This document shows positions 1 through 64,000 of a stretch of DNA of 64,000 nt, in pieces. The position numbers were made by a program, and so were the translations under genes. The stretch's first letter is position 1, and every line of letters begins with the position of its first letter. This DNA comes from Pseudobdellovibrionaceae bacterium (GTDB lineage Bacteria > Bdellovibrionota > Bdellovibrionia > Bdellovibrionales > Bdellovibrionaceae), in contig CANFQX010000018.1 of assembly GCA_947449255.1 (NCBI GenBank), positions 1 through 64,000 on the forward strand. The letters run 5' to 3'. The notes beneath the pieces were generated by a model, which searched no databases, was not told where the DNA came from, and worked only from the letters and a program-made list of their open reading frames with translations.

Positions 1-2
1 GA

Positions 3-104
3 AAATCAAAATTAAATCCGTTCGAACTTAAGACCGGACTTGAGCAAAAACTTAAAGATTTTTTCGAAATACAACGAAGAGACACCATAAGAAAGGCAGC
101 ATGA
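3..104 (+). CDS. 3' end of an unidentified protein (5' truncated by window edge)
   Basis: The third forward frame is open from the window edge to a TGA at 102-104 and gives about 33 residues with a charged, helical composition, including the stretch NPFELKTGLEQKLKDFF. The other two forward frames hit stops within 30 bases, so this looks like the tail of a real gene and not random sequence. I do not recognise the family. A chance open frame of this length remains possible in AT-rich DNA. Confidence 0.35.
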   Translation, partial: KSKLNPFELKTGLEQKLKDFFEIQRRDTIRKAA

Positions 105-469
105 TGGATCATAAAAATACAGTGTCATCTACTTATGAGTTAATACGCTCCTAAAAATTCTTGCATTATTTCCGTCAGCAATAAGGGGTCCAGCGTCTCA
201 TTTTGAATTGAAATAGACCTCAAAAAAGGCTCTGATCAATGAGCTTAAGGGTGGAAAGAGGTAATAAATTAATTTTTCAACAAGGTGCAGCGCCAAATTC
301 TTGAATCCTATGGCCTCAAACCCTAGGCCAAAGCAAAAAATGCTTGAAAGTTCGGCGGTTTTAAAGGAATTGTCTTGTCCTTATATTTCTCATTTATGCG
401 GACTGTCCTGATCACTCAGATTATTTAAATTGTTCAATATTGGACAATTTATTGAAGGAGATTAAAACC
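105..469. other. Gene-free stretch upstream of the subtilisin gene
   Basis: No convincing coding frame is visible. The DNA is AT-rich with a few weak promoter-like hexamers. An 18-bp palindrome lies at its downstream end and is listed separately. I see no RNA gene here. Confidence 0.5.
430..447. promoter_or_regulatory. Imperfect 18-bp palindrome, possible operator
   Basis: TTGTTCAATATTGGACAA matches its own reverse complement at 16 of 18 positions. It lies 7 bases before the AAGGAG ribosome-binding site of the subtilisin gene. A dimeric repressor could bind here and block the transcript start or 5' UTR. No cognate regulator is encoded next to it, and the match could be chance in AT-rich DNA. 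Confidence 0.35.
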
Positions 470-1786
470 ATGTTCAACTCCATTTTAATTTATCTAATGA
501 CTACAGTCATCTCGATGGCGACCTTCGCAAATAATTTCGATTTAAAATTGTCAACTTTGGCGACTTCAAAAAAATCATTTGATCTGGAGAATGCTCGTCC
601 ACGACGAAAAGGCATCGTTCTTTTTAAATTGAAAAAAAATATTCTCCTTGAAGACCTCAGCTTGTCGCAATTAAATTTTACGGAGCCAGGAACTGAATCT
701 GCCCCATCAGCTGACTTTAGCAAAAGCCGCTTGATTCATTCTTCAAAAATCTACGAGATTCAATTTGACGATCAAAAAAATCAAAATCCATTCATCTCTT
801 CTTTTCTAAATGAAGGTGAAAAGACAAACAACTCAGAGGAACATTTAGCTGCTCAGTTAATGAACTCTGGAATGGTTGAATATGCAGAACCAGACTATGC
901 TTCCTTGCCAGACATCAAACCCAATGATTCAGAAATTTCATCACAATGGTATTTAGACAAATTAGGACTTCCAACAGCTTGGGAAGTCAGCACGGGCAGC
1001 AATCAAGTCCAAGTATTAGTGTGCGACACCGGTGTGCTTTCAAATCATCCTGACCTTAAAGGAAATGTTGTTGCTGGTGTTAATTTTATTGATGGAACGA
1101 CTCGAACTGAACCCACTGGAAACGCCCATGGCACCCTCGTTTCTGGATTGATCGGAGCTAAAGGGAACAACGGCACTGGCATCGCTGGGGTTAACTGGAA
1201 CATCCAAATCATTCCGGGAAAAATATCCAATGAGGTTAACGGCTTAAGCCACACTTCAACAATGATCAAATGCATTCAGTGGGCGATGGATCATAAAATT
1301 CGACTGGTCAATTTAAGCTATAACGGCGCTGGCAGCGAAGCTTTAGCCGATGCTTCTAAAGCCTTATTTGAAACCAATGGATTATTAATGTTTACAATCG
1401 GAAACACCAGCGAAGAAGTGACCTTCCCTAAGAATCCTTACGCCATTCGCGTTGGAGCTTCAGATTCTTTTGATTTTAAATCCTACTTTTCAAACACTGG
1501 AATTTCATTGGATATCGTGGCTCCAGGGGCTTCGATTTATTCAACGGATGACAAGGGCGGAATCAAGCGCGTTCAGGGAACATCGTTTTCGGCGCCCCTG
1601 GTGACAGGTGCTGCAGCCCTTTTATTATCAATTGATTCAACACTCACTGCGGCTGAATTGAGGAAGATCCTTCTCGAATCAGCTAAAGATTTGGGCTATG
1701 TCGGATTTGATAAAGCCTTTGGCAATGGTCGATTGGATATTGCCAATGCAATCACAAAATATCGCGAGCTCAAGGGTCAGAAATAA
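470..1786 (+). CDS. Secreted subtilisin-like serine protease (S8 family)
   Basis: This 438-residue protein is an S8 serine endopeptidase, probably exported. The N-terminus MFNSILIYLMTTVISMATFA is a signal peptide. Residues to about 150 look like a propeptide that begins after a basic RPRRKG stretch. The catalytic domain carries the full triad: Asp186 in CDTG, His220 in NAHGT and Ser372 in GTSFSAP. Oxyanion Asn312 sits in TIGN. I start it at the ATG at 470, because an AAGGAG lies at 455-460. A TTG at 440 in the same frame would add ten residues and disrupt the signal peptide. It stands alone, converging with the channel gene. Substrates are unknown; degradation of host or prey protein and self-processing are both plausible. 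Confidence 0.9.
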   Translation: MFNSILIYLMTTVISMATFANNFDLKLSTLATSKKSFDLENARPRRKGIVLFKLKKNILLEDLSLSQLNFTEPGTESAPSADFSKSRLIHSSKIYEIQFDDQKNQNPFISSFLNEGEKTNNSEEHLAAQLMNSGMVEYAEPDYASLPDIKPNDSEISSQWYLDKLGLPTAWEVSTGSNQVQVLVCDTGVLSNHPDLKGNVVAGVNFIDGTTRTEPTGNAHGTLVSGLIGAKGNNGTGIAGVNWNIQIIPGKISNEVNGLSHTSTMIKCIQWAMDHKIRLVNLSYNGAGSEALADASKALFETNGLLMFTIGNTSEEVTFPKNPYAIRVGASDSFDFKSYFSNTGISLDIVAPGASIYSTDDKGGIKRVQGTSFSAPLVTGAAALLLSIDSTLTAAELRKILLESAKDLGYVGFDKAFGNGRLDIANAITKYRELKGQK

Positions 1787-1820
1787 GGGCAAGTTAGGCC
1801 CACATGATCTGAATTCTTGT

Positions 1821-3065
1821 CTAGGGAGTTCTAGATTTCATCACCGCATGAACATGCTCTAGAAATTGGGGATGCCTTTGACAAACACGATCAAAGGCTT
1901 CTTTATCAAGATGATATAAATCACAAAATTCAACAGACCGGGCCGTGGCCGTTCTTTTTCTCGCGGCCAAAAGGGCCATTTCACCAAAGAAGGCCCCTTC
2001 ACTGAGGGTCACCTTCACCACATCATGATCGTCAAGAATTTGCACCTGTCCTTTGTAAATGAAATACATCGCATCACCAGGATCTCCAGCCCTAAAGATT
2101 TTTTCTCCAGGGACGTAAACCCGAGGCTCGAGTTCAGTCATCAGCTCTTCCACAAGATCAATTTTTGCATCCCTCAAAAAGGGAACTTTTTGCAGGACTG
2201 GCTTGTTGATGTGAAAAAACAGCTCAGATTGAATTTTCTTAGGTAAGTCCTCAACAATGGCATCGTCTCTATAGCCTTTTTTATTTCTCCACATATAGTT
2301 ATAATAGGAGCGGACTTTATTTTTAGTGTCATCGGGGATATGATGAGACTTCATAAAGGTCTCCACTTTATCTAAGTTATTCATATGATGTTCCCTAGCT
2401 GCATCTTTACGAGCCAGCAAGCTTGCAACGTTTGAGATGATAAAACCAAAAAATCCAACACCCACAACTTGAACACCGCAGGTGAATAGCATCTGCGCCA
2501 CTGTCTTGGCGCTGATGTCCCCATATCCAACGGTTGTTAGGGTTGTAAAAGACCAATAAAGGGCTCGAACATATTCTAAGACTTTGTCGGCCTCGACTCC
2601 CGAGGTGCCACTTCCCAGGGCAATCCAAGCACAGGCAATCATGTGCAACAGCAAAGGCATCATAACAAAAATGGGAACAATTCTGTAAATGACCGGCTGT
2701 AAATGATCGAAATAATCTAAAAAACTTCGCACATGTCGAGTGTGACGAACGACTAATAAATTGAGAATTAACAAATCGCCTGGCGGTAGATGAAAAGCAA
2801 AAGTGGCAATAAAAGATAGTGGCACGACAAACATTAAATCCAGCAGCACTGTGAAATTCAGCCATGATTTTAATTTAGAAATATTTTTTTCAGGCTTTTG
2901 AAAATAGAGGTAAATATTCACACATGAAATGGCTGAAATTAATAAATCCGAAAGACCTTCAAACTGATAATTTGGAAGATATCCAATCAGCCGGAGTGGA
3001 ATCCAGAATCCGATCAGAAAAGCACCTATGATTGAGAAAGCTTTTAGAAATTGCAATTTATTCAT
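1821..3065 (-). CDS. Cyclic-nucleotide-gated potassium channel (SthK/LliK-like)
   Basis: This 414-residue membrane protein has six predicted helices in residues 10-210. An S4-like segment carries spaced arginines (R107, R110, R113), and the pore loop has the K+ selectivity filter TVGYGD at 178-183. A C-linker of eukaryotic CNG/HCN type follows (about 220-290, with YYNYMWRNKKGYRDD). The cyclic-nucleotide-binding domain runs from about 295 to 405 and keeps the phosphate-binding cassette FGEMAL (360-365) and Arg371-Thr372. Channels of this layout, such as SthK of Spirochaeta, open on cAMP. I infer a cAMP- or cGMP-gated K+ channel of the inner membrane. The nucleotide preference cannot be read from the sequence. 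No cyclase is encoded nearby. Confidence 0.9.
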   Translation of the reverse strand: MNKLQFLKAFSIIGAFLIGFWIPLRLIGYLPNYQFEGLSDLLISAISCVNIYLYFQKPEKNISKLKSWLNFTVLLDLMFVVPLSFIATFAFHLPPGDLLILNLLVVRHTRHVRSFLDYFDHLQPVIYRIVPIFVMMPLLLHMIACAWIALGSGTSGVEADKVLEYVRALYWSFTTLTTVGYGDISAKTVAQMLFTCGVQVVGVGFFGFIISNVASLLARKDAAREHHMNNLDKVETFMKSHHIPDDTKNKVRSYYNYMWRNKKGYRDDAIVEDLPKKIQSELFFHINKPVLQKVPFLRDAKIDLVEELMTELEPRVYVPGEKIFRAGDPGDAMYFIYKGQVQILDDHDVVKVTLSEGAFFGEMALLAARKRTATARSVEFCDLYHLDKEAFDRVCQRHPQFLEHVHAVMKSRTP

Positions 3066-3352
3066 AACAGAGTTATTTCGGCATGATGACCTAACTTCCT
3101 AAGTCTGGTTTTAATTCAAAAATTTCCAATAAACTTCAGTCAACTTGAGTGTTTTTATTTAGTCTTTGACTGGTGGCCTTTAAAATCTATTCAATTTCTA
3201 CACCTTAGTCTTACTTTAATTTTTGGGCTATTAAATATTCCAACCAAGTCCCACGTCCTTTGCCTAAGAAATCATTTTTAAAAAATTCGCTCTTCGCTCT
3301 TTTTTAATTTCACAAGTACAATGTGGATTAACCTTATGAAAGGAAACTGTTC
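3066..3352. other. Divergent intergenic region before the PqqD/ATP-grasp operon
   Basis: This 287-base AT-rich region separates the divergent channel gene and the six-gene operon, so promoters for both should lie here. I see no clear -35/-10 pair, riboswitch or terminator. An AAAGGA at 3339-3344 is the ribosome-binding site of the first operon gene. Confidence 0.45.
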
Positions 3353-3592
3353 ATGTCAGAAATAAATCATCTGAATCTGAGTAAAAATGGACTGGTCTTT
3401 GATCCTCGAACAGGCGAAAGTTACCAGCTAAATCCTATAGCACAAAAAATTATTGTTCTTTTTCAGTCAGGCAAGACATCTGAACAGGCAGCTAAATTAA
3501 TTGCCGATGAGTTTCATATTTCGCTCGAGCAAGCTTTTTCAGACATCCTTGAATTTCAGGTCCAACTATCAATTATTGGCCTAGCATCCTAA
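3353..3592 (+). CDS. PqqD-like recognition/chaperone protein
   Basis: This 79-residue protein matches the PqqD fold, a small winged-helix domain that presents a peptide or partner to a modifying enzyme (RiPP recognition element). It shows a beta-hairpin with YQLNPIAQKI, then the helix SGKTSEQAAKLIADEF, then a last helix ending in SIIGL. This is the usual PqqD pattern LNPTA..I...L..G.T..EIA. It is the first gene of the six-gene operon. Its stop overlaps the ATP-grasp start (TAATG), so the two are translationally coupled. No radical SAM enzyme, pqqA-like precursor or HPr-kinase-like gene is next to it. I infer that it helps the ATP-grasp or decarboxylase bind a peptide or carrier substrate. Confidence 0.75.
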   Translation: MSEINHLNLSKNGLVFDPRTGESYQLNPIAQKIIVLFQSGKTSEQAAKLIADEFHISLEQAFSDILEFQVQLSIIGLAS

Positions 3593-4638
3593 TGAAGAAT
3601 ATCATTGGAATTTCAGGAATTAATGCCACTGATAACCCAGGTCCTGGCTGTGCCGTTGCCCGAAGCTTAGCTGAATCGAAAAGCAAGCCGACTTTGATTG
3701 GCTTAAGCTATGACATTCACGATCCAGGCAATTACATGTCAGATTTATTTGAAAACAGCTTTATGATGCCCTACCCGACAAAGGGTTGGCAGGGACTTCA
3801 AGAGTCCCTCTCCACAATCAAGGAAAAAACCAATTTAAACATGCTAATACCGTGCTTGGACGCTGAATTGCCGTTGATGATTAAACATAAACCCATCTTA
3901 GATAAAATGGGTTTGCGAACTTTAATGCCCACGGAAAAACAGTTTGAACTTCGAAGCAAAGATTTGCTTACACAACTGTCCGAAGAAATTGGCTGCCTGC
4001 ACCCGAAAACTAAAGTGGTCTATAGTATTGATGAGCTGGTGAATGTTCTAAAAGGTGAGATCCCTCTCCCAGCTGTTGTTAAGGGAAAATACTATAAAGC
4101 TTATATCGTCTACAATATTGAAACGGCTATTTTAAAAGCGACAGAAATAGCCGCAGAATGGGGTTTTCCAATATTAGTTCAGGAAAAAATTCACGGGCAA
4201 GAAATTAACATGATCGGTCTTTCAAATAACGAAGGCGAAGTAGTAGGAAGAGTTTCCATTAAAAAACAATTAACGACCCACTTGGGTAAAGTATGGACTG
4301 CTGTAACAATCAGAGATGAACGCCTTGATGCCTTGTGCGATCGCTTTGGAAAACTGACAGGCTGGCAAGGCCCCTTCGAACTTGAGTGTATGACCAATGA
4401 AAATGGCATTTTCCTCATCGAAATCAACCCTCGTTTTCCGGCCTGGGTCTATTTTGCTACAGGCGTCGGAGTAAATCTTCCCCAGATGCTTGTTGATATT
4501 ATTGATAAGGGTGAGTGTAAGAAAAACCTGCACTACCCAACTGGAAAATATTTGGTTCGTTACACCTCTGAATTTGTTACTGACCTGGTAGATTTTCAAA
4601 ATCTATTAACATCAAAGAATCGCAAAGGCCTCTTATGA
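3592..4638 (+). CDS. ATP-grasp ligase (CarB/PylC-like)
   Basis: This 348-residue protein has the ATP-grasp order. A Rossmann-like N-terminal domain runs over 1-110. The nucleotide-binding lysine region VVKGKYYKA follows at 162-170, then QEKI at 197-200. The metal-binding residues lie in FELE (262-265) and EINPR (277-281). Such enzymes join a carboxylate to an amine or thiol through an acylphosphate. The carbamoyl-phosphate-synthase-like ending resembles amino-acid ligases such as PylC, but the substrate is not evident. The start overlaps the pqqD-like stop by one base and its stop overlaps the next start (ATGA), so the three proteins should be made together. I infer an amino-acid or peptide ligase that works with the following decarboxylase. 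Confidence 0.85.
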   Translation: MKNIIGISGINATDNPGPGCAVARSLAESKSKPTLIGLSYDIHDPGNYMSDLFENSFMMPYPTKGWQGLQESLSTIKEKTNLNMLIPCLDAELPLMIKHKPILDKMGLRTLMPTEKQFELRSKDLLTQLSEEIGCLHPKTKVVYSIDELVNVLKGEIPLPAVVKGKYYKAYIVYNIETAILKATEIAAEWGFPILVQEKIHGQEINMIGLSNNEGEVVGRVSIKKQLTTHLGKVWTAVTIRDERLDALCDRFGKLTGWQGPFELECMTNENGIFLIEINPRFPAWVYFATGVGVNLPQMLVDIIDKGECKKNLHYPTGKYLVRYTSEFVTDLVDFQNLLTSKNRKGLL

Positions 4639-5963
4639 CAAAATATTCAAAGCCAAGTATCGTAAAAATTAGTAATCCGCTCTACACCAAACATGGAAGC
4701 GGTGCTCAATCTTACCATCCTGTGAGAGACGCCATTGAAGGTGTTGCTGTTGACGAACTTGTAAAAAAATATGGTTCTCCTCTTTTTGTCTTTTCAGAAA
4801 GAATCTTACGTCAAAAGTATCAAGAGGCAAAATCTTCCATCGAGTCAGTATATCCAAATGTACAATTTGGCTGGAGCTATAAAACTAATTATCTGAATGC
4901 AATTTGCCAGGTTTTTCACGACGAAGGTGCTATTGCCGAAGTTGTCAGTCATTTTGAATACCAAAAGGCCCGGGCCCTCGGCATCCCAGGGCACAATATT
5001 ATTTTTAACGGTCCCTACAAGCCTGAGGCTGCTCTCGAACAGGCTATTTCAGAGGATGCTCAAATTCATATCGATCATTTTGATGAAATAGCTGACATTG
5101 AATCTATAGCAAAACGTCTAAATAAAAAAGTTAAAGTTGGAATACGCATTAATTTGAACTGTGGTATTTACCCAGTTTGGTCCCGCTTCGGATTTAATTT
5201 AGAATCAGGTCAGGCTTGGGCGGCAGTACGTCGAATTGCACAGAGTAAAGACATCCAATTGGTGGGACTGCACTCACACATTGGAACATTTATTCTTGAT
5301 CCTCATGCCTATGGCCGAGCTATCGATAAAATCAGTCAGTTTATGCGTGAAACTGAAAGCTTGGTTGGCTACAATCTCGAATTCCTCGATCTTGGTGGTG
5401 GCTTCCCTAGTCGCAGCAGTCTCAAAGGTGTCTATCAGCCCCCCGAAGTTGTGGTTCCGCCACCCCAAGTTTATGCGGAAGCCATGGCAAATGGCTTAAA
5501 GTGGCTTACAACAAGAAAAAATATGCCCAAATTGATCATGGAGCTCGGTCGATATCTGGTCGATGAAGCTGGCTTTTTAATCACATCTGTGATGGCAGAT
5601 AAACTGCTCCCTGATGGACGCCGATCTTATGTTTTAGATGCTGGAGTGAACTTACTTTACACCTCGACATGGTACAAATTCAAAATTGAAATAGAAAAAG
5701 AACCCACTGGAATTTCGGAGCCTTCTATCCTTTTTGGCCCTTTATGCATGAATATAGACATTGTCGATGAAGCCATCTTGCTGCCAAGACTAGAGCGCTA
5801 TGAAAGACTCATTCTTTCTCCGGTTGGAGCCTACAACGTTACGCAGTGGATGCAATTTATTCAATATAGACCTGCTGTTGTCATGATAAATGAAAAATCT
5901 GAAACAAGAATTATTCGCCGGGCTGAGACTCTCGATGATATTAATCGAATGGAAAATCCATAG
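4635..5963 (+). CDS. PLP-dependent alanine-racemase-fold decarboxylase (LysA/ornithine decarboxylase-like)
   Basis: This 442-residue enzyme of fold-type III PLP decarboxylases keeps the key residues. Lys83 in SYKTN forms the Schiff base, HSHIGT lies at 213-218, and the glycine loop GGGFP at 254-258 binds phosphate. Cys371 and Asp375 sit in GPLCMNID, and GAY at 398-400. It should therefore be active on a basic or dicarboxylic amino acid. The specificity segment around the substrate carboxylate is unlike that of standard LysA, and the operon context argues against ordinary lysine synthesis. The N-terminus carries about 35 extra residues. Its start overlaps the ATP-grasp stop and the next gene begins 2 bases after its stop. 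Diaminopimelate, ornithine/arginine and carboxy-polyamine decarboxylases are the alternatives. Confidence 0.85.
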   Translation: MTKYSKPSIVKISNPLYTKHGSGAQSYHPVRDAIEGVAVDELVKKYGSPLFVFSERILRQKYQEAKSSIESVYPNVQFGWSYKTNYLNAICQVFHDEGAIAEVVSHFEYQKARALGIPGHNIIFNGPYKPEAALEQAISEDAQIHIDHFDEIADIESIAKRLNKKVKVGIRINLNCGIYPVWSRFGFNLESGQAWAAVRRIAQSKDIQLVGLHSHIGTFILDPHAYGRAIDKISQFMRETESLVGYNLEFLDLGGGFPSRSSLKGVYQPPEVVVPPPQVYAEAMANGLKWLTTRKNMPKLIMELGRYLVDEAGFLITSVMADKLLPDGRRSYVLDAGVNLLYTSTWYKFKIEIEKEPTGISEPSILFGPLCMNIDIVDEAILLPRLERYERLILSPVGAYNVTQWMQFIQYRPAVVMINEKSETRIIRRAETLDDINRMENP

Positions 5964-5965
5964 TC

Positions 5966-8056
5966 ATGTTATCATTCCTCCGTGATTATTTTCCTAAAAT
6001 AGAAAAATGCCTAAATTCCTATGGCATTTTATTTTTCCTCGAATCAAGAATTCTAGGAGTCATTATTTTGGGTATCACTCTTTTACATCCCAATATTGGA
6101 GTGATGGGAGCTCTTGGAATTCTTTTCACTTTGGGTTTATTGAACCTAATATCAATTCCCATGACCTCAGTGGTTACATCTCCCGCCTTAAGAAATGGGC
6201 TACTGATTGGTTTATTGTTGGGTGACCTCTATGTCCTTCAATTTAAAACTATAATATTTTTGATTCTTGCACTGATTCTTAATCTTGGAATTACATCAGC
6301 AACAATCACGTTGTTTAAAAATCATCAATTGCCAGTTTTATCTTTTCCATTTGCGATTTTTGCATTTATTATTGGTGGACTTAAATCAAAACTGACATTT
6401 TTAGCAGATGCTACAATTTATTTTACTGATAGCATTGATTTGTCATTTCTTCCAAGTGGGATCTTTTTATTTTTTAAGTCCATGGGATCTTTGTATTGTA
6501 CACCAGATGCATTTTCGGGGGCCTTAATCTGGCTGGCCGCTTTATTTTTTTCACCCCTAACCGGCTTGTTTTTATTTGCTGGCTACTTCATTGGAAGTTT
6601 TATTGAATCCTTTTTTGTTATAGGTATAAGTTTACCCTATCGATATTCAGATGGCTTTAACTACAGTTTGATTTTCACCGCCTTTGCGGGATATTTTTTA
6701 TTCCCTTCTATATTTTCAATAGTTCTAGCTTGTTGTTTTGTAGCCATGGCTGCGATTTTAATTCTGGCCGGCGAAGTCTATCTGGCACCCTTTAATTTAC
6801 AAATCATATCTATTCCATTCAATATTGTCACCTTGATGGGACTTTTAGCACTTAAATCACTCAAACCTTTTTCTTTAAGCAGTGCTTTTTTTCGAAAACC
6901 TGAAATCAATCTCGAAAGAAGTCGACTTCTTTGGCAGCGACATAGATTTGGTGAAGTTGGAATTTTTCTTCCCATAGCCACCGACAGCGCAAGGAAATGG
7001 AAAGTTCAGCAAGGAATCAATGGTGGTCTCACTCACAAAGGACTATGGCAACATGCTTTGGACTTTGTGTGCATTGATGCTGAAGGAAAAAACTTTATCA
7101 ATAGAGGGATTGAGCTCTCTGATCACTATACTTTTGGTGCAGACGTTATATCCCCTCTTCAAGGAACTGTTGTCGCTTGTTTAGGAACTGATGAGGACAA
7201 TAATATAGGCCAATTAGTGAACACTCGAAATTGGGGCAACTATATTATCATTCGTGGTATCGGTGGGATTTATGTTGCCCTCGCACATCTTCAAAAAGAT
7301 TCTTTACTAGTAAAGAATGGCGATATTCTTGAAGTCGGTCAAAAAATTGCAAAAATAGGCAATAGCGGGTATTCGCAAACTCCTCATCTTCACCTCCAAG
7401 TTCAATGGACGGCGGACATTGGTGCAACGACAATGCCCTTCCATCTTTTAAATTATGGGCTTGGGGACTCTTTGATTTTTCATGGCGTACCTCAAGAAAA
7501 TGACATAATTTTTAATCCATCACACAATCAAGCTGTAGAGCAAGCCCTCAACTTTAAAGTAGATGAGGCCCTAATTTTTCAAACCACAACAGAAGGTTCC
7601 TCTGAAAAACAAATCATTAATATTGTAACCAAAGTTGATGATACAACAGGTACTTTTTTCCTCTCTGATGGTATCTCTCGTTTGAGTTTTGCAAAAGTTG
7701 GCTTGCAGTTTTACTTTTATGGACTTGAGGGAAACAAACACTCTGCTCTTTGGGATCTCATGGCGGCAGCTCCAAAGATCCCTATGATCTTCAAAGACAA
7801 ACTATCCTACACTGATTCATTGCCTGCTGAGTTTTACGGCAATCCTATGCGCCGATTCCTCCATAATATTTTTCAAATTTTAAAACTGAGTGTCACCGAA
7901 TCTAAAGGACACTATCAGGTCAGTGCCCAAGGTTTAGAAGTTTGGGGAACCTGTCAGTTTTTTGGTAAAGAGAAAAAAACATATATTAAGCTTGATCCCT
8001 CTGTAGGGATTCAAAAATTCTCAGTTGGAGATAAAGTCTATGAATTCAAATCATAA
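5966..8056 (+). CDS. Urea-transporter domain fused to M23 metallopeptidase
   Basis: This 696-residue protein joins two domains. Residues 20-305 are strongly hydrophobic and follow the two-fold urea-transporter pattern: LPVLSFPFA at 122-130 ends the first repeat, and GSLYCTPDAFSG through GFNYSLIFTAF forms the second. Residues 340-485 are an M23 (LytM-type) zinc peptidase with His363 and Asp366 in QHALDF, His441 in AHLQK and HLH at 474-476, so all metal and catalytic residues are present. About 200 further residues follow without a recognised domain. The parts together suggest a channel for a small polar molecule tied to an enzyme acting on, or a domain binding to, peptidoglycan. The side of the membrane facing the M23 part depends on the helix count, which I cannot settle. 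It is the fourth gene of the operon. Confidence 0.85.
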   Translation: MLSFLRDYFPKIEKCLNSYGILFFLESRILGVIILGITLLHPNIGVMGALGILFTLGLLNLISIPMTSVVTSPALRNGLLIGLLLGDLYVLQFKTIIFLILALILNLGITSATITLFKNHQLPVLSFPFAIFAFIIGGLKSKLTFLADATIYFTDSIDLSFLPSGIFLFFKSMGSLYCTPDAFSGALIWLAALFFSPLTGLFLFAGYFIGSFIESFFVIGISLPYRYSDGFNYSLIFTAFAGYFLFPSIFSIVLACCFVAMAAILILAGEVYLAPFNLQIISIPFNIVTLMGLLALKSLKPFSLSSAFFRKPEINLERSRLLWQRHRFGEVGIFLPIATDSARKWKVQQGINGGLTHKGLWQHALDFVCIDAEGKNFINRGIELSDHYTFGADVISPLQGTVVACLGTDEDNNIGQLVNTRNWGNYIIIRGIGGIYVALAHLQKDSLLVKNGDILEVGQKIAKIGNSGYSQTPHLHLQVQWTADIGATTMPFHLLNYGLGDSLIFHGVPQENDIIFNPSHNQAVEQALNFKVDEALIFQTTTEGSSEKQIINIVTKVDDTTGTFFLSDGISRLSFAKVGLQFYFYGLEGNKHSALWDLMAAAPKIPMIFKDKLSYTDSLPAEFYGNPMRRFLHNIFQILKLSVTESKGHYQVSAQGLEVWGTCQFFGKEKKTYIKLDPSVGIQKFSVGDKVYEFKS

Positions 8057-9263
8057 ATATTATCTTCTATTTCTATTTTTTGCATTTTCCTTTTTCCACT
8101 TAGAAAAAGGAATCCCAGAGATTTCTTCGCAGGCAAAGGCTCTCTCCTCTGATTCAGCGATGAAGGACTCTGAATTGAATTTTGTAATTGGTTATGGAGC
8201 CTACATTAACAAAGACTATCCCACCTGTGCTGATTCATTCTTTAATGCTCTAGATCTGGAAGAACCACTCATTCAACGCGCTCGGTTTTATCTGGCCCTT
8301 TGCCAGTATTATTTAAAAAACAACACCTATGCTGCTGCTAATCTTAATCTATTGAATAAAAATTCATTAAACAATTCAGAGAATAACGCAGCCAAAAAAC
8401 TTGAAGGTTATTTATCTAAAGAACTTACAGATCTCAGAATGCCTAAATGGTTATTTATTCCATATGCTGGAACTGGAAGCTATTCAGCAAACGATCCAAG
8501 TTTAGATTCCAGTGTCTTTTTTGGTTTAGCCCTAGAATCTTATCTGCCGACTTACAGTTTGAAGGCCTCGCTTGAACAATTTTCCATCAAAACAAAAAAT
8601 GGCGCTGACGGATACAATCAAACTCAGTGGCTTTTAGGTGGTAGCAGCTATTTCAAAACATTGATTGAATATAGAGCCAGAATTTTTGGCATATCCAGCA
8701 CTAATACAAACTATAATAATATATTGGCCGGAGCTGTTGGCGCGTCGAAGTGGTTCTTGGATGGAACCAACAAGATTGGCCTGGATGGATATATGACAAA
8801 TTATCCAAATTCAGTCTTTGGCCATATGACCGTCAACCAGCTGACAGTTTCTTCCTTACAATATATCATGGTGCGCCCAACATGGAGTCTTTTGGGACAA
8901 TTATCAATGAACTATGTTGTTCCTAATGCTGAATTGAAAGATGCCACGAATTCTATCCTTAAGCTAAGTCCATCTTACGTTCGGTATATGGCAGACCTTG
9001 TGTATGGACAAAGCAACTTGACTTATTCCATAGGACTTTCAATGGGAAAAGAAATTTTTGGGATTCATAATGATGGAGCCGTTCTTTTCTCAGGAGCAGA
9101 AGAACATGGACTGGGGTGGAATATGGCTATCCAATTTTTTAGCCCTGCGAAAAATTCAATTAAGATCCAATATTCTACAGAAAATTACATTAAAGGTTCA
9201 AATACCGAATTAGTGGCTGCAAGTGTTGGTATATTTACGCTATTGGGTAGTTATTTATTTTAA
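8040..9263 (+). CDS. Outer-membrane beta-barrel protein with N-terminal TPR-like region
   Basis: This 407-residue protein starts with a signal peptide (YYLLFLFFAFSFFHLEKG). A helical TPR-like stretch covers about residues 40-115. The rest, about 280 residues, alternates aromatic and polar residues in beta-strand rhythm and ends in Phe (GSYLF), as outer-membrane barrels do. The layout recalls YaiO-type TPR/barrel proteins. I choose the ATG at 8040, because GGAG at 8027-8030 is correctly spaced; a TTG at 8025 is the alternative. The gene overlaps the end of the transporter/peptidase gene by 17 bases, which ties it to the same operon. I infer an outer-membrane pore or anchor for the pathway product. 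Confidence 0.7.
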   Translation: MNSNHKYYLLFLFFAFSFFHLEKGIPEISSQAKALSSDSAMKDSELNFVIGYGAYINKDYPTCADSFFNALDLEEPLIQRARFYLALCQYYLKNNTYAAANLNLLNKNSLNNSENNAAKKLEGYLSKELTDLRMPKWLFIPYAGTGSYSANDPSLDSSVFFGLALESYLPTYSLKASLEQFSIKTKNGADGYNQTQWLLGGSSYFKTLIEYRARIFGISSTNTNYNNILAGAVGASKWFLDGTNKIGLDGYMTNYPNSVFGHMTVNQLTVSSLQYIMVRPTWSLLGQLSMNYVVPNAELKDATNSILKLSPSYVRYMADLVYGQSNLTYSIGLSMGKEIFGIHNDGAVLFSGAEEHGLGWNMAIQFFSPAKNSIKIQYSTENYIKGSNTELVAASVGIFTLLGSYLF

Positions 9264-9286
9264 TTAATAAAAAAGGAGATTCTAAT

Positions 9287-9931
9287 ATGAAAAGTTCAAA
9301 GTTGATGAAACAAATTTTAACAGCCTCTTCCCTTTTGTTGGTATACAGTTTAAATGCTTTTTGCCTTACCGTGACAGAGCAAACAGAAATCTATGATTCT
9401 TATGCCGTTGAGGCCAAAGGAAACATTGAGGCCGCTTTGCAAAAGATGATTAAAATACATGCAGGAAATCCTGATGATTATTTTGTCAATTATCGCTTAG
9501 GATATTTGCTGAGCATAAATAAGAAATATGCCAACGCCATAATCCACTATCAAAAAGCTGCACAACTTAAACCTTTAAGTTTAGAGCCTTTACTAGGTAT
9601 GTCCCTCGCGGCTTACTACGCCGGCGATGATTCTAAGTTGGTCATCGTTTCAAAAGATATTTTAAAAATTAATGCACAAAACTATTATGGTTTTTTAAGG
9701 ATGGCTGGTGCACAAATTAGACTCAAAGATTTTGAAGGTGCATTAAAAACCTCTTCTGAGGCGCTTAAATATTACCCCCTAGATGCAATTCTATTGGAAC
9801 AAAAAGCATTCGCATTGAATGCTTTGGGCAAAGTCAGTGATGCGAAACATGTTGCCCAGGAATTAATATTACTAAGCCCTTCTAATTCATTTGCAAAGTC
9901 TTTAATGAATTCGGTACTTTCTAAAAAATAA
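9287..9931 (+). CDS. Periplasmic TPR protein
   Basis: This 214-residue protein has a signal peptide (LMKQILTASSLLLVYSLNAF) followed by about four tetratricopeptide repeats. Typical repeat positions are visible, such as YRLGYLLSINKKYANAIIHY and LRMAGAQIRLKDFEGALKT. A good AAGGAG lies before the ATG. It is the last gene of the six-gene operon, 23 bases after the barrel gene. TPRs mediate protein-protein contact, so it could link the inner-membrane transporter to the outer-membrane barrel across the periplasm. No catalytic residues are apparent. Confidence 0.75.
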   Translation: MKSSKLMKQILTASSLLLVYSLNAFCLTVTEQTEIYDSYAVEAKGNIEAALQKMIKIHAGNPDDYFVNYRLGYLLSINKKYANAIIHYQKAAQLKPLSLEPLLGMSLAAYYAGDDSKLVIVSKDILKINAQNYYGFLRMAGAQIRLKDFEGALKTSSEALKYYPLDAILLEQKAFALNALGKVSDAKHVAQELILLSPSNSFAKSLMNSVLSKK

Positions 9932-9941
9932 CTTCCAGAAA

Positions 9942-9960
9942 ATATAAATGATGTTTATAT
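9942..9960. promoter_or_regulatory. Inverted repeat between the TPR gene and eutB
   Basis: ATATAAA and TTTATAT flank a 5-base spacer. The site could be a weak transcript end for the six-gene operon or an operator for eutBC. It is not followed by a T-run. No cobalamin riboswitch is visible before eutB. Confidence 0.3.
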
Positions 9961-10007
9961 AGTTGTAGATCTATTTATCATTTCGGATAACACCAAGGAC
10001 TGCAAAA

Positions 10008-11405
10008 ATGTATAAAACGAAGATAAAAGACATCAGTTATGACTTTGAGAATCTTAAAAACCTGATGGCCAAAGCATCTCCTGTGCGTTCAGGGGATTAT
10101 TTGGCGGGTGTTGCGGCTTCCACAAACATGGAAAGGGTCGCCGCACAGTGGGCCCTTGCGGATGTTCCTCTAAAACAATTTCTTAATGAAGCCCTGGTTC
10201 CCTACGAGTCTGATGAAGTCACTCGCCTGATTATGGATGAACATGATAAAATGGCCTTTGCGCCCATCAGTCACCTCACCGTCGGAGATTTTAGAAATTG
10301 GCTGTTATCTGAAAACACGACCAGCGAAACACTTCGATCTGTTTCAGCGGGCTTAACACCCGAGATGGTGGCTGCGGTTTCTAAAATTATGCGTATTCAG
10401 GATCTGATCTTGGTCGCAAAAAAATGCCGCGTGGTCACCCGCTTTAGAAATACTATTGGTAGTGAAGGATGCTTGTCTACTCGCCTACAACCCAACCATC
10501 CCACTGATAATCCAGCTGGAGTTGCAGCAAGTCTTTTGGATGGCTTGATGTACGGATGTGGTGATGCGGTTATTGGCATCAATCCGGCCTCTGATAATCT
10601 TGAAGCAACAACGCGCTTACTGCACATGCTCAATGACGTGATTCAACGCTATGATATCCCGACGCAGTCTTGCGTTTTGTCCCATGTGACCACAACCTTA
10701 AAAGCGATTGAACTAGGCGCCCCTGTGGACCTGGTTTTTCAATCCATCGCAGGCACTCAAAAAGCCAACAGCAGTTTTGGTATCAATATTAAATTATTAA
10801 ATGAAGCCCACGTTGCAGCACTTGAACTCAAAAGAGGAACTCTGGGCAACAACTGTATGTATTTTGAGACAGGACAAGGCAGCGCCCTGTCTGCAAATGC
10901 AAATGAGGGTATGGATCAACAAACTTGCGAAGCTCGTGCCTATGCCGTTGCTCGAAAATTCAACCCTTTGCTGGTCAACACTGTAGTGGGCTTCATTGGT
11001 CCAGAATACCTTTACGATGGAAAACAAATCATTCGTGCAGGCCTAGAGGATCACTTCTGTGGAAAACTCTTGGGATTACCTATGGGCTGTGATGTTTGTT
11101 ACACCAATCATGCAGAGGCAGATCAAGATGATATGGATATCCTTATGACATCTTTAGCTGTTGCGGGCGGCACTTTTATTATGGGTGTGCCTGGAGCTGA
11201 CGATATTATGTTGAATTATCAATCCACCTCTTTTCACGATGCGCTTTATGTACGCCAAGTTCTGGGCTTGAGGCCTGCTCCAGAGTTTGACAATTGGCTT
11301 CAAAAAAATCAGATTTTTAATTCCAAAAATCAGCTCCTTCAGCAGTCCGAGGTGCCGGCCTTATTTAAAGCCTCCCTGCAAGAATTAACTGGAGGACGTT
11401 CATGA
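10008..11405 (+). CDS. eutB: Ethanolamine ammonia-lyase large subunit
   Basis: This 465-residue protein matches EutB over its whole length. EutB is the catalytic TIM-barrel subunit of the adenosylcobalamin-dependent lyase that turns ethanolamine into acetaldehyde and ammonia. Recognisable stretches include the SGDYLAG start region, RLQPNHPTDNPAGVAAS, FETGQGSALSANA and GLPMGCDVCYTNHAEADQDD. The gene overlaps eutC by 4 bases (ATGA), so the subunits are coupled. No microcompartment shell, eutA reactivase, eutE or regulator genes flank it. Acetaldehyde would have to be handled by enzymes encoded elsewhere. Ethanolamine from phosphatidylethanolamine is a plausible substrate source. Confidence 0.96.
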   Translation: MYKTKIKDISYDFENLKNLMAKASPVRSGDYLAGVAASTNMERVAAQWALADVPLKQFLNEALVPYESDEVTRLIMDEHDKMAFAPISHLTVGDFRNWLLSENTTSETLRSVSAGLTPEMVAAVSKIMRIQDLILVAKKCRVVTRFRNTIGSEGCLSTRLQPNHPTDNPAGVAASLLDGLMYGCGDAVIGINPASDNLEATTRLLHMLNDVIQRYDIPTQSCVLSHVTTTLKAIELGAPVDLVFQSIAGTQKANSSFGINIKLLNEAHVAALELKRGTLGNNCMYFETGQGSALSANANEGMDQQTCEARAYAVARKFNPLLVNTVVGFIGPEYLYDGKQIIRAGLEDHFCGKLLGLPMGCDVCYTNHAEADQDDMDILMTSLAVAGGTFIMGVPGADDIMLNYQSTSFHDALYVRQVLGLRPAPEFDNWLQKNQIFNSKNQLLQQSEVPALFKASLQELTGGRS

Positions 11406-12178
11406 GTAAAAAAAATTCCCCAAAAGCCTCCCACGATCCTTGGCGCGGACTCACTCACTTCACCAATGCACGCATTGGACTTGGAAGAGCAGGCATGAGT
11501 CAAACGACCCAGGCTCACCTTGATTTTCAATTGGCTCATGCCATGGCTCGTGATGCCGTTCATCACCCTCTTGATTTTAAATTATTACAAGAAAACCTAA
11601 AAATGATGGGACACCAGAGTCTTATTTTAAATTCTCAGGCCGAAAATCAGTCGATGTATTTACAGCGACCCGACCTTGGCCGATTGCTAAGCACTTCCTC
11701 AAAAGATGAACTTAAAAGAAATATTCAAACTGCTATAGATGCCACAGTGGTGGTCGCTGACGGCTTGTCTTCAAAAGCTATCGAACAACATGCAGAAAAT
11801 TTTTTAAAGCTTCTGCTGCCCGAACTGAAATTTAAAAACTATCAGGTTTCCCCCATTTCCCTAGTCAAACATGGACGAGTGGCCGTCGGCGATGGCATTG
11901 CCGAAAACTACAAGGCCAGACTGTGTATTCTTCTCATCGGAGAAAGACCTGGACTCAGTTCCCCTGACAGCATGGGAATTTATTTTACCTTTCAAGCTAA
12001 ACTCGGCCAAACAACAGATGCCGACCGCAATTGCATTTCTAATATTCATAAAAATGGTTTGAGTTATCAACAAGCCCTTAAGAAGTTATTGTATCTCATT
12101 GGTGAGTCGGAAAAATTGCAGCTCTCAGGGGTTCAATTAAAAGATGAAACAACTGAAAACGAGCTCATCAAAAAATAG
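11402..12178 (+). CDS. eutC: Ethanolamine ammonia-lyase small subunit
   Basis: This 258-residue protein is EutC, the small subunit that completes the cobalamin-binding site of ethanolamine ammonia-lyase. The N-terminal LTHFTNARIGLGRAG and the central VVADGLSSKAIEQHAE and VVADGLS-type motifs are typical, as is LLIGERPGLSSPDSMG. Its ATG overlaps the eutB stop. Length agrees with the family. It is followed 16 bases later by a glyoxalase II-like gene, suggesting a shared transcript. Confidence 0.95.
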   Translation: MSKKNSPKASHDPWRGLTHFTNARIGLGRAGMSQTTQAHLDFQLAHAMARDAVHHPLDFKLLQENLKMMGHQSLILNSQAENQSMYLQRPDLGRLLSTSSKDELKRNIQTAIDATVVVADGLSSKAIEQHAENFLKLLLPELKFKNYQVSPISLVKHGRVAVGDGIAENYKARLCILLIGERPGLSSPDSMGIYFTFQAKLGQTTDADRNCISNIHKNGLSYQQALKKLLYLIGESEKLQLSGVQLKDETTENELIKK

Positions 12179-12194
12179 AGGCTTTGGAGCATTC

Positions 12195-12926
12195 ATGGGA
12201 CAATCTAAAGACATTCAAATAGATATGATTTCAATCTTTAAAGATAATTATGTCCCAGTGATCATCTATAAAAACTCATCGGCCTGTCTTGTGGACCCGG
12301 GAGACTCTCCTCCGGTGCACCGCTACCTTTCAGACAGAAACCTCAAACTTGAGGTCATTCTCATCACCCACCACCATCCGGATCACATTGGAGGCGTTCG
12401 AGAGCTTTTAGAATTGCACCCAAAGGCCCGGGTGATCGTGCCCAATGACAAAGATTTTGCCGGCCACGATTCTTTTTCGCTGCGAATTTTTAATGAACAA
12501 TTGTCCTTAGTCTGCATCAAGACTCCAGGACACACCTTGGATCATGCGGTTTATTATTGCGGAGATTTAGATTCACTTTTTTGCGGCGATCTCGTCTTTG
12601 GACTTGGCTGTGGCAGGGTTTTTGAGGGCACCATGGCGCAAATGTTCTCAAGTCTTGAGAAAGTTAAGAAACTTCCTCCGACGACAAAAATTTATTGCGC
12701 TCATGAATACACTGAACACAACTTAAAATTTATTTTGGAAAATTTAGATCAGCTCAGTTTAGAGAATCCTGCTTCATTCAAAGAATATCAACAGAACCTT
12801 CATTCACTTCGCCACCGGGGACTTCCGAGTGTTCCCCTCCTATTGGCTCAGGAATTGACCAACAATCCCTTTCTTTCTGCGAAAACACTTGAGGAGTTTA
12901 CCTTCTGGCGAAAGCTCAAAGGTTAA
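12195..12926 (+). CDS. gloB: Hydroxyacylglutathione hydrolase (glyoxalase II)
   Basis: This 243-residue metallo-beta-lactamase-fold hydrolase cleaves S-lactoylglutathione to lactate and glutathione in methylglyoxal detoxification. The metal site THHHPDHIGG (58-67) is present, as are PGHT, CGD, the glyoxalase II signature GCGRVFEGT and YCAHEYTEHN. I choose the ATG at 12195, which has TTTGGAG just upstream. An ATG at 12144 in the same frame lies inside eutC and would add 17 non-conserved residues. It follows eutC at 16 bases, so a role in handling reactive carbonyls from ethanolamine breakdown is possible but is inference. Confidence 0.87.
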   Translation: MGQSKDIQIDMISIFKDNYVPVIIYKNSSACLVDPGDSPPVHRYLSDRNLKLEVILITHHHPDHIGGVRELLELHPKARVIVPNDKDFAGHDSFSLRIFNEQLSLVCIKTPGHTLDHAVYYCGDLDSLFCGDLVFGLGCGRVFEGTMAQMFSSLEKVKKLPPTTKIYCAHEYTEHNLKFILENLDQLSLENPASFKEYQQNLHSLRHRGLPSVPLLLAQELTNNPFLSAKTLEEFTFWRKLKG

Positions 12927-12994
12927 ACTTTTAATAAACCTTTGATTGCCATGGATTTCAGTTCCCACTTCGGCTGAACAACACCGAAAATTGA

Positions 12995-13297
12995 TTACTC
13001 CGTTTGATCCGCTTTTTTCTTATTTTTAAATCCTGGTTTAACGAGAACTTCGATATAAAAGTTCTCTTTTTTCTCTGCAGCTATTTCTGATATTTTTTTA
13101 TTAATCTCAGAAATATGAATTGGAACCGCCGTCTTTGCGTCTTGACCGATTTTACAATCAAAATCCCAAAAGTCCACGTCTGGGGGAAGGTCTTTTCTGC
13201 GCTCTCGACCAATGTATTTTTTAATTTGATGTTTAACATTGTCAACTTGTCGATCCGGAGCATGATTGGTTGCTGTGAGTGAAAAAGTTTTTCTCAT
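12995..13297 (-). CDS. DUF6172 family protein
   Basis: This 100-residue protein begins MRKTFSL and carries RQVDNVKHQIKKYIGRERRK followed by LPPDVDFWDFDCKIG. I recognise this pattern from a widespread uncharacterised small-protein family (DUF6172). It has no signal peptide or membrane helix. No function is known to me. It stands alone, convergent with gloB. Confidence 0.75.
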   Translation of the reverse strand: MRKTFSLTATNHAPDRQVDNVKHQIKKYIGRERRKDLPPDVDFWDFDCKIGQDAKTAVPIHISEINKKISEIAAEKKENFYIEVLVKPGFKNKKKADQTE

Positions 13298-13433
13298 ATA
13301 GTCCTAAAATAGAAGGTTTAAGATTTCACGGTCACCTTTATCTTACTCTTTTCTAATTGACAACCTCTACTCTCAAGAATCATGCCTAGACTTTGAGCCG
13401 TGCACATCAAGGGCCTGATTGAAATGCCCCTAC

Positions 13434-13455
13434 CCCAGCCCCCTGGGCTTTTTTT
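13434..13455 (+). terminator. Rho-independent terminator-like hairpin
   Basis: CCCAG and CTGGG enclose a CCCC loop and are followed by CTTTTTTTAT on the plus strand. It ends about 35 bases before the start of the next gene, so it either stops read-through or acts as an attenuator. Confidence 0.45.
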
Positions 13456-13491
13456 ATATTTAGATTCCCCGCCATTCACCGATAAAAAAAA

Positions 13492-14454
13492 ATGCAGTTT
13501 GTAATAGCTCTCATCTTATTTTTTTCAATCTCTAAGGCTTGGGCCTTTGAGTATCAAATAGATAAATCATCACTGATTCATCCCTCCATTTTACAAAGAT
13601 ACAGCTTCCGTGAACATCTTTCAAAGTCTGGTTTTACCTCCTTAGGAGACCAAAATTTTTCAAGTGCCAGAACTCGTTTTGATGGTGCTTTTGTCAACCA
13701 GAACTGGTCTCAATCGATCTTATTGAAGGCTGGCCTTGTCGCTCAGGATTCGCTGCAAGGTCAAATCATTGAAGATGTCCGCGCTAAAGTATTCGCGGTC
13801 CATATAACAATTGAAGGCACCCCTTATCTGATCGTTGCAAAGAACCTCTCAAAGCAAGAACTTCGAAGCACTTTGCAACCATGGCTCAAACCCCAGCAAT
13901 CTTTTTTATGGTCCACCATGATCAACCAGGCCTACGGGTTTGAGACCTGCAACAAAGGGGACAAAAGCCCTTTCCAGGCCATGCAATCTACGGCATCACA
14001 TATTGCAAACAGCGAAATTCTCAAAGAAGTCGGTCAATGTGGCCTTCAAGCCCTGCAAGGAATAAAACAATCGGGAGAAGACACTTATGATTTCTTTAAA
14101 AAATTATCATCCGACCCCATCCAACTGTGGACAGAGATGCAGCAGTCCTTCGATGACACCAAAGATTTCCTTCTGAATATAAATTCTGAAATGCAAAATC
14201 TTGTTTTAGCCTTGGGAACAACCCCAACCCAAGTCCAAGTCCAAATCGCATGCTCAATGACCGGATCCCTCATTCTGGAGGGTGCAAAAGGTGGCCTTCT
14301 TTCAGGAGGCCTAGCAAAGATGCTTCCCTTCATGGCCTCAAAAATCAAAAAAACCACAGCAATATTGGCAGATCTAGCAAAATACGAAAGCAAGGGTTTT
14401 AAAATGCCAAATAAAAATTTTCTGACCCATGAGGCCCTCAGCTGTGTTCATTAG
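13492..14454 (+). CDS. Secreted protein of unknown family, partner of the RelE-like gene
   Basis: This 320-residue protein has a clear signal peptide (MQFVIALILFFSISKAWAF). Its body is mostly helical, with two cysteines near residues 160 and 183. A small-residue-rich hydrophobic region near 258-280 (LEGAKGGLLSGGLAKML) recalls helical 'pre-toxin' regions. I do not recognise a family. No ribosome-binding site precedes the ATG, and a terminator-like hairpin ends 35 bases upstream. The next gene starts inside its last 26 bases, so the two are probably made and exported together. I infer a carrier, immunity or delivery partner for the following protein, with low certainty. Confidence 0.6.
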   Translation: MQFVIALILFFSISKAWAFEYQIDKSSLIHPSILQRYSFREHLSKSGFTSLGDQNFSSARTRFDGAFVNQNWSQSILLKAGLVAQDSLQGQIIEDVRAKVFAVHITIEGTPYLIVAKNLSKQELRSTLQPWLKPQQSFLWSTMINQAYGFETCNKGDKSPFQAMQSTASHIANSEILKEVGQCGLQALQGIKQSGEDTYDFFKKLSSDPIQLWTEMQQSFDDTKDFLLNINSEMQNLVLALGTTPTQVQVQIACSMTGSLILEGAKGGLLSGGLAKMLPFMASKIKKTTAILADLAKYESKGFKMPNKNFLTHEALSCVH

Positions 14455-14989
14455 AATTATCACATTTTCACTTTTATTCGTTTTCACGATGCCAACTTGG
14501 GCTGCGGATTGCCTCTTACAAGAAGCACTTAAAAACCCCAAACTCAATTCCAATCCACAATTCTGGGAAGAACTCAGCCAGCTGAGCGCCAATGGCCAAC
14601 CCTCAAATCATTCTATCAACACCTTGATTGAAAAATATGCTGGCAAAAGCGCAGAATTAAGAAATAACTCTTCTTCACTTGAAATTACAGAAAAGCTAAA
14701 AAAATCACCCATCAACTACTCCCTTGAGAAAAAAGCTGAAAAGGAAATTAAAGCTCTCCCCCCCAATCTTAAAGGTAAAGTCGATGAATTTTTGGAAATT
14801 GCACTTCGCCCTGGAGGAATGCAAGAAATTGGAAATAATCCGGGCCGCTGGAATTTCGAAAAAATTATTGAACAGGGAAAAAATGCCTACACCGTTCGAC
14901 TGAATGATGGCTATCGCATTCTTTTTGATCTTGAAGACAAAGACCTCACTTTAAGGCGCGTGAACAAAGGACAAATACATGGGGACTAG
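14429..14989 (+). CDS. Exported protein with C-terminal RelE/ParE-like fold
   Basis: The first 26 residues form a signal peptide (IRIITFSLLFVFTMPTWAA). Residues about 30-90 are a helical linker. Residues 95-186 follow the RelE/ParE toxin pattern: a helix AEKEIKALP and helix VDEFLEIAL, then beta-strands with YTVRLNDGYRILFDLED and LTLRRVNKGQIHG. In toxin-antitoxin systems this fold cuts mRNA on the ribosome or poisons gyrase, and such toxins are not exported. Here the signal peptide points outward, so I infer a secreted nuclease-like effector. No antitoxin gene is adjacent. It overlaps the preceding secreted-protein gene by 26 bases. Confidence 0.65.
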   Translation: MRPSAVFIRIITFSLLFVFTMPTWAADCLLQEALKNPKLNSNPQFWEELSQLSANGQPSNHSINTLIEKYAGKSAELRNNSSSLEITEKLKKSPINYSLEKKAEKEIKALPPNLKGKVDEFLEIALRPGGMQEIGNNPGRWNFEKIIEQGKNAYTVRLNDGYRILFDLEDKDLTLRRVNKGQIHGD

Positions 14990-15019
14990 TGAGGGCGAGT
15001 CCTCTTATTTTTGCCAATT

Positions 15020-15637
15020 TCATTTAATCCAAAAAACCATTTCATTATCCATAACAGCTACTTTTTTGTCCGGCAAAATTGTTGGCCAGGAATATTTGAA
15101 AACCAAATCAGTCCTAGAATATTTATTTTTGATCCAAACTGAATCCGCAGATCTATAATTATCCGGAGCTCTAGGATCATTTTTTTCACGAACAATTGTT
15201 GCCAAAGTAAATTTAGAATAGCCCTTAGAACTTCCAAAATCCTCCGCACACTTTAAAAGCAAAGTGGCCAGACCAAGTCCCCGAAAATTCGGTGCAAGAA
15301 TAACTTCACCAATATAAAAATAATCTTCAGGAGAAAGCTTGTTAGAAAAAAAGAGGTCCGCACTCTCTTTTAAAATATTTGAATCCGACTTCAGCGGTGT
15401 CCCCGTCGCAATGCCAATAACCTTGTTTTCAAACAACAAGACCTCAACGTAGGAATAGGGATGGCGTGAAAATTCAAGGAAGTATTCTTGCTCGTACTCA
15501 AAATTTCCTTTGTAAAGATAGGGAAACTCTTCGAAGTATTTTAATCGAAAAAGAGAGGCTTCGTTTATGACGTCCTTAACCTCATGACCTACAAATTTTT
15601 TTGAAATCACTTCTTTTAAATCAATTGTCTTATGCAT
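15020..15637 (-). CDS. GNAT-family N-acetyltransferase
   Basis: This 205-residue protein has the GNAT acetyl-CoA-binding motif A in LAPNFRGLGLATLLLKCAE. The preceding strand (YFYIGEVIL) and following KFTLATI strand sit where expected. GNAT enzymes move an acetyl group from acetyl-CoA to an amine; the substrate cannot be predicted. It is cytoplasmic (no signal peptide), stands alone, and is convergent with the RelE-like gene. Confidence 0.82.
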   Translation of the reverse strand: MHKTIDLKEVISKKFVGHEVKDVINEASLFRLKYFEEFPYLYKGNFEYEQEYFLEFSRHPYSYVEVLLFENKVIGIATGTPLKSDSNILKESADLFFSNKLSPEDYFYIGEVILAPNFRGLGLATLLLKCAEDFGSSKGYSKFTLATIVREKNDPRAPDNYRSADSVWIKNKYSRTDLVFKYSWPTILPDKKVAVMDNEMVFWIK

Positions 15638-15989
15638 AAATCCATCTTTTGCTAAATATTACATTTCTGGCTGGCACAAAATATCTTCTGGTGTGATCAA
15701 GGAAATTATTCTGAAGAAGTTTGAGACATCGTCAAGTGACAAATTTTGGCCTATGTAAAATCCTTGAGCAGTGAACTAAAACAACCCCGCTCCCTCAAAT
15801 GAATTCATTGATCTCTCGTAAAGTTTTAGAATTTCTATTTTTTTCAGAGAATCTAATCAGCTGAAAAGAGGAGCTTTCAATCCACAGAGATCCTTGATTT
15901 TCAGGTACAATTATTGCTGTTGCTCTAATCCGTGGGGAATTCTTTTTTAAAAATTAACTAAATGTATCTTTATCTAGACAAGGTGAAAA
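15638..15989. other. Gene-free divergent intergenic region
   Basis: This 352-base AT-rich stretch lies between the divergent acetyltransferase and pentapeptide-like genes. I see no coding frame, RNA gene or strong hairpin. Promoters for both genes should lie here but I cannot place them with confidence. Confidence 0.4.
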
Positions 15990-16460
15990 ATGACTAAACT
16001 CAGTTTAATTTTTTTATTTATATTGATCTTTAATGTTTCAGCGTTCGCTGAAAACATTAGAGGATTGTCCCAAGACCAGATCAACGATCTTAATATTTGT
16101 CTGAAGCATGAAAAACTTAGCTTCGAGCGAATCAATCGCATGGAAAACAATGCCCACATGAATTGGGCAACCCCTGGTGATTTGGCTCTTTATCATAATT
16201 TCGTCATGAATACTTATGATTTATATAGGTTCGAGGAAACTTCCTTCAATAACGCCATCTTAGCAAGCGGGAGTTTTTATATCTCCGAAAAGCAGGATTT
16301 TGAAAACAGCATTATTGCCAACGTTACTTTTGCCGGTGACATTGATAAGTTGAACTTTAGTAACGCATGTCTAGTCAACGTGAGATTTGCCAAGGCGTCC
16401 TTCATTGATATCTTAAAAATCAAATTTCAGGCGCGATACACGAAAAATATTACTGATTAA
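15990..16460 (+). CDS. Secreted protein with degenerate pentapeptide repeats
   Basis: This 156-residue protein has a signal peptide (LSLIFLFILIFNVSAFA). Its second half shows spaced F/A-N/D-L/I-x-x units such as FNNAILASGSF, FENSIIANVTF and FSNACLVNVRFAKASF, as expected for a short right-handed pentapeptide-repeat helix. AAGGTG precedes the ATG. The function is unknown. It is a single gene. Confidence 0.6.
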   Translation: MTKLSLIFLFILIFNVSAFAENIRGLSQDQINDLNICLKHEKLSFERINRMENNAHMNWATPGDLALYHNFVMNTYDLYRFEETSFNNAILASGSFYISEKQDFENSIIANVTFAGDIDKLNFSNACLVNVRFAKASFIDILKIKFQARYTKNITD

Positions 16461-16608
16461 AAACTGAGGCCATTCCGGATTAAAATAATTTCGACATTTA
16501 TTAATTCACAAATGTTTTTTTAGTCCTTTTTTTTTCCTTTTGGGAGGCTCTTGCGGGCACTCCTCGCTGTGAATCCATTTTTTAAGCGGCACCAAAAAAT
16601 TGAAAATG

Positions 16609-17037
16609 TTAGTCGCATTCCTGATTATTGCAACCGCAACTCTGAGTATTGCAACTAGTACCCTCACCAGATGCAGGCTTAGTGGATGGATCGCAATTCC
16701 CTCCTGAACAATTTGGTTCCTTGAGAGTGCCGCCACCACAAGATGCGGAACAATTACCAACCGTCCAAGTGCCCGGATAAGTGGGTGAGCATCCACTCAA
16801 CGACAACGGAGTTTCATTGTTTGGACCTGACACGGTATTAACAAAGGAGTCCCATTCAGCAACACTATTGTTGGGGATAAAATATTTATCGTCTGAGGAA
16901 TTTTTAACAGCATTGCATTTGTCAGAAATGCCCTGCATTTTTGTAGTTTTATTGGCATCAGCATCAAAGTATGAGTTAGCCGCCATTGACTCTTGAAATG
17001 GGATGATTAAGATTATCAAAGACAAAATAAACACCAT
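16609..17037 (-). CDS. Secreted protein with thrombospondin-1-like domain
   Basis: This 142-residue protein has a signal peptide (MVFILSLIILIIPFQESMAA). Its C-terminal cysteine-rich region (about 83-142) reads W-x4-CSASCGGGT, then Cys110, Cys115, Cys129, Cys134 and two more cysteines. The order Trp, CSxSCGGGT and later cysteines is the hallmark of thrombospondin type-1 repeats, which are rare in bacteria and bind proteins or glycans in animals. Its ATG overlaps the stop of the upstream pilin/S74 gene by one base (TAATG), so it is co-translated with that adhesin-like protein. I infer an extracellular binding role. Confidence 0.6.
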   Translation of the reverse strand: MVFILSLIILIIPFQESMAANSYFDADANKTTKMQGISDKCNAVKNSSDDKYFIPNNSVAEWDSFVNTVSGPNNETPLSLSGCSPTYPGTWTVGNCSASCGGGTLKEPNCSGGNCDPSTKPASGEGTSCNTQSCGCNNQECD

Positions 17038-18383
17038 TATTTCCTCGCCTTCAGTAATTCAATTTCTTTTTTTAGTTCATAGATCTGCGTCTGTTGCAGA
17101 TTAATGGCCTCGATGAGTGGCGCCACTAAGTTTCCGTATTCAACAGACTTAAGGCCCGTTGTTGCACTTGTAGAAACGACCTCAGGAAAAACTTTTTCGA
17201 CATCTTGGGCAATAAAGCCCAGATTTATTTTGCTGCTATTTTTCCATTGAAATTGAATACCATGCAATGAGCGAACTCGTTCGAGCACGTCCGGAATATC
17301 CTGGATATTTTTCTTTAATCGCCGATCAGAAGTATATAAGAATCCCTTTGCCGCGACCTTTCCATCCACTTCCAGTTTATTGGAAGTCGGATCCTTACCA
17401 ATTCCGATATTGCCCGAATTGCCGCTGATTCGGAGTGATCCTTTAATAATATTATTATTGTCTGTGGCAGCCAAAAGAACGTCATTCCCAGAATATGACT
17501 GCATTACTGCTCCTCCGTTAGCATTAGCATAGAACGCCGCGAGCTTTTGGTTGCCACTGGATATTCCCAAACCTGTTTGTTTAGAAGTGCTATCCTGTCC
17601 TAAGACCGCTGCGTATCCCGATGAAAATGCGGAAACAATGGTCCCTGGATTGGTATCAAAAATGACCTGAATATCTGTTGCAAGGGTAGTGGCTTGCTTT
17701 CCAACTCCCGCGACCAGAGTTCCGTTAACTTGAAGTGGAAATATTGGGGTTTTCGTATTAATTCCAACATTTCCAACATTGCCGTCGCCATAATAAATAT
17801 CAGCAGAATTTGCCGGTGATTGCTTCCAAAATGAATCTGTTCCGACAAAACTATTGCAGGATAAAATCTTATTATTAGAATCGTAGATCACCATCAGCTT
17901 TATTGTGCTCGCTCCAGGGCCCATTTGCGACGGGCCAATGATGCTGCCGGTTCTAAGGATTTGCAAATACAGGTCTGCGGTTCCCGAATTCGTAACAGCT
18001 GGATTTGGAACCAGGTTTTTAACCTGAAATCCTGCGAACGCAATCAACCCACCACCGTAAGTGGTTCCACCTTGTGAGTTATAACGAATACTGCCTGCCT
18101 TGTCGACTATGGTGTTATTTGAAAATCCGTCCCCGCTCGGATCTTGACCCGAAAAATTTTTTTTGCATGTTGCAGTATCAGCTAATAGCTGTCGAATATC
18201 TAAAACAATATCACGACTGGCAATTGTTGCGGAGATGGCTCTTTGAGATTTAAATACATCCACAAGGGATGAAGTAATAAGTGAAACAACCAACACACCG
18301 ATGGCGGCGGCAACCATAACAGCTATAAGCGTTTCGCCGCGACTATTTCCAAAATTTTTCGACAAAAAAACTAAACTTTGCAT
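17037..18383 (-). CDS. Pilin-like protein fused to a C-terminal S74 intramolecular chaperone
   Basis: Residues 1-45 look like a class III/pseudopilin leader: a polar stretch ending in Gly16, then Glu17-Thr-Leu-Ile and a long hydrophobic helix (AVMVAAAIGVLVVSLI). The middle (about 50-350) is glycine- and beta-rich with phage tail-fibre-like units such as VGINTKTPIFPLQVNG and IGIGKDPTSNKLEVDG. Residues 352-448 are a Peptidase S74 domain with the self-cleavage motif SDRRLKKNI, GFIAQDVEKVFPE, VEYGNLVAPLIEAI and a final coiled coil. S74 domains trimerise fibres and then cut themselves off before the Ser. I infer a trimeric surface fibre whose N-terminus is handled by prepilin peptidase. Such a fusion is unusual. 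Confidence 0.8.
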   Translation of the reverse strand: MQSLVFLSKNFGNSRGETLIAVMVAAAIGVLVVSLITSSLVDVFKSQRAISATIASRDIVLDIRQLLADTATCKKNFSGQDPSGDGFSNNTIVDKAGSIRYNSQGGTTYGGGLIAFAGFQVKNLVPNPAVTNSGTADLYLQILRTGSIIGPSQMGPGASTIKLMVIYDSNNKILSCNSFVGTDSFWKQSPANSADIYYGDGNVGNVGINTKTPIFPLQVNGTLVAGVGKQATTLATDIQVIFDTNPGTIVSAFSSGYAAVLGQDSTSKQTGLGISSGNQKLAAFYANANGGAVMQSYSGNDVLLAATDNNNIIKGSLRISGNSGNIGIGKDPTSNKLEVDGKVAAKGFLYTSDRRLKKNIQDIPDVLERVRSLHGIQFQWKNSSKINLGFIAQDVEKVFPEVVSTSATTGLKSVEYGNLVAPLIEAINLQQTQIYELKKEIELLKARK

Positions 18384-18710
18384 AATACATTATCGATAAT
18401 TTTAGTGAGGAACTCAATACCCTTAGAATAAAAAAATGCCGAAGCTATTTATTAATTAGCATTCTTGATAATCTTGGAGGTCCTACTTATTTTCTCGATA
18501 AATCAATACATTCGATTTGAAAACAAAATTCCTAAAATGAGATTCTCAGTATTCTTTTTGCTTAATAATTAAGTGCTAAAATTCTAGGGTTTATATAGTT
18601 TACCTGTGTTTCAAAACAAGCACATAATCGCCAAGAGAAGCCAATGCCGGCAAAAGCACGGGGCATGTTTTTAAATCGCGTAAAGAAGAAGAACTTATTC
18701 CAAACCCAGA
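18384..18710. other. Gene-free stretch between the pilin/S74 gene and tRNA-Asp
   Basis: AT-rich DNA with no coding frame. It should contain the promoter of the pilin/S74 pair, but I see no clear hexamers. The tRNA terminator lies at its far end. Confidence 0.4.
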
Positions 18711-18742
18711 AAAATAAAAAAGGCAGCCTTTCGGACTGCCTT
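18711..18742 (-). terminator. Rho-independent terminator of tRNA-Asp
   Basis: On the minus strand AAGGCAG and CTGCCTT pair around a 9-base loop and are followed by TTTTTATTTT. It lies about 60 bases after the tRNA 3' end. Confidence 0.75.
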
Positions 18743-18800
18743 GAATATTCTAATTAAATCTGTCACTTAGGCTCTTTCGCCAATTATTCCGAAAAATAAT

Positions 18801-18877
18801 TGGCGGGGTGGACGGGACTCGAACCCGCGGCCTTCCGCGTGACAGGCGGACGTTATAACCAACTTAACTACCACCCC
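18801..18877 (-). tRNA. tRNA-Asp (GTC)
   Basis: The minus strand folds as a standard cloverleaf: acceptor GGGGTGG paired with CCACCCC, D-arm with TAGTTAAGTTGGTTA, anticodon loop CTGTCAC with GTC, T-arm GGGTTCGAGTCCC, discriminator G and an encoded CCA. A good promoter lies just upstream and a terminator just downstream, so it is a single-gene unit. Confidence 0.95.
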
Positions 18878-18896
18878 GCAACGTTTGGGAAAGTCA

Positions 18897-18925
18897 GTTA
18901 TAACTATAGTCGGTTATTCTGACAA
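18897..18925 (-). promoter_or_regulatory. Sigma-70-type promoter of tRNA-Asp
   Basis: On the minus strand TTGTCA and TATAAC are separated by 17 bases. The -10 box ends about 20 bases before the tRNA 5' end. Confidence 0.6.
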
Positions 18926-19007
18926 GAATATTTTTAATTTATTTACGGGACCTCGATGCTCTATGCCTAAACCGAGGGCAAGATCGTCAAGAAATCAGCC
19001 TTTCATA

Positions 19008-19037
19008 TTGGAAATCTTCAAATTTAGGGTCTATAGT
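19008..19037 (+). promoter_or_regulatory. Likely promoter of the metal-binding protein gene
   Basis: TTGGAA and TATAGT lie 18 bases apart, about 30 bases before the ATG and just ahead of the AAGGAG ribosome-binding site. Confidence 0.4.
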
Positions 19038-19065
19038 AGAGGCCTAACCCACAAGGAGTTTAAAA

Positions 19066-19341
19066 ATGAAAAGACTACTTACACTTACTGTCCTTCTTAT
19101 TTCTGCATTAGCTCAAGCTGAAACAACGACTTACAACGTGACCGGCATGCATTGTGGCGATTGCGCAAAAATGATCAAAGAACAAGTCTGCGGCATGACT
19201 GGATTAGATAAATGCGAAGTTTCCATGGGAAAAGTCGTTATTTCTCCTAAAACAGGCGTAACCGTGACTCAAGAACAAGTTCAAACTTTGGTTTCAAAAG
19301 CAGGTGATTACAAAATCACTGGCACAACGACTGGTAAATAG
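19066..19341 (+). CDS. Exported heavy-metal-associated (HMA) domain protein
   Basis: This 91-residue protein has a signal peptide (MKRLLTLTVLLISALAQAE) followed by one HMA domain. Its metal-binding motif GMHCGDC is at about residues 27-33. A second cysteine pair (Cys47 and Cys54) is unusual for CopZ. HMA domains bind Cu(I) or other soft metals and pass them between proteins. With the signal peptide it should act in the periplasm, not in the cytoplasm as CopZ does. No copper ATPase gene is adjacent. A start with AAGGAG at good spacing supports the ATG. Confidence 0.85.
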   Translation: MKRLLTLTVLLISALAQAETTTYNVTGMHCGDCAKMIKEQVCGMTGLDKCEVSMGKVVISPKTGVTVTQEQVQTLVSKAGDYKITGTTTGK

Positions 19342-19360
19342 ACTTAATTCCTCTCAATCA

Positions 19361-19402
19361 AACCCCTCTGTAAAGCAGTTTAAATGCCCGCCGAGGGGTT
19401 TC
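19361..19402 (+). terminator. Hairpin after the HMA gene
   Basis: AACCCCTC pairs with GAGGGGTT across a 24-base loop and is followed by a short T-rich run. It is a plausible, weak terminator. Confidence 0.45.
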
Positions 19403-19487
19403 TAAAGACATCTAGGCCCACACATCGACCTCTTTCGAATCGCCAGCAAGGCCACCCACGAACCCCCTTTAGAATAGGATTTTATTC

Positions 19488-20027
19488 ATGAATAAGCTTT
19501 TTTGGATCGATATGGAGATGACAGGTCTTGATATCGAAAAAGAAGTCATCATTGAAGTCGCTGCTATTGTCACAGACCTTAACTTTGCAGAACTTGAAAC
19601 CTTTGAAACAGTCGTGAAACAGCCACAAAAGTATTTAGACAACATGGATGCCTGGAACAAAGAACATCACAGCAAATCTGGACTTACAGTTAAAGTTCCC
19701 TTTGGAATGGCTGCGGATCAGACCGAAGCTAAACTCGTAGACATGGTCAAAAAGCATTTTCCAGACCCCAAAGATCGCCCCGTACTGGCTGGCAATTCAA
19801 TCATGCAAGATCGTCTCTTCATTAATAAATATATGCCGGATTTTGCGGAAAGACTGCACTACCGAATGGTGGACGTGTCTTCTTGGAAAGTGATTATAAA
19901 TAATAAGTTTAATTATGTTTATGATAAATCTAATAAACACAGAGCGCTCGAAGACATCAGAGAAAGCATTCAAGAACTTCGTCACTATTGTGACAATCTC
20001 AATTTTAAAGTGCCCCGAAAAAATTAA
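19488..20027 (+). CDS. orn: Oligoribonuclease
   Basis: This 179-residue DEDDh 3'-5' exonuclease degrades 2-5-base RNA fragments, including pGpG from c-di-GMP turnover. Exo I is WIDMEMTGLD with the Asp and Glu, Exo II is LAGNSIMQDR, and Exo III has the final His-Asp region in NKHRALEDIRESI. Length and motifs match Orn closely. It is a single gene convergent with ahcY, and its stop lies in the loop of a hairpin. Confidence 0.96.
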   Translation: MNKLFWIDMEMTGLDIEKEVIIEVAAIVTDLNFAELETFETVVKQPQKYLDNMDAWNKEHHSKSGLTVKVPFGMAADQTEAKLVDMVKKHFPDPKDRPVLAGNSIMQDRLFINKYMPDFAERLHYRMVDVSSWKVIINNKFNYVYDKSNKHRALEDIRESIQELRHYCDNLNFKVPRKN

Positions 20028-20039
20028 TTTCGAGGCACT
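20009..20039. terminator. Hairpin at the orn/ahcY junction
   Basis: AGTGCCCCGAAA pairs with TTTCGAGGCACT around a loop holding the orn stop codon, with one mismatch. It could serve both convergent transcripts. Neither strand has a long T-run right after it. Confidence 0.4.
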
Positions 20040-20105
20040 CTATAGATCTAAATCTTTTTAGACCAGACCAACAAAACAGTTCATTGGACTTACTTTAGGT
20101 AAGTC

Positions 20106-21536
20106 CTAGTAACGATAATGTTCTGGTTTGAATGGACCGTTCTGGTTCATATGCAAATATTTAGCTTGTTTTTGGTTTAATTTAGTCAATTTCACACCTA
20201 ATTTTCCAAGGTGAAGTGCTGCCACTTTTTCATCAAGATGTTTTGGCAAACGGTAAATCGCAACTTTTTGATACTTGCTGCGATTATTGTATAAGTCCAT
20301 TTGAGCCAAAACTTGATTCGTGAACGAATTGCTCATCACAAAACTTGGATGTCCCGTAGCACAACCCAGATTCACAAGGCGACCTTTTGCAAGAATGATG
20401 ATTTGTTTACCATTTTTCAAAGTATGGATGTCGACTTGAGGCTTAACTTCACGCATTTTTGAATTTTTATTCAACCATGCCATATCAATTTCAATATCGA
20501 AATGACCGATATTGCAAACGATGGCGTTATTTTTCATTGCCGCAAAGTGTTTCTCTGTGATGATATCGCAACAGCCCGTCGCTGTAACAAAGATATCTCC
20601 CAGCTTCGCTGCTTCATCCATTGTTGTAACTTCAAAACCTTCCATTGCAGCCTGAAGGGCACAGATTGGATCGATCTCAGTAATCAACACGCGAGCCCCA
20701 AGACCACGCAATGAGTGTGCTGAACCCTTACCTACGTCTCCATAACCAGCAACAACTGAAATTTTTCCAGCAACCATCACATCCGTAGCGCGTTTGATTC
20801 CGTCAGCCAAGGACTCGCGGCAACCATAAAGGTTGTCAAATTTTGTTTTCGTCACAGAATCATTGATGTTGATTGCCGGAACTTTTAATTTTCCGTTCTT
20901 TAACATCACTTCAAGATTATGAACGCCTGTTGTTGTCTCTTCAGATATACCGATAATTTTTTTAAGTTCTTTTGCAAATCGAGGCTCATGCATCATGTTG
21001 GTTAAATCACCACCATCATCAAGGATCATATTGAATCCTTCTTTACCCCAACCAACGATGGATTGCTCAATACACCAGCTAAACTCCTCTTCAGTTAAAC
21101 CCTTCCAAGCAAAAACTGGAATTCCAGCTGCTGCCATTGCAACAGCTGCATGATCTTGAGTTGAGAAAATATTGCAAGAAGACCAACGAATCTCAGCACC
21201 CAAGTCAATGAGTGTCTCGATCAAAACAGCTGTTTGAATTGTCATATGCAGACATCCAGCTATTTTTGCGCCTTTCAATGGCTGTTGTTTTTTATACTCT
21301 TTACGAAGAGACATCAAACCTGGCATTTCAATTTCTGCCATTTTAATTTCTTCACGGCCCCAAGTTGCTAATTTAGCAAAAACCTCTGGATTCTCCATTG
21401 CTTCTTTGCAGACTTTATAATCCAAAGTTGAAACGGCAGTTGAAGGTTTTGTAATTTCTTTTGTCATAGCCACTTTAACTGGCTTCATGTTTTTTTTCAT
21501 GGCTGACTTTCCATTTGTAGTTGTTGTTAGTGACAT
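20106..21536 (-). CDS. ahcY: S-adenosylhomocysteinase
   Basis: This 476-residue enzyme hydrolyses S-adenosylhomocysteine to adenosine and homocysteine, clearing the product inhibitor of methyltransferases. The NAD-binding loop [12 protein letters not shown] is present, as are the substrate stretches [40 protein letters not shown] and the C-terminal PFKPEHYRY. The N-terminus has about 35 extra residues rich in Lys and Thr before the conserved YKV; an AGAGGG at good spacing supports the first ATG. It is transcribed alone. Confidence 0.97.
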
Positions 21537-21627
21537 TTATTTATCCCTCTTTTTTTTGATATTCTATTAAATACCTTAAATAAAAATTTTGTCTCTTCTA
21601 AGTCTGCAGCCTGGATCAAATCTGGGC

Positions 21628-22389
21628 TTATTGCAGAGTCAGAATCTCATATCCAGCATCAGTCACAAGAATGGTGTGCTCAAACTGAGCTGACAACAAT
21701 CCATCAGCTGTATTGTAATACTTAATATTAGAACCATGGATATTGTATTCGATAATCTCATCTGTGCCCTGGTTGACCATAGGCTCTACCGTAATACAAT
21801 GAAATGGAATCAAACGATCCCCTTTTCCCTTTTTCCCAAACGAAGGTACGAAAGGTTCTTCATGGAATTTTCTACCTACACCATGCCCACCAATTTCTTT
21901 GACTGCTGAGTATCCCTTGCGCGTCACAAGCTTATTGATTTCAAATCCAATATCACCGGTAAAGCCCATGGGAGTGATAGCCTCAATCCCCTTATCTCTG
22001 GCCATCATCGCTGTTTCAACTAGATCTTTGGCCTCAGCGGAAACTTCTCCAATCATATACATTTTTGAAGTGTCACCAAAAAAGCCATCAATTAAAGAAG
22101 TGACATCAACATTGATGATATCGCCTTCTCTCAAAATTGAGCTGTCAGGAAGTCCATGACAGACAACTTGATTGATCGAAGTGCAGGTATATTTAGGATA
22201 ACCATGATAGCCTATGCAAGCTGAAATGGCTCCCCGAGAAAGCATATAGTCATTCGCAAGATCATCAATCTCTTGAGTGGTGAGCCCCACTTTTATATAC
22301 TTATCCAAGTAGGTTAATGTATCGGCTGCTATTCGGCAGGCCACTGTCATTTTTTTGATCTCTTCTCGAGATAACGGCTTAATTCCCAT
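21628..22389 (-). CDS. map: Methionine aminopeptidase, type I
   Basis: This 253-residue metalloenzyme removes the initiator Met from new proteins. The metal ligands are in place: Asp in NVDVTSLIDGFFGDTSKMY, His in EIGGHGVGRKFHEEP, Glu in TVEPM and the last Glu in FEHTILVT. It lies 90 bases upstream of ahcY on the same strand and away from the ribosomal cluster, where map often sits next to adk in other bacteria. Confidence 0.96.
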   Translation of the reverse strand: MGIKPLSREEIKKMTVACRIAADTLTYLDKYIKVGLTTQEIDDLANDYMLSRGAISACIGYHGYPKYTCTSINQVVCHGLPDSSILREGDIINVDVTSLIDGFFGDTSKMYMIGEVSAEAKDLVETAMMARDKGIEAITPMGFTGDIGFEINKLVTRKGYSAVKEIGGHGVGRKFHEEPFVPSFGKKGKGDRLIPFHCITVEPMVNQGTDEIIEYNIHGSNIKYYNTADGLLSAQFEHTILVTDAGYEILTLQ

Positions 22390-22472
22390 AAAACTAGGTA
22401 TAACATAAGAATGTTATGAGTCAAAGACGGTCTTCATCCAGGCTCTTGTATGCACTGCTTAACCCAGAATGC

Positions 22473-22500
22473 AAAAAACCCCAGGATTTTCACCCTGGGG
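22473..22500 (-). terminator. Rho-independent terminator of the SWIB gene
   Basis: On the minus strand CCCCAGG and CCTGGGG pair around an 8-base loop and are followed by TTTTTT. It lies 40 bases after the SWIB-gene stop. Confidence 0.8.
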
Positions 22501-22540
22501 TTCGATATTTCAACTCAATAGAGCTAAACTCGTTCTAAGA

Positions 22541-22984
22541 CTATTTCAAGTGCTTAGAAACCAATTTAGTCATATCAAACATAGAAACAGTCGTTTTTCC
22601 ACCGAAAACTTCTTTAAGTTTTGCATCAGCGTTGATGTTTCTTCTGTTTTTAGAATCTTGAAGATTGTTCTTTTTGATGTAAGCCCAAAGTTTTTTAACA
22701 ACTTCAGTGCGTGGAAGTGGAGAAGCACCTACAACTGCTGCCAAAGCTGCAGATGGAGTCAAAGCTTTCATGAAAGCTGCGTTTGGTTTACGAGCTGTTT
22801 TTGCTTTAGGAGCTTTTGCTTCTTTTGCTTTAGGAGCAGCTTTAGGAGCTTTTGCTTCTTTTGCTTTAGGAGCAGCTTTTTTAGGAGCAGCAGCTTTTTT
22901 AGGAGCAGCAGTTTTTTTAGTTGCAACTGCTTTTTTAGGAGCAGCAGCTTTTTTTGTAGTAGCTTTTTTTGCGGCTTTTGCCAT
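22541..22984 (-). CDS. Histone H1-like tail with SWIB domain
   Basis: Residues 1-62 are an almost pure Lys/Ala/Pro tail (repeats of KKAAAPKK and PKAKEAKA), as in bacterial histone H1-like proteins. Residues about 75-147 are a SWIB/MDM2-type domain with PLPRTEVVKKLWAYIKKNNL, NINADAKLKEVF and SMFDMTKLVSKHL. SWIB domains are typical of eukaryotic chromatin remodellers and of chlamydial proteins. I infer a nucleoid-associated DNA-binding protein, perhaps used in chromosome compaction. It has its own terminator and a divergent neighbour. Confidence 0.85.
   Translation of the reverse strand: MAKAAKKATTKKAAAPKKAVATKKTAAPKKAAAPKKAAPKAKEAKAPKAAPKAKEAKAPKAKTARKPNAAFMKALTPSAALAAVVGASPLPRTEVVKKLWAYIKKNNLQDSKNRRNINADAKLKEVFGGKTTVSMFDMTKLVSKHLK
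22806..22877. repeat. 36-bp in-frame tandem duplication inside the SWIB gene
   Basis: Two identical 36-base copies (22806-22841 and 22842-22877) encode a 12-residue unit built on AKEAKAPK in the lysine-rich tail. Such repeats can expand or contract by slippage and change tail length without a frameshift. Confidence 0.75.
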
Positions 22985-23249
22985 TCGTCGTTCCTCCGTT
23001 AGGATTTATTTTTATACATCGAAAATCTATATTTGATTTACCTAATGAACTTAGTGTGTATCTAAGTCCAGGTGTTTGTCCAAAAAAAAATGAGAGTAAA
23101 CTTATTTTTTTTCATTTTTCTCTCTGAAATGTCCTATTTCTATGGGGAAAATGTGTTTTTTCCCTTTAAAACCAAGTCTATCAGCAATTTTTCTCTCTGA
23201 AAAACATCTCTAGACTCATGAAATCTGCAGAGACTCCGAATATAAACTC

Positions 23250-23672
23250 ATGAGTTTTCAAGCAAGCTTCAAGCAAATTCTCAAAAAAAAACTCAACCAA
23301 GAACAGTCCTTTGAAGTTGAAGAGCCCACCTTTACCCAGTCTGAAAAAAGCCTAGATCCCTCGCACCTAGCCTATTTGATAGGAAATATCGGAAGACTTT
23401 CAAACCTCCATCGAGGTGGCTACCCACCACCAAAAATACGCCCTGTAAGAAAAGCGCACAATCTTTCAGAACTGCAACGTCAATCCTATGACTTTTTTAG
23501 AAAATGGGTTCATGGTTTTTCTGATGCGTTTACTGAGCCAGAATTAAAAAAAGCCTTTCGTCAGGCAGCCATTGTTTTGCATCCAGACCAAGGGGGCAAT
23601 ACTGTGTTATTTATTGAACTCAAAGGACACTTAGAAATCCTCAAAGTTCTCTTTGATAAACCCCCACAATAA
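23250..23672 (+). CDS. Small protein with C-terminal J domain
   Basis: This 140-residue protein ends in a J domain (about 75-140): FFRKWVHGF, LKKAFRQAAIVLHPDQGG with the essential HPD and then a final helix. J domains stimulate DnaK-type ATPases. The N-terminal 70 residues are charged and low in complexity, without the Gly/Phe or zinc regions of DnaJ, so it is a dedicated co-chaperone. It has no signal peptide. The partner Hsp70 is not in the window. Confidence 0.75.
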   Translation: MSFQASFKQILKKKLNQEQSFEVEEPTFTQSEKSLDPSHLAYLIGNIGRLSNLHRGGYPPPKIRPVRKAHNLSELQRQSYDFFRKWVHGFSDAFTEPELKKAFRQAAIVLHPDQGGNTVLFIELKGHLEILKVLFDKPPQ

Positions 23673-23716
23673 GACCAGACAAAGCAACTTTATAAAAATA
23701 CTAAGCTATATATATG

Positions 23717-23744
23717 AAAAAACCCCGTGGAAGCGGGGTTTTTT
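23717..23744. terminator. Bidirectional terminator between the J-domain gene and ettA
   Basis: AACCCCG and CGGGGTT pair around a 6-base loop with A-runs on the left and T-runs on the right, so it serves both convergent genes. Confidence 0.75.
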
Positions 23745-23764
23745 CATATTCAAATAAATTTCTT

Positions 23765-25435
23765 TTAGATCATTTTAAAGCGAATCCGCTTGGGACCTGC
23801 ATTCTCTCCCAAACGCTTTTTTCTATCTTCCTCATATTCAGAAAAATTGCCAGGGAAGAATTCAATTTTCGACTCCCCTTCAAACGCCATAATATGTGTA
23901 CAGACGCGATCTAGAAACCAACGGTCATGGGAAATGACAACTGCTGATCCACCAAACTCCAAGAGTGCCTCTTCTAGCGCTCTCATTGTATTGACGTCCA
24001 AATCATTCGTTGGCTCATCCAAAAGCAAAAGATTTGCACCCTCTTTTAGAATTTTAGCCATATTGACACGATTTCTTTCTCCTCCAGAAAGCTGACCTAC
24101 CTTTTTTTGCTGATCACTTCCTGAGAAATTAAACCATGAAACATACTGTCTTGAAAGTATCTCACGGGTCCCTAACTGAATGACATCCGCTCCACCAGAA
24201 AGCTCTTCATAAATAGTTTTATTTGGATCTAAGGTTTCACGAGTTTGATCTACATAGGCAATCTTAACAGTCTCACCAACTTTAAAACTTCCTTTATCAG
24301 CAGATTCTTTTCCAGTAATCATCCTGAACAAAGTTGATTTTCCAACACCATTTGGCCCAATAACACCAACAATAGCACCTTTTGGAATTGTGAAAGTCAC
24401 GTCATCCAACAAGGCCTTATGGTCATAAGCTTTAGTGATGCTGTTTGCTTCAATGACGATATCGCCTAAACGAGGTCCTGGAGGAATATAGATAGACATC
24501 TCTTGAATTTTTTCAGGCGACGCTTCTTTTAATAGGTTTTCATAATTTGAAATTCGAGCTTTTGATTTTGCCTGACGAGCTTTTGCTCCCTGCCGAATCC
24601 AATCTAACTCTCGTTCTAAAGTTCTGGCCTTTCGGACTTGATCCTTTTGTTCCACTGCGGAACGCTTGTCTTTTTGTTCTAACCATGACGTGTAATTGCC
24701 TTTCCAAGGAATTCCCTCGCCACGATCTAACTCCAAAATCCAGCCAGCGACATTATCTAAAAAGTAACGATCATGTGTGACGGCAATAACGGTCCCTGGA
24801 AACTTAGACAAATACTGCTCAAGCCATGCCACAGATTCTGCATCAAGATGATTTGTAGGTTCATCAAGAAGTAAAATATCAGGTTCCGACATGATTAATC
24901 GTGCCAAAGCTACACGTCGTTTTTCACCACCGGAAAGGTGCGTGACGGCCATCTCCCCATCAGGACAGCGAAGTGCGTCCATGACGATCTCAATTTTTTG
25001 ATCCACATCCCAAGCATCCAAAGTCTCAAGTTTCTCTTGTATTAGACCTTGTTTGTCGATGAGCTTATTCATTTCATCAGGATCTAAATCAGGATCACTA
25101 AATTTTTCATTGATAGCGTTGTACTCTTTCATGAGCTTAGGCAATTCACCCATGCCTGCAAAAATATTTTCTTTGACAGTCATGGTCTCATCTAACTTTG
25201 GTTCTTGCTCAAAGTAGCCTACCTTCATTGTCTTGGATGGGAAGGCTTCACCAATAAAGTCCTTATCAACACCTGCCATAATTTTAAGCAAGGTCGATTT
25301 CCCTGAGCCATTTAAACCCAAAACTCCGATTTTTGCGCCATAAAAGTAAGAAAGATAAATATCCTTTAAAACGAAACGATTTGGAGGATATACTTTACTT
25401 ACACCCTTCATTGTGTAGATAATCTCTTGAGACAT
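23765..25435 (-). CDS. ettA: Energy-dependent translational throttle protein (ABC-F)
   Basis: This 556-residue ABC-F ATPase matches EttA in length and order. It has Walker A GLNGSGKST, signature LSGGEKRRV and Walker B LLLDEPTNHLD in the first half, a linker with KARTLERELDWIRQGAKARQAK, and GPNGVGKST, LSGGERNRV and LLLDEPTNDLD in the second. EttA binds the ribosomal E site and slows the first elongation step when ATP is low. It is a single gene ending at a bidirectional terminator. Confidence 0.95.
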   Translation of the reverse strand: MSQEIIYTMKGVSKVYPPNRFVLKDIYLSYFYGAKIGVLGLNGSGKSTLLKIMAGVDKDFIGEAFPSKTMKVGYFEQEPKLDETMTVKENIFAGMGELPKLMKEYNAINEKFSDPDLDPDEMNKLIDKQGLIQEKLETLDAWDVDQKIEIVMDALRCPDGEMAVTHLSGGEKRRVALARLIMSEPDILLLDEPTNHLDAESVAWLEQYLSKFPGTVIAVTHDRYFLDNVAGWILELDRGEGIPWKGNYTSWLEQKDKRSAVEQKDQVRKARTLERELDWIRQGAKARQAKSKARISNYENLLKEASPEKIQEMSIYIPPGPRLGDIVIEANSITKAYDHKALLDDVTFTIPKGAIVGVIGPNGVGKSTLFRMITGKESADKGSFKVGETVKIAYVDQTRETLDPNKTIYEELSGGADVIQLGTREILSRQYVSWFNFSGSDQQKKVGQLSGGERNRVNMAKILKEGANLLLLDEPTNDLDVNTMRALEEALLEFGGSAVVISHDRWFLDRVCTHIMAFEGESKIEFFPGNFSEYEEDRKKRLGENAGPKRIRFKMI

Positions 25436-25768
25436 GATGTCGATCTCCTAATAATGAGTATAAAAACAGCAATGTAGCAGGCTAAAAATACTTGTCAATT
25501 GGAGTTACTTCTCTGAGACCATTGTTCATTCCAACGAGACTTGTCATTCAACAAGAATATTTCTGTTTTTGTCTGTTTGTATAGTATCGTAAAAAATGAT
25601 GATAATGACAGCAGAAGTTCTTTTTTTTAAAAATGTGAACCTTAATGTAATTATAGCGTCTTCTTTGTATGACTTTGAACGGCTATTAAAAAGAAAAAGC
25701 AGCTAACCCTATGGAAGATTCTAACTCAATTTTTCATAGAAATAAAAACAGGATAGTTTTTAAGCACA
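25436..25768. other. Gene-free stretch between ettA and a small unknown gene
   Basis: This 333-base AT-rich DNA contains T-runs and weak promoter-like sequence. I see no coding frame or RNA gene. It must hold the ettA promoter. Confidence 0.4.
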
Positions 25769-26101
25769 ATGAATAATGAAATTTTGGACCAAAAAAATGA
25801 TGAATCTGACTTATTTGCAAAAGACTTTGCGAATAAAGCTAAAATATTAAGCAACGGAGAGGTTTTTCCTATGACTCCCACAGAGGCAAATAAAGAGCTC
25901 CCTAAAGAAAACTTCCGCAAATCATTGTTTGTAAACCTCAACACTGATCTTAAAAGTGCAATGAATACCTGGGATGTCATCAATGAGCAAACTGTTCAAA
26001 AGATCTCTGCTCAAAAAGTCTCCACTCACCAAGAGCCACTTCACGAAGTAAAAAAACTCCTCTCAGAGCTTAAATCAAAACTTGCCGAATTTAGTGAATA
26101 G
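25769..26101 (+). CDS. Small protein of unknown function
   Basis: This polypeptide of 110 residues is charged and helical, ending in VKKLLSELKSKLAEF. It has no signal peptide or recognised motif. The first ATG lacks a ribosome-binding site. An internal ATG at 25871 has GGAGAGG at 25857-25863 and would give 77 residues, so the shorter form may be the real one. It faces the bolA gene. Confidence 0.45.
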   Translation: MNNEILDQKNDESDLFAKDFANKAKILSNGEVFPMTPTEANKELPKENFRKSLFVNLNTDLKSAMNTWDVINEQTVQKISAQKVSTHQEPLHEVKKLLSELKSKLAEFSE

Positions 26102-26149
26102 ACTCACGTCTAAAGGCTCATTGCCTTTTCTATTTGAAATTTTAAAGAA

Positions 26150-26470
26150 TTAAATCTTAATTTTATTTACGCCAAGACAAACTGGCGAAACAAACTCTCC
26201 CGGACCGCCTTGCGGTGAAAATTCAGTCGGAGTAAGAGCGCGCTGTGTTAGCGCGTGCAAGCCTGTTTCAAACTCCTGCTTTAACAAATCATTGATAATA
26301 CGCTGCCTAGCTACTCGAGAGAGGCCGCTGAAAACTTCAGCAACAATCAGCACCTTAAAATGAGTCTCTATTCGATGACCCGAATGTTGATGGCTCTCAT
26401 CCTCAATCTCAAGCCATGTTGGATTTAAATTTGCGCTGAGAACCTCTCTCATTCGGGCAGCTCGTGACAC
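26150..26470 (-). CDS. bolA: BolA-family protein
   Basis: This 106-residue protein fits BolA, a small fold that works with monothiol glutaredoxins in iron-sulfur handling and influences morphology. It has LEIEDESHQHSGH, ETHFKVLIV, FSGLSRVARQRIINDLL and GLHALTQRALTPTEF. The start is a GTG directly after the stop of the preceding gene (TAAGTG) with AAGGA upstream, so the two are coupled. It has a 20-residue tail beyond the domain. Confidence 0.85.
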   Translation of the reverse strand: MSRAARMREVLSANLNPTWLEIEDESHQHSGHRIETHFKVLIVAEVFSGLSRVARQRIINDLLKQEFETGLHALTQRALTPTEFSPQGGPGEFVSPVCLGVNKIKI

Positions 26471-27022
26471 TTAGCCATTCCTTTTTCTTTTATTGTATTC
26501 AGCCTTTAAAAATTCTGCACCCATTTTAGCCATCGCAAAGACACCCTTTTCTTCAAGGCTTTTTTCTATATCTTTGGCTTTACGCAAAACTTTTGATACT
26601 GCAATTTGAGCAAGAGGATGTCCAACCGGCAACCCCTCAAATCGACCATCTTGAACCCACTCATCTGCTAGTGTTTCGGCAAAATCCATCACTTTTGGAG
26701 CTTTCTGACGAATCAAATCGCTACCATAAAATTCAAGATGCATTTTCTCACGCTTCCTATCCGCTGTGTCGGCATCAGAAATCATATCTTTGTCTGCAAT
26801 TTCTTCTGCACTCAATCCCTCATTTTGGGCTTCTGTGTTTATCTCATCGCTAGTTTCCATCAAATCAGAAGTCTGCTCTGTAGATGGATGAGTATTTTGT
26901 TCAGCTACTTGAGCTTTTTCTGCATTCATAACCTGAGCTTCTTTATGTGGACGACGCTTCTCATTTGCCGTTCCGCTTGTCGTAGATTTCTTTTTTCCTT
27001 CATAATTTTTTATTTCTGGCAT
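26471..27022 (-). CDS. Protein of unknown family between parA and bolA
   Basis: This 183-residue protein starts at an ATG preceded by GAGGAG. The first 100 residues are polar, acidic and probably disordered. Residues about 105-183 form a compact helical region (SDLIRQKAPKVMDFAETLADEW, PVGHPLAQIAVSKVLRKAKDIE). No family is recognised. It sits 36 bases after parA and its stop abuts the bolA start. The context suggests a partner of the ParA-like ATPase, but this is inference. Confidence 0.6.
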   Translation of the reverse strand: MPEIKNYEGKKKSTTSGTANEKRRPHKEAQVMNAEKAQVAEQNTHPSTEQTSDLMETSDEINTEAQNEGLSAEEIADKDMISDADTADRKREKMHLEFYGSDLIRQKAPKVMDFAETLADEWVQDGRFEGLPVGHPLAQIAVSKVLRKAKDIEKSLEEKGVFAMAKMGAEFLKAEYNKRKRNG

Positions 27023-27058
27023 AAAATCTCTCCTCAATAAGTCTTAAATTAAAATAGT

Positions 27059-27988
27059 CTAACAAAACCCTAAAATCTCTCTCGTGACTAAGTCATAATC
27101 CGACTTAACAGGTGATTTCCCAGAAAATAAACTTTTCCCAGAGCGCACCGAGTTTTTAACATCAGCTGATGTCCTAATATATCCCTGCATCAACTCGCCT
27201 TCGAAAGACTCAATACACTGCTGCAAAAGCTCATGGCTGGTATTTTCCCTGCCATCAAATTTTGTAAACAATATCTTTTTAGAAAAGTCCAATTCAAAAT
27301 CTTTCTTAATATCCTGAAGTTCACTTAAGTTTTTGCGCAAGCCATTGAAGGCAAATTTATCAGGATTTACTGGCAAAATAATTTCATCTGATGCAATTGT
27401 AACTGCCGTATTTGTTGCACTCAATGCTGGTGCTGTATCAATCAAAATTAAATCATAGCGATGTTGGATTTTTTCTAAGGGGGCCTTCACCGACTGAGCC
27501 CAATTTCTGTTTGAATTTATCAACACCCGATCTAGCACTGAATTATTTAAACTCGAAGGAATAAGATCCACATGCGGCTCTATGAACCGTACACATTCTT
27601 CAATTTTTTTCTTTTTCTCAACAATATCAATCCAGACTGGCAAGTTCTCATCTTCTACACCCAAGGCGAAACTCAAGTTGGCTTGTTGATCTAAATCTAT
27701 GAATAAAACACGTGCACCATACATGGCTGCGCGAAGTCCCATATTTAATACAGAGGTGGTCTTAGCCACGCCACCTTTTAACATTTGAATCGAAATTACT
27801 TTTTTAGGATAATTGTAACCTTCATTCAGCATCAATATCCGAACATCTTCTGGCAAAAGCCAAGTGGACTTGATTTTTTTATCTAAGACTTTTTCTGCTT
27901 TTTGCTTAATTTCGGCTGGAGTAAATTTTAAAAAGGCAGCTAGATCACTGATAGAAATACAAAACTCTTGTTGTGCAAGTGACGACAT
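27059..27988 (-). CDS. ParA-like ATPase without ParB
   Basis: This 309-residue protein has the deviant Walker A KGGVAKTT at 71-78, the IDLDQQAN switch region and LILIDTAPALSATN. Its N-terminus (about 10-60) resembles the MerR-like helix-turn-helix of plasmid-type ParA. ParA ATPases position chromosomes, plasmids or protein clusters. No parB or centromere-like repeats flank it; the next genes are an unknown protein and bolA. I start it at the ATG at 27988, which follows GGAGG; a GTG lies four codons upstream. A cargo-positioning role is possible. Confidence 0.85.
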   Translation of the reverse strand: MSSLAQQEFCISISDLAAFLKFTPAEIKQKAEKVLDKKIKSTWLLPEDVRILMLNEGYNYPKKVISIQMLKGGVAKTTSVLNMGLRAAMYGARVLFIDLDQQANLSFALGVEDENLPVWIDIVEKKKKIEECVRFIEPHVDLIPSSLNNSVLDRVLINSNRNWAQSVKAPLEKIQHRYDLILIDTAPALSATNTAVTIASDEIILPVNPDKFAFNGLRKNLSELQDIKKDFELDFSKKILFTKFDGRENTSHELLQQCIESFEGELMQGYIRTSADVKNSVRSGKSLFSGKSPVKSDYDLVTREILGFC

Positions 27989-28096
27989 GAAGACCTCCAC
28001 TCCTGGAGCCTATCCTTGTTTCCTCAGAATAGAAATGCGAATTTTCGATTCAACCGGAGGGGCGCGTCGGACAGTCCCTATATGTTCAATAAATTA

Positions 28097-29050
28097 TTAA
28101 TTTAAAAAATCTGAAACTGAAATCTTACCCTTAATCATCACAATCAGACCCGATGACATACACAACAAGGCAACCCCTACGCCGATAAGATTACGATTCC
28201 CTAAACTGATCATTCCCCAAAACATCAACAGACTGCTCAAGACATAGGGAAACCAATACAGGTATTTAATCCATTGAGGCCTAGAATTATCCCTAACATC
28301 CCCATGCTTCACTTTTGATAAATTCGAATTCTGTGCTAGCTTAACGAGCAAAAGACTATTTATTTTCGCAATATTTTGATCGCAAAGAAAATCTCCACCT
28401 TGTGCACTTTTTATTTCCTCATATTTTAGCAATGCAAATCGAAGGGCATCTAGTGCATGACAATTTCGGATGAAATCATCATGCAATGCTTGATCGTCGA
28501 AATTCTCCAGTAAATTTTTCCACCGACGAACCAGGCTAGGCAGCGCACGCAAAGTGGTGTCCTGTGGTAAACCGATCAAACGATCAAAAATAACCCGACA
28601 AGAGTAACATTCAACAAGTCCATTCACATTCAAGGCCCCACACTTTGGACAAGACATGATATGAGCTTCATTCGCAGCTCTTTGATTGGGTTTAGTTTCC
28701 CTACTTACTATTGGCACTTGAGTGGCATCCCTAAGACTTTTTGCAGTATGGACTTTCCTAACAACCTGATGCTTTGCGCCACCAGCAATGAATGACTCAA
28801 TAGATAAGCTCACATTTAAATTCATTGAATTGGAATAATCCAAAGAATCCATGGCTGAGTCTTTAGTGAGCAATTGCTGAGGATTATTAACGATAAATGT
28901 TGGGATCTTATCTAATTCGCTGGGTGGGTATTCAAAACTAAAACGGCTCTCACATGATATGCATTGAAAAAGAGGAGCCTCGTTAAGAATATCTTCACTC
29001 TCAACTTCGTACAACTTGGCGCATGATGGGCATCGAACTTTCAATTTCAC
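28097..29050 (-). CDS. Zinc-ribbon membrane protein of unknown function
   Basis: This 317-residue protein starts with an MJ0042-type zinc ribbon (CPSCAKLYEVES and CISCESRF). A second ribbon lies in the middle (CPKCGALN and CYSCRVIF), and two hydrophobic helices form the C-terminus (about 255-300, WFPYVLSSLLMFWGMI and GVALLCMSSGLIVMI). Such proteins are common in this kind of bacteria, but their role is unknown to me. It begins with GTG that abuts the divergent lnt frame. It may tether metal-dependent binding to the inner membrane. Confidence 0.65.
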   Translation of the reverse strand: MKLKVRCPSCAKLYEVESEDILNEAPLFQCISCESRFSFEYPPSELDKIPTFIVNNPQQLLTKDSAMDSLDYSNSMNLNVSLSIESFIAGGAKHQVVRKVHTAKSLRDATQVPIVSRETKPNQRAANEAHIMSCPKCGALNVNGLVECYSCRVIFDRLIGLPQDTTLRALPSLVRRWKNLLENFDDQALHDDFIRNCHALDALRFALLKYEEIKSAQGGDFLCDQNIAKINSLLLVKLAQNSNLSKVKHGDVRDNSRPQWIKYLYWFPYVLSSLLMFWGMISLGNRNLIGVGVALLCMSSGLIVMIKGKISVSDFLN

Positions 29051-29083
29051 GTGGATTCACTCACTCTTTGTGTTATTAATATC

Positions 29084-30766
29084 ATGATGATGAGATGGTT
29101 ACAAATTTTCAAGCACAAATACAGAGATTTTAAAACAACTTCGAATGAACGTCATTTTTTATCTCCTTTGCCACTTCGATCTAATGCAAATTTTGGTCAT
29201 ATCTTTTATGCCCTACTCTCAGGAATTCTAGTTGGTACAAGCTACATTCCATTTCCTCCATGGGCTTTGCTATTCTGCTATACTCCACTTTGGTTGATAG
29301 TTATCAAAAGCAACATTAGCATTAAGCAGTCCTTTTTCTATGCTTGGATCACACAGTTCTCTCTCAGCTTAATTGGATTTCATTGGATCGCATACACAGC
29401 CCATGAATTTGGGCAAATAAATTGGTTTGTTTCCGCATTAGCCTTATTTATTTTTTGCGCCCTTATGCACATCTACATTCCTGTGACCGTAGCAATTGCC
29501 ATTTGGCTCAAAAAGAAGTTTTCGCTGTCTGCAGGAATCAGTTTGTTTGTCATTGCTCTTTTGCATTCACTCATTGAGCGAGTTTGGCCTTCTATATTCC
29601 AATGGAATCTAGGCTACACTTTGCTCGTGGGGAAAATTCCGGCCTACCAATTGGCCGATATCATTGGCTTTGAAGGGCTTTCAGCTCTTATTCTCCTCAG
29701 CAATGCTTGGCTTGGATATATCTGGCTGAACCAGTCGCAGCTAAAAAAATCACTCTCGCACTTGGCTGCTCTTGCGATAATGTGCATTGTTTTGATTCTT
29801 TGGGGAATGACTCATGTTCAGCCATGGAATCAATTTAGCAATGAAGTCCGCGCAACAATTATCCAAGCTAATATTGGAAATCTTGAGAAAGTTTATGCTG
29901 AAAAGGGACAGGGCTACCAAGAAACGATCACTCGCCGCTTCACCGATCTGACTAAAGATGCTTACCGACTGTTTCCCGACACTGATATTTTCATCTGGCC
30001 TGAGACTGCATTTCCAGATTTTTTAGATCAACATCTACTAGGCCGCAAAAACACCAACATTCTTGCTGCTGAATTAAATCCAATGGGGCGTCCTCTAATC
30101 ACTGGTGCCTACTCAAAAGATCCCAGGTCAGACTTGCGTGATGATCAATCCACATACAACGCTCTTTTCCTAGTCAACTCCCAAGGGAAAAACTTGGATC
30201 GCCCCTACAGAAAAACTCATCTCCTTGCCTTTGGCGAATATCTACCCTTGAGCGAACAATTCCCAATCTTACTCAAGCTTCTTCCTTTCATTTCAAACTT
30301 TGGCCGCGGCAGTGGACCTCATCTGATGCTCTGGAATTTTAATAATCATACAATCAAGTGGGGCGGACAAATTTGCTACGAAGGACTTTACCCGGGATTT
30401 ACTAGGCATCTAGCCGAACTTGGTGCCGACCTTCTTGTAAATACCACCAATGACTCTTGGTTTGGTATGGGCTCAGAGCCCTACGAACATTTATATATGA
30501 CACTGGCCAGAGCCATTGAAGTGCGTCGACCTCTCATTCGTTCAACAAATACGGGGATAAGCACCGCTATTCTTGCCAATGGTGAGATTCTTCAAAGATC
30601 ACCATTACATGAAGAATGGTCAGGTCAGTTTAAATTAAAATACTTGGAAAACTCTCCCACGACTTTTTACGTTCAATTCGGACACTGGGACTGGGTTCTT
30701 ATTGTACTTATATTGATGTTAATTATTTCCAGAGGAGCTTTTTATGCAAGAACTCGTCGTCCTTGA
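29084..30766 (+). CDS. lnt: Apolipoprotein N-acyltransferase
   Basis: Lnt adds the third acyl chain to lipoproteins at the inner membrane. The N-terminal part has several hydrophobic helices. The nitrilase-like domain keeps the catalytic triad: Glu in WPETAFPDF, Lys in YRKTHLLAFGEY and Cys in QICYEG. The start is uncertain: ATG triplets at 29084, 29087 and 29090 all lack a good ribosome-binding site, and a GTG at 29051 would touch the divergent gene. At about 560 residues it is longer than E. coli Lnt (512). The end overlaps mutS2 by 23 bases. Confidence 0.9.
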   Translation: MMMRWLQIFKHKYRDFKTTSNERHFLSPLPLRSNANFGHIFYALLSGILVGTSYIPFPPWALLFCYTPLWLIVIKSNISIKQSFFYAWITQFSLSLIGFHWIAYTAHEFGQINWFVSALALFIFCALMHIYIPVTVAIAIWLKKKFSLSAGISLFVIALLHSLIERVWPSIFQWNLGYTLLVGKIPAYQLADIIGFEGLSALILLSNAWLGYIWLNQSQLKKSLSHLAALAIMCIVLILWGMTHVQPWNQFSNEVRATIIQANIGNLEKVYAEKGQGYQETITRRFTDLTKDAYRLFPDTDIFIWPETAFPDFLDQHLLGRKNTNILAAELNPMGRPLITGAYSKDPRSDLRDDQSTYNALFLVNSQGKNLDRPYRKTHLLAFGEYLPLSEQFPILLKLLPFISNFGRGSGPHLMLWNFNNHTIKWGGQICYEGLYPGFTRHLAELGADLLVNTTNDSWFGMGSEPYEHLYMTLARAIEVRRPLIRSTNTGISTAILANGEILQRSPLHEEWSGQFKLKYLENSPTTFYVQFGHWDWVLIVLILMLIISRGAFYARTRRP

Positions 30767-33074
30767 TTGGATCGAAATTCTTGAAAAAATTAAAACTTAT
30801 GCAACAAGTGAATCTGGGCGTGAGTCCATCCTGAAGATAAAATCTCAAGATTCGGAGCAGGCGGCCTACGCTTGTTTTGAGGAAATCTCATCTGCTGTTG
30901 AAGTGATCAATCAAGGTGTCCGGCCATTTATGAGCAGCCTGGATTTATATTCTACTTGGATATACCGGCTGAAGAAAAATGCTGTTCTAAAAACTCTCGA
31001 GCTCAAAGATGTTCGCAGCTTTTGCATTGAGGCTCTGGCACTCAAAGAGGCACTTCAGAATATTGAAAATGATTGGGCGCAACTTATTTATAAAAGCGTC
31101 ATGAACGCCAGTGAGCCTATTTCTGCAATAGACCAAATCCTAACTCCCAGTGGTGAGATTCGTTCAGATGCCAGCGAAACGCTATATCGATTATTTAAGG
31201 AAAAAGAGCGCCTAGCAAGGGAAGTCCAGCAAGCTATGGACCGTTTGGTTAAAGATCACCAAATGGAAAATGTCATTCAAGATAAGTATGTCACCACTCG
31301 GGATGGCAGATGGGTCTTACCAGTCAAAAGCGGAATGCAGTACAGACTTCCTGGGGTTACCCATGGCTCATCACAAACAAAGCAAACCGTTTTCATCGAA
31401 CCTGAAAAAGTCATTCCCACAAACAATCGCCTTCGCCAAATCGAAGATGAAATTGAAGATGAAATTGAAAGACTGCTCACTGAATTATCGCTCTACCTTT
31501 CATCAAAATGCTCCGAAATTGAAAGTACTTGCTTATTAATGGAAGAATGCGATATCCGTTTCGCTCAGGCTCAATTGACCCGGCAGATCAATGGTCATCC
31601 TATTCAGTTTTCAAAAAACAACATGGAGCTCATTGATGTACGCCATCCCTTACTTCAGCTTTCCGGTAAAAAAATAATTTCCAATACAGTTGTCCTGGAT
31701 GACTCCAAAGGCATCCTCCTACTCAGCGGCCCAAATGCCGGGGGAAAAACCGTCCTGCTAAAATCTATTGGCTTAGCTGCACAAATGGCTCGTTGTGGAC
31801 TACCAGTCTGTACGAGTGAATCTTCAAAAATTCCTTTTTTCAAAAATATTCTGATAGGGATCGGTGATGCCCAAAGTGTTGACGAGGAACTCAGCACCTT
31901 CGCGGCTCATCTGAAAATTTTAAGCAAAGCTGCAGCAGCCAAAGGCCCGCAAAACTTAGTCCTGATCGATGAAATTTGTGGGTCAACAGATCCCGAAGAA
32001 GGCAGTGCTCTCGCCAGAAGCTTTATTGAGACTTTTTCTAAAAATAATATCTTTGGTGTTATCACATCGCATCTAGGACCTCTCAAGTCTGGATGGCCTG
32101 AAACAAGTCGAATTCTAAATGGAAGTCTAGAATACGATTCAAAAACAGGTCGCCCCACTTATAATTTTCTTGCGGGCATTCCTGGGGATTCGCTCGCAAT
32201 TCAGACCGCCAAGAGAGTGGGTGTTGACATAGCCATCGTTGAAAGAGCGATGGAAGTACTTTCTCCAGCAACTCAGGCTCGACTAAGGGGACTTGAGGAA
32301 ATTGAACGTTTGAAAAGTGACATTTCAATGCTTCAGGAACACCTTCGCAAGGAAACAAACAAGGCAACTGAAACGAAAAAAAAATACGAAGCTTTACTTG
32401 ATCAATTCAATAAAGTTAAAGACGAGTGGCTACAAAAAACATTAAAAAAAGCCGAGAAAAAGGTCGAAGAGGCCCTCGCTCAAGCCAAAGTCACGGAGAC
32501 TTTTAAACGCCATGCAGCCTTACAAGAAATCAAATACAACCTACCAGAAATTGTAAAAGCAAAGCCAATCACACAGCCAGGATCACCGGAATCTGCGGAA
32601 GAATTTTCAATAAAATTCCCTCCAGGATCTAAGATATTTGTATCAAGCCTAAACCAAGATGGCATCATTCAAAGTAAACCCAATAATAAGGGCGATGTCA
32701 TGATCCTTTCAGGCTCAATTCGACTTCAGCTAAATTGGCAAGATCTGCGCCCTCCGAACAAGCCTCAAAATCCGACATCTATTTTAGCTCGCCAAAGTTC
32801 TAAATTTGCAGTCCCCTTAATGGATGAAGACCGCACCTTAGACCTCAGAGGCAAAACGATCCAAGAAGCACTTTCAGAATTAGAAGAAGCACTAGACAGA
32901 GCTACTCAAGCCAGAGAAAGTCGTATGAAAATCATCCACGGACACGGCACAGAGGCATTAAAAAAAGCTGTGAGAACTTACCTTTCGCGCTCCATCTATG
33001 TAAAAAAATGGAAGGCAGGCTCTCAAGAAAACGGTGGCGACGGTATAACGTGGGCAGAACTAGGTGAAGTATAA
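30744..33074 (+). CDS. mutS2: MutS2 family ATPase/endonuclease
   Basis: This 776-residue protein has the MutS2 order. A clamp/lever region (1-320) is followed by the ATPase with Walker A GPNAGGKTVLLKS, VLIDEICGSTDPEEGSAL as Walker B/D-loop and GVITSHLGPLK. A long coiled-coil arm follows (about 520-580), with a C-terminal Smr nuclease domain (LDLRGKTIQEALSEL and IIHGHGTEALKK). MutS2 proteins rescue collided ribosomes or suppress recombination; these roles differ among bacteria. The ATG lies inside the lnt end with GAGGAG upstream. Confidence 0.95.
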   Translation: MQELVVLDWIEILEKIKTYATSESGRESILKIKSQDSEQAAYACFEEISSAVEVINQGVRPFMSSLDLYSTWIYRLKKNAVLKTLELKDVRSFCIEALALKEALQNIENDWAQLIYKSVMNASEPISAIDQILTPSGEIRSDASETLYRLFKEKERLAREVQQAMDRLVKDHQMENVIQDKYVTTRDGRWVLPVKSGMQYRLPGVTHGSSQTKQTVFIEPEKVIPTNNRLRQIEDEIEDEIERLLTELSLYLSSKCSEIESTCLLMEECDIRFAQAQLTRQINGHPIQFSKNNMELIDVRHPLLQLSGKKIISNTVVLDDSKGILLLSGPNAGGKTVLLKSIGLAAQMARCGLPVCTSESSKIPFFKNILIGIGDAQSVDEELSTFAAHLKILSKAAAAKGPQNLVLIDEICGSTDPEEGSALARSFIETFSKNNIFGVITSHLGPLKSGWPETSRILNGSLEYDSKTGRPTYNFLAGIPGDSLAIQTAKRVGVDIAIVERAMEVLSPATQARLRGLEEIERLKSDISMLQEHLRKETNKATETKKKYEALLDQFNKVKDEWLQKTLKKAEKKVEEALAQAKVTETFKRHAALQEIKYNLPEIVKAKPITQPGSPESAEEFSIKFPPGSKIFVSSLNQDGIIQSKPNNKGDVMILSGSIRLQLNWQDLRPPNKPQNPTSILARQSSKFAVPLMDEDRTLDLRGKTIQEALSELEEALDRATQARESRMKIIHGHGTEALKKAVRTYLSRSIYVKKWKAGSQENGGDGITWAELGEV

Positions 33075-33130
33075 ACCCATAAGCACGCCCTTACTATCAA
33101 CTATCCGATTACTTACTAATAAAACAGCAA

Positions 33131-33230
<100 letters not shown>

Positions 33231-33517
33231 TGCTAGTAATTACCAACTCACCAGGGCCACCTTATAGTAAATTAAAATTATGAAGGCAGAATTTTTATCT
33301 AAAGATATCTTTTCGGAGTTTTTGGTTTTAGAAAAATTACTGCCTAAACTCAGTATAGCTTAGAAAAAACCTATAATTTCAGAAACAAGAAATCCTAATA
33401 GGTTCATAATCACTTCAAACAATAGAGCAATAAATTTATCATTTACTAATCCATAAAAATTATGTGAACTACACAAAGACCAAACCAAAAATAGACAGCT
33501 GAAATATTAAAAATTTA

Positions 33518-33548
33518 TAAAAAAAAAGCCCAGGAACAATCCTGAGCT
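33518..33548 (-). terminator. Terminator of the alpha operon (after rplQ)
   Basis: On the minus strand AGCTCAGGA pairs with TCCTGGGCT around a 4-base loop and is followed by a run of T. It ends the entire ribosomal-protein cluster. Confidence 0.75.
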
Positions 33549-33574
33549 TCTCTAAATATGCATATCAGAAAACA

Positions 33575-34093
33575 CTATGCTCTTGAAGCAGCCCTAGCTT
33601 TCTTTTGCATTTTACTTACAGCTTTCTTCTTTGCTGCAACAAGCTTAACAGTGGCTTTCTTAACCTTTGTAGCTGCCTTTTTCAAAGCTGCATCGCTAGT
33701 CGCCTCAGATTTTGCCTCTAACTTCGCCTCAAAGTTAAAATCAACAAACTCCAAAAAAGCCATCTCAGCAGTGTCGCCAGGTCGTCGTCCAATTTTAACA
33801 ATCCTAGTGTAGCCACCGGGACGCGTTAAGAACCTTGGAGCGATATCCTTCACTATTGCACTAACAACATCCTTGTTGGGATATCGAGAAAGCAACAGAC
33901 GCGTTGTTGCTAAATTTGATTTCTTCCCAAGTGTTATAGCCTTCTCAACATGTCTACGTACCTCTTTGGCACGATCGACAGTTGTTGTAATACGGCCATG
34001 CTCTACAAGTGAGGATACTAATCCCCTCAAAAGAGCCTTTCTAGGGCCAGACTTTCTATCAAAATGCTTAATTCTTCTTCTATGTGAACTCAT
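33575..34093 (-). CDS. rplQ: 50S ribosomal protein L17
   Basis: The 172-residue protein has the L17 core over about 1-120 (RKALLRGLVSSLVEHGRI, RPGGYTRIVKIGRRPGD and AEMAFLEFV). It then carries an extra tail of about 50 residues that is rich in Lys and Ala, with repeated KKA, unlike the usual 116-130-residue L17. It is the last gene of the cluster, directly after rpoA and before the terminator. The tail may contact rRNA or DNA. Confidence 0.96.
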   Translation of the reverse strand: MSSHRRRIKHFDRKSGPRKALLRGLVSSLVEHGRITTTVDRAKEVRRHVEKAITLGKKSNLATTRLLLSRYPNKDVVSAIVKDIAPRFLTRPGGYTRIVKIGRRPGDTAEMAFLEFVDFNFEAKLEAKSEATSDAALKKAATKVKKATVKLVAAKKKAVSKMQKKARAASRA

Positions 34094-34130
34094 TTTTATA
34101 TCTCCGAGTAAGAACTCAGAAACTCAGACT

Positions 34131-35159
34131 TTACTGAGTTTCCCTTTTTTGAGGCGGCTGACTTGGATCCCATCCAACAGGAGGCCAACCATCTATCTTC
34201 ATACCAAGGCCTAAGCCCATATCGCCCAAAATCTCTTTAATTTCATTCAATGATTTGCGTCCGAAATTCTTAGTTTTGAGCATCTCACCTTCAGAGCGAA
34301 CAACTAACTCGCCAATATAGCGAATGTTTGCGTTCTTAAGGCAATTTGCAGACCGAACGGACAACTCTAAATCATCTACAGATCTAAATAGATTTTCATT
34401 TAGTGAAGGAGATCCCAGATCATGAGACTCTTCTACTGGCTCCATGGTCTCATCAAAAGTCATAAAAATCTGCAATTGCTCTTTCATAATCTTAGATGAT
34501 AGAGCTACCGATTCCTCTGGCTTTAACGAACCATCAGTCCATACTTCCAAAGTCAACGCGTCAAAATCAGTTCTTTGACCAACACGAGCATTCGACACGT
34601 TATAATTGACCTTGCGGATAGGGCTATAGAGCGCGTCAACACCGATAAATCCAAGTGCCAAATCTGACTCTCTATTTTCGACTGGAACATAACCACGACC
34701 AAAACTTACAACAACTTCTGCAACAAAAGAACCATTGGAGCCTAAGGTAGCAATATGCTGCTCAGGATTTAAGACTTCAATTTTATCAGAAACCTGAATA
34801 TCAGCAGCGGTAACCTTGCCAGGACCCTTTTTGTTAATCCTCAAAACGAGAGCTTCTGCTGTGTACTGTTTAAATCTTACTTCTTTAAGATTTAAAATAA
34901 TATCGGTCACATCTTCGAGAATATCAGGAATTGTGGTAAACTCGTGCAATACACCTTCGAACTTAACAGCAGTAATTGCAGAACCCATCATCGAACTAAG
35001 AAGAATCCTTCTCAAAGAATTACCAAGCGTAACCCCAAAGCCTCTTTCGAGGGGACGGATAATGAATTTTGCGTAATCATCACGAAGAGTATCCCGATCA
35101 ACCTCAAATCCCTTTGGCTTGATCATCTCTCTCCAAAACTTATAATAATGCTCTTGCAT
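34131..35159 (-). CDS. rpoA: RNA polymerase alpha subunit
   Basis: This 342-residue subunit has an N-terminal dimerisation domain ([22 protein letters not shown]) and a C-terminal DNA/activator-binding domain with [30 protein letters not shown]. It assembles with beta, beta' and omega. The ATG follows GGGGGA. It sits between rpsD and rplQ, the normal alpha-operon order. Confidence 0.97.
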
Positions 35160-35179
35160 GGATCCCCCGAGAGGTTAAA

Positions 35180-35806
35180 TTATCGTGAATAATATTCAAC
35201 AATCATGTTTTCTTCCACAACTACAGTGATATCTTCGCGATTTGGAAGATCCTTTACGATTCCTTTAAAAGAACCATGATCAGCTTCAAGCCAAGAAGGA
35301 ATTGAGCGTCTTGCTACAGACTGCATCGCAGCTTGTACTTTGACAACATCACGACTTTTCTCTGTAACTTGAATAACATCACCCTTACAAACAAGAATAC
35401 TTGGTATATTAGCCCTCTTCCCATTCAACAAGAAATGGTTATGTTTAACAAGTTGCCTTGCTTCGCGGCGAGAGTTTGCAAAACCAAGAGAATAGACAAC
35501 ATTATCAAATCGCATTTCAAGAGATTTCAACAATTCGGCACCAGTCAAACCCTTTGACCGACTTGCCTCATGCACATATTTAACAAACTGTTTCTCAGAG
35601 ATTCCATAATAGCGCTTGGCTTTCTGCTTTTCGCGCAATTGAAGCGCAAATTCTGAAAACTTCAAACGGGATTGACCGTGCTGTCCTGGCGGGTACGGTC
35701 GTCTATCAAATGAACATTTATCTGTGTAGCAACGATCACCTTTTAAAAAAAGTTTCACATTCTCACGTCGACAAAGCTTACAAACGCTTTCGTTAATGCA
35801 GCTCAC
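35180..35806 (-). CDS. rpsD: 30S ribosomal protein S4
   Basis: This 208-residue primary 16S rRNA-binding protein shows the S4 core LEMRFDNVVYSLGFANSRREARQLVKHNHFLLNG. The N-terminus holds the four zinc cysteines of the C+ type (CKLC and RCYTDKC). In other bacteria S4 represses this operon by binding its leader. It follows rpsK. Confidence 0.97.
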   Translation of the reverse strand: MSCINESVCKLCRRENVKLFLKGDRCYTDKCSFDRRPYPPGQHGQSRLKFSEFALQLREKQKAKRYYGISEKQFVKYVHEASRSKGLTGAELLKSLEMRFDNVVYSLGFANSRREARQLVKHNHFLLNGKRANIPSILVCKGDVIQVTEKSRDVVKVQAAMQSVARRSIPSWLEADHGSFKGIVKDLPNREDITVVVEENMIVEYYSR

Positions 35807-35816
35807 AATATACTCC

Positions 35817-36215
35817 TTAGATTCTTCTACGCTTAGGTGGACGGCAACCGTTATGGGGAACTGGTGTAATATCCTTTAAAGTCAGAATTCTCATGCCAGC
35901 TGCCGCCAACGCACGAATTGCAGGCTCACGACCTGCTCCTGGCCCCTTCAAGTAAACATCTACAGATCTCATTCCTGCTTCCATAGCTTTCTTAGCAGCA
36001 TCTTCTGCGGCTACCTGAGCTGCAAAAGGAGTGCCTTTTCTGCTACCCTTGAATCCAAGATGACCAGCAGAAGACCACGATACAGTAGCACCATTAGGAT
36101 CAGTCATTGTTACAATGACGTTTCCAAATCCCGCTTGAATATAGCAGTTCCCTTGAGGAACATTCCTTTTAACTTTTTTCTTTGCAACTGTTTTATTTTT
36201 GTTTTCAGAATTCAT
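35817..36215 (-). CDS. rpsK: 30S ribosomal protein S11
   Basis: This 132-residue protein of the 30S platform has [30 protein letters not shown] and ends with [16 protein letters not shown], as in S11. It lies between rpsM and rpsD. Confidence 0.97.
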
Positions 36216-36233
36216 TTTGTAAACAACCCCTAA

Positions 36234-36608
36234 CTATACGGCTTTTTTCTTGTTTGCGACCGTCTTCTTAGGACCTTTGCGAGTGCGAGCATTAGAACGC
36301 GTGTTCTGACCCCGAACTGGTAAGCCCTTTCGATGACGAATACCACGATAGCAATTTAGATCCATCAACCGTTTGATTGATAAACCAATTTCTCGTCGCA
36401 AATCACCTTCAACTTTAAAACTTTGCTCGATAATTCCTCTGATCTGTGCAATATGCTCATCAGTTAGCCCTTCAGTTCGTAGTACTGAAGAAATACCGAC
36501 TTGCTTACAGATCATGGCCGCGCGAGGACGACCAATCCCGTAAATATAGGTCAAAGCAATTTCAACTCTTTTGTTTCTAGGTAAATCGACACCAAGAATA
36601 CGTGCCAT
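36234..36608 (-). CDS. rpsM: 30S ribosomal protein S13
   Basis: This 124-residue head protein has the N-terminal [25 protein letters not shown] and C-terminal [25 protein letters not shown] motifs of S13. It starts 2 bases after rpmJ and precedes rpsK, as in the usual alpha operon. Confidence 0.97.
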
Positions 36609-36610
36609 AA

Positions 36611-36724
36611 CTAACCCTGCCTTTGCTTATGTTTAGGGTTTTCGCAAATAACACGAATAACACCTTTTCTTTTAATAATTTTACACTTATTACAGATTTT
36701 TTTTACAGATGGTCTTACTTTCAT
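36611..36724 (-). CDS. rpmJ: 50S ribosomal protein L36
   Basis: This 37-residue protein translates as [20 protein letters not shown] followed by a basic tail. It keeps Cys11, Cys14, Cys27 and His32, so it is the zinc-binding C+ type. It is too short for normal ORF cut-offs and lies just before rpsM. Confidence 0.96.
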
Positions 36725-36753
36725 AAATGTCTTCCCATAATTTCTCTATATAT

Positions 36754-36769
36754 GCCCCAAAAATGGGGC
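36754..36769. promoter_or_regulatory. Hairpin between adk and rpmJ, possible alpha-operon leader
   Basis: GCCCC and GGGGC pair with a short A/T loop, and a GCCTTAGGC inverted repeat lies alongside it on the adk side. The 124-base adk-rpmJ gap is larger than other gaps here. S4 controls the alpha operon through a leader in E. coli and Bacillus, but I cannot match this to a known leader fold. Confidence 0.3.
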
Positions 36770-36848
36770 CTAGCCTAAGGCAAAATACAAGGTCAAATTA
36801 AATAACACCAAGAACTATTGAAGTCCAGAGATAAAACAATACAGCAGC

Positions 36849-37484
36849 CTATTTTACTATTTTTTCAATCTCTTGATAAACTTCCTCAGTGTTTCGATTT
36901 CCATTAACCTCTATATATCTACCAGATTTCTTATAAAATTCTTTCAAAGGGCTTGTAAAATTCTGATATGCGTCTAATCGCGCTTGTATCACGCCTTGCT
37001 TATCATCGTTTCGCTGAATCAGTTCTGCTCCACAGGAATCACAAACATCTTCTACTTTAGATTGCTTAGATTCAATATGGTAAACAGCGCCACACTTCGT
37101 ACAGACGCGGCGCCCTGTAAGTCTACCTAATAAAACCTCTGATGGAACATCCAAAAAAATAGCCTTACTGATATTGATTTTAAGTCTTAAAACCAGCTCC
37201 TCTAAAGATTCAGCCTGAGCCAATGTTCGAGGAAAACCATCCAAAATAAAATTTGAAACACCCGTTAGTAGCATTTCTTCAACCATATTTATCACAATAG
37301 AATCAGGCACAAGCTGACCTTCATCCATATACGTTTGAGCCTCAATGCCAAGCTTTGTCTTATTTTTTATTGCATTTCTAAAAAGATCTCCAGTGCTCAG
37401 TTGTATCATACCGAGTTTCTTTACTAGTAAATCAGACTGAGTCCCTTTTCCTGAACCCGGAGCGCCAAAAAGGATCAAGTTCAA
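36849..37484 (-). CDS. adk: Adenylate kinase
   Basis: This 211-residue enzyme interconverts ATP, AMP and two ADP. It has P-loop [13 protein letters not shown]-binding [17 protein letters not shown] and the [16 protein letters not shown] with a second CDSCG, so four cysteines bind zinc in the LID, a feature common outside enterobacteria. Its start overlaps the secY stop (ATGA). Confidence 0.97.
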
Positions 37485-38809
37485 AATTGAACCCTCCTGC
37501 TTCTAACCTTAGCGCCCTTCATCAACCCCTCATACTTTTGAGTAATAATATGGGATTGAATCTGCTGAGCAGTATCAAGAGCTACCCCGACCAAAATCAA
37601 TAAACTAGTACCACCGAAATAAAAAGGTACATTAAGCTGACCAGCTAGAATTCCTGGCAAGATACAGATTACGCTTAGGTAAATACAGCCTAAGACATTT
37701 ACTCTCTCCAACACCTTTTGAATGTATTCAGACGTACTGTTTCCTGCGCGAACGCCAGGAATAAACCCGCCATATTTTTTTAAATTATCTGCTACTTCGC
37801 TGGGATTGAACACTATCTCAGTATAAAAGAATGAAAAGAACACAATTAATGCGACAAACATTATGTTAAAAATAGTCCCAGATGGATTTAAAGAATCTTG
37901 AAGAGCCTTTAGCCAAGGAACATGTACAAACTGAGCCATTGTCGCCGGAAACATTAAAAGAGAGCTTGCAAAAATTGGAGGAATTACTCCAGAAAAATTA
38001 ATTTTAATAGGAAGATGACTAGTTGGGGTCTGCATAGATTGCATACCACCTCCACCAGACCTCTGAGAATATTGAACAGTAATTCTCCTCTGTGCAACCT
38101 CCATAAAGATAACCGCCGCAATAATAGCTACCATGAATAATACCAAAATAAGTACTATCGGAAATTTCATCTCGCCACCTTTCACAAGCTCAAAAAGTCT
38201 TTGAGCACCTGAAGGAATGGCAGCTGCAATCCCAGTGAAAATCACAAGTGAAGATCCGTTACCAATACCTCTTTCAGTGATTTGCTCACCCAGCCACATT
38301 ATAAAACATGTCCCAGCAGTTAGTGTAATTATTGTCATAACCTGAAAGGGTAAAAAAGCAACAATGGGAGCGACTACTAGAGGATGACCGTCTGGACTGG
38401 TTGAATTCATCAGCCAGCTACTAATTCCATAGCCTTGAATTACAGCAAGAATCACTGTAGAATACCTAGTATACTGGTTTATTTTTCTACGCCCCTGCTC
38501 TCCTTCTTTTTTCAAGGACTCAAGCACAGGGACAGCGGATGTTAATAACTGAAATATGATAGAGGCTGAAATATAGGGCATAATTCCTAGCGCAAAAATA
38601 CTAAACTGTGATAGCGCCCCGCCCGTGAATGTATTAAAAAGTCCGAATATGCCGCGACTCTGGGCCTGAAAAAAGGAGAGTACCGCCGGCCCATCTACAC
38701 CAGGCGTTGGGACGTGAACCCCTATCCTATAGACAGCCAACAAAAATAGCGTAAAAAATATACGATTACGAAGGTCTGAATTTTTTGCGATACTCTCTAT
38801 TGCTGACAC
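37481..38809 (-). CDS. secY: Preprotein translocase subunit SecY
   Basis: This 442-residue channel protein of the Sec translocon has about ten membrane helices, the [12 protein letters not shown] start region and [17 protein letters not shown]. It starts at a GTG overlapping the rplO stop (TAGTG), so it is translationally coupled. SecE is encoded about 24 kb upstream in the same cluster. Confidence 0.97.
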
Positions 38810-39246
38810 TACTTAATTACCTCAACCTTGCCGCCAGCAGCCTCGATAGCCTTTTTTGCGGATTCTGTGAACTTATGAGCCTTTACCAACAATGCAACCT
38901 TAAGCTCGCCATTGCCCAAGATTTTAACATTACCCTTGTTAACTAATCCGGCCTCTCTAAGTCCATCTGGATTAACTTCACCGGAAAAGCTCGCTAATTG
39001 GCCAATATTGACAATTTCAAAACGATTAGCAAAAGCAACGTTACTAAAGCCGAACTTAGGCAATCTACGATGAATAGGCGTCTGCCCACCCTCGAAACCC
39101 CTGCGCACACGACCACCAGTACGAGCAAGCTGACCTTTATGACCCTTTGTTGAAGTACCACCCATGCCAGAACCAATTCCACGACCAATTCTCTTTGGGC
39201 TATGCTTAGATCCCTCTTTTGGAGCTAACGATCTTAACAGGCTCAT
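38809..39246 (-). CDS. rplO: 50S ribosomal protein L15
   Basis: This 145-residue protein has the glycine-rich L15 N-terminus ([21 protein letters not shown]), [18 protein letters not shown] and a C-terminal globular part. It follows rpmD by 3 bases and overlaps the secY start by one base. Confidence 0.97.
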
Positions 39247-39249
39247 ATA

Positions 39250-39435
39250 TTACCCCTTTACTACAACATCTACAAGATGTTGTACCTTCATGATTTGGCC
39301 TCTATTAGCCAAAGTATCATTCACTATGGCAGACGACTGGCGCTTCCTTAGTCCGAGGCATCTTACTGCATCTTTCTGATCCTGAGTGCAGCCAATTAAA
39401 GATCTTTTTAATGTCAGAATAAATTTCTTAGTCAT
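39250..39435 (-). CDS. rpmD: 50S ribosomal protein L30
   Basis: This 61-residue protein reads MTKKFILTLKRSLIGC and has RCLGLRKRQSSAIV, matching L30. I start it at the ATG at 39435, since an upstream in-frame ATG at 39447 overlaps its ribosome-binding site GGTGG. Confidence 0.94.
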   Translation of the reverse strand: MTKKFILTLKRSLIGCTQDQKDAVRCLGLRKRQSSAIVNDTLANRGQIMKVQHLVDVVVKG

Positions 39436-39452
39436 ATTTTCCACCATTCAGA

Positions 39453-39911
39453 CTACTTCAGCTGCTTAAGCTGATTTAATCCATCAATCGTTGCCCGCAC
39501 AGCATTATGAGGATTGCGGGTACCAACACACTTAGTTAGAATATCCTTAATGCCAACAGACTCAAGAACAGCCCGAACCGCACCACCAGCGATAACACCG
39601 GTACCCGGCGCTGCCGGCTTCATAATTACCTTGGCTGCTCCAAACTTACCAATAACCTCGTGAGGAATGGTACGACCATCCTTAAGATTAACGGCCTTTG
39701 CAAGCTTCTTTGCAGCTCTGCTTGCTTTACCAATCGCCTCAGGAACTTCTCCTGCCTTGCCAGAACCAAACCCAACATCGCCGGATTTGTTACCAACAAC
39801 TACTAGAGCAGCGAAGGAAAAGCGGCGACCACCCTTAACGACCTTAGTCACTCGATTAATTGCAACAACACGCTCTTCTAATTCAGCAACCTGTACTTGA
39901 ATTTTCTCCAC
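39453..39911 (-). CDS. rpsE: 30S ribosomal protein S5
   Basis: This 152-residue protein has the S5 double-stranded RNA-binding stretch ([21 protein letters not shown]) and the [15 protein letters not shown] and [13 protein letters not shown] motifs. It lies between rplR and rpmD. Confidence 0.97.
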
Positions 39912-39921
39912 ACTTAACTCC

Positions 39922-40287
39922 TTAGAAATTTAAGCCGCCCTCACGAGCACCCTCAGCTAGAGATTTAACACGACCATGATAGAGATATCCATTGCGATCA
40001 AAAACAACACTTTTAATGTTCTTCAATGTTGCAGCTTTCGCTACCTCCACACCAATAACCTTTGCCATATCGGTTCCAGCTAATTCAGGTCTGCCGATGG
40101 ACGAGGCAGCAACAATAGTGTGCCCAGTTACATCATTGATAACCTGTGCATACATATGTTTGCCGCTTCTATATACGCAAAGACGAGGCCTAACTTCTGT
40201 ACCACCAACAGTTTTCCGAATCCTAATTTTTTTCTTAAGACGATTAACTTTTCTATCACTAGTATGTTTACTTATTTTTAACTTCAT
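39922..40287 (-). CDS. rplR: 50S ribosomal protein L18
   Basis: This 121-residue 5S rRNA-binding protein has the signature [20 protein letters not shown] and [20 protein letters not shown]. It follows rplF. Confidence 0.97.
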
Positions 40288-40295
40288 AATTTCCT

Positions 40296-40838
40296 CTATT
40301 TACCCGCAGATTTACCGGCTTTTCGACGAATATGCTCTCCAGCATACCTAATACCCTTACCAAGATAAGGTTCTGGCGGACGATAGGACCGGATTTTCGC
40401 CGCGACCTGACCAACAAGCTCCCTATTTGGGCCCGAAATTGAAATGGCAGTCTGTTTCTCTACCTTAATTTCAATTCCTTCAGGTATCTCAAAAACCACT
40501 GGATGAGAAAAACCAAGCGAAAGCTCTAACTTTTTACCCGCTACATTTGCACGATAACCAACGCCCTGAAGCTCAAGACCCTTCGAAAAGCCCTTCGTTA
40601 CCCCAGTCACTGCATTCTGAATAAGAGCTCTGTATAGACCATGCAAAGAACGAGATTCTTTCGAGTCATCAGCACGTAAGAGAATAATTTTATTATTCTC
40701 AATCCTCGCAGAAACCTCATTTTTCATACAAATCTTCAACGAAGACTTCGCACCCATAATTGTCACCTCATTAAGAGGGGACAAATCAACTTTTACCGTG
40801 TTATCAAAAACAACTGGCGCTCTACCAATCCTAGACAT
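40296..40838 (-). CDS. rplF: 50S ribosomal protein L6
   Basis: This 180-residue protein begins MSRIGRAPV and ends with the L6 signature PEPYLGKGIRYAGEHIRRKAGKS. It lies near the GTPase-associated region of the 50S. The internal GLELQGVGYRA is typical. Confidence 0.97.
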   Translation of the reverse strand: MSRIGRAPVVFDNTVKVDLSPLNEVTIMGAKSSLKICMKNEVSARIENNKIILLRADDSKESRSLHGLYRALIQNAVTGVTKGFSKGLELQGVGYRANVAGKKLELSLGFSHPVVFEIPEGIEIKVEKQTAISISGPNRELVGQVAAKIRSYRPPEPYLGKGIRYAGEHIRRKAGKSAGK

Positions 40839-40845
40839 AAATCAC

Positions 40846-41235
40846 CTACCAAAGTGTTGCAAGCAACTCGCCACCAAGCTTTTGCTCAGCTGCCTGTTTC
40901 CCGCTCATGATCCCCTTACTTGTGCTGATAATGGATATGCCAAAACCAGACCGTACTTGGGGAATTTTATCAGACTTAACATAAACTCGTCTTCCTGGCC
41001 TGCTCACTCTATCGATTGAGCTTATAACATGACCACCTGACTCGTCATACTTCAAGTATACACGCATAATTCCTTGCTTGCTATCCTTCGCTATTTTGAA
41101 GCTTCTAACTAAACCCTCATTAATGAGAATTTGAGCTATACCTTCTCTAACTTTGGAAGCAGGCAAATCAACTTTTTCATGTTTTGCTGTACCAGCATTT
41201 CGAATAATTGTTAGAAACTGAGAAATTGTGTCCAT
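40846..41235 (-). CDS. rpsH: 30S ribosomal protein S8
   Basis: This 129-residue rRNA-binding protein has LTIIRNAGTAKHEKVDLPASK and the C-terminal GFGISIISTSKGIMSGKQA. In E. coli S8 represses the spc operon. It sits between rpsN and rplF. Confidence 0.97.
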   Translation of the reverse strand: MDTISQFLTIIRNAGTAKHEKVDLPASKVREGIAQILINEGLVRSFKIAKDSKQGIMRVYLKYDESGGHVISSIDRVSRPGRRVYVKSDKIPQVRSGFGISIISTSKGIMSGKQAAEQKLGGELLATLW

Positions 41236-41245
41236 AGTTTTCCCT

Positions 41246-41551
41246 CTACCAGCTAGCTTTCGTCACACCTGGTAATTTACCATCAAGTGCAAGCTGTCTA
41301 AATGCAATACGTGACAGTCCAAATTTGCGATAATTTCCGCGCGGACGCCCTGAAATTTCACATCGTGTTATCACGCGGTTAATATTAGTGTTCTTTGGAA
41401 GAGCTTGCAGCTTTTTACGAGCTAGGAGCCTCTCATCTTCAGAAACCTTCATATCTACTGCCTTAGATCTGAGTTCTTTCCGATATTTTGTGTATTTCTT
41501 TGCAATTTCTTTTCTTTTATTATTCTTTACGATACTTGACTTGCGCGCCAT
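41246..41551 (-). CDS. rpsN: 30S ribosomal protein S14 (zinc-free type)
   Basis: This 101-residue protein is the long S14 form, without the CxxC pairs of short zinc-binding S14. It ends in RFGLSR-like [26 protein letters not shown]. It lies between rplE and rpsH. Confidence 0.97.
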
Positions 41552-41560
41552 TTAATAATC

Positions 41561-42100
41561 CTACTTTCTAAAGGGCATGCCGAGTGCCTCAAGAAGCGCT
41601 CTTCCCTCAGCATCGTTTTTTGCGGTTGTGCAAATAGTGATATTCATTCCCCGAGTCTTATCAACCTTATCAAAGTTTATCTCCGGGAAAACAATCTGCT
41701 CTTTAAGACCCATATTGTAATTTCCACGACCATCAAAACCCTTGCTAGGCAAACCACGGAAGTCTCTCACACGCGGCAAAGCCAACGTATTTAAGCGATC
41801 AAAGAAAGACCACATCTTTTCTTTTCTCAAAGTAACCCTAACACCCAAAGGAATGCCTGCACGAAGCTTGAAATTAGAGATAGCTTTTTTAGCTTTTGTG
41901 ATCACTGCCTTCTGACCCGTAATTGAAGATATTTCATCAACAACAGTATTCAAAATTTTTGGATTCTGAACAGCCTCACTCAAGCAAACGCTTAAGGTAA
42001 TCTTCTCTAACTTAGGAACCTGCATTACATTCTGAACACCCAACTGCTGCTTTAAAGCAGGAGAGATTTCTAAAATATATTTTTCTTTTAAACGATTCAT
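41561..42100 (-). CDS. rplE: 50S ribosomal protein L5
   Basis: This 179-residue 5S rRNA-binding protein has [48 protein letters not shown] and [10 protein letters not shown]. The usual NMGVGEA of L5 reads SVCLSEA here, a divergent spot. I start at the ATG at 42100, with GGGGTATGGT ahead; a GTG at 42112 is the alternative. It directly follows rplN with no rplX between them. Confidence 0.95.
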
Positions 42101-42111
42101 ACCATACCCCA

Positions 42112-42480
42112 CTATAGAACTTCAGGAGCCAAAGAAACAATCTTAGCGAATGCTTTTGCTCTAAGTTCCCTTGCTACTGGCCCAAAGATTCGAGTTCCAA
42201 TAGGCTCTTTCGATGCATTTATCAAAACCGCAGAGTTATCGTCAAAACGAATATAAGAACCATCTGCGCGTCGAAGCTTTTGAACAGTTCTTACAACTAC
42301 TGCTTTTGCAACATCACCTTTTTTAACCTTAGCATTAGGAAGTGCCTCCTTTATGGAAACAACGATGATATCACCAATTGATGCTACTCTTCGCTTGGAA
42401 CCGCCAAGAACCTTTACACACATAACTTCCTTCGCGCCGGAGTTATCTGCCACATTGAGTCTAGTTTGCATTTGAATCAT
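42112..42480 (-). CDS. rplN: 50S ribosomal protein L14
   Basis: This 122-residue protein begins [21 protein letters not shown] and contains [26 protein letters not shown], as in L14 at the subunit interface. It is normally followed by rplX, but here its stop meets the rplE start region. Confidence 0.97.
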
Positions 42481-42489
42481 GATTTTACC

Positions 42490-42762
42490 CTACGCCTTTG
42501 AAGCTTCGACGATTTCCGTCAAAGCCCAACGTTTAGTCTTACTAAGTGGACGTGTCTCACGAATCCTAACGACGTCGCCAATTTTAGCTTGGTTACTTTC
42601 GTCATGAGCCTTAAAGACCGATGTTTTCTTTACATATTTACCGTACTTAGCGTGTCTAACCATGCGATAGATTAATACAGATATAGTTTTATCCATCTTA
42701 TCGCTGATAACCTCGCCAACCACTTCAATTTTTCTACCTCTAGAACTAATTTCGGTTGTCAT
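42490..42762 (-). CDS. rpsQ: 30S ribosomal protein S17
   Basis: This 90-residue protein has [18 protein letters not shown] and the S17 signature [18 protein letters not shown]. It lies between rpmC and rplN. Confidence 0.97.
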
Positions 42763-42770
42763 AATTTATC

Positions 42771-42962
42771 CTACCTCGCCACTTTTTTTACAATAGCAGT
42801 ATTTATTTTAGCTATATCGCGGCGAAGATCACGGATTTCAATTGGGTTCGAGAGTTGACCAATTGAATTCTTAATGCGCGCCTGAAACAAATCATCTGAC
42901 AGACTTGTTCTCTTTTTCTTTAAATCACTAACAGATAAATCTTTAATCTCCAAGAATTTCAT
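42771..42962 (-). CDS. rpmC: 50S ribosomal protein L29
   Basis: This 63-residue helical hairpin protein near the peptide exit tunnel has the pattern LKKKRTSLSDDLFQARIKNSIGQLSNPIEIRDLRRDIAKINT. It lies 2 bases after rplP. Confidence 0.94.
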   Translation of the reverse strand: MKFLEIKDLSVSDLKKKRTSLSDDLFQARIKNSIGQLSNPIEIRDLRRDIAKINTAIVKKVAR

Positions 42963-42964
42963 CT

Positions 42965-43372
42965 TTACTCCCTAACCAAAAAACGTGTCTTGAAAGGCAA
43001 CTTATGCGCAGCACGCTCGAAGGCCTCTTTTGCTTGCTCACGTGTAACGCCATTCATTTCAAACAACACTTTACCAGGAAGAATACGAGATACCCATAAT
43101 TCCGGATTACCTTTACCACTTCCCATTCGAGTTTCAGCAGGTTTCTTCGTTACTGGAATATTTGGAAACACTCGACACCAGATCTTCCCACCACGCTTAA
43201 CGCTTCTGGAAATTGCGATCCTTGCAGCCTCCAGCTGACGAGCAGTCATTCGACCCTCTTCAATCGCCTGAAGTCCATAATCACCAAAATCAAGATTCGC
43301 ACCCCTGACAGCAAAGCCAGTAGCACGCCCAACAAACTGCTTACGCCATTTAACTCTCTTAGGACTTAACAC
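42965..43372 (-). CDS. rplP: 50S ribosomal protein L16
   Basis: This 135-residue protein starts with [15 protein letters not shown] after its initiator and has [23 protein letters not shown] and [15 protein letters not shown] choose GTG at 43372 because GAGGAGG lies 6 bases upstream and the family normally begins here. A GTG seven codons earlier lies deeper in rpsC. The chosen start overlaps the rpsC end by 14 bases. Confidence 0.95.
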
Positions 43373-44024
43373 GGCCGGCCTCCTCAACTTCACGAGCAGA
43401 TAAGATATCGCCTTTATATATCCAAACCTTCAAACCTATTATGCCATACGCAGTCAGTGACTCCGCTGTGCCATAATCAATATCAGCTCTCAATGTATGA
43501 AGTGGAACACTCTTCTCGTTATACCACTCTGATCGAGCAATCTCTGCCCCATCAAGTCTTCCCGATACTCTAATCTTGATACCTCTTACGCCACCCTTGA
43601 TTGCCGCTGCAATTGATTTCTTTAAAGCTCGCCTCCAAGAAATACGTTTCTCAAGCTGTTGAGCTATACTTTCAGCTACTAATTGCGCGTCTAAGTCCGG
43701 TTTCCGAACTTCTTGAATGCTCAGAAAAACTTCATTTGGAGTAAGCTTTTGAACATCAGACTTTAACGCATCAATTCCTGTGCCTTTTTTACCAATAACT
43801 ACACCTGGGCGAGCTGTTGAGATAATTATTTTTATCTTCTTAGCTGCTCGCTCCATTTCAATCTTAGCAACCCCAGCATGTTTTAACTTTGCTTTGAGGT
43901 ATTTTCTTAGACGAATATCCTCATGTAGATTCTCAAAATATTGACTGCCTTTTGCATACCAACGAGAGTCCCAAGTCCTGATAACACCTACTCTTAGACC
44001 AATAGGATTAACCTTTTGTCCCAC
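43359..44024 (-). CDS. rpsC: 30S ribosomal protein S3
   Basis: This 221-residue protein has the KH domain ([20 protein letters not shown]), the [23 protein letters not shown] stretch and [11 protein letters not shown], all typical of S3 at the mRNA entry. It follows rplV by 2 bases. Confidence 0.97.
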
Positions 44025-44026
44025 GA

Positions 44027-44359
44027 TTATTTCTCCTCAAGTACTACGTTAATATGGCTAGTTTTCTTTCGAACCCCGAAAGCGCGCCCTTGAGCGCGAG
44101 GACGGAACCTTTTTAAAACAGGACCCTGATCAACCCAAATTGATTTAACAACCAGACTATCAACATCCATAACCTTTTTAAACTCAGCATTTGCGACCGC
44201 TGATTCAATTAATTTTTTTACCATTCCTGCAGTCTTTTTGTTCAAGAATGTAAGAGTTTTTACAGCTTCATTTACATCTTTACCACGAACCAGGTCAACA
44301 ACAAGTCTGGCTTTCTGCGCCCCAACTCTTGCATATTTAAGACTAGCTTTAACTTCCAT
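44027..44359 (-). CDS. rplV: 50S ribosomal protein L22
   Basis: This 110-residue protein lines the exit tunnel. It has [21 protein letters not shown] and the C-terminal beta-hairpin region [25 protein letters not shown]. It lies between rpsS and rpsC. Confidence 0.97.
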
Positions 44360-44371
44360 AATAAACCCCTA

Positions 44372-44662
44372 CTATTTCTTAGCTGCAGCAGGCGCCGCAG
44401 CTTTCTTTTCAGCATGACCCTGGAAAGTTCTAGTTGGCGCAAATTCACCCAACTTATGACCAATCATGTTCTCAGTAATATAAACTGGGACAAATTTCCT
44501 ACCATTATGAACGGCAAATGTAAGACCGATTGTCTCCGGAAGGATTGTCGAGCGGCGAGACCAAGTCTTGATAACTTTTTTGTCACTTTTTTCGATCGCG
44601 TGGTCGATCTTCTTTTGAACGTGAAGATCAACAAACGGACCCTTCTTAATTGAGCGTGCCAC
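44372..44662 (-). CDS. rpsS: 30S ribosomal protein S19
   Basis: This 96-residue protein begins [12 protein letters not shown] and has [22 protein letters not shown] and [15 protein letters not shown]. It ends with a short Ala/Lys tail. It follows rplB. Confidence 0.97.
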
Positions 44663-44671
44663 TTTCTACTC

Positions 44672-45490
44672 CTACTTACGTCTCTTGATAATAGACGAGT
44701 TTGTTCTCTTATTATGTCTTGTCTTATAACCCTTACAAGGCTGACCCCATGGTGTAACAGGATGATGACCTTTTCCAACGCCTTCACCACCGCCGAGAGG
44801 ATGATCAACAGGATTCATCGCCATACCTCTAACTCCAGGCCTAATACCTCTCCAACGAGATCTACCAGCCTTACCGAGAGAAATATTTTCGTTATCCGTA
44901 TTGCCAACCTGACCAACTGACCCCCTGCACACAGAAAGTATTTGCTTCAACTCTCCTGATGGCATCCGTACCTGACAATATTTATCGCCCTTACCAGCTA
45001 GAGTGGCACTGGCGCCAGCGCCTCTACAGACCTGACCGCCTTTTCCCGGACGCAACTCAATATTATGAATCACGGTACCAACTGGAATTGCAAATAGAGG
45101 TAAAGAATTTCCAGGTTTAATATCAGCTTTTTCAGACGAAACTACAGAGTCACCAACATTTAAACCAACAGGGGCTATAATATAAGCCTTTTCACCGTCA
45201 GCATACGACAGCAAAGCTATTCGAGATGTTCTGTTAGGATCATATTCAATCGCTGATACTTTTGCGGGAACCTCAAGCTTGGTTCTTTTGAAGTCAATTA
45301 AGCGATATTTACGCTTATGACCACCGCCCTGATGCCTGATTGTTATTTGACCATGATTATTACGCGCGCCATTTTTCTTCAGAGGCGCCAACAAAGATTT
45401 TTCTGGTGAAGTTTTAGTAACCTCAGAGAAATCAAAACCTGTCATACTACGGCGACCATGAGAGCGTGGGGCAAAATTTCTGATACCCAT
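44672..45490 (-). CDS. rplB: 50S ribosomal protein L2
   Basis: This 272-residue protein near the peptidyl-transferase centre has GRNNHGQ-like [30 protein letters not shown]-like [12 protein letters not shown] and [17 protein letters not shown], which includes the functional His. It lies between rplW and rpsS. Confidence 0.97.
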
Positions 45491-45493
45491 TAC

Positions 45494-45772
45494 CTATACT
45501 CCCTCAAATAGAGCGATCTTCTCACCTTCAACAAGCTTAACAAAAGCTTTTTTCCAGTAAGGGACCTTGGTTAAACCAAACTTAGAATTCTTAGAGTGCC
45601 CGCGGCAAACACTTGTCCTAACACCCTGCACTTTAACTTTAAAATGCTTCTCGACTGCATTTTTAACTTCAATCTTAGTAGCTTTGATATCTACTTCGAA
45701 GACATAAATTCCAGCGGCATTATGAAATGTATTTTTCTCAGTAACGAGAGGTGCTTTAATAATATTTTTCAT
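45494..45772 (-). CDS. rplW: 50S ribosomal protein L23
   Basis: This 92-residue exit-tunnel protein docks trigger factor and SRP. It begins MKNIIKAPLVTEKNTF and has VFEVDIKATKIEVKNAVEKHFKVKV. I start at the ATG at 45772, which overlaps the rplD stop (ATGA) and has GGAGAG upstream. An in-frame upstream codon lies seven residues earlier. Confidence 0.95.
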   Translation of the reverse strand: MKNIIKAPLVTEKNTFHNAAGIYVFEVDIKATKIEVKNAVEKHFKVKVQGVRTSVCRGHSKNSKFGLTKVPYWKKAFVKLVEGEKIALFEGV

Positions 45773-46401
45773 CGCAAACTCTCCATTGAGCAACGATCAA
45801 TAATCTTAGATATTGACTCTTTCGTAATCACTGCAGCATCGTACTTCAATAAATCATAAACATTTAAACCTTCAACTGGGAAGTATCTAAACTTTACTAG
45901 ATTTTTAGAAGCTTGATTAAATTTAAGATTAACAACAGAATCTACTAACACAGCTTTTGTTAAGCCAAATGCTTTTAATCGTTTGTCCAATTCTGCAGTT
46001 TTACCTTCAGAATTCATACTGTCTACAACAAACAATTTACCTTCTTTTTGAAGATGAGACAAGGCCATACTCAAGCCTAAACGTCTAACTTTCTTCGGAA
46101 GAACGAAAGCATAACTACGCGGCTGAGGACCAAACATAGTTCCGCCTCCAGGCATCAATGGCGACCTATTAGATCCCTGACGAGCTCCGCCAGTACCTTT
46201 TTGCTTAAACGGCTTTTTACCGCCTCCGCGCACAAGCCCCTTAGTCTTCGTCATATGAGTTCCCTGACGACGACTAGCTAGCTGCCATTGAACCACTGTA
46301 TGCAAGATATCTGTTTTTACAGGAGCCTCAAATACATCTGCAGCTAATTCAACAGATCCTACTTTTTCTTTTTTCCAGTTGAGCACATTTACTATTGCCA
46401 T
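45769..46401 (-). CDS. rplD: 50S ribosomal protein L4
   Basis: This 210-residue protein has ASRRQGTHMTKTKGLVRGGGKKPFKQKGTGGARQGS, the L4 tunnel loop. In E. coli L4 also represses the S10 operon. Its stop overlaps the rplW start. Confidence 0.97.
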   Translation of the reverse strand: MAIVNVLNWKKEKVGSVELAADVFEAPVKTDILHTVVQWQLASRRQGTHMTKTKGLVRGGGKKPFKQKGTGGARQGSNRSPLMPGGGTMFGPQPRSYAFVLPKKVRRLGLSMALSHLQKEGKLFVVDSMNSEGKTAELDKRLKAFGLTKAVLVDSVVNLKFNQASKNLVKFRYFPVEGLNVYDLLKYDAAVITKESISKIIDRCSMESLR

Positions 46402-46402
46402 A

Positions 46403-47071
46403 CTACTCTCTCACCAATTTTACCAAAGTATTTCTAGCACCTGGAATCGGACCTCTAACCATCAAAACATTCTCTGCAGAAATAACACCCACAATTTCAA
46501 CATTTTTAACAGTTACCGATTCATTACCAAGATGACCGGGGAACTTTTTGCCAGGCATAACCCGACCAGGCCAGGTTCTATTACCTGAAGATCCAGGGCG
46601 ACGATGAAACTTAGATCCATGAGACCCAGGTCCACCAGCAAAATTCCATCTCTTCATTACGCCAGCAAAGCCTTTACCTTTAGATTTGGAAGTGATCTTT
46701 ACGATGTCACCTTTTGCCAAACTATCGATGGAAACCTGGGCACCAACAACTAAATCTTCTGACAGAGACTGACGCAGTTCTTTTACGAAACGCGCACCAT
46801 TCTCAAAGCCAGCTGACTTTAAGTGACCTTGCTCTGCTTTGTTAGAATTTTTAGCTTTTTTGGGCTCACATGCCAACTGAACTGCCTCGTAACCGTCTTC
46901 TGCATTTGTCTTGATTTGAGAAACAAACCAAGGTTCATATCGCAGAACGGTAACAGGAACAGCTTCACCTTGTTCATTATAAATCGTAGCCATACCTTCT
47001 TTGAACGCAAACAAGCCATTAAGCTTTAAAGTTTGCGTAGATGGACTTTTATTATCTATTACTTCACTCAC
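46403..47071 (-). CDS. rplC: 50S ribosomal protein L3
   Basis: This 222-residue protein starts its conserved part at LFAFKEGMATIYNEQGEAVPVTVL and has GSHGSKFHRRPGSSGNRTWPGRVMPGKKFPGHLGN. It carries about 15 extra polar N-terminal residues. It precedes rplD by one base. Confidence 0.97.
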   Translation of the reverse strand: MSEVIDNKSPSTQTLKLNGLFAFKEGMATIYNEQGEAVPVTVLRYEPWFVSQIKTNAEDGYEAVQLACEPKKAKNSNKAEQGHLKSAGFENGARFVKELRQSLSEDLVVGAQVSIDSLAKGDIVKITSKSKGKGFAGVMKRWNFAGGPGSHGSKFHRRPGSSGNRTWPGRVMPGKKFPGHLGNESVTVKNVEIVGVISAENVLMVRGPIPGARNTLVKLVRE

Positions 47072-47080
47072 ACCTTACTC

Positions 47081-47398
47081 CTAGACTGCCGATAGTTTAA
47101 TTTCAACATCAACACCAGCCGAAAGATCTAACTTCATAAGCTGGTCTACTGTCTGCTGAGTGGGTTCCAAAATATCAAGCATTCGCTTGTGAGTTCTTAC
47201 TTCGAATTGCTCACGTGATTTTTTATCAACGTGAGGAGAACGAAGAACCGTATAGCGATTGATGCGGGTAGGCAAGGGTATTGGCCCCGCAACCTTAGCG
47301 CCAGTACGGCGAGCAGTATCGACAATTTCTTTAGTCGACTGGTCTAACAATTTATGATCGAATGCCTTCAATCGGATTCTAATTTTTTGACTTTGCAT
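47081..47398 (-). CDS. rpsJ: 30S ribosomal protein S10
   Basis: This 105-residue protein begins [19 protein letters not shown] and has [30 protein letters not shown]10 also binds NusB in antitermination. I start at the ATG at 47398, because the upstream extension is not part of the family. It is first in the S10 operon, after a 200-base structured gap. Confidence 0.96.
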
Positions 47399-47481
47399 AA
47401 GGACACTTCTCTTCTTTATAAAGTAGCGTATTACTAGCAAGCTTGTTTAACAATTAACACCATTGACCCATCGAAAACTTA

Positions 47482-47523
47482 CCCCGTATTAGCCCTTGCG
47501 GCTATGAATCGCCAAACGCGGGG
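47482..47523. promoter_or_regulatory. Structured region upstream of rpsJ
   Basis: CCCCG and CGGGG close a 42-base structure, which holds an inner hairpin TAGCCGCAAGGGCTA (read on the minus strand). It lies in the fusA-rpsJ gap, 84 bases before rpsJ. A run of T follows on the plus strand only, so it is not a clear terminator for the minus-strand transcript. A ribosomal-protein leader is one option. Confidence 0.35.
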
Positions 47524-47606
47524 AGTTTTTTGTAATCTTTAGATGCCACGAGGTCGGGATTATTTATGATAATGATTTATTTGTCAATAGATAAAAAAGG
47601 AAACAT

Positions 47607-49712
47607 CTAGAATCTTCCAATTTTTTGAAGGATCTCGTTTTTTGCCTTAGGCGGAACAATAGCGTACTCTAAAAAATTCATGCTAAAGCTTGCTCGCCCC
47701 TGACTTAAGCTTCGAGTGTCTGTAGCGTATCCAAAAAGAGATGCAAGTGGTGCTTCTGCCGATATAATTTGACCGCCACCAGGCTTGAGATTCATTGAAA
47801 GAATTTTTCCACGCCGCGAACTTAAATCGCCGACAATATTTCCCACAAACTCATCAGGGCATATGATTTCAAGCTTAAAAATTGGCTCAAGAAGCTCAAC
47901 TTGAGCCACCTTGACTGCATCCTTAAACGCCAAAGAAGAGGCCGCCTTAAATGCAATTTCATTTGCACCCTCAGAGTGCAACTCAATACCAACCAGTGTC
48001 CCCTTAATACCCAGCATCGAGTAGCTAGCTAGAGGACCAACTTCGGCAGATTCCTTAAACCCAGATTCCACAGCCCTAAGCATGTTTATTGTAAAATCTT
48101 TAGAAAGCGGTACTTCGTTTATAAACTGAATACCTTCTGATTGAGGTGTTGGTTCAATTTTTAATGAAACATTTGCATAAACAAGATCACCAGCTATTTC
48201 ACGTTCAAAGACATGCGAGGCAAATGCAGCACTAGTAATTGTTTCACGATATGACACTTGTGGTTTGCCAATGTTAGCCTGAACCTTGTGCTCGCGCAGC
48301 AGTCTGTCTATTAAAATATCTAAATGCAGCTCGCCCATCCCCGAAAGGAGTATCTGTCCCGTTTCGACATCAGTTCGCAATCTACAAGAAGGATCCTCTT
48401 TCTGTAGTTTATCAAGAGCAATCAACATCTTCTCCTGGTCAGAAGAAGATTTAGCTTCGATAGCAACAGATATCACAGGCTCGGGAAAAGCTATAGACTC
48501 TAGCACTACCGGAGTTGCTGTATGACATAGAGTATCCCCTGTTCCCGTAAATTTTAGACCTACCACAGCCCCTATATCACCAGCTTTTAAACTAGAGACC
48601 TCTTCCCGAGAGTTTGCATGCATCTTAACAAGTTTTTGAATTCGCTCTTTTTTTTCAACGCGAGGATTTAATACTTGCTCACCAACCCTAAGCTCACCCG
48701 AGTAGACCCTGAGGTAAGTTAAAGCTCCTGCAAAAGGATCATTTGTAATTTTAAATGCTAAAGCAGCAAGATTTGCATCGAAATCAGTCTTGCAAATGAT
48801 CTCTTTATCCATGTCATCAGGGCTATGCCCGATAATAGGCGGGACATCAAGAGGAGAAGGCAAGTAGTCAATCACACCATCAAGAAGTGGCTGTATTCCC
48901 TTATTTTTAAAGGCTGCTCCACAAAAAACAGGGACAGCCTTAAGGTCAAGAGTTGCCCTGCGAAGCGCAGCCTTAAGCTGATCTGGAGCTATTTCGTCTC
49001 CATTCAGATAACTATCAAGAAGTCCTTCGTCGAACTCAACAATCTTCTCAATGACCTCAATCCGGAAGCGCGCTACTTCTTCCTTCATCTCATTGGGAAC
49101 ATCAATAACTTCGAAACTATCCCCCACACCCAATTTACCCCATAGGTATGCACAATTTTTTATTAAGTCTACAACGCCAACAAAAGAATCTTCGACTCCG
49201 ATGGGCACCTGAACTGGTATTGGGTTTGCTAGCAGTCGATCTTTAATTGTAGCGCACGACATTACAAAGTCAGCACCAACCCTATCCATTTTATTAATAA
49301 AACAAATTCGGGGAACCTTATACTTGTCTGCTTGTCGCCACACAGTTTCTGACTGAGGCTCCACGCCATTAACACCGTCAAAAACTGCCACGGCACCGTC
49401 CAATACACGAAGAGACCGTTCAACTTCTATCGTGAAATCAACATGCCCAGGAGTATCTATGATATTAATTCTGTGATTTTTCCAAAACGCTGTCGTCGCA
49501 GCTGATGTGATTGTGATGCCGCGCTCTTGCTCCTGCACCATCCAGTCCATGGTGGCTTGCCCATCATGAACTTCGCCAATTTTATGGCTCTTACCTGTAA
49601 AATACAATATTCGCTCAGTAGTAGTCGTCTTACCGGCATCAATATGAGCCATGATGCCGATATTACGAGTATACTGAAGATCAGCTATTATTTGTGGATC
49701 TTTAGCTGACAT
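47607..49712 (-). CDS. fusA: Elongation factor G
   Basis: This 701-residue GTPase drives translocation. It has [19 protein letters not shown], switch [25 protein letters not shown] and NKMDRVGAD, then domains II-V with [10 protein letters not shown] and the C-terminal region of [11 protein letters not shown]. It lies 9 bases after rpsG. No tuf gene follows it, unlike the E. coli str operon. Confidence 0.97.
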
Positions 49713-49721
49713 CTGAAAATC

Positions 49722-50195
49722 TTACCAATTGTAATGAGAGAAAGCTTTATTTGCTTCTGCCATTCTATGAACATCGTCTTTTTTCTTAATAGAATTTCCT
49801 CTATTATTGAAAGCATCAAGAAGCTCACCAGCCAAACGCTTAGCATAGTCTTTCTCTCCACGATCGCGAGAGTACTCAACCAACCAACGCATAGCCAAAG
49901 TCAACCGACGAGAAGGACGAACATCAACTGGAACTTGATAAGTCGCACCACCAACACGGCGAGATCGAACTTCGATAGAAGGCTTAACATTCTCAAGAGC
50001 CTTTTTAAAAAGAGACAACGGCTCTTCGCCCTGAATCTTTCCTTCAAGCTCTTTCAAAGCTCCATAAAAAAGCTGCTGTGCAGTTGCTTTTTTACCTTGA
50101 ATCATCATTTTATTTATAAACTTTGCAATTACTAGATCCTTAAAAACTGGATCTGGAATTACTTCTCTTTTAAAGGTTTTTTTACGACGTGACAT
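49722..50195 (-). CDS. rpsG: 30S ribosomal protein S7
   Basis: This 157-residue head protein has [37 protein letters not shown] and [38 protein letters not shown]. It follows rpsL at 13 bases. Confidence 0.97.
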
Positions 50196-50208
50196 TTGCC
50201 ATTACCTC

Positions 50209-50583
50209 TTATTTCTTAGGTCTCTTAGTACCGTATTTTGAGCGACTACGAAGACGACCGTTTACACCCTGAAGATCCAACACTCCGCGCACGATATGAT
50301 AACGAACGCCTGGCAAATCCTTCACACGACCACCGCGAATCAACACAACGCTATGCTCCTGAAGATTATGCCCTATACCTGGGATATAGGAAATAACTTC
50401 AAAACCATTCGAAAGCCGGACCTTCGCAACTTTACGTAGCGCTGAATTCGGCTTCTTTGGTGTTGTCGTGTAAACACGAGTACAAACACCACGGCGTTGA
50501 GGACAAGACGACAAAGCTGGTGACTTTGTTTGGTTTTTTTGAACTTTACGCTCACTTTTAATGAGCTGGTTAATTGTAGGCAC
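50209..50583 (-). CDS. rpsL: 30S ribosomal protein S12
   Basis: This 124-residue decoding-centre protein has [19 protein letters not shown] and [14 protein letters not shown], with the lysines at the known streptomycin positions intact, so it is the sensitive-type allele. Asp after the second Lys is the usual methylthiolation site. It begins the str unit. Confidence 0.97.
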
Positions 50584-50637
50584 TTTAAAACCCCTTAAAC
50601 AATTCTTCGAAAAAGTCTATCAAATTCAAGACGCTGG

Positions 50638-50667
50638 AACTTACATTAGCAATAGCGCCCTGGTCAA
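50638..50667 (-). promoter_or_regulatory. Possible promoter of rpsL
   Basis: On the minus strand TTGACC and TAAGTT lie 18 bases apart in the rpoC-rpsL gap, about 55 bases before the rpsL ATG and just after a hairpin. Confidence 0.35.
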
Positions 50668-50688
50668 GACTTTGTTGTTAAATTTATT

Positions 50689-50722
50689 ACTCAAAAAGAG
50701 GCAATATGCCTTCTTTTTGAGT
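50689..50722 (-). terminator. Hairpin after rpoC
   Basis: ACTCAAAAAG-AGGCA pairs almost perfectly with TGCC-TTCTTTTTGAGT. It lies 21 bases after the rpoC stop on the minus strand. A long T-run is absent, so it may be a partial terminator or a processing site between rpoBC and the str unit. Confidence 0.5.
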
Positions 50723-50742
50723 TTTCCACAGATTTATTAATA

Positions 50743-53700
50743 CTATCGAGCCTGAACTGAAGCTGGTGACACCCCTGGCAAAGCCACGAACGGCGTGTCA
50801 TCATCTTCCGCAACTGAAACCTTCCAACGCTTATAGGAAGTTAATCCCGTACCTGCCGGAATTAGGCGACCCATAATTATATTCTCTTTCAATCCACGCA
50901 AATGATCAGTGCGTGAGTTGATAGCTGCCTCAGTCAACACTTTAGTTGTTTCTTGGAATGATGCTGCTGATATCCAGCTATCCGTACTCAAAGAGACTTT
51001 AGTAATTCCCAATAGCAATGGATTGCATGTAGCTGCAACACCACCTTCTCGGTTGATACGTTCGTTCTCTTGGTTGTAAGCATATCTCTCAACTTGCTCT
51101 CCAGATAGGAAACGACTGTCGCCGGCATCCTTAACCTCAACTTTACGCAGCATCTGACGCACGATCACTTCAATATGCTTATCATTAATAAGAACCCCTT
51201 GAAGTCTATACACTTCTTGAATCTCATCAACTAAGTATGCAGAAAGTGCTTTAGCTCCAAGTACGGCAAGGATATCATGTGGGTTTGTTGGCCCATCCAT
51301 CAAAGCCTCTCCAGCCCTAACATACTCACCTTCTCTGACGGCAACATGCTTACCTTTAGGTATAAGGTATTCTTTTTGCTCTCCCACTTCAGGTGTTACG
51401 ATTACTCGCTGCTTACCCTTAACATCTTTACCAAAGGTAACATATCCATCAATCTCAGAAATAATAGCTGCCTCTTTAGGCTTTCGAGCTTCAAACAACT
51501 CGGCAACCCGCGGAAGACCGCCCGTAATATCCTTAGTTTTTGATGTTTCTCGATGCATTTTAGCTATGACATCACCTGAGTGAACTTCCTGACCATCCGC
51601 AGTAAGAAGTTGAGCCCCCACTGGGATCAGATACCGAGCTGGGATATCCCGACCAGGCAAGCTCAAAACCTTACCATTTTCATCAACTAAAAATACAGTT
51701 GGCTTTATATCAGAAGACTTAGATTCTGTAATAACCTTTGTTGCAAAACCTGTCACGGCATCTACTTGCTCTTGCATAGTAGAACCTTCTTCAATGTCCT
51801 GATACTGGATCGTCGCCGATACTTCAGCAATAATTGGATTTGAATAAGGATCCCACTCAGCTACAGTCTGCCCCTTAACAACTTTATCACCCTCTTTGAA
51901 GTTTAAAATTGCACCGTACACTAGCTTAAAGTTTTCTCTTTCTCGACCGGACTCATCAACAATGAGGACTGAACCATTTCGATTCATCACTGTTAACTTA
52001 CCATTTCGATTAGCAACTGCATGAACATTTAATAGTTTCAATGTTCCATCGTAGCGAGTTGTATGAACAGATTGCTCAACTGAACGAGATGCAGCTCCAC
52101 CTAGATGGAATGTTCTCATTGTCAACTGAGTACCCGGCTCACCAATTGACTGTGCAGCAATAATACCCACAGTCTCTCCCAGATTTACAGTGGCGCCACG
52201 AGATAGATCGCGACCATAGCATTTTACACAGACTCCACGTTTTGACCTACAAACAAGAGCAGACCTGATATCAATCTTGTCGATACCAAGACCTTCGACA
52301 GTTTTAACGTCATTTTCTGTAATCTCGTGATTAGCTCTAACGATAGTTTTTCCAGATACTGGGTCGACTACATCTTTAAGTGTAGTTCTTCCTAGAATTC
52401 GGTCTCCAATATTTAAAATAATCTCACCGGCCTCATAGACTGGTGTGATCTCTAGGCCATCTTCAACTCCACAATCAATTTCAGAAACTACTACATCCTG
52501 AGCCACGTCAACTAATCGACGAGTTAGGTAGCCTGAATTTGCAGTTTTCAGTGCGGTATCAGCAAGACCTTTACGAGCACCATGGGTAGAAATAAAGTAC
52601 TGGATAACTGTTAATCCCTCACGGAAGTTTGCAGTAATCGGAGTCTCAATAATTTCTCCCGAAGGCTTCGCCATCAATCCTCGCATACCACCCAACTGAC
52701 GAATCTGCGCAGCAGAACCCCGCGCACCCGAGTCAGCCATGATGAAGATTGGATTGAAAGATGGTCCGACCATCTCTTTTCCATCGACTACGAAGGTCTG
52801 CTTTTCAATTGCATTCATACCCTCTTTAGCGATTTTATCTGCAGTCTGAGCCCAAATATCAACGACCTTATTATAGCGCTCACCATCGGTGATCAAGCCT
52901 TCATCGTATTGCTGCTGGATCTCAGTAACCTGTTTCTCAGCGTCGGCAATCAATGTAGCTTTAGCCGCTGGAATAACCATGTCATCAATACCGATAGACA
53001 TACCTGCCGCTGTTGAATATTTGAAACCAAGTTCCATGATTTTATCAGCTAATATACAAGTAGCTTTTGCCCCAGCAAGACGGAATGTCTTATCAATAAG
53101 CGCTGCAATTTGTTTTTTATTCATGGTCACATTGACTTCATTAAATGGAACTTCCTTAGGAACATTATCCGATAGGATAGAGCGCCCCACTGAAGTTTCC
53201 TGTACTTTTCCATTTAATCGAACTTTACATGCCGCCTGAAGATCTACCAGACCAGTCTCATAAGCGTACTGTGCTTCTTGAACGCTTGAAAAAACTTTAC
53301 CAGTTCCCTTAGCTCCTGGACGAATCCTGGTTAGCCAGTATAAACCCAACACGATATCTTGTGATGGATTAATAATAGGCTTACCAGACGCAGGCGTAAG
53401 AATATTATTTGTAGACATCATCAATACGCGTGCTTCAACCTGTGCTTCTACAGAAAGCGGCACATGCACTGCCATCTGATCACCATCGAAGTCGGCATTG
53501 AACGCAGTACAAACAAGAGGATGCAATTGAATTGCCTTACCTTCATGTAGTACCGGTTCAAAGGCTTGAATACCAAGCCTATGAAGCGTCGGAGCACGAT
53601 TCAAAAGAACAGGATGCTCTTTTACAACATCTGCGAGAATATCCCAAACTTCAACTGTCTCCTGGTCAACAAGCCTCTTGGCTTGCTTAATAGTGCTAGC

Positions 53701-54870
53701 AAGTCCCTTTTCTTCAAGCTTGTTGTACACGAAAGGTTTAAACAGCTCTAAAGCCATTTTCTTTGGAAGTCCGCACTGATGCAATTTCAAGGTAGGACCA
53801 ACGACGATCACAGAACGACCAGAGTAATCGACTCGTTTTCCGAGCAGATTCTGACGGAAACGCCCTTGTTTACCTTTAAGCATATCAGAAAGAGATCTCA
53901 ATGGACGTTTATTAGGACCAGTGAATGTCTTACCACGACGGCCATTATCCAAAAGAGCATCGACTGCCTCTTGAAGCATACGCTTTTCATTTCGGATAAT
54001 AATATCCGGCGCATTTAACTCTTGAAGACGCTTCAGACGGTTATTACGGTTAATCACGCGTCTATAAAGGTCATTCAAATCTGAAGTTGCAAATCTTCCA
54101 CCATCAAGTGGCACTAGTGGACGAAGATCTGGAGGCAACACAGGCAATGCTTCAAGCATCATCCACTCAGGTTTATTAATAGAACCTTTAAAAGCCTCTA
54201 CTACACGCAATCGCTTAGTATACTTTTTAATTTGTGCTTCTGATTTTGTGTCTTTAACTTCTAAACGCAATTTACGAGACAAATACTCTGGATCGATCTT
54301 TCTCAATAAATCACGGACAGCTTCTCCGCCCATTCCATATTTGAATGATGGTCCATATTCATTTAAAGCCGATTGCAAAGCCTCTTCGCTGAGCACTTGC
54401 CCCTCTTCCAATGTTGTTTCCATTGGATCAATGACCACATGAGCTTCACAATATAAAACTTTCTCTACGTCTTTTAAAGAAAGATTTAATAAATTGCCGA
54501 TACGAGAAGGCAAAGACCGAAGAAACCAAATATGTGCAACTGGTGTTGCTAATTCAATGTGTCCCAATCTTTCGCGTCGAACTTTTGTTTGAGTGACTTC
54601 AACGCCACACTTTTCACAAACAACGCCGCGATACTTCATCCTCTTATATTTACCACACAAGCACTCATAATCCTTGATGGGGCCAAATATTTTTGCACAA
54701 AACAAACCATCCCGCTCAGGTTTGAACGTTCGGTAATTAATTGTTTCTGGCTTCTTAACTTCACCAAATGACCAATCCCGAATCATTTCGGGTGATGCTA
54801 ACGATACACGTACAGCATCAAATGAAAGTGGATCTTTTGGTTTATCGAAAAAATTCAACAAGTCTCTCAA
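50743..54870 (-). CDS. rpoC: RNA polymerase beta' subunit
   Basis: This 1375-residue subunit has the zinc-binding ECLCGKYKR and CEKCG, active-site Mg motif NADFDGDQM, the bridge-helix/trigger-loop region [22 protein letters not shown] and a second zinc site [15 protein letters not shown]. It follows rpoB at 27 bases. Length is close to that of E. coli (1407). Confidence 0.98.
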
Positions 54871-54897
54871 AGAACACCCCTGTTGTTAAATTATTAA

Positions 54898-57800
54898 TTA
54901 GTGCTGACCCGACTCACTAGGAGCCATGCCAGTTCCGCCGTTACCCGTAGCTTCGTTCTGATCACCATCTTCATTTTGATCAGTCAGAATATCGGACTCC
55001 ATTAACTCAACATTTAATGCAAGAGACTGTAGCTCCTTCACTAAAACGTTGAAAGATTCTGGTAATCCAGGCTCTAGGATATTTTCTCCCTTAACGATGC
55101 TTTCATACATTCGTGTTCTACCTGCTACGTCATCAGACTTAACAGTCAAAAACTCTTGCAATGAATAAGCAGCACCATAGGCCTCGATTGCCCAAACCTC
55201 CATCTCTCCAAGACGCTGACCACCAAATTGAGCTTTACCACCCAATGGTTGTTGCGAAACTAGAGAATAAGGTCCAATAGAGCGCGCATGAATCTTTTCT
55301 TCGACCAAATGGTGAAGTTTCAACATGTACATGATTCCAACAGTCACTGGATTGGTGAATGGCTCACCAGTTCGTCCGTCAAACAGAATTGACTTACCTG
55401 ATGTTGCGACCTGCGCTTTTTCAAGCAGACCTTTGACATCGGACTCTCTGGCTCCATCAAAAACTGGCGTACCAACGTGGACACCATTTTTCATGCGAGA
55501 TACCATTAATTTCAATGAAGCATCATCAGCCAAATCTAATTTTGCACTAATTTCAGAATCATTGAAAATTCCTTTCATCTCCTTACACGCATTCTCGGCA
55601 TTCCACTTATCTAAATGAGCACCCAGTTGCTTGCCCAAATTATGGGCGGCCCAACCTAAATGCACTTCCAGAATTTGTCCGATATTCATACGAGAAGGAA
55701 CGCCCAATGGGTTCAAAACCATATCGACTGGAGATCCATCCGCTAGATAAGGCATATCTTCAACAGGTAAGACTTTTGAAACGACACCTTTATTTCCATG
55801 TCGTCCAGCAAATTTATCCCCAACTTGCATTTTACGTTTAATAGCAACGTAAACCTTAACCATTTTGATTACACCAGGAGGCAATTCATCGCCTTTTCGA
55901 AGCCGATCAATCTTTTCATTAAATACTAACTTAACCGCATCTAACTGATTACGAGCATTCTCGATAATTTTATTTACCTGATACTCCAAATCTTGTTCTA
56001 GCGGAATATAGTTCAGTAATTCAAATGGTATTGTCTCGATATCAGCAATCGTAATTGACTGACCTTTACTCAAGAGCTTTTGACTTCCGTCCTCATTTAA
56101 AAGAACACCCGTTGTAATTTTACCGACTAAAATATCACGAAGCTTAGAAATCGAGTTATTTTTGATAACGTTTTGCTCAACTGCTAAATCCTTTTCAAGC
56201 TTACGCTTCTTTTCCTCAATAATTGAAGAAAGACGCTCATCTCTATCAGCACCTTCTCGTGAGTAAACTTGCGCATCGATAACAGTACCATAAACACCTG
56301 AAGGCACGCGAAGTGAGGTATCACGCACATCGCCAGCTTTTTCACCAAAAATCGCTCTTAAGAGCTTTTCCTCTGGAGAAAGCTGTGTCTCGCCTTTTGG
56401 AGTCACTTTACCAACCAGGATAAATCCAGGTTTAACTTCTGCACCGATACGAATTATACCAGAACCATCGAGGTCCTTTAACGCTTCTTCACCTACATTG
56501 GCGATATCACGAGTAATCTCTTCTTTACCTAACTTAGTGTCACGAGCCACACATTCAAATTCTTCAATATGAATAGATGTGTAAACATCATCTTTAAGCA
56601 ATCGCTCAGAGATTAGAATTGAATCCTCAAAATTATAACCCTGCCAAGGAGTGAAGGCTACGAGGATATTTTGCCCGAGCGCAAGCTCACCCAATTCCGT
56701 TGAAGGCCCATCAGCTACGATATCACCCTTAGAAACTGTATCGCCAACATTAACGATTGGTTTTTGATTGAAGCACGTATTTTGATTTGTACGTTGATAT
56801 TTCGTCAAATTGTAAATGTCTACGTTTGCACCTAATTCTCCACCTTTTGCAAAGCGGCGAATTACGATTCGAGAAGCGTCAACCTCTTCCACAATACCAT
56901 CATTTAAAACAACGACAGAAGTACCTGAATCGCGAGCAACTAGACGCTCAACTCCAGTTCCAACTAGGGGCGCTCTAGAGCGCAAAAGAGGAACAGCCTG
57001 ACGTTGCATATTAGAACCCATGAGGGCCCTATTCGCATCATCATGCTCCAAGAACGGTATCAAAGAAGCCGCAATAGAAACCAATTGCGATGGAGAAACG
57101 TCCATCAATGCAACTTTATCTTTATCAACGATTTCATACTCACCGTCTCGGCGAGTGATCGTATTTGCGGTTTGAATCTCTTTACTTCCAGCCTCATCAC
57201 GAGCTGCAGGAGCAATGTAATGACCACCCTCTTCTAGAGCTGAAAGATAGCTAATTTCTTTTGAAATCTTACCATGATCAACTTTAAGGTAGGGGGTCTC
57301 AATGAAGCCGTAGTTATTAATTCGAGCATAGGTAGCAAGAGATGCAATTAGACCGATATTTGGTCCCTCTGGAGTCTCAATAGGACAAATTCGACCGTAA
57401 TGCGTAGGATGTACATCTCGTACTTCAAAACCAGCCCGATCACGCGTCAAACCGCCAGGCCCGAGAGCCGACAAACGACGTTTATGGGTAATCTCTGAAA
57501 GTGGATTTGTCTGATCCATAAACTGCGACAACTGGGAAGAACCAAAAAACTCTTTAACTACTGCATTAACTGGCTTTGCATTAACAAGATCATGAGGCAT
57601 CATTGTCTCAACGTCCTGCAACGACATTCGCTCGCGAATAGCACGCTCCATACGAACAAGACCAATTCGATATTGATTCTCAAGAAGCTCGCCAACAGAA
57701 CGAACGCGGCGATTTCCAAGATGATCTATATCATCAATAACTCCACGACCATTTTTAAGATCAATCAATGTTTTGATTGTGCTTAAAATATCTTTATGAG

Positions 57801-59100
57801 TGAGGGTCCTATGGGAAGGAGGACATTCTTCCATAGAAATTGTAAACCTGTGATTAATCTTGATACGACCAACCTCAGATAAATCATACGTCTCGGGATC
57901 AAAAAACAAACGACCAAAGAAATTAGTTGCTGCTTCTAAAGTAGGAGGCTCACCAGGACGAAGACGCTTATAAATCTCAATCAAAGATTCTTCTTTATTT
58001 GAAACTTTATCAACCAACAAGGTATTTCTAAGATAAGGACCAACTGTCAGACCATCAAAGAAAATCATGAAAAATCGATCAATCCCTGATTCAATTGCAC
58101 GACGAACAAAAACAGCACTTAGCTCTGCATTCGCATCGGCGATGATCTCACCAGTGGACTCATCAATCAAAGGCTTAGCCAAAACTTTTCCATAAAGATC
58201 TTCAGACTGAACTTCTAATTCTGAAATATTAAGATCTTTAATTTTTTTAACTATCGCTCGAGTGATACGACGACCAGCCTTCACTAAAGCTTCGCCCGTA
58301 TTTGGATCCAAAATATCAGTCAAGGCACGCTGTCCAGACATCCGCTCAATATCCAACTTCCGATAAAGCCGTCCTTCTCTGACATAAACTTCATCAAGAT
58401 CGTAGAAAAACTCAAGCAATTGCTCAACACTGTAGCCTAATGCCTTTAACAATATGGTGACTGGAAATTTACGACGACGATCGATTCGAACATGGATTAA
58501 ATCTTTTTGATCAAATTCCGCATCCAACCAAGAGCCACGATAAGGAATTACTCGTGCTGAGTATATCAATTTTCCAGAGGCATTATTCTTGCCGCCATCG
58601 TGATCAAAGAACACTCCGGGCGACCTATGCAACTGAGATACAACGACTCGCTCTGTCCCGTTTATTATAAACGAACCATTTGCCGTCATCAGAGGTATCT
58701 CACCGAGATAGACTTCCTGCTCCTTAACGTCGCGTATACTGCGTGCTTCGGTTTCTTCATCTACGTCAAACACGATAAGACGAAGCGTAACCTTGATGGG
58801 TGCTGCGAAGGTCATTCCTCGCTGACGGCACTCATCAACGTCATACTTTGCTGGCTCAAGAGTGTAACTAACAAACTCGAGACTCGCCGTATTGTTGAAA
58901 TCTGAGATAGGAAACACAGATTTAAATACGCCATTGAGACCAGCTTCGCCACGGCGATCTGGATCCATATCCTTTTGAATAAAAGCTTCATAAGAACTTT
59001 TCTGCAATTCAATTAAATTAGGAATATCAATGACTTGCTTATTCTTTGCAAAAGACTTCCTAACACGAATGTTAGAAGCTGTAACTGGAGTTTTTTCCAT
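54898..59100 (-). CDS. rpoB: RNA polymerase beta subunit
   Basis: This 1400-residue subunit has the rifampicin-region [30 protein letters not shown] with all usual sensitive-type residues, [18 protein letters not shown] and [18 protein letters not shown]. The last 30 residues are an acidic, Gly/Asn-rich tail not present in E. coli. Its start has GGAGAG. A terminator separates it from rplL, so a separate promoter is expected in 59101-59333. Confidence 0.98.
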
Positions 59101-59333
59101 TTACTCTCCGTAAAAAAATGGAACTTCACTTCGGGGGGAAGAGACCAAGACCCACATTGATTAAAATATAAGTGTTTAAAATCACAGAATTGCAGGGAAA
59201 AAGCAAGTCTTTATCGAGCACCAGAGAAATCTGGCTATTTTTATAATTTAACGAGAAGATCTCAAAAAACGCTGCAATACGGCCCTGACATCATTTATCC
59301 ATTAAATCTGTCGGCCGCGACAACTTTTTTACG
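59101..59333. other. rplL-rpoB intergenic region, expected rpoBC promoter
   Basis: This AT-rich spacer follows the rplL terminator. On the minus strand a TTGCTT lies before a TTTTAAA stretch, a loose promoter match about 90 bases upstream of rpoB. No coding frame is seen. Confidence 0.35.
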
Positions 59334-59372
59334 CAAAAAAAAAGCCCCCTAAAATTTAGGGAGCTTTTTTTA
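59334..59372. terminator. Strong terminator after rplL
   Basis: AGCTCCCTAAA pairs with TTTAGGGGGCT on the minus strand, followed by TTTTTTTTT. A T-run also exists on the plus side. It lies 18 bases after rplL. Confidence 0.8.
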
Positions 59373-59390
59373 GATCTTGAACAGGAAAAA

Positions 59391-59756
59391 TTACTTGATA
59401 GTAACTTTTGCTCCTGCAGTCTCAAGAGCTTTTTTGATTTTTTCAGCATCTTCTTTAGAAGCACCTTCTTTAACAGCTTTATTACCAGCCTCAACAAGTG
59501 CTTTAGCTTCAGCAAGACCCAAACCAGTCAAACTACGTACTTCTTTAATTACGTTAATTTTATTTGCGCCAGCTTCGACCAAGATAACATCAAAAGCAGT
59601 TTTTTCTTCAACTACAGCCGCAGGACCTGCTGCCGCTGCTGCTGGAGCCGCTGCAGAAACGCCCCATTTTTCTTCAAGCATTTTTACAAGTTCAGCGATT
59701 TCTAGAACAGTTTTAGTAGACAACGCCTCAACTAATTGATCGTTTGTAAGTGACAT
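59391..59756 (-). CDS. rplL: 50S ribosomal protein L7/L12
   Basis: This 121-residue stalk protein has an N-terminal dimer helix ([22 protein letters not shown]), an Ala-rich hinge and the factor-binding domain ([30 protein letters not shown]). It follows rplJ at 66 bases. Confidence 0.97.
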
Positions 59757-59822
59757 TTTAAATCCTCCAAAAAATTATAAATTCAAAATAAAAGATACAT
59801 CACATAATTAGAAAAAATCTAA

Positions 59823-60347
59823 CTATGCTTGTGAAGCTTCGCTGCCATCAGCGCCGCCGCCAAGTTTTTCTGCGTAAGCATTCAAACATCTAGCTAGTGC
59901 CGAGCCTGATGCCAGTAACGTAGCCAAGAATATCGATCTAAGCTGGTCTTTACCAGGCAAGGTCGCCAAAAATTTAATTTTGGTATCATTCAGAGCTTCG
60001 CCATCCATAACGCCGGTTTTAATTTGCAGAACTTCAACGTCCTTAGCAAATTCAGCAAGTGTTTTTGCAGTTGCGTTCACTTCACCGTATGAGAATACGA
60101 TTGCATTAGTACCTTTCATTGAATTAGCAAATGCTTTTTCAACAGCTGGGTGATCTTTGAACGCTCTCTTCGCCAGAGTGTTTCGAACGACCTTCATTTC
60201 TGAATCAGAAGCATGCAATTTTTTGCGCAGACTTGTAACCTGCTCAACCTTGATACCTTTGAAATCAACAATGAAGGCCCCTTTAGCTTTTCCGAATTTC
60301 TCCGTAATAAGCTTAATCTCTTGCTCTTTATCTGCGCGAGTGATCAT
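59823..60347 (-). CDS. rplJ: 50S ribosomal protein L10
   Basis: This 174-residue stalk base protein has [39 protein letters not shown] and [11 protein letters not shown]. It anchors the L7/L12 dimers. AGGAGG precedes the ATG. An L10-leader-like RNA lies upstream. Confidence 0.97.
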
Positions 60348-60429
60348 AAGTGAGCCTCCTTTCGTTAGAATAAATGCGAATCAGGTCGATTAAGAGATTT
60401 CTAACAATCTTTTTTGATTATTAAAACTA

Positions 60430-60512
60430 AAGAAACCTCTAAGCCTTATCTCGGTAGGCCCCCAAACAATATGGGGATTAAATTCAAAAAAGAAAACCTA
60501 CTGTCACTGATC
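60430..60512 (-). ncRNA. L10 leader RNA (autoregulatory)
   Basis: The rplA-rplJ gap contains, on the minus strand, GACAGTAGG (60497-60505) pairing with GCCTACCGAGATAAGGC (60443-60459), around an inner CCCC/GGGG hairpin. The pairing plus the CCGAG segment match the conserved L10 leader, to which the L10-L12 complex binds to repress rplJL. Confidence 0.65.
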
Positions 60513-60574
60513 GCTATAATTAAAATTCAATAAATCTTAGACCTTAAAAAGGCCTAAATCATCTAAACAAAATA

Positions 60575-61273
60575 TTAAGCAACTATAGCCGCAGCTGCAT
60601 TTGGTTCCATCTTAATGCCAGGTCCCATAGTTGATGCTACAGAAATAGTTCTAAGATAAATACCTTTTGATGAAGCTGGCTTAGCCTTCATTAGAGCACC
60701 TAGCAATGCTAAGAAATTCTCGCGCAATTTGACATCGCCCATAGATTTCTTACCGATGCCAGCATGAACGATTCCAGCCTTATCAACGCGGAAATCCAAC
60801 TTGCCTTTTTTCTCTGCAGTAACAGCATCGCCAACATTCATAGTAACAGTTCCGACCTTTGGATTTGGCATTAAACCACGAGGCCCCAAGATCTTCGCTA
60901 CTTTGGACACTGTTGCCATCATATCCGGTGTTGCGATACATTTATCAAAATCTAACCAACCACCTTGAATTTTTGCCACTAGATCTTCAGCTCCAACAAA
61001 ATCTGCACCTGCAGCTTTTGCCTCAGCTTCTTTTGGTCCTTTTGCAAAAACCACAACTTTAACATTTTTTCCAAGACCGTGTGGCAATGCAATTGCACCA
61101 CGAACTTGCTGATCAGATTGCTTAGGATCAATACCCAAACGCAATGCTACATCTACTGATTCATCAAACTTCGCCGGAGCGACCTCTACTACGAGTTTGA
61201 ATGCTTCATCAACAGAGTATTTTTTTGCAGAATCAACCTTTTTAGCGGCTGCTGCGAACTTCTTACCTGCCAT
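60575..61273 (-). CDS. rplA: 50S ribosomal protein L1
   Basis: This 232-residue protein has [47 protein letters not shown] and [17 protein letters not shown]. It forms the L1 stalk. It follows rplK at 17 bases. Confidence 0.97.
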
Positions 61274-61290
61274 TTATCAACTCCCTTAGT

Positions 61291-61716
61291 TTAGTCTGCG
61301 AGCTCAATGCCCATGCTTTTTGCTGTACCAGCGACTTGTGACATCGCGGATTCAACTTTCAGACAATTCAAATCAGGCAACTTAGTCGTTGCGATTTGTT
61401 TAATCTGATCGTTTTTAATCTTACCAACTTTGTCTTTTTGAGGCATTTTGGAACCAGATTCCAATTTCAAAGCCTTTTTTATCAAAGAAGACACTGGTGG
61501 TGTTTTCGTAATAAAGGTAAACGATCTGTCTTGAAAAACAGTGATAATGATAGGGATGATACTATCACCCAACGCTTGCGTTCTAGCGTTGAACTGCTTA
61601 CAAAACTCCATGATGTTTACCCCATGCTGTCCGAGCGCCGGTCCAACGGGAGGAGCTGGATTAGCTTTCCCTGCCGGTATCTGAAGCTTGATCATTCCTG
61701 TAACTTTTTTTGCCAT
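61291..61716 (-). CDS. rplK: 50S ribosomal protein L11
   Basis: This 141-residue protein starts [35 protein letters not shown] and has [14 protein letters not shown]. It sits at the GTPase-associated centre. I use the ATG at 61716; an upstream in-frame start five codons earlier adds a non-conserved stretch and contains the ribosome-binding site CAGGAGTGGG. Confidence 0.96.
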
Positions 61717-61779
61717 GACCCACTCCTGCAAGAGGTTGTGATTTTATCTGCATTTCGCCCCATGCGAACTGCAGTTTAA

Positions 61780-62313
61780 TTACTGCTTTTCTACTTGGAT
61801 GTAATCCAACTCAACTGGAGTTGGTCTGCCAAAAATACTGACTAAAACTTTAACTTTAGCCTTATCTTCGTTAATTTCCTCAACTGTCCCTTGGAAATTA
61901 CTAAAAGGACCATCAACAACGGTAACATTTTCACCAATGATAAATTTAACACGTGGCTTAACTTTACCCGCGACACCAGCCATTTGCTGTGTTACGCGCA
62001 ATACCTCTGCCTCAGGAACTTCTGGAGGACGGTTTTTAGTTCCGCCAACAAACCCGGTCACCTTAGACGAGTTTCGCACCAAATGCCAAGTCTCATCGTT
62101 TAAAAACATCTGAACAAAGATATAACCCGGGAAAAATTTACGCGATTTTATCTGTTTTTGACCTTTTACAAGTTCAACAACACTTTCAGCCGGTATTAAT
62201 ATCTCGCCAAAAAACTCTTCCATTTTAGAAGTCTTAATTTTCTCTTCAATAGCTTTTTTTGCAGTGTTCTCACAGCTTGTCTGAACATTTACAATATACC
62301 ACTTTTTATCCAC
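61780..62313 (-). CDS. nusG: Transcription antitermination protein NusG
   Basis: This 177-residue protein has an NGN domain (WYIVNVQTSCENTAKKAIEE, FFPGYIFVQM, LVRNSSKVTGFVGG) and a C-terminal KOW domain (GENVTVVDGPFSNFQGTVEEI). It contacts the RNA polymerase clamp and couples to S10 or Rho. It follows secE at 10 bases. Confidence 0.97.
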   Translation of the reverse strand: MDKKWYIVNVQTSCENTAKKAIEEKIKTSKMEEFFGEILIPAESVVELVKGQKQIKSRKFFPGYIFVQMFLNDETWHLVRNSSKVTGFVGGTKNRPPEVPEAEVLRVTQQMAGVAGKVKPRVKFIIGENVTVVDGPFSNFQGTVEEINEDKAKVKVLVSIFGRPTPVELDYIQVEKQ

Positions 62314-62323
62314 AGCTTGCCCC

Positions 62324-62701
62324 TTACTTCATAAGATAGTTAATAAAGAAGCCTGAGATCACATCAAATAAACTAATAATAACACTCGAAATAAGGACCA
62401 TAAAAACGCAGACAATTGTCATGGCTGTAGTATCTTTACGAGAAGGCCATACAACCTTACGAATCTCCGCAACAACAAGCCCACCCCAAGAAAGCACACG
62501 AGGATTAAACTGAAGAAAAGCGAAGAGCAGGATTGCTGTAAAAACTGGCAAACCATGCCTAACCATATCTGAATCTGCAGCTCGAGCAACCACGCCAAAT
62601 GCGCCTGCGAATGCCTTAATTAGAAGATGAACAGTCAAGCCAACAAGCATTGCTGCAATAGAAAAACTGAGTGTCAAAATCTTAGAGTTGGTTTTTTCCA
62701 T
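62324..62701 (-). CDS. secE: Preprotein translocase subunit SecE
   Basis: This 125-residue protein has three predicted membrane helices, like the 127-residue E. coli SecE and unlike the single-helix form of many bacteria. The conserved part is VVAEIRKVVWPSRKDTTAMTI followed by the last helix. It follows tRNA-Trp by 25 bases. Confidence 0.93.
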   Translation of the reverse strand: MEKTNSKILTLSFSIAAMLVGLTVHLLIKAFAGAFGVVARAADSDMVRHGLPVFTAILLFAFLQFNPRVLSWGGLVVAEIRKVVWPSRKDTTAMTIVCVFMVLISSVIISLFDVISGFFINYLMK

Positions 62702-62726
62702 GAATCCTCATTTGTTGACGTCAAAC

Positions 62727-62802
62727 TGGCAGGGGCGGAGGGATTCGAACCCACGACCTAACGATTTGGAGTCGTTCGCTCTACCGCTGGAGCTACACCC
62801 CT
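62727..62802 (-). tRNA. tRNA-Trp (CCA)
   Basis: The minus strand folds as a cloverleaf: acceptor AGGGGTG with CGCCCCT, D-arm AGCTCCAGCGGTAGAGC, anticodon loop CTCCAAA with CCA, T-arm GGGTTCGAATCCC, discriminator G and encoded CCA. It lies between tuf and secE, a common bacterial order. Confidence 0.95.
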
Positions 62803-62839
62803 GCATTTCCTAAAAATCACACGTGCCAAGAAACACCAA

Positions 62840-62867
62840 GGGGGACCCTTTTGTCAAGGAGTCCCCC
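62840..62867 (-). terminator. Strong hairpin between tuf and tRNA-Trp
   Basis: GGGGGAC-T-CCTT pairs with AAGG-GTCCCCC around a 5-base loop. The sequence after it is not T-rich, so it is a partial terminator or processing site between tuf and the tRNA-secE unit. Confidence 0.5.
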
Positions 62868-62900
62868 GGATGAACTTATATTATATATATTGCGTCAATC

Positions 62901-64000
62901 CTACTCAAGGATTTCAATAACAACGCCAGCACCAACCGTGCGTCCGCCTTCACGAATTGCAAATCGCAATTCTTTTTCCATTGCGATTGGAGCTATAAGC
63001 TCAACTGCAATTTCAATGCGATCGCCAGGCATTACCATTTCAGTTCCAGCTTTCAAAGTACAAACACCAGTGACATCTGTAGTTCTAAAGTAGAATTGAG
63101 GACGGTAGCCGTTGAAGAATGGAGTATGACGTCCGCCTTCTTCTTTTGTAAGAATGTAAGCTTCAGCTTTAAATTTTTTGTGCGGTTTAACTGTATTTGG
63201 TTTAGCCAAAACTTGACCACGCTCAACATCTTCTTTTTTAGTACCACGAAGAAGAACTCCACAGTTATCGCCAGCTTGACCTTCGTCAAGAAGTTTACGG
63301 AACATTTCAATTCCAGTAACTGTAGTTTTCTGAGTTGGACGGATGCCGATAATTTCAACATCTTCACCAACTTTAACAATACCACGCTCAACACGACCAG
63401 TTACAACTGTACCACGACCAGAAATTGAGAAAACATCCTCAACTGGCATCAAGAAAGTTTTTTCTACAGCACGAACTGGTTGAGGAATATAAGCATCGCA
63501 AGCGTCCATTAATTTCATAATTGCTGGACGACCGATTTCAGAAGTATCACCTTCCAAAGCCTTCAAAGCTGAACCCATAACAACTGGAATGTCATCACCA
63601 GGGTATTCATATTTAGAAAGGAGCTCACGAATTTCAAGCTCAACAAGCTCAAGAAGCTCTTTGTCATCAACCATATCTACTTTATTCATGAATACAACTA
63701 GAGCTGGCACACCAACTTGGCGAGCAAGAAGGATATGTTCACGAGTTTGTGGCATAGGACCGTCAGCAGAAGAAACAACTAGAATTGCTCCATCCATTTG
63801 AGCAGCACCAGTGATCATATTTTTTACATAGTCAGCATGTCCTGGGCAATCAACGTGAGCGTAATGACGTTTATCAGTTTCGTACTCAACGTGAGTCGTA
63901 GAGATAGTGATTCCACGTTCTCTCTCTTCAGGAGATTTATCAATTTGATCGTACGACATTGCTTGCGCCTTACCAGTCGTCGCAAGAGTTGTAGTGATCG
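62901..64000 (-). CDS. tuf: Elongation factor Tu (5' end beyond window)
   Basis: This GTPase brings aminoacyl-tRNA to the ribosome. The frame is open to the window edge: residues upstream of the first internal Met read [12 protein letters not shown], which is conserved EF-Tu sequence, so the first P-loop part lies outside. Visible parts include [44 protein letters not shown] and the C-terminal GRTVGAGVV. Only about 40 residues are missing. Confidence 0.97.

What the first reader, a model, noticed from the sequence alone, without database searches (positions are those of the whole stretch)
3353..9931. Six-gene operon: PqqD-like, ATP-grasp, PLP decarboxylase, urea-transporter/M23, OM barrel, TPR
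The sequence shows starts and stops that overlap by 1, 4 and 17 bases or lie 2 and 23 bases apart, so all six genes should be made together. From family knowledge, PqqD-like domains present substrates, ATP-grasp enzymes ligate, and fold-III PLP enzymes decarboxylate amino acids. The other three proteins span inner membrane, periplasm and outer membrane. I infer a pathway that makes an amine or peptide-like compound and places or exports it through the envelope, possibly linked to peptidoglycan. I know of no named pathway with this set.
Basis: partly seen in the sequence, partly recalled or inferred. Interest (0 to 1): 0.82.

Follow-up and report, generated by a model that had tools for sequence, protein, structure and literature searches.

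The report
Six-gene envelope biosynthesis-and-channel system
Six adjacent genes form a widespread but, as far as I could find, undescribed bacterial system that probably couples two amino acids or peptides, removes a carboxyl group and releases a small product through a urea-channel-like protein that carries its own peptidase.

Summary
Six same-strand genes (3353-9931) have exactly the stated junctions. They are a real system: ATP-grasp relatives sit beside the same decarboxylase in 59 of 60 loci, the same UT-M23 protein in 58 of 60 and the same PqqD-like gene in 73 of 74, across about ten phyla, while flanking genes change. An outer-membrane barrel and a TPR protein follow in 43 and 48 of 65 loci.

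All enzyme active sites are invariant. The decarboxylase is not LysA (a separate lysA exists). It resembles FigC/FslC, which decarboxylates a conjugated amino acid, but lacks FigC's citrate contacts. UT-M23 folds as a urea channel plus an M23 peptidase.

Best reading: ATP-grasp makes a conjugate, the decarboxylase turns it into an amine, and M23 trims or releases it at the mouth of a UT-like channel, with exit through the barrel. Product and direction of transport are unknown. I found no published description in the open-access library searched. Patchy distribution and the ATP-grasp tree point to horizontal transfer.

The parts
3353..3592 (+). PqqD-like protein, 79 aa (gene 1)
   Evidence: Pfam PqqD 34.7 bits over cut-off 23.4; the only PqqD found in the genome; upstream of the ATP-grasp in 73 of 74 loci; alignment A7
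3592..4638 (+). ATP-grasp ligase, 348 aa (gene 2)
   Evidence: Pfam ATPgrasp_Ter over cut-off; K164, E265, E277, N279, R281 in 30 of 30 relatives; PDB relative 2pn1
4635..5963 (+). Alanine-racemase-fold PLP decarboxylase, FigC-like, 442 aa (gene 3)
   Evidence: Pfam; best PDB match FigC 7kh2 E 2e-90; PLP Lys83, Cys371, Met372, Thr343 in 36 of 36; fails the LysA cut-off, 215 against 297.9 bits
5966..8056 (+). UT-M23 fusion protein, 696 aa (gene 4)
   Evidence: AlphaFold2 pLDDT 92.1, pTM 0.89; adjacent in 58 of 60 loci
6002..6943 (+). Urea-transporter-like channel domain, residues about 13-326
   Evidence: VIA-align Z 33.8, rmsd 2.7, 306 aligned to human UT-A2; Z 33.6 to dvUT
6956..7486 (+). M23 metallopeptidase domain, residues about 331-507, predicted cytoplasmic
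   Evidence: H357, D366, H441, H474, H476 in 50 of 50; Z 14.0, rmsd 2.7 to LytM; charge bias 50 of 50
7487..8053 (+). C-terminal mostly beta domain of UT-M23, no assigned family
   Evidence: model secondary structure; barely covered by the fold search
8040..9263 (+). Outer-membrane protein: helical N-terminus plus 14-strand barrel, 407 aa (gene 5)
   Evidence: AlphaFold2 pLDDT 79.8; barrel residues 136-404 match OmpG/FadL/CymA barrels, Z about 20; a barrel gene near UT-M23 in 43 of 65 loci
9287..9931 (+). Small TPR protein with a signal-like N-terminus, 214 aa (gene 6)
   Evidence: TPR_14 and TPR_17 over cut-off; family member near UT-M23 in 48 of 65 loci

Best explanation
A conserved biosynthesis-and-release system of diderm bacteria. 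(1) The ATP-grasp enzyme activates a carboxylate as acyl phosphate and joins it to an amino acid or peptide (inferred from family and an intact active site). The PqqD-like protein presents the substrate or holds the enzymes together (inferred). (2) The FigC-like enzyme removes the free carboxylate of the conjugated amino acid, leaving an amine (inferred from active-site residues shared with FigC). (3) The conjugate reaches the M23 peptidase on the cytoplasmic face of the UT-like channel, which cuts the small product from its peptide carrier or cap at the channel mouth (location supported by homology and charge; cleavage inferred). (4) The small product diffuses through the UT-like channel and leaves by the 14-strand barrel, with the TPR protein as periplasmic partner (direction inferred). 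In logic it is ATP-grasp plus conjugate decarboxylase as in BtrJ/BtrK, coupled to a channel with a built-in protease.
For: Gene order conserved in distant phyla with changing flanks: all four core genes in 56 of 59 loci, full six in Bdellovibrionota, barrel and TPR in 43 and 48 of 65. Intact catalytic residues in all enzymes. Decarboxylase: C371-M372 and T343 match FigC C354-M355 and T327 in 36 of 36, replacing the acidic residue and the Arg that bind meso-DAP; FigC's predicted citrate contacts H357 and R387 are I374 and Q404 in 36 of 36, so the conjugate is not citryl (PMC7857480). A separate lysA over the cut-off exists. UT and M23 folds at high confidence. Topology: K+R 9.8 against 2.4 in favour of the side with the termini, same sense in 50 of 50 sequences, agreeing with the intracellular termini of SLC14 proteins (PMC6844579). 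Barrel fold.
Against: No precursor peptide or carrier protein with a conserved attachment residue was found (C-termini in A7 differ). Known M23 enzymes act outside the cytoplasm. Known UT pores pass only very small molecules, so export of a sizeable amine is doubtful. Several loci lack the barrel or TPR gene. No biochemistry for any member; substrate and direction are unknown.
Confidence: 0.35

Rival explanations
1. Peptidoglycan-linked system: M23 lies in the periplasm and cuts or trims cell-wall peptides, and the enzymes make an amine that is attached to the wall.
For: M23 enzymes usually act on peptidoglycan; closest M23 folds are LytM, DipM and Csd cell-wall enzymes; barrel and TPR proteins sit in the envelope.
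Against: UT topology and charge bias in 50 of 50 put M23 inside; no extra transmembrane helix lies between UT and M23 in the model; M23 domains carry at least one cysteine in 50 of 50, an odd number in 25.
Confidence: 0.15
2. Uptake and salvage: the barrel and UT-like channel bring in a small amide or peptide, the cytoplasmic M23 domain cuts it, and ATP-grasp and the decarboxylase process the pieces.
For: UT channels are equilibrative (PMC6844579), so direction is not fixed; a cytoplasmic peptidase at the channel mouth also fits import; barrels resemble uptake porins.
Against: ATP-grasp ligation is a building step; no downstream catabolic genes are conserved.
Confidence: 0.25
3. A RiPP-like pathway: the PqqD-like protein is a recognition element for a precursor peptide encoded elsewhere, modified by ATP-grasp and decarboxylase, and cut by M23 at the exporter, like a peptidase-containing transporter.
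For: PqqD domain over cut-off, weak similarity to lasso-peptide PqqD; a cytoplasmic peptidase fused to a channel parallels leader-peptide cutting at export.
Against: No conserved small ORF in the 400 bases upstream of PqqD in about 60 loci; a UT pore is too narrow for a peptide of normal size (family knowledge).
Confidence: 0.15

Closest known systems
BtrJ/BtrK/BtrI of butirosin biosynthesis
   Same: ATP-grasp ligase plus alanine-racemase-fold decarboxylase acting on a carrier-bound amino acid; a small partner protein (BtrK and BtrI from PMC7857480; BtrJ as ATP-grasp from memory)
   Different: PqqD-like protein is not an acyl carrier; no UT-M23, barrel or TPR known to me in butirosin; BtrK scores well below FigC
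FigC/FslC N-citrylornithine decarboxylase (rhizoferrin)
   Same: closest solved structure; shared Cys-Met motif and Thr327
   Different: citrate contacts H357 and R387 replaced; the partner is ATP-grasp, not a siderophore synthetase; score far below the FslC cut-off (248 against 500 bits)
Urea transporters (dvUT, UT-A/UT-B)
   Same: fold, motifs, two inverted repeats
   Different: fused to M23; positions aligned with Gln and Glu of the dvUT GQVMF and GEVMF motifs are I21 and S175 in the window, and the second is mostly T/A/S/G in relatives
Peptidase-containing export systems (ABC exporters with C39 peptidase)
   Same: protease joined to the transport protein on the cytoplasmic side
   Different: those use a cysteine protease on an ATP-driven exporter; here M23 on a passive channel fold (comparison from memory)
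HPr-rel-A, SynChlorMet and lasso PqqD cassettes
   Same: stand-alone PqqD-like protein
   Different: far below those curated cut-offs; other partner genes

Membership tests
Diaminopimelate decarboxylase (LysA) | NCBIfam TIGR01048 cut-off 297.9 bits | tested here: not met
   215 bits; the genome's own lysA scores 423
Diaminopimelate decarboxylase (LysA) | acidic residue after the catalytic Cys and Arg that binds DAP | tested here: not met
   M372 and T343 in 36 of 36
N-citrylornithine decarboxylase (FslC/FigC) | Met after catalytic Cys and Thr on the specificity helix | tested here: met
   M372, T343 in 36 of 36
N-citrylornithine decarboxylase (FslC/FigC) | predicted citrate contacts H357 and R387 | tested here: not met
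   I374 and Q404 in 36 of 36
Urea transporter (UT/SLC14) | UT fold | tested here: met
   Z 33.8, rmsd 2.7, 306 aligned
Urea transporter (UT/SLC14) | Gln and Glu of the dvUT filter motifs | tested here: not met
   I21 and S175 in the window; T/A/S/G dominate the second position; the functional role of these residues is from memory
M23 metallopeptidase | zinc ligands and catalytic His | tested here: met
   H357, D366, H441, H474, H476 in 50 of 50
Peptidoglycan hydrolase of family M23 | exported catalytic domain | tested here: inconclusive
   predicted cytoplasmic from topology and charge (PMC6844579); no experiment
RiPP cluster with PqqD recognition element | PqqD-like domain | tested here: met
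   34.7 bits over 23.4
RiPP cluster with PqqD recognition element | precursor peptide gene | tested here: inconclusive
   none in the 400 bases upstream in about 60 loci; elsewhere not searched
BtrJ/BtrK-type carrier pathway | carrier protein with attachment residue | tested here: inconclusive
   PqqD-like C-termini are not conserved; a carrier encoded elsewhere is not excluded

The most novel reading that the evidence does not exclude
A new class of export machine: a passive urea-channel fold with a built-in cytoplasmic M23 protease that frees a decarboxylated conjugate at the channel mouth, serving a secreted amine metabolite shared by about ten phyla.
Probability: 0.3. Interest if true: 0.9.

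Novelty: categorically new. Interest (0 to 1): 0.74.

Why it matters
A gene set kept together across Campylobacterota, Bdellovibrionota, Elusimicrobiota, Verrucomicrobiota, Gammaproteobacteria, Magnetococcales, Aquificota and others must do something worth keeping, yet I found no description of it. Its UT-M23 protein would be the first channel I know of joined to a cytoplasmic M23 protease, and routine annotation as 'urea transporter', 'peptidase M23' and 'diaminopimelate decarboxylase' would hide it. The decarboxylase residues make its substrate class directly testable.

Tried and rejected
A scan of genome contigs with the single UT-M23 protein found nothing; plasmids hold only M23 matches. 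Close relatives match only by generic M23 proteins. The following ethanolamine ammonia-lyase genes were considered as part of the system and rejected: relatives have other flanks, and EutB has no match in the 23 other genomes of the genus searched. A precursor peptide upstream was sought and not found. Rfam found nothing. The C-terminus of the PqqD-like protein as attachment site was rejected for lack of conservation. Exopolysaccharide export was considered because Foldseek ranks PelBC first for the barrel protein, but the rmsd is 11.7 and general porins fit better. Paper searches for the gene set returned nothing relevant.

Full report
Observation. Six ORFs on the + strand at 3353-9931 have the stated families and junctions: overlaps of 1, 4 and 17 bases and gaps of 2 and 23. 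The upstream gene (1821-3065) runs the other way, and ethanolamine ammonia-lyase genes begin at 10008 after a 76-base gap.

Conservation. UT-M23 has no full-length relative in 59 near genomes, including the 23 others of the genus; these show only generic M23 matches or none. It has eight long relatives among 291 genomes of the phylum. Around six of them the order PqqD, ATP-grasp, decarboxylase, UT-M23, barrel, TPR is kept as far as the contigs reach, and the flanks differ; in L060 and L061 the fifth gene is too diverged for BLAST but sits in place. A scan of genome contigs with the ATP-grasp alignment gave at least 541 relatives. Among the best distinct loci with enough flank, the decarboxylase is adjacent in 59 of 60, UT-M23 in 58 of 60, PqqD upstream in 73 of 74, and all four core genes are present in 56 of 59. 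These loci were picked by the ATP-grasp alone, so the other genes are independent evidence. The only non-core family recurring in as many as 25 loci is a large, loosely joined cluster whose example looks regulatory. A TPR gene follows in 48 and a barrel gene in 43 of 65 loci, both in 39. Prevalence of UT-M23 is low and patchy: 14 of 200 in the phylum of a Sulfuricurvum member, 14 of 274 in the class of a Francisella member, 5 of 195 in the phylum of a Verrucomicrobia member. In the ATP-grasp tree the Elusimicrobia group inside the clade that holds the window and its Bdellovibrionota relatives, with strong support, which suggests transfer between phyla; metagenome bins may carry stray contigs, so single odd placements are weak.

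Enzymes. The ATP-grasp protein keeps its expected ATP and metal residues in 30 of 30; its nearest solved relative is the carbamoyl-phosphate-synthase-like 2pn1. The decarboxylase is closest to FigC (7kh2), then DAP decarboxylases, D-ornithine/D-lysine decarboxylase and BtrK. PMC7857480 reports that in FigC the acidic residue beside catalytic Cys354 is Met355, that Thr327, Thr330 and Tyr331 replace the acidic or DAP-binding Arg residues of relatives, and that His357 and Arg387 are predicted to contact citrate. Here Met372 and Thr343 are invariant, Tyr347 is near-invariant and Trp346 stands at the Thr330 place, while Ile374 and Gln404 replace the citrate contacts. The same paper groups FigC, SbnH, AcsE, BtrK and MccE as enzymes that decarboxylate conjugated amino acids. 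So a conjugated, non-citryl substrate is the best inference. The genome has a separate lysA over the cut-off.

Channel and peptidase. AlphaFold2 gives pLDDT 92.1 and pTM 0.89 from 50 sequences. Residues 1-326 match urea transporters (Z about 33) and residues 331-507 match M23 enzymes (Z about 14). The M23 residues H357, D366, H441, H474 and H476 are invariant in 50 of 50. SLC14 urea transporters have intracellular termini by topographical modelling (PMC6844579). In this family the side with the termini carries 9.8 Lys+Arg on average against 2.4 on the other, in the same sense in 50 of 50 sequences; without the two terminal flanks the bias still holds in 41, is equal in 2 and is reversed in 7. 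The M23 domain should therefore be cytoplasmic. This is a prediction, not a measurement.

Envelope proteins. The barrel protein has a helical N-terminus and 14 strands (pLDDT 79.8, nine sequences) and matches OmpG, FadL and CymA barrels at Z about 20. Relatives elsewhere are often about 300 residues without the helical part. The TPR protein is about 200 residues with a signal-like N-terminus.

Mechanism. Shown: conserved order, intact active-site residues, folds. Inferred: ligation, decarboxylation of the conjugate, cleavage at the channel mouth, export. The rivals are uptake, a peptidoglycan role and a RiPP-like pathway. No substrate is known.

Literature. Nine full-text searches in an open-access library, six on the gene set and three on its parts, gave no description of this gene set. 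Subscription papers and preprints were not searched, so prior mention cannot be excluded.

Noticed in passing
window 10008-12923: EutB, EutC and a metallo-beta-lactamase-fold hydrolase follow the operon; EutB has no match in the 23 other genomes of the genus searched, so this part also looks like an accessory acquisition.
   Followed up: partly
L145 / L165 (G000:C17:24756-25922): The genome's own lysA matches the family past an in-frame TAA near its C-terminus; truncation or sequencing error.
   Followed up: no
L148:2505-3272, L149, L155, L156: In some loci from the Francisella-class sample the PqqD-like domain is the C-terminal part of a 255-273 aa protein with an unassigned N-terminal domain.
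   Followed up: partly
L103:16026-16640, L105:14949-15557, L129:5354-5938: Campylobacterota versions carry an extra OmpR-type regulator with a weak receiver domain; loci L158-L160 have a Ser/Thr-kinase-like gene upstream.
   Followed up: partly
L148 and L149 (G726): One genome holds two copies of the core cluster on different contigs.
   Followed up: no
L111: Marinobacterium jannaschii has the ATP-grasp gene without the decarboxylase and UT-M23.
   Followed up: no
G359:C1:851960-853369: A decayed UT-M23 gene with several stops in a genome of the Sulfuricurvum phylum, showing the system can be lost.
   Followed up: no
L062, L063: Divergent versions on a long branch with ATP-grasp, decarboxylase, UT-M23 and a longer following gene unlike the barrel.
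   Followed up: partly
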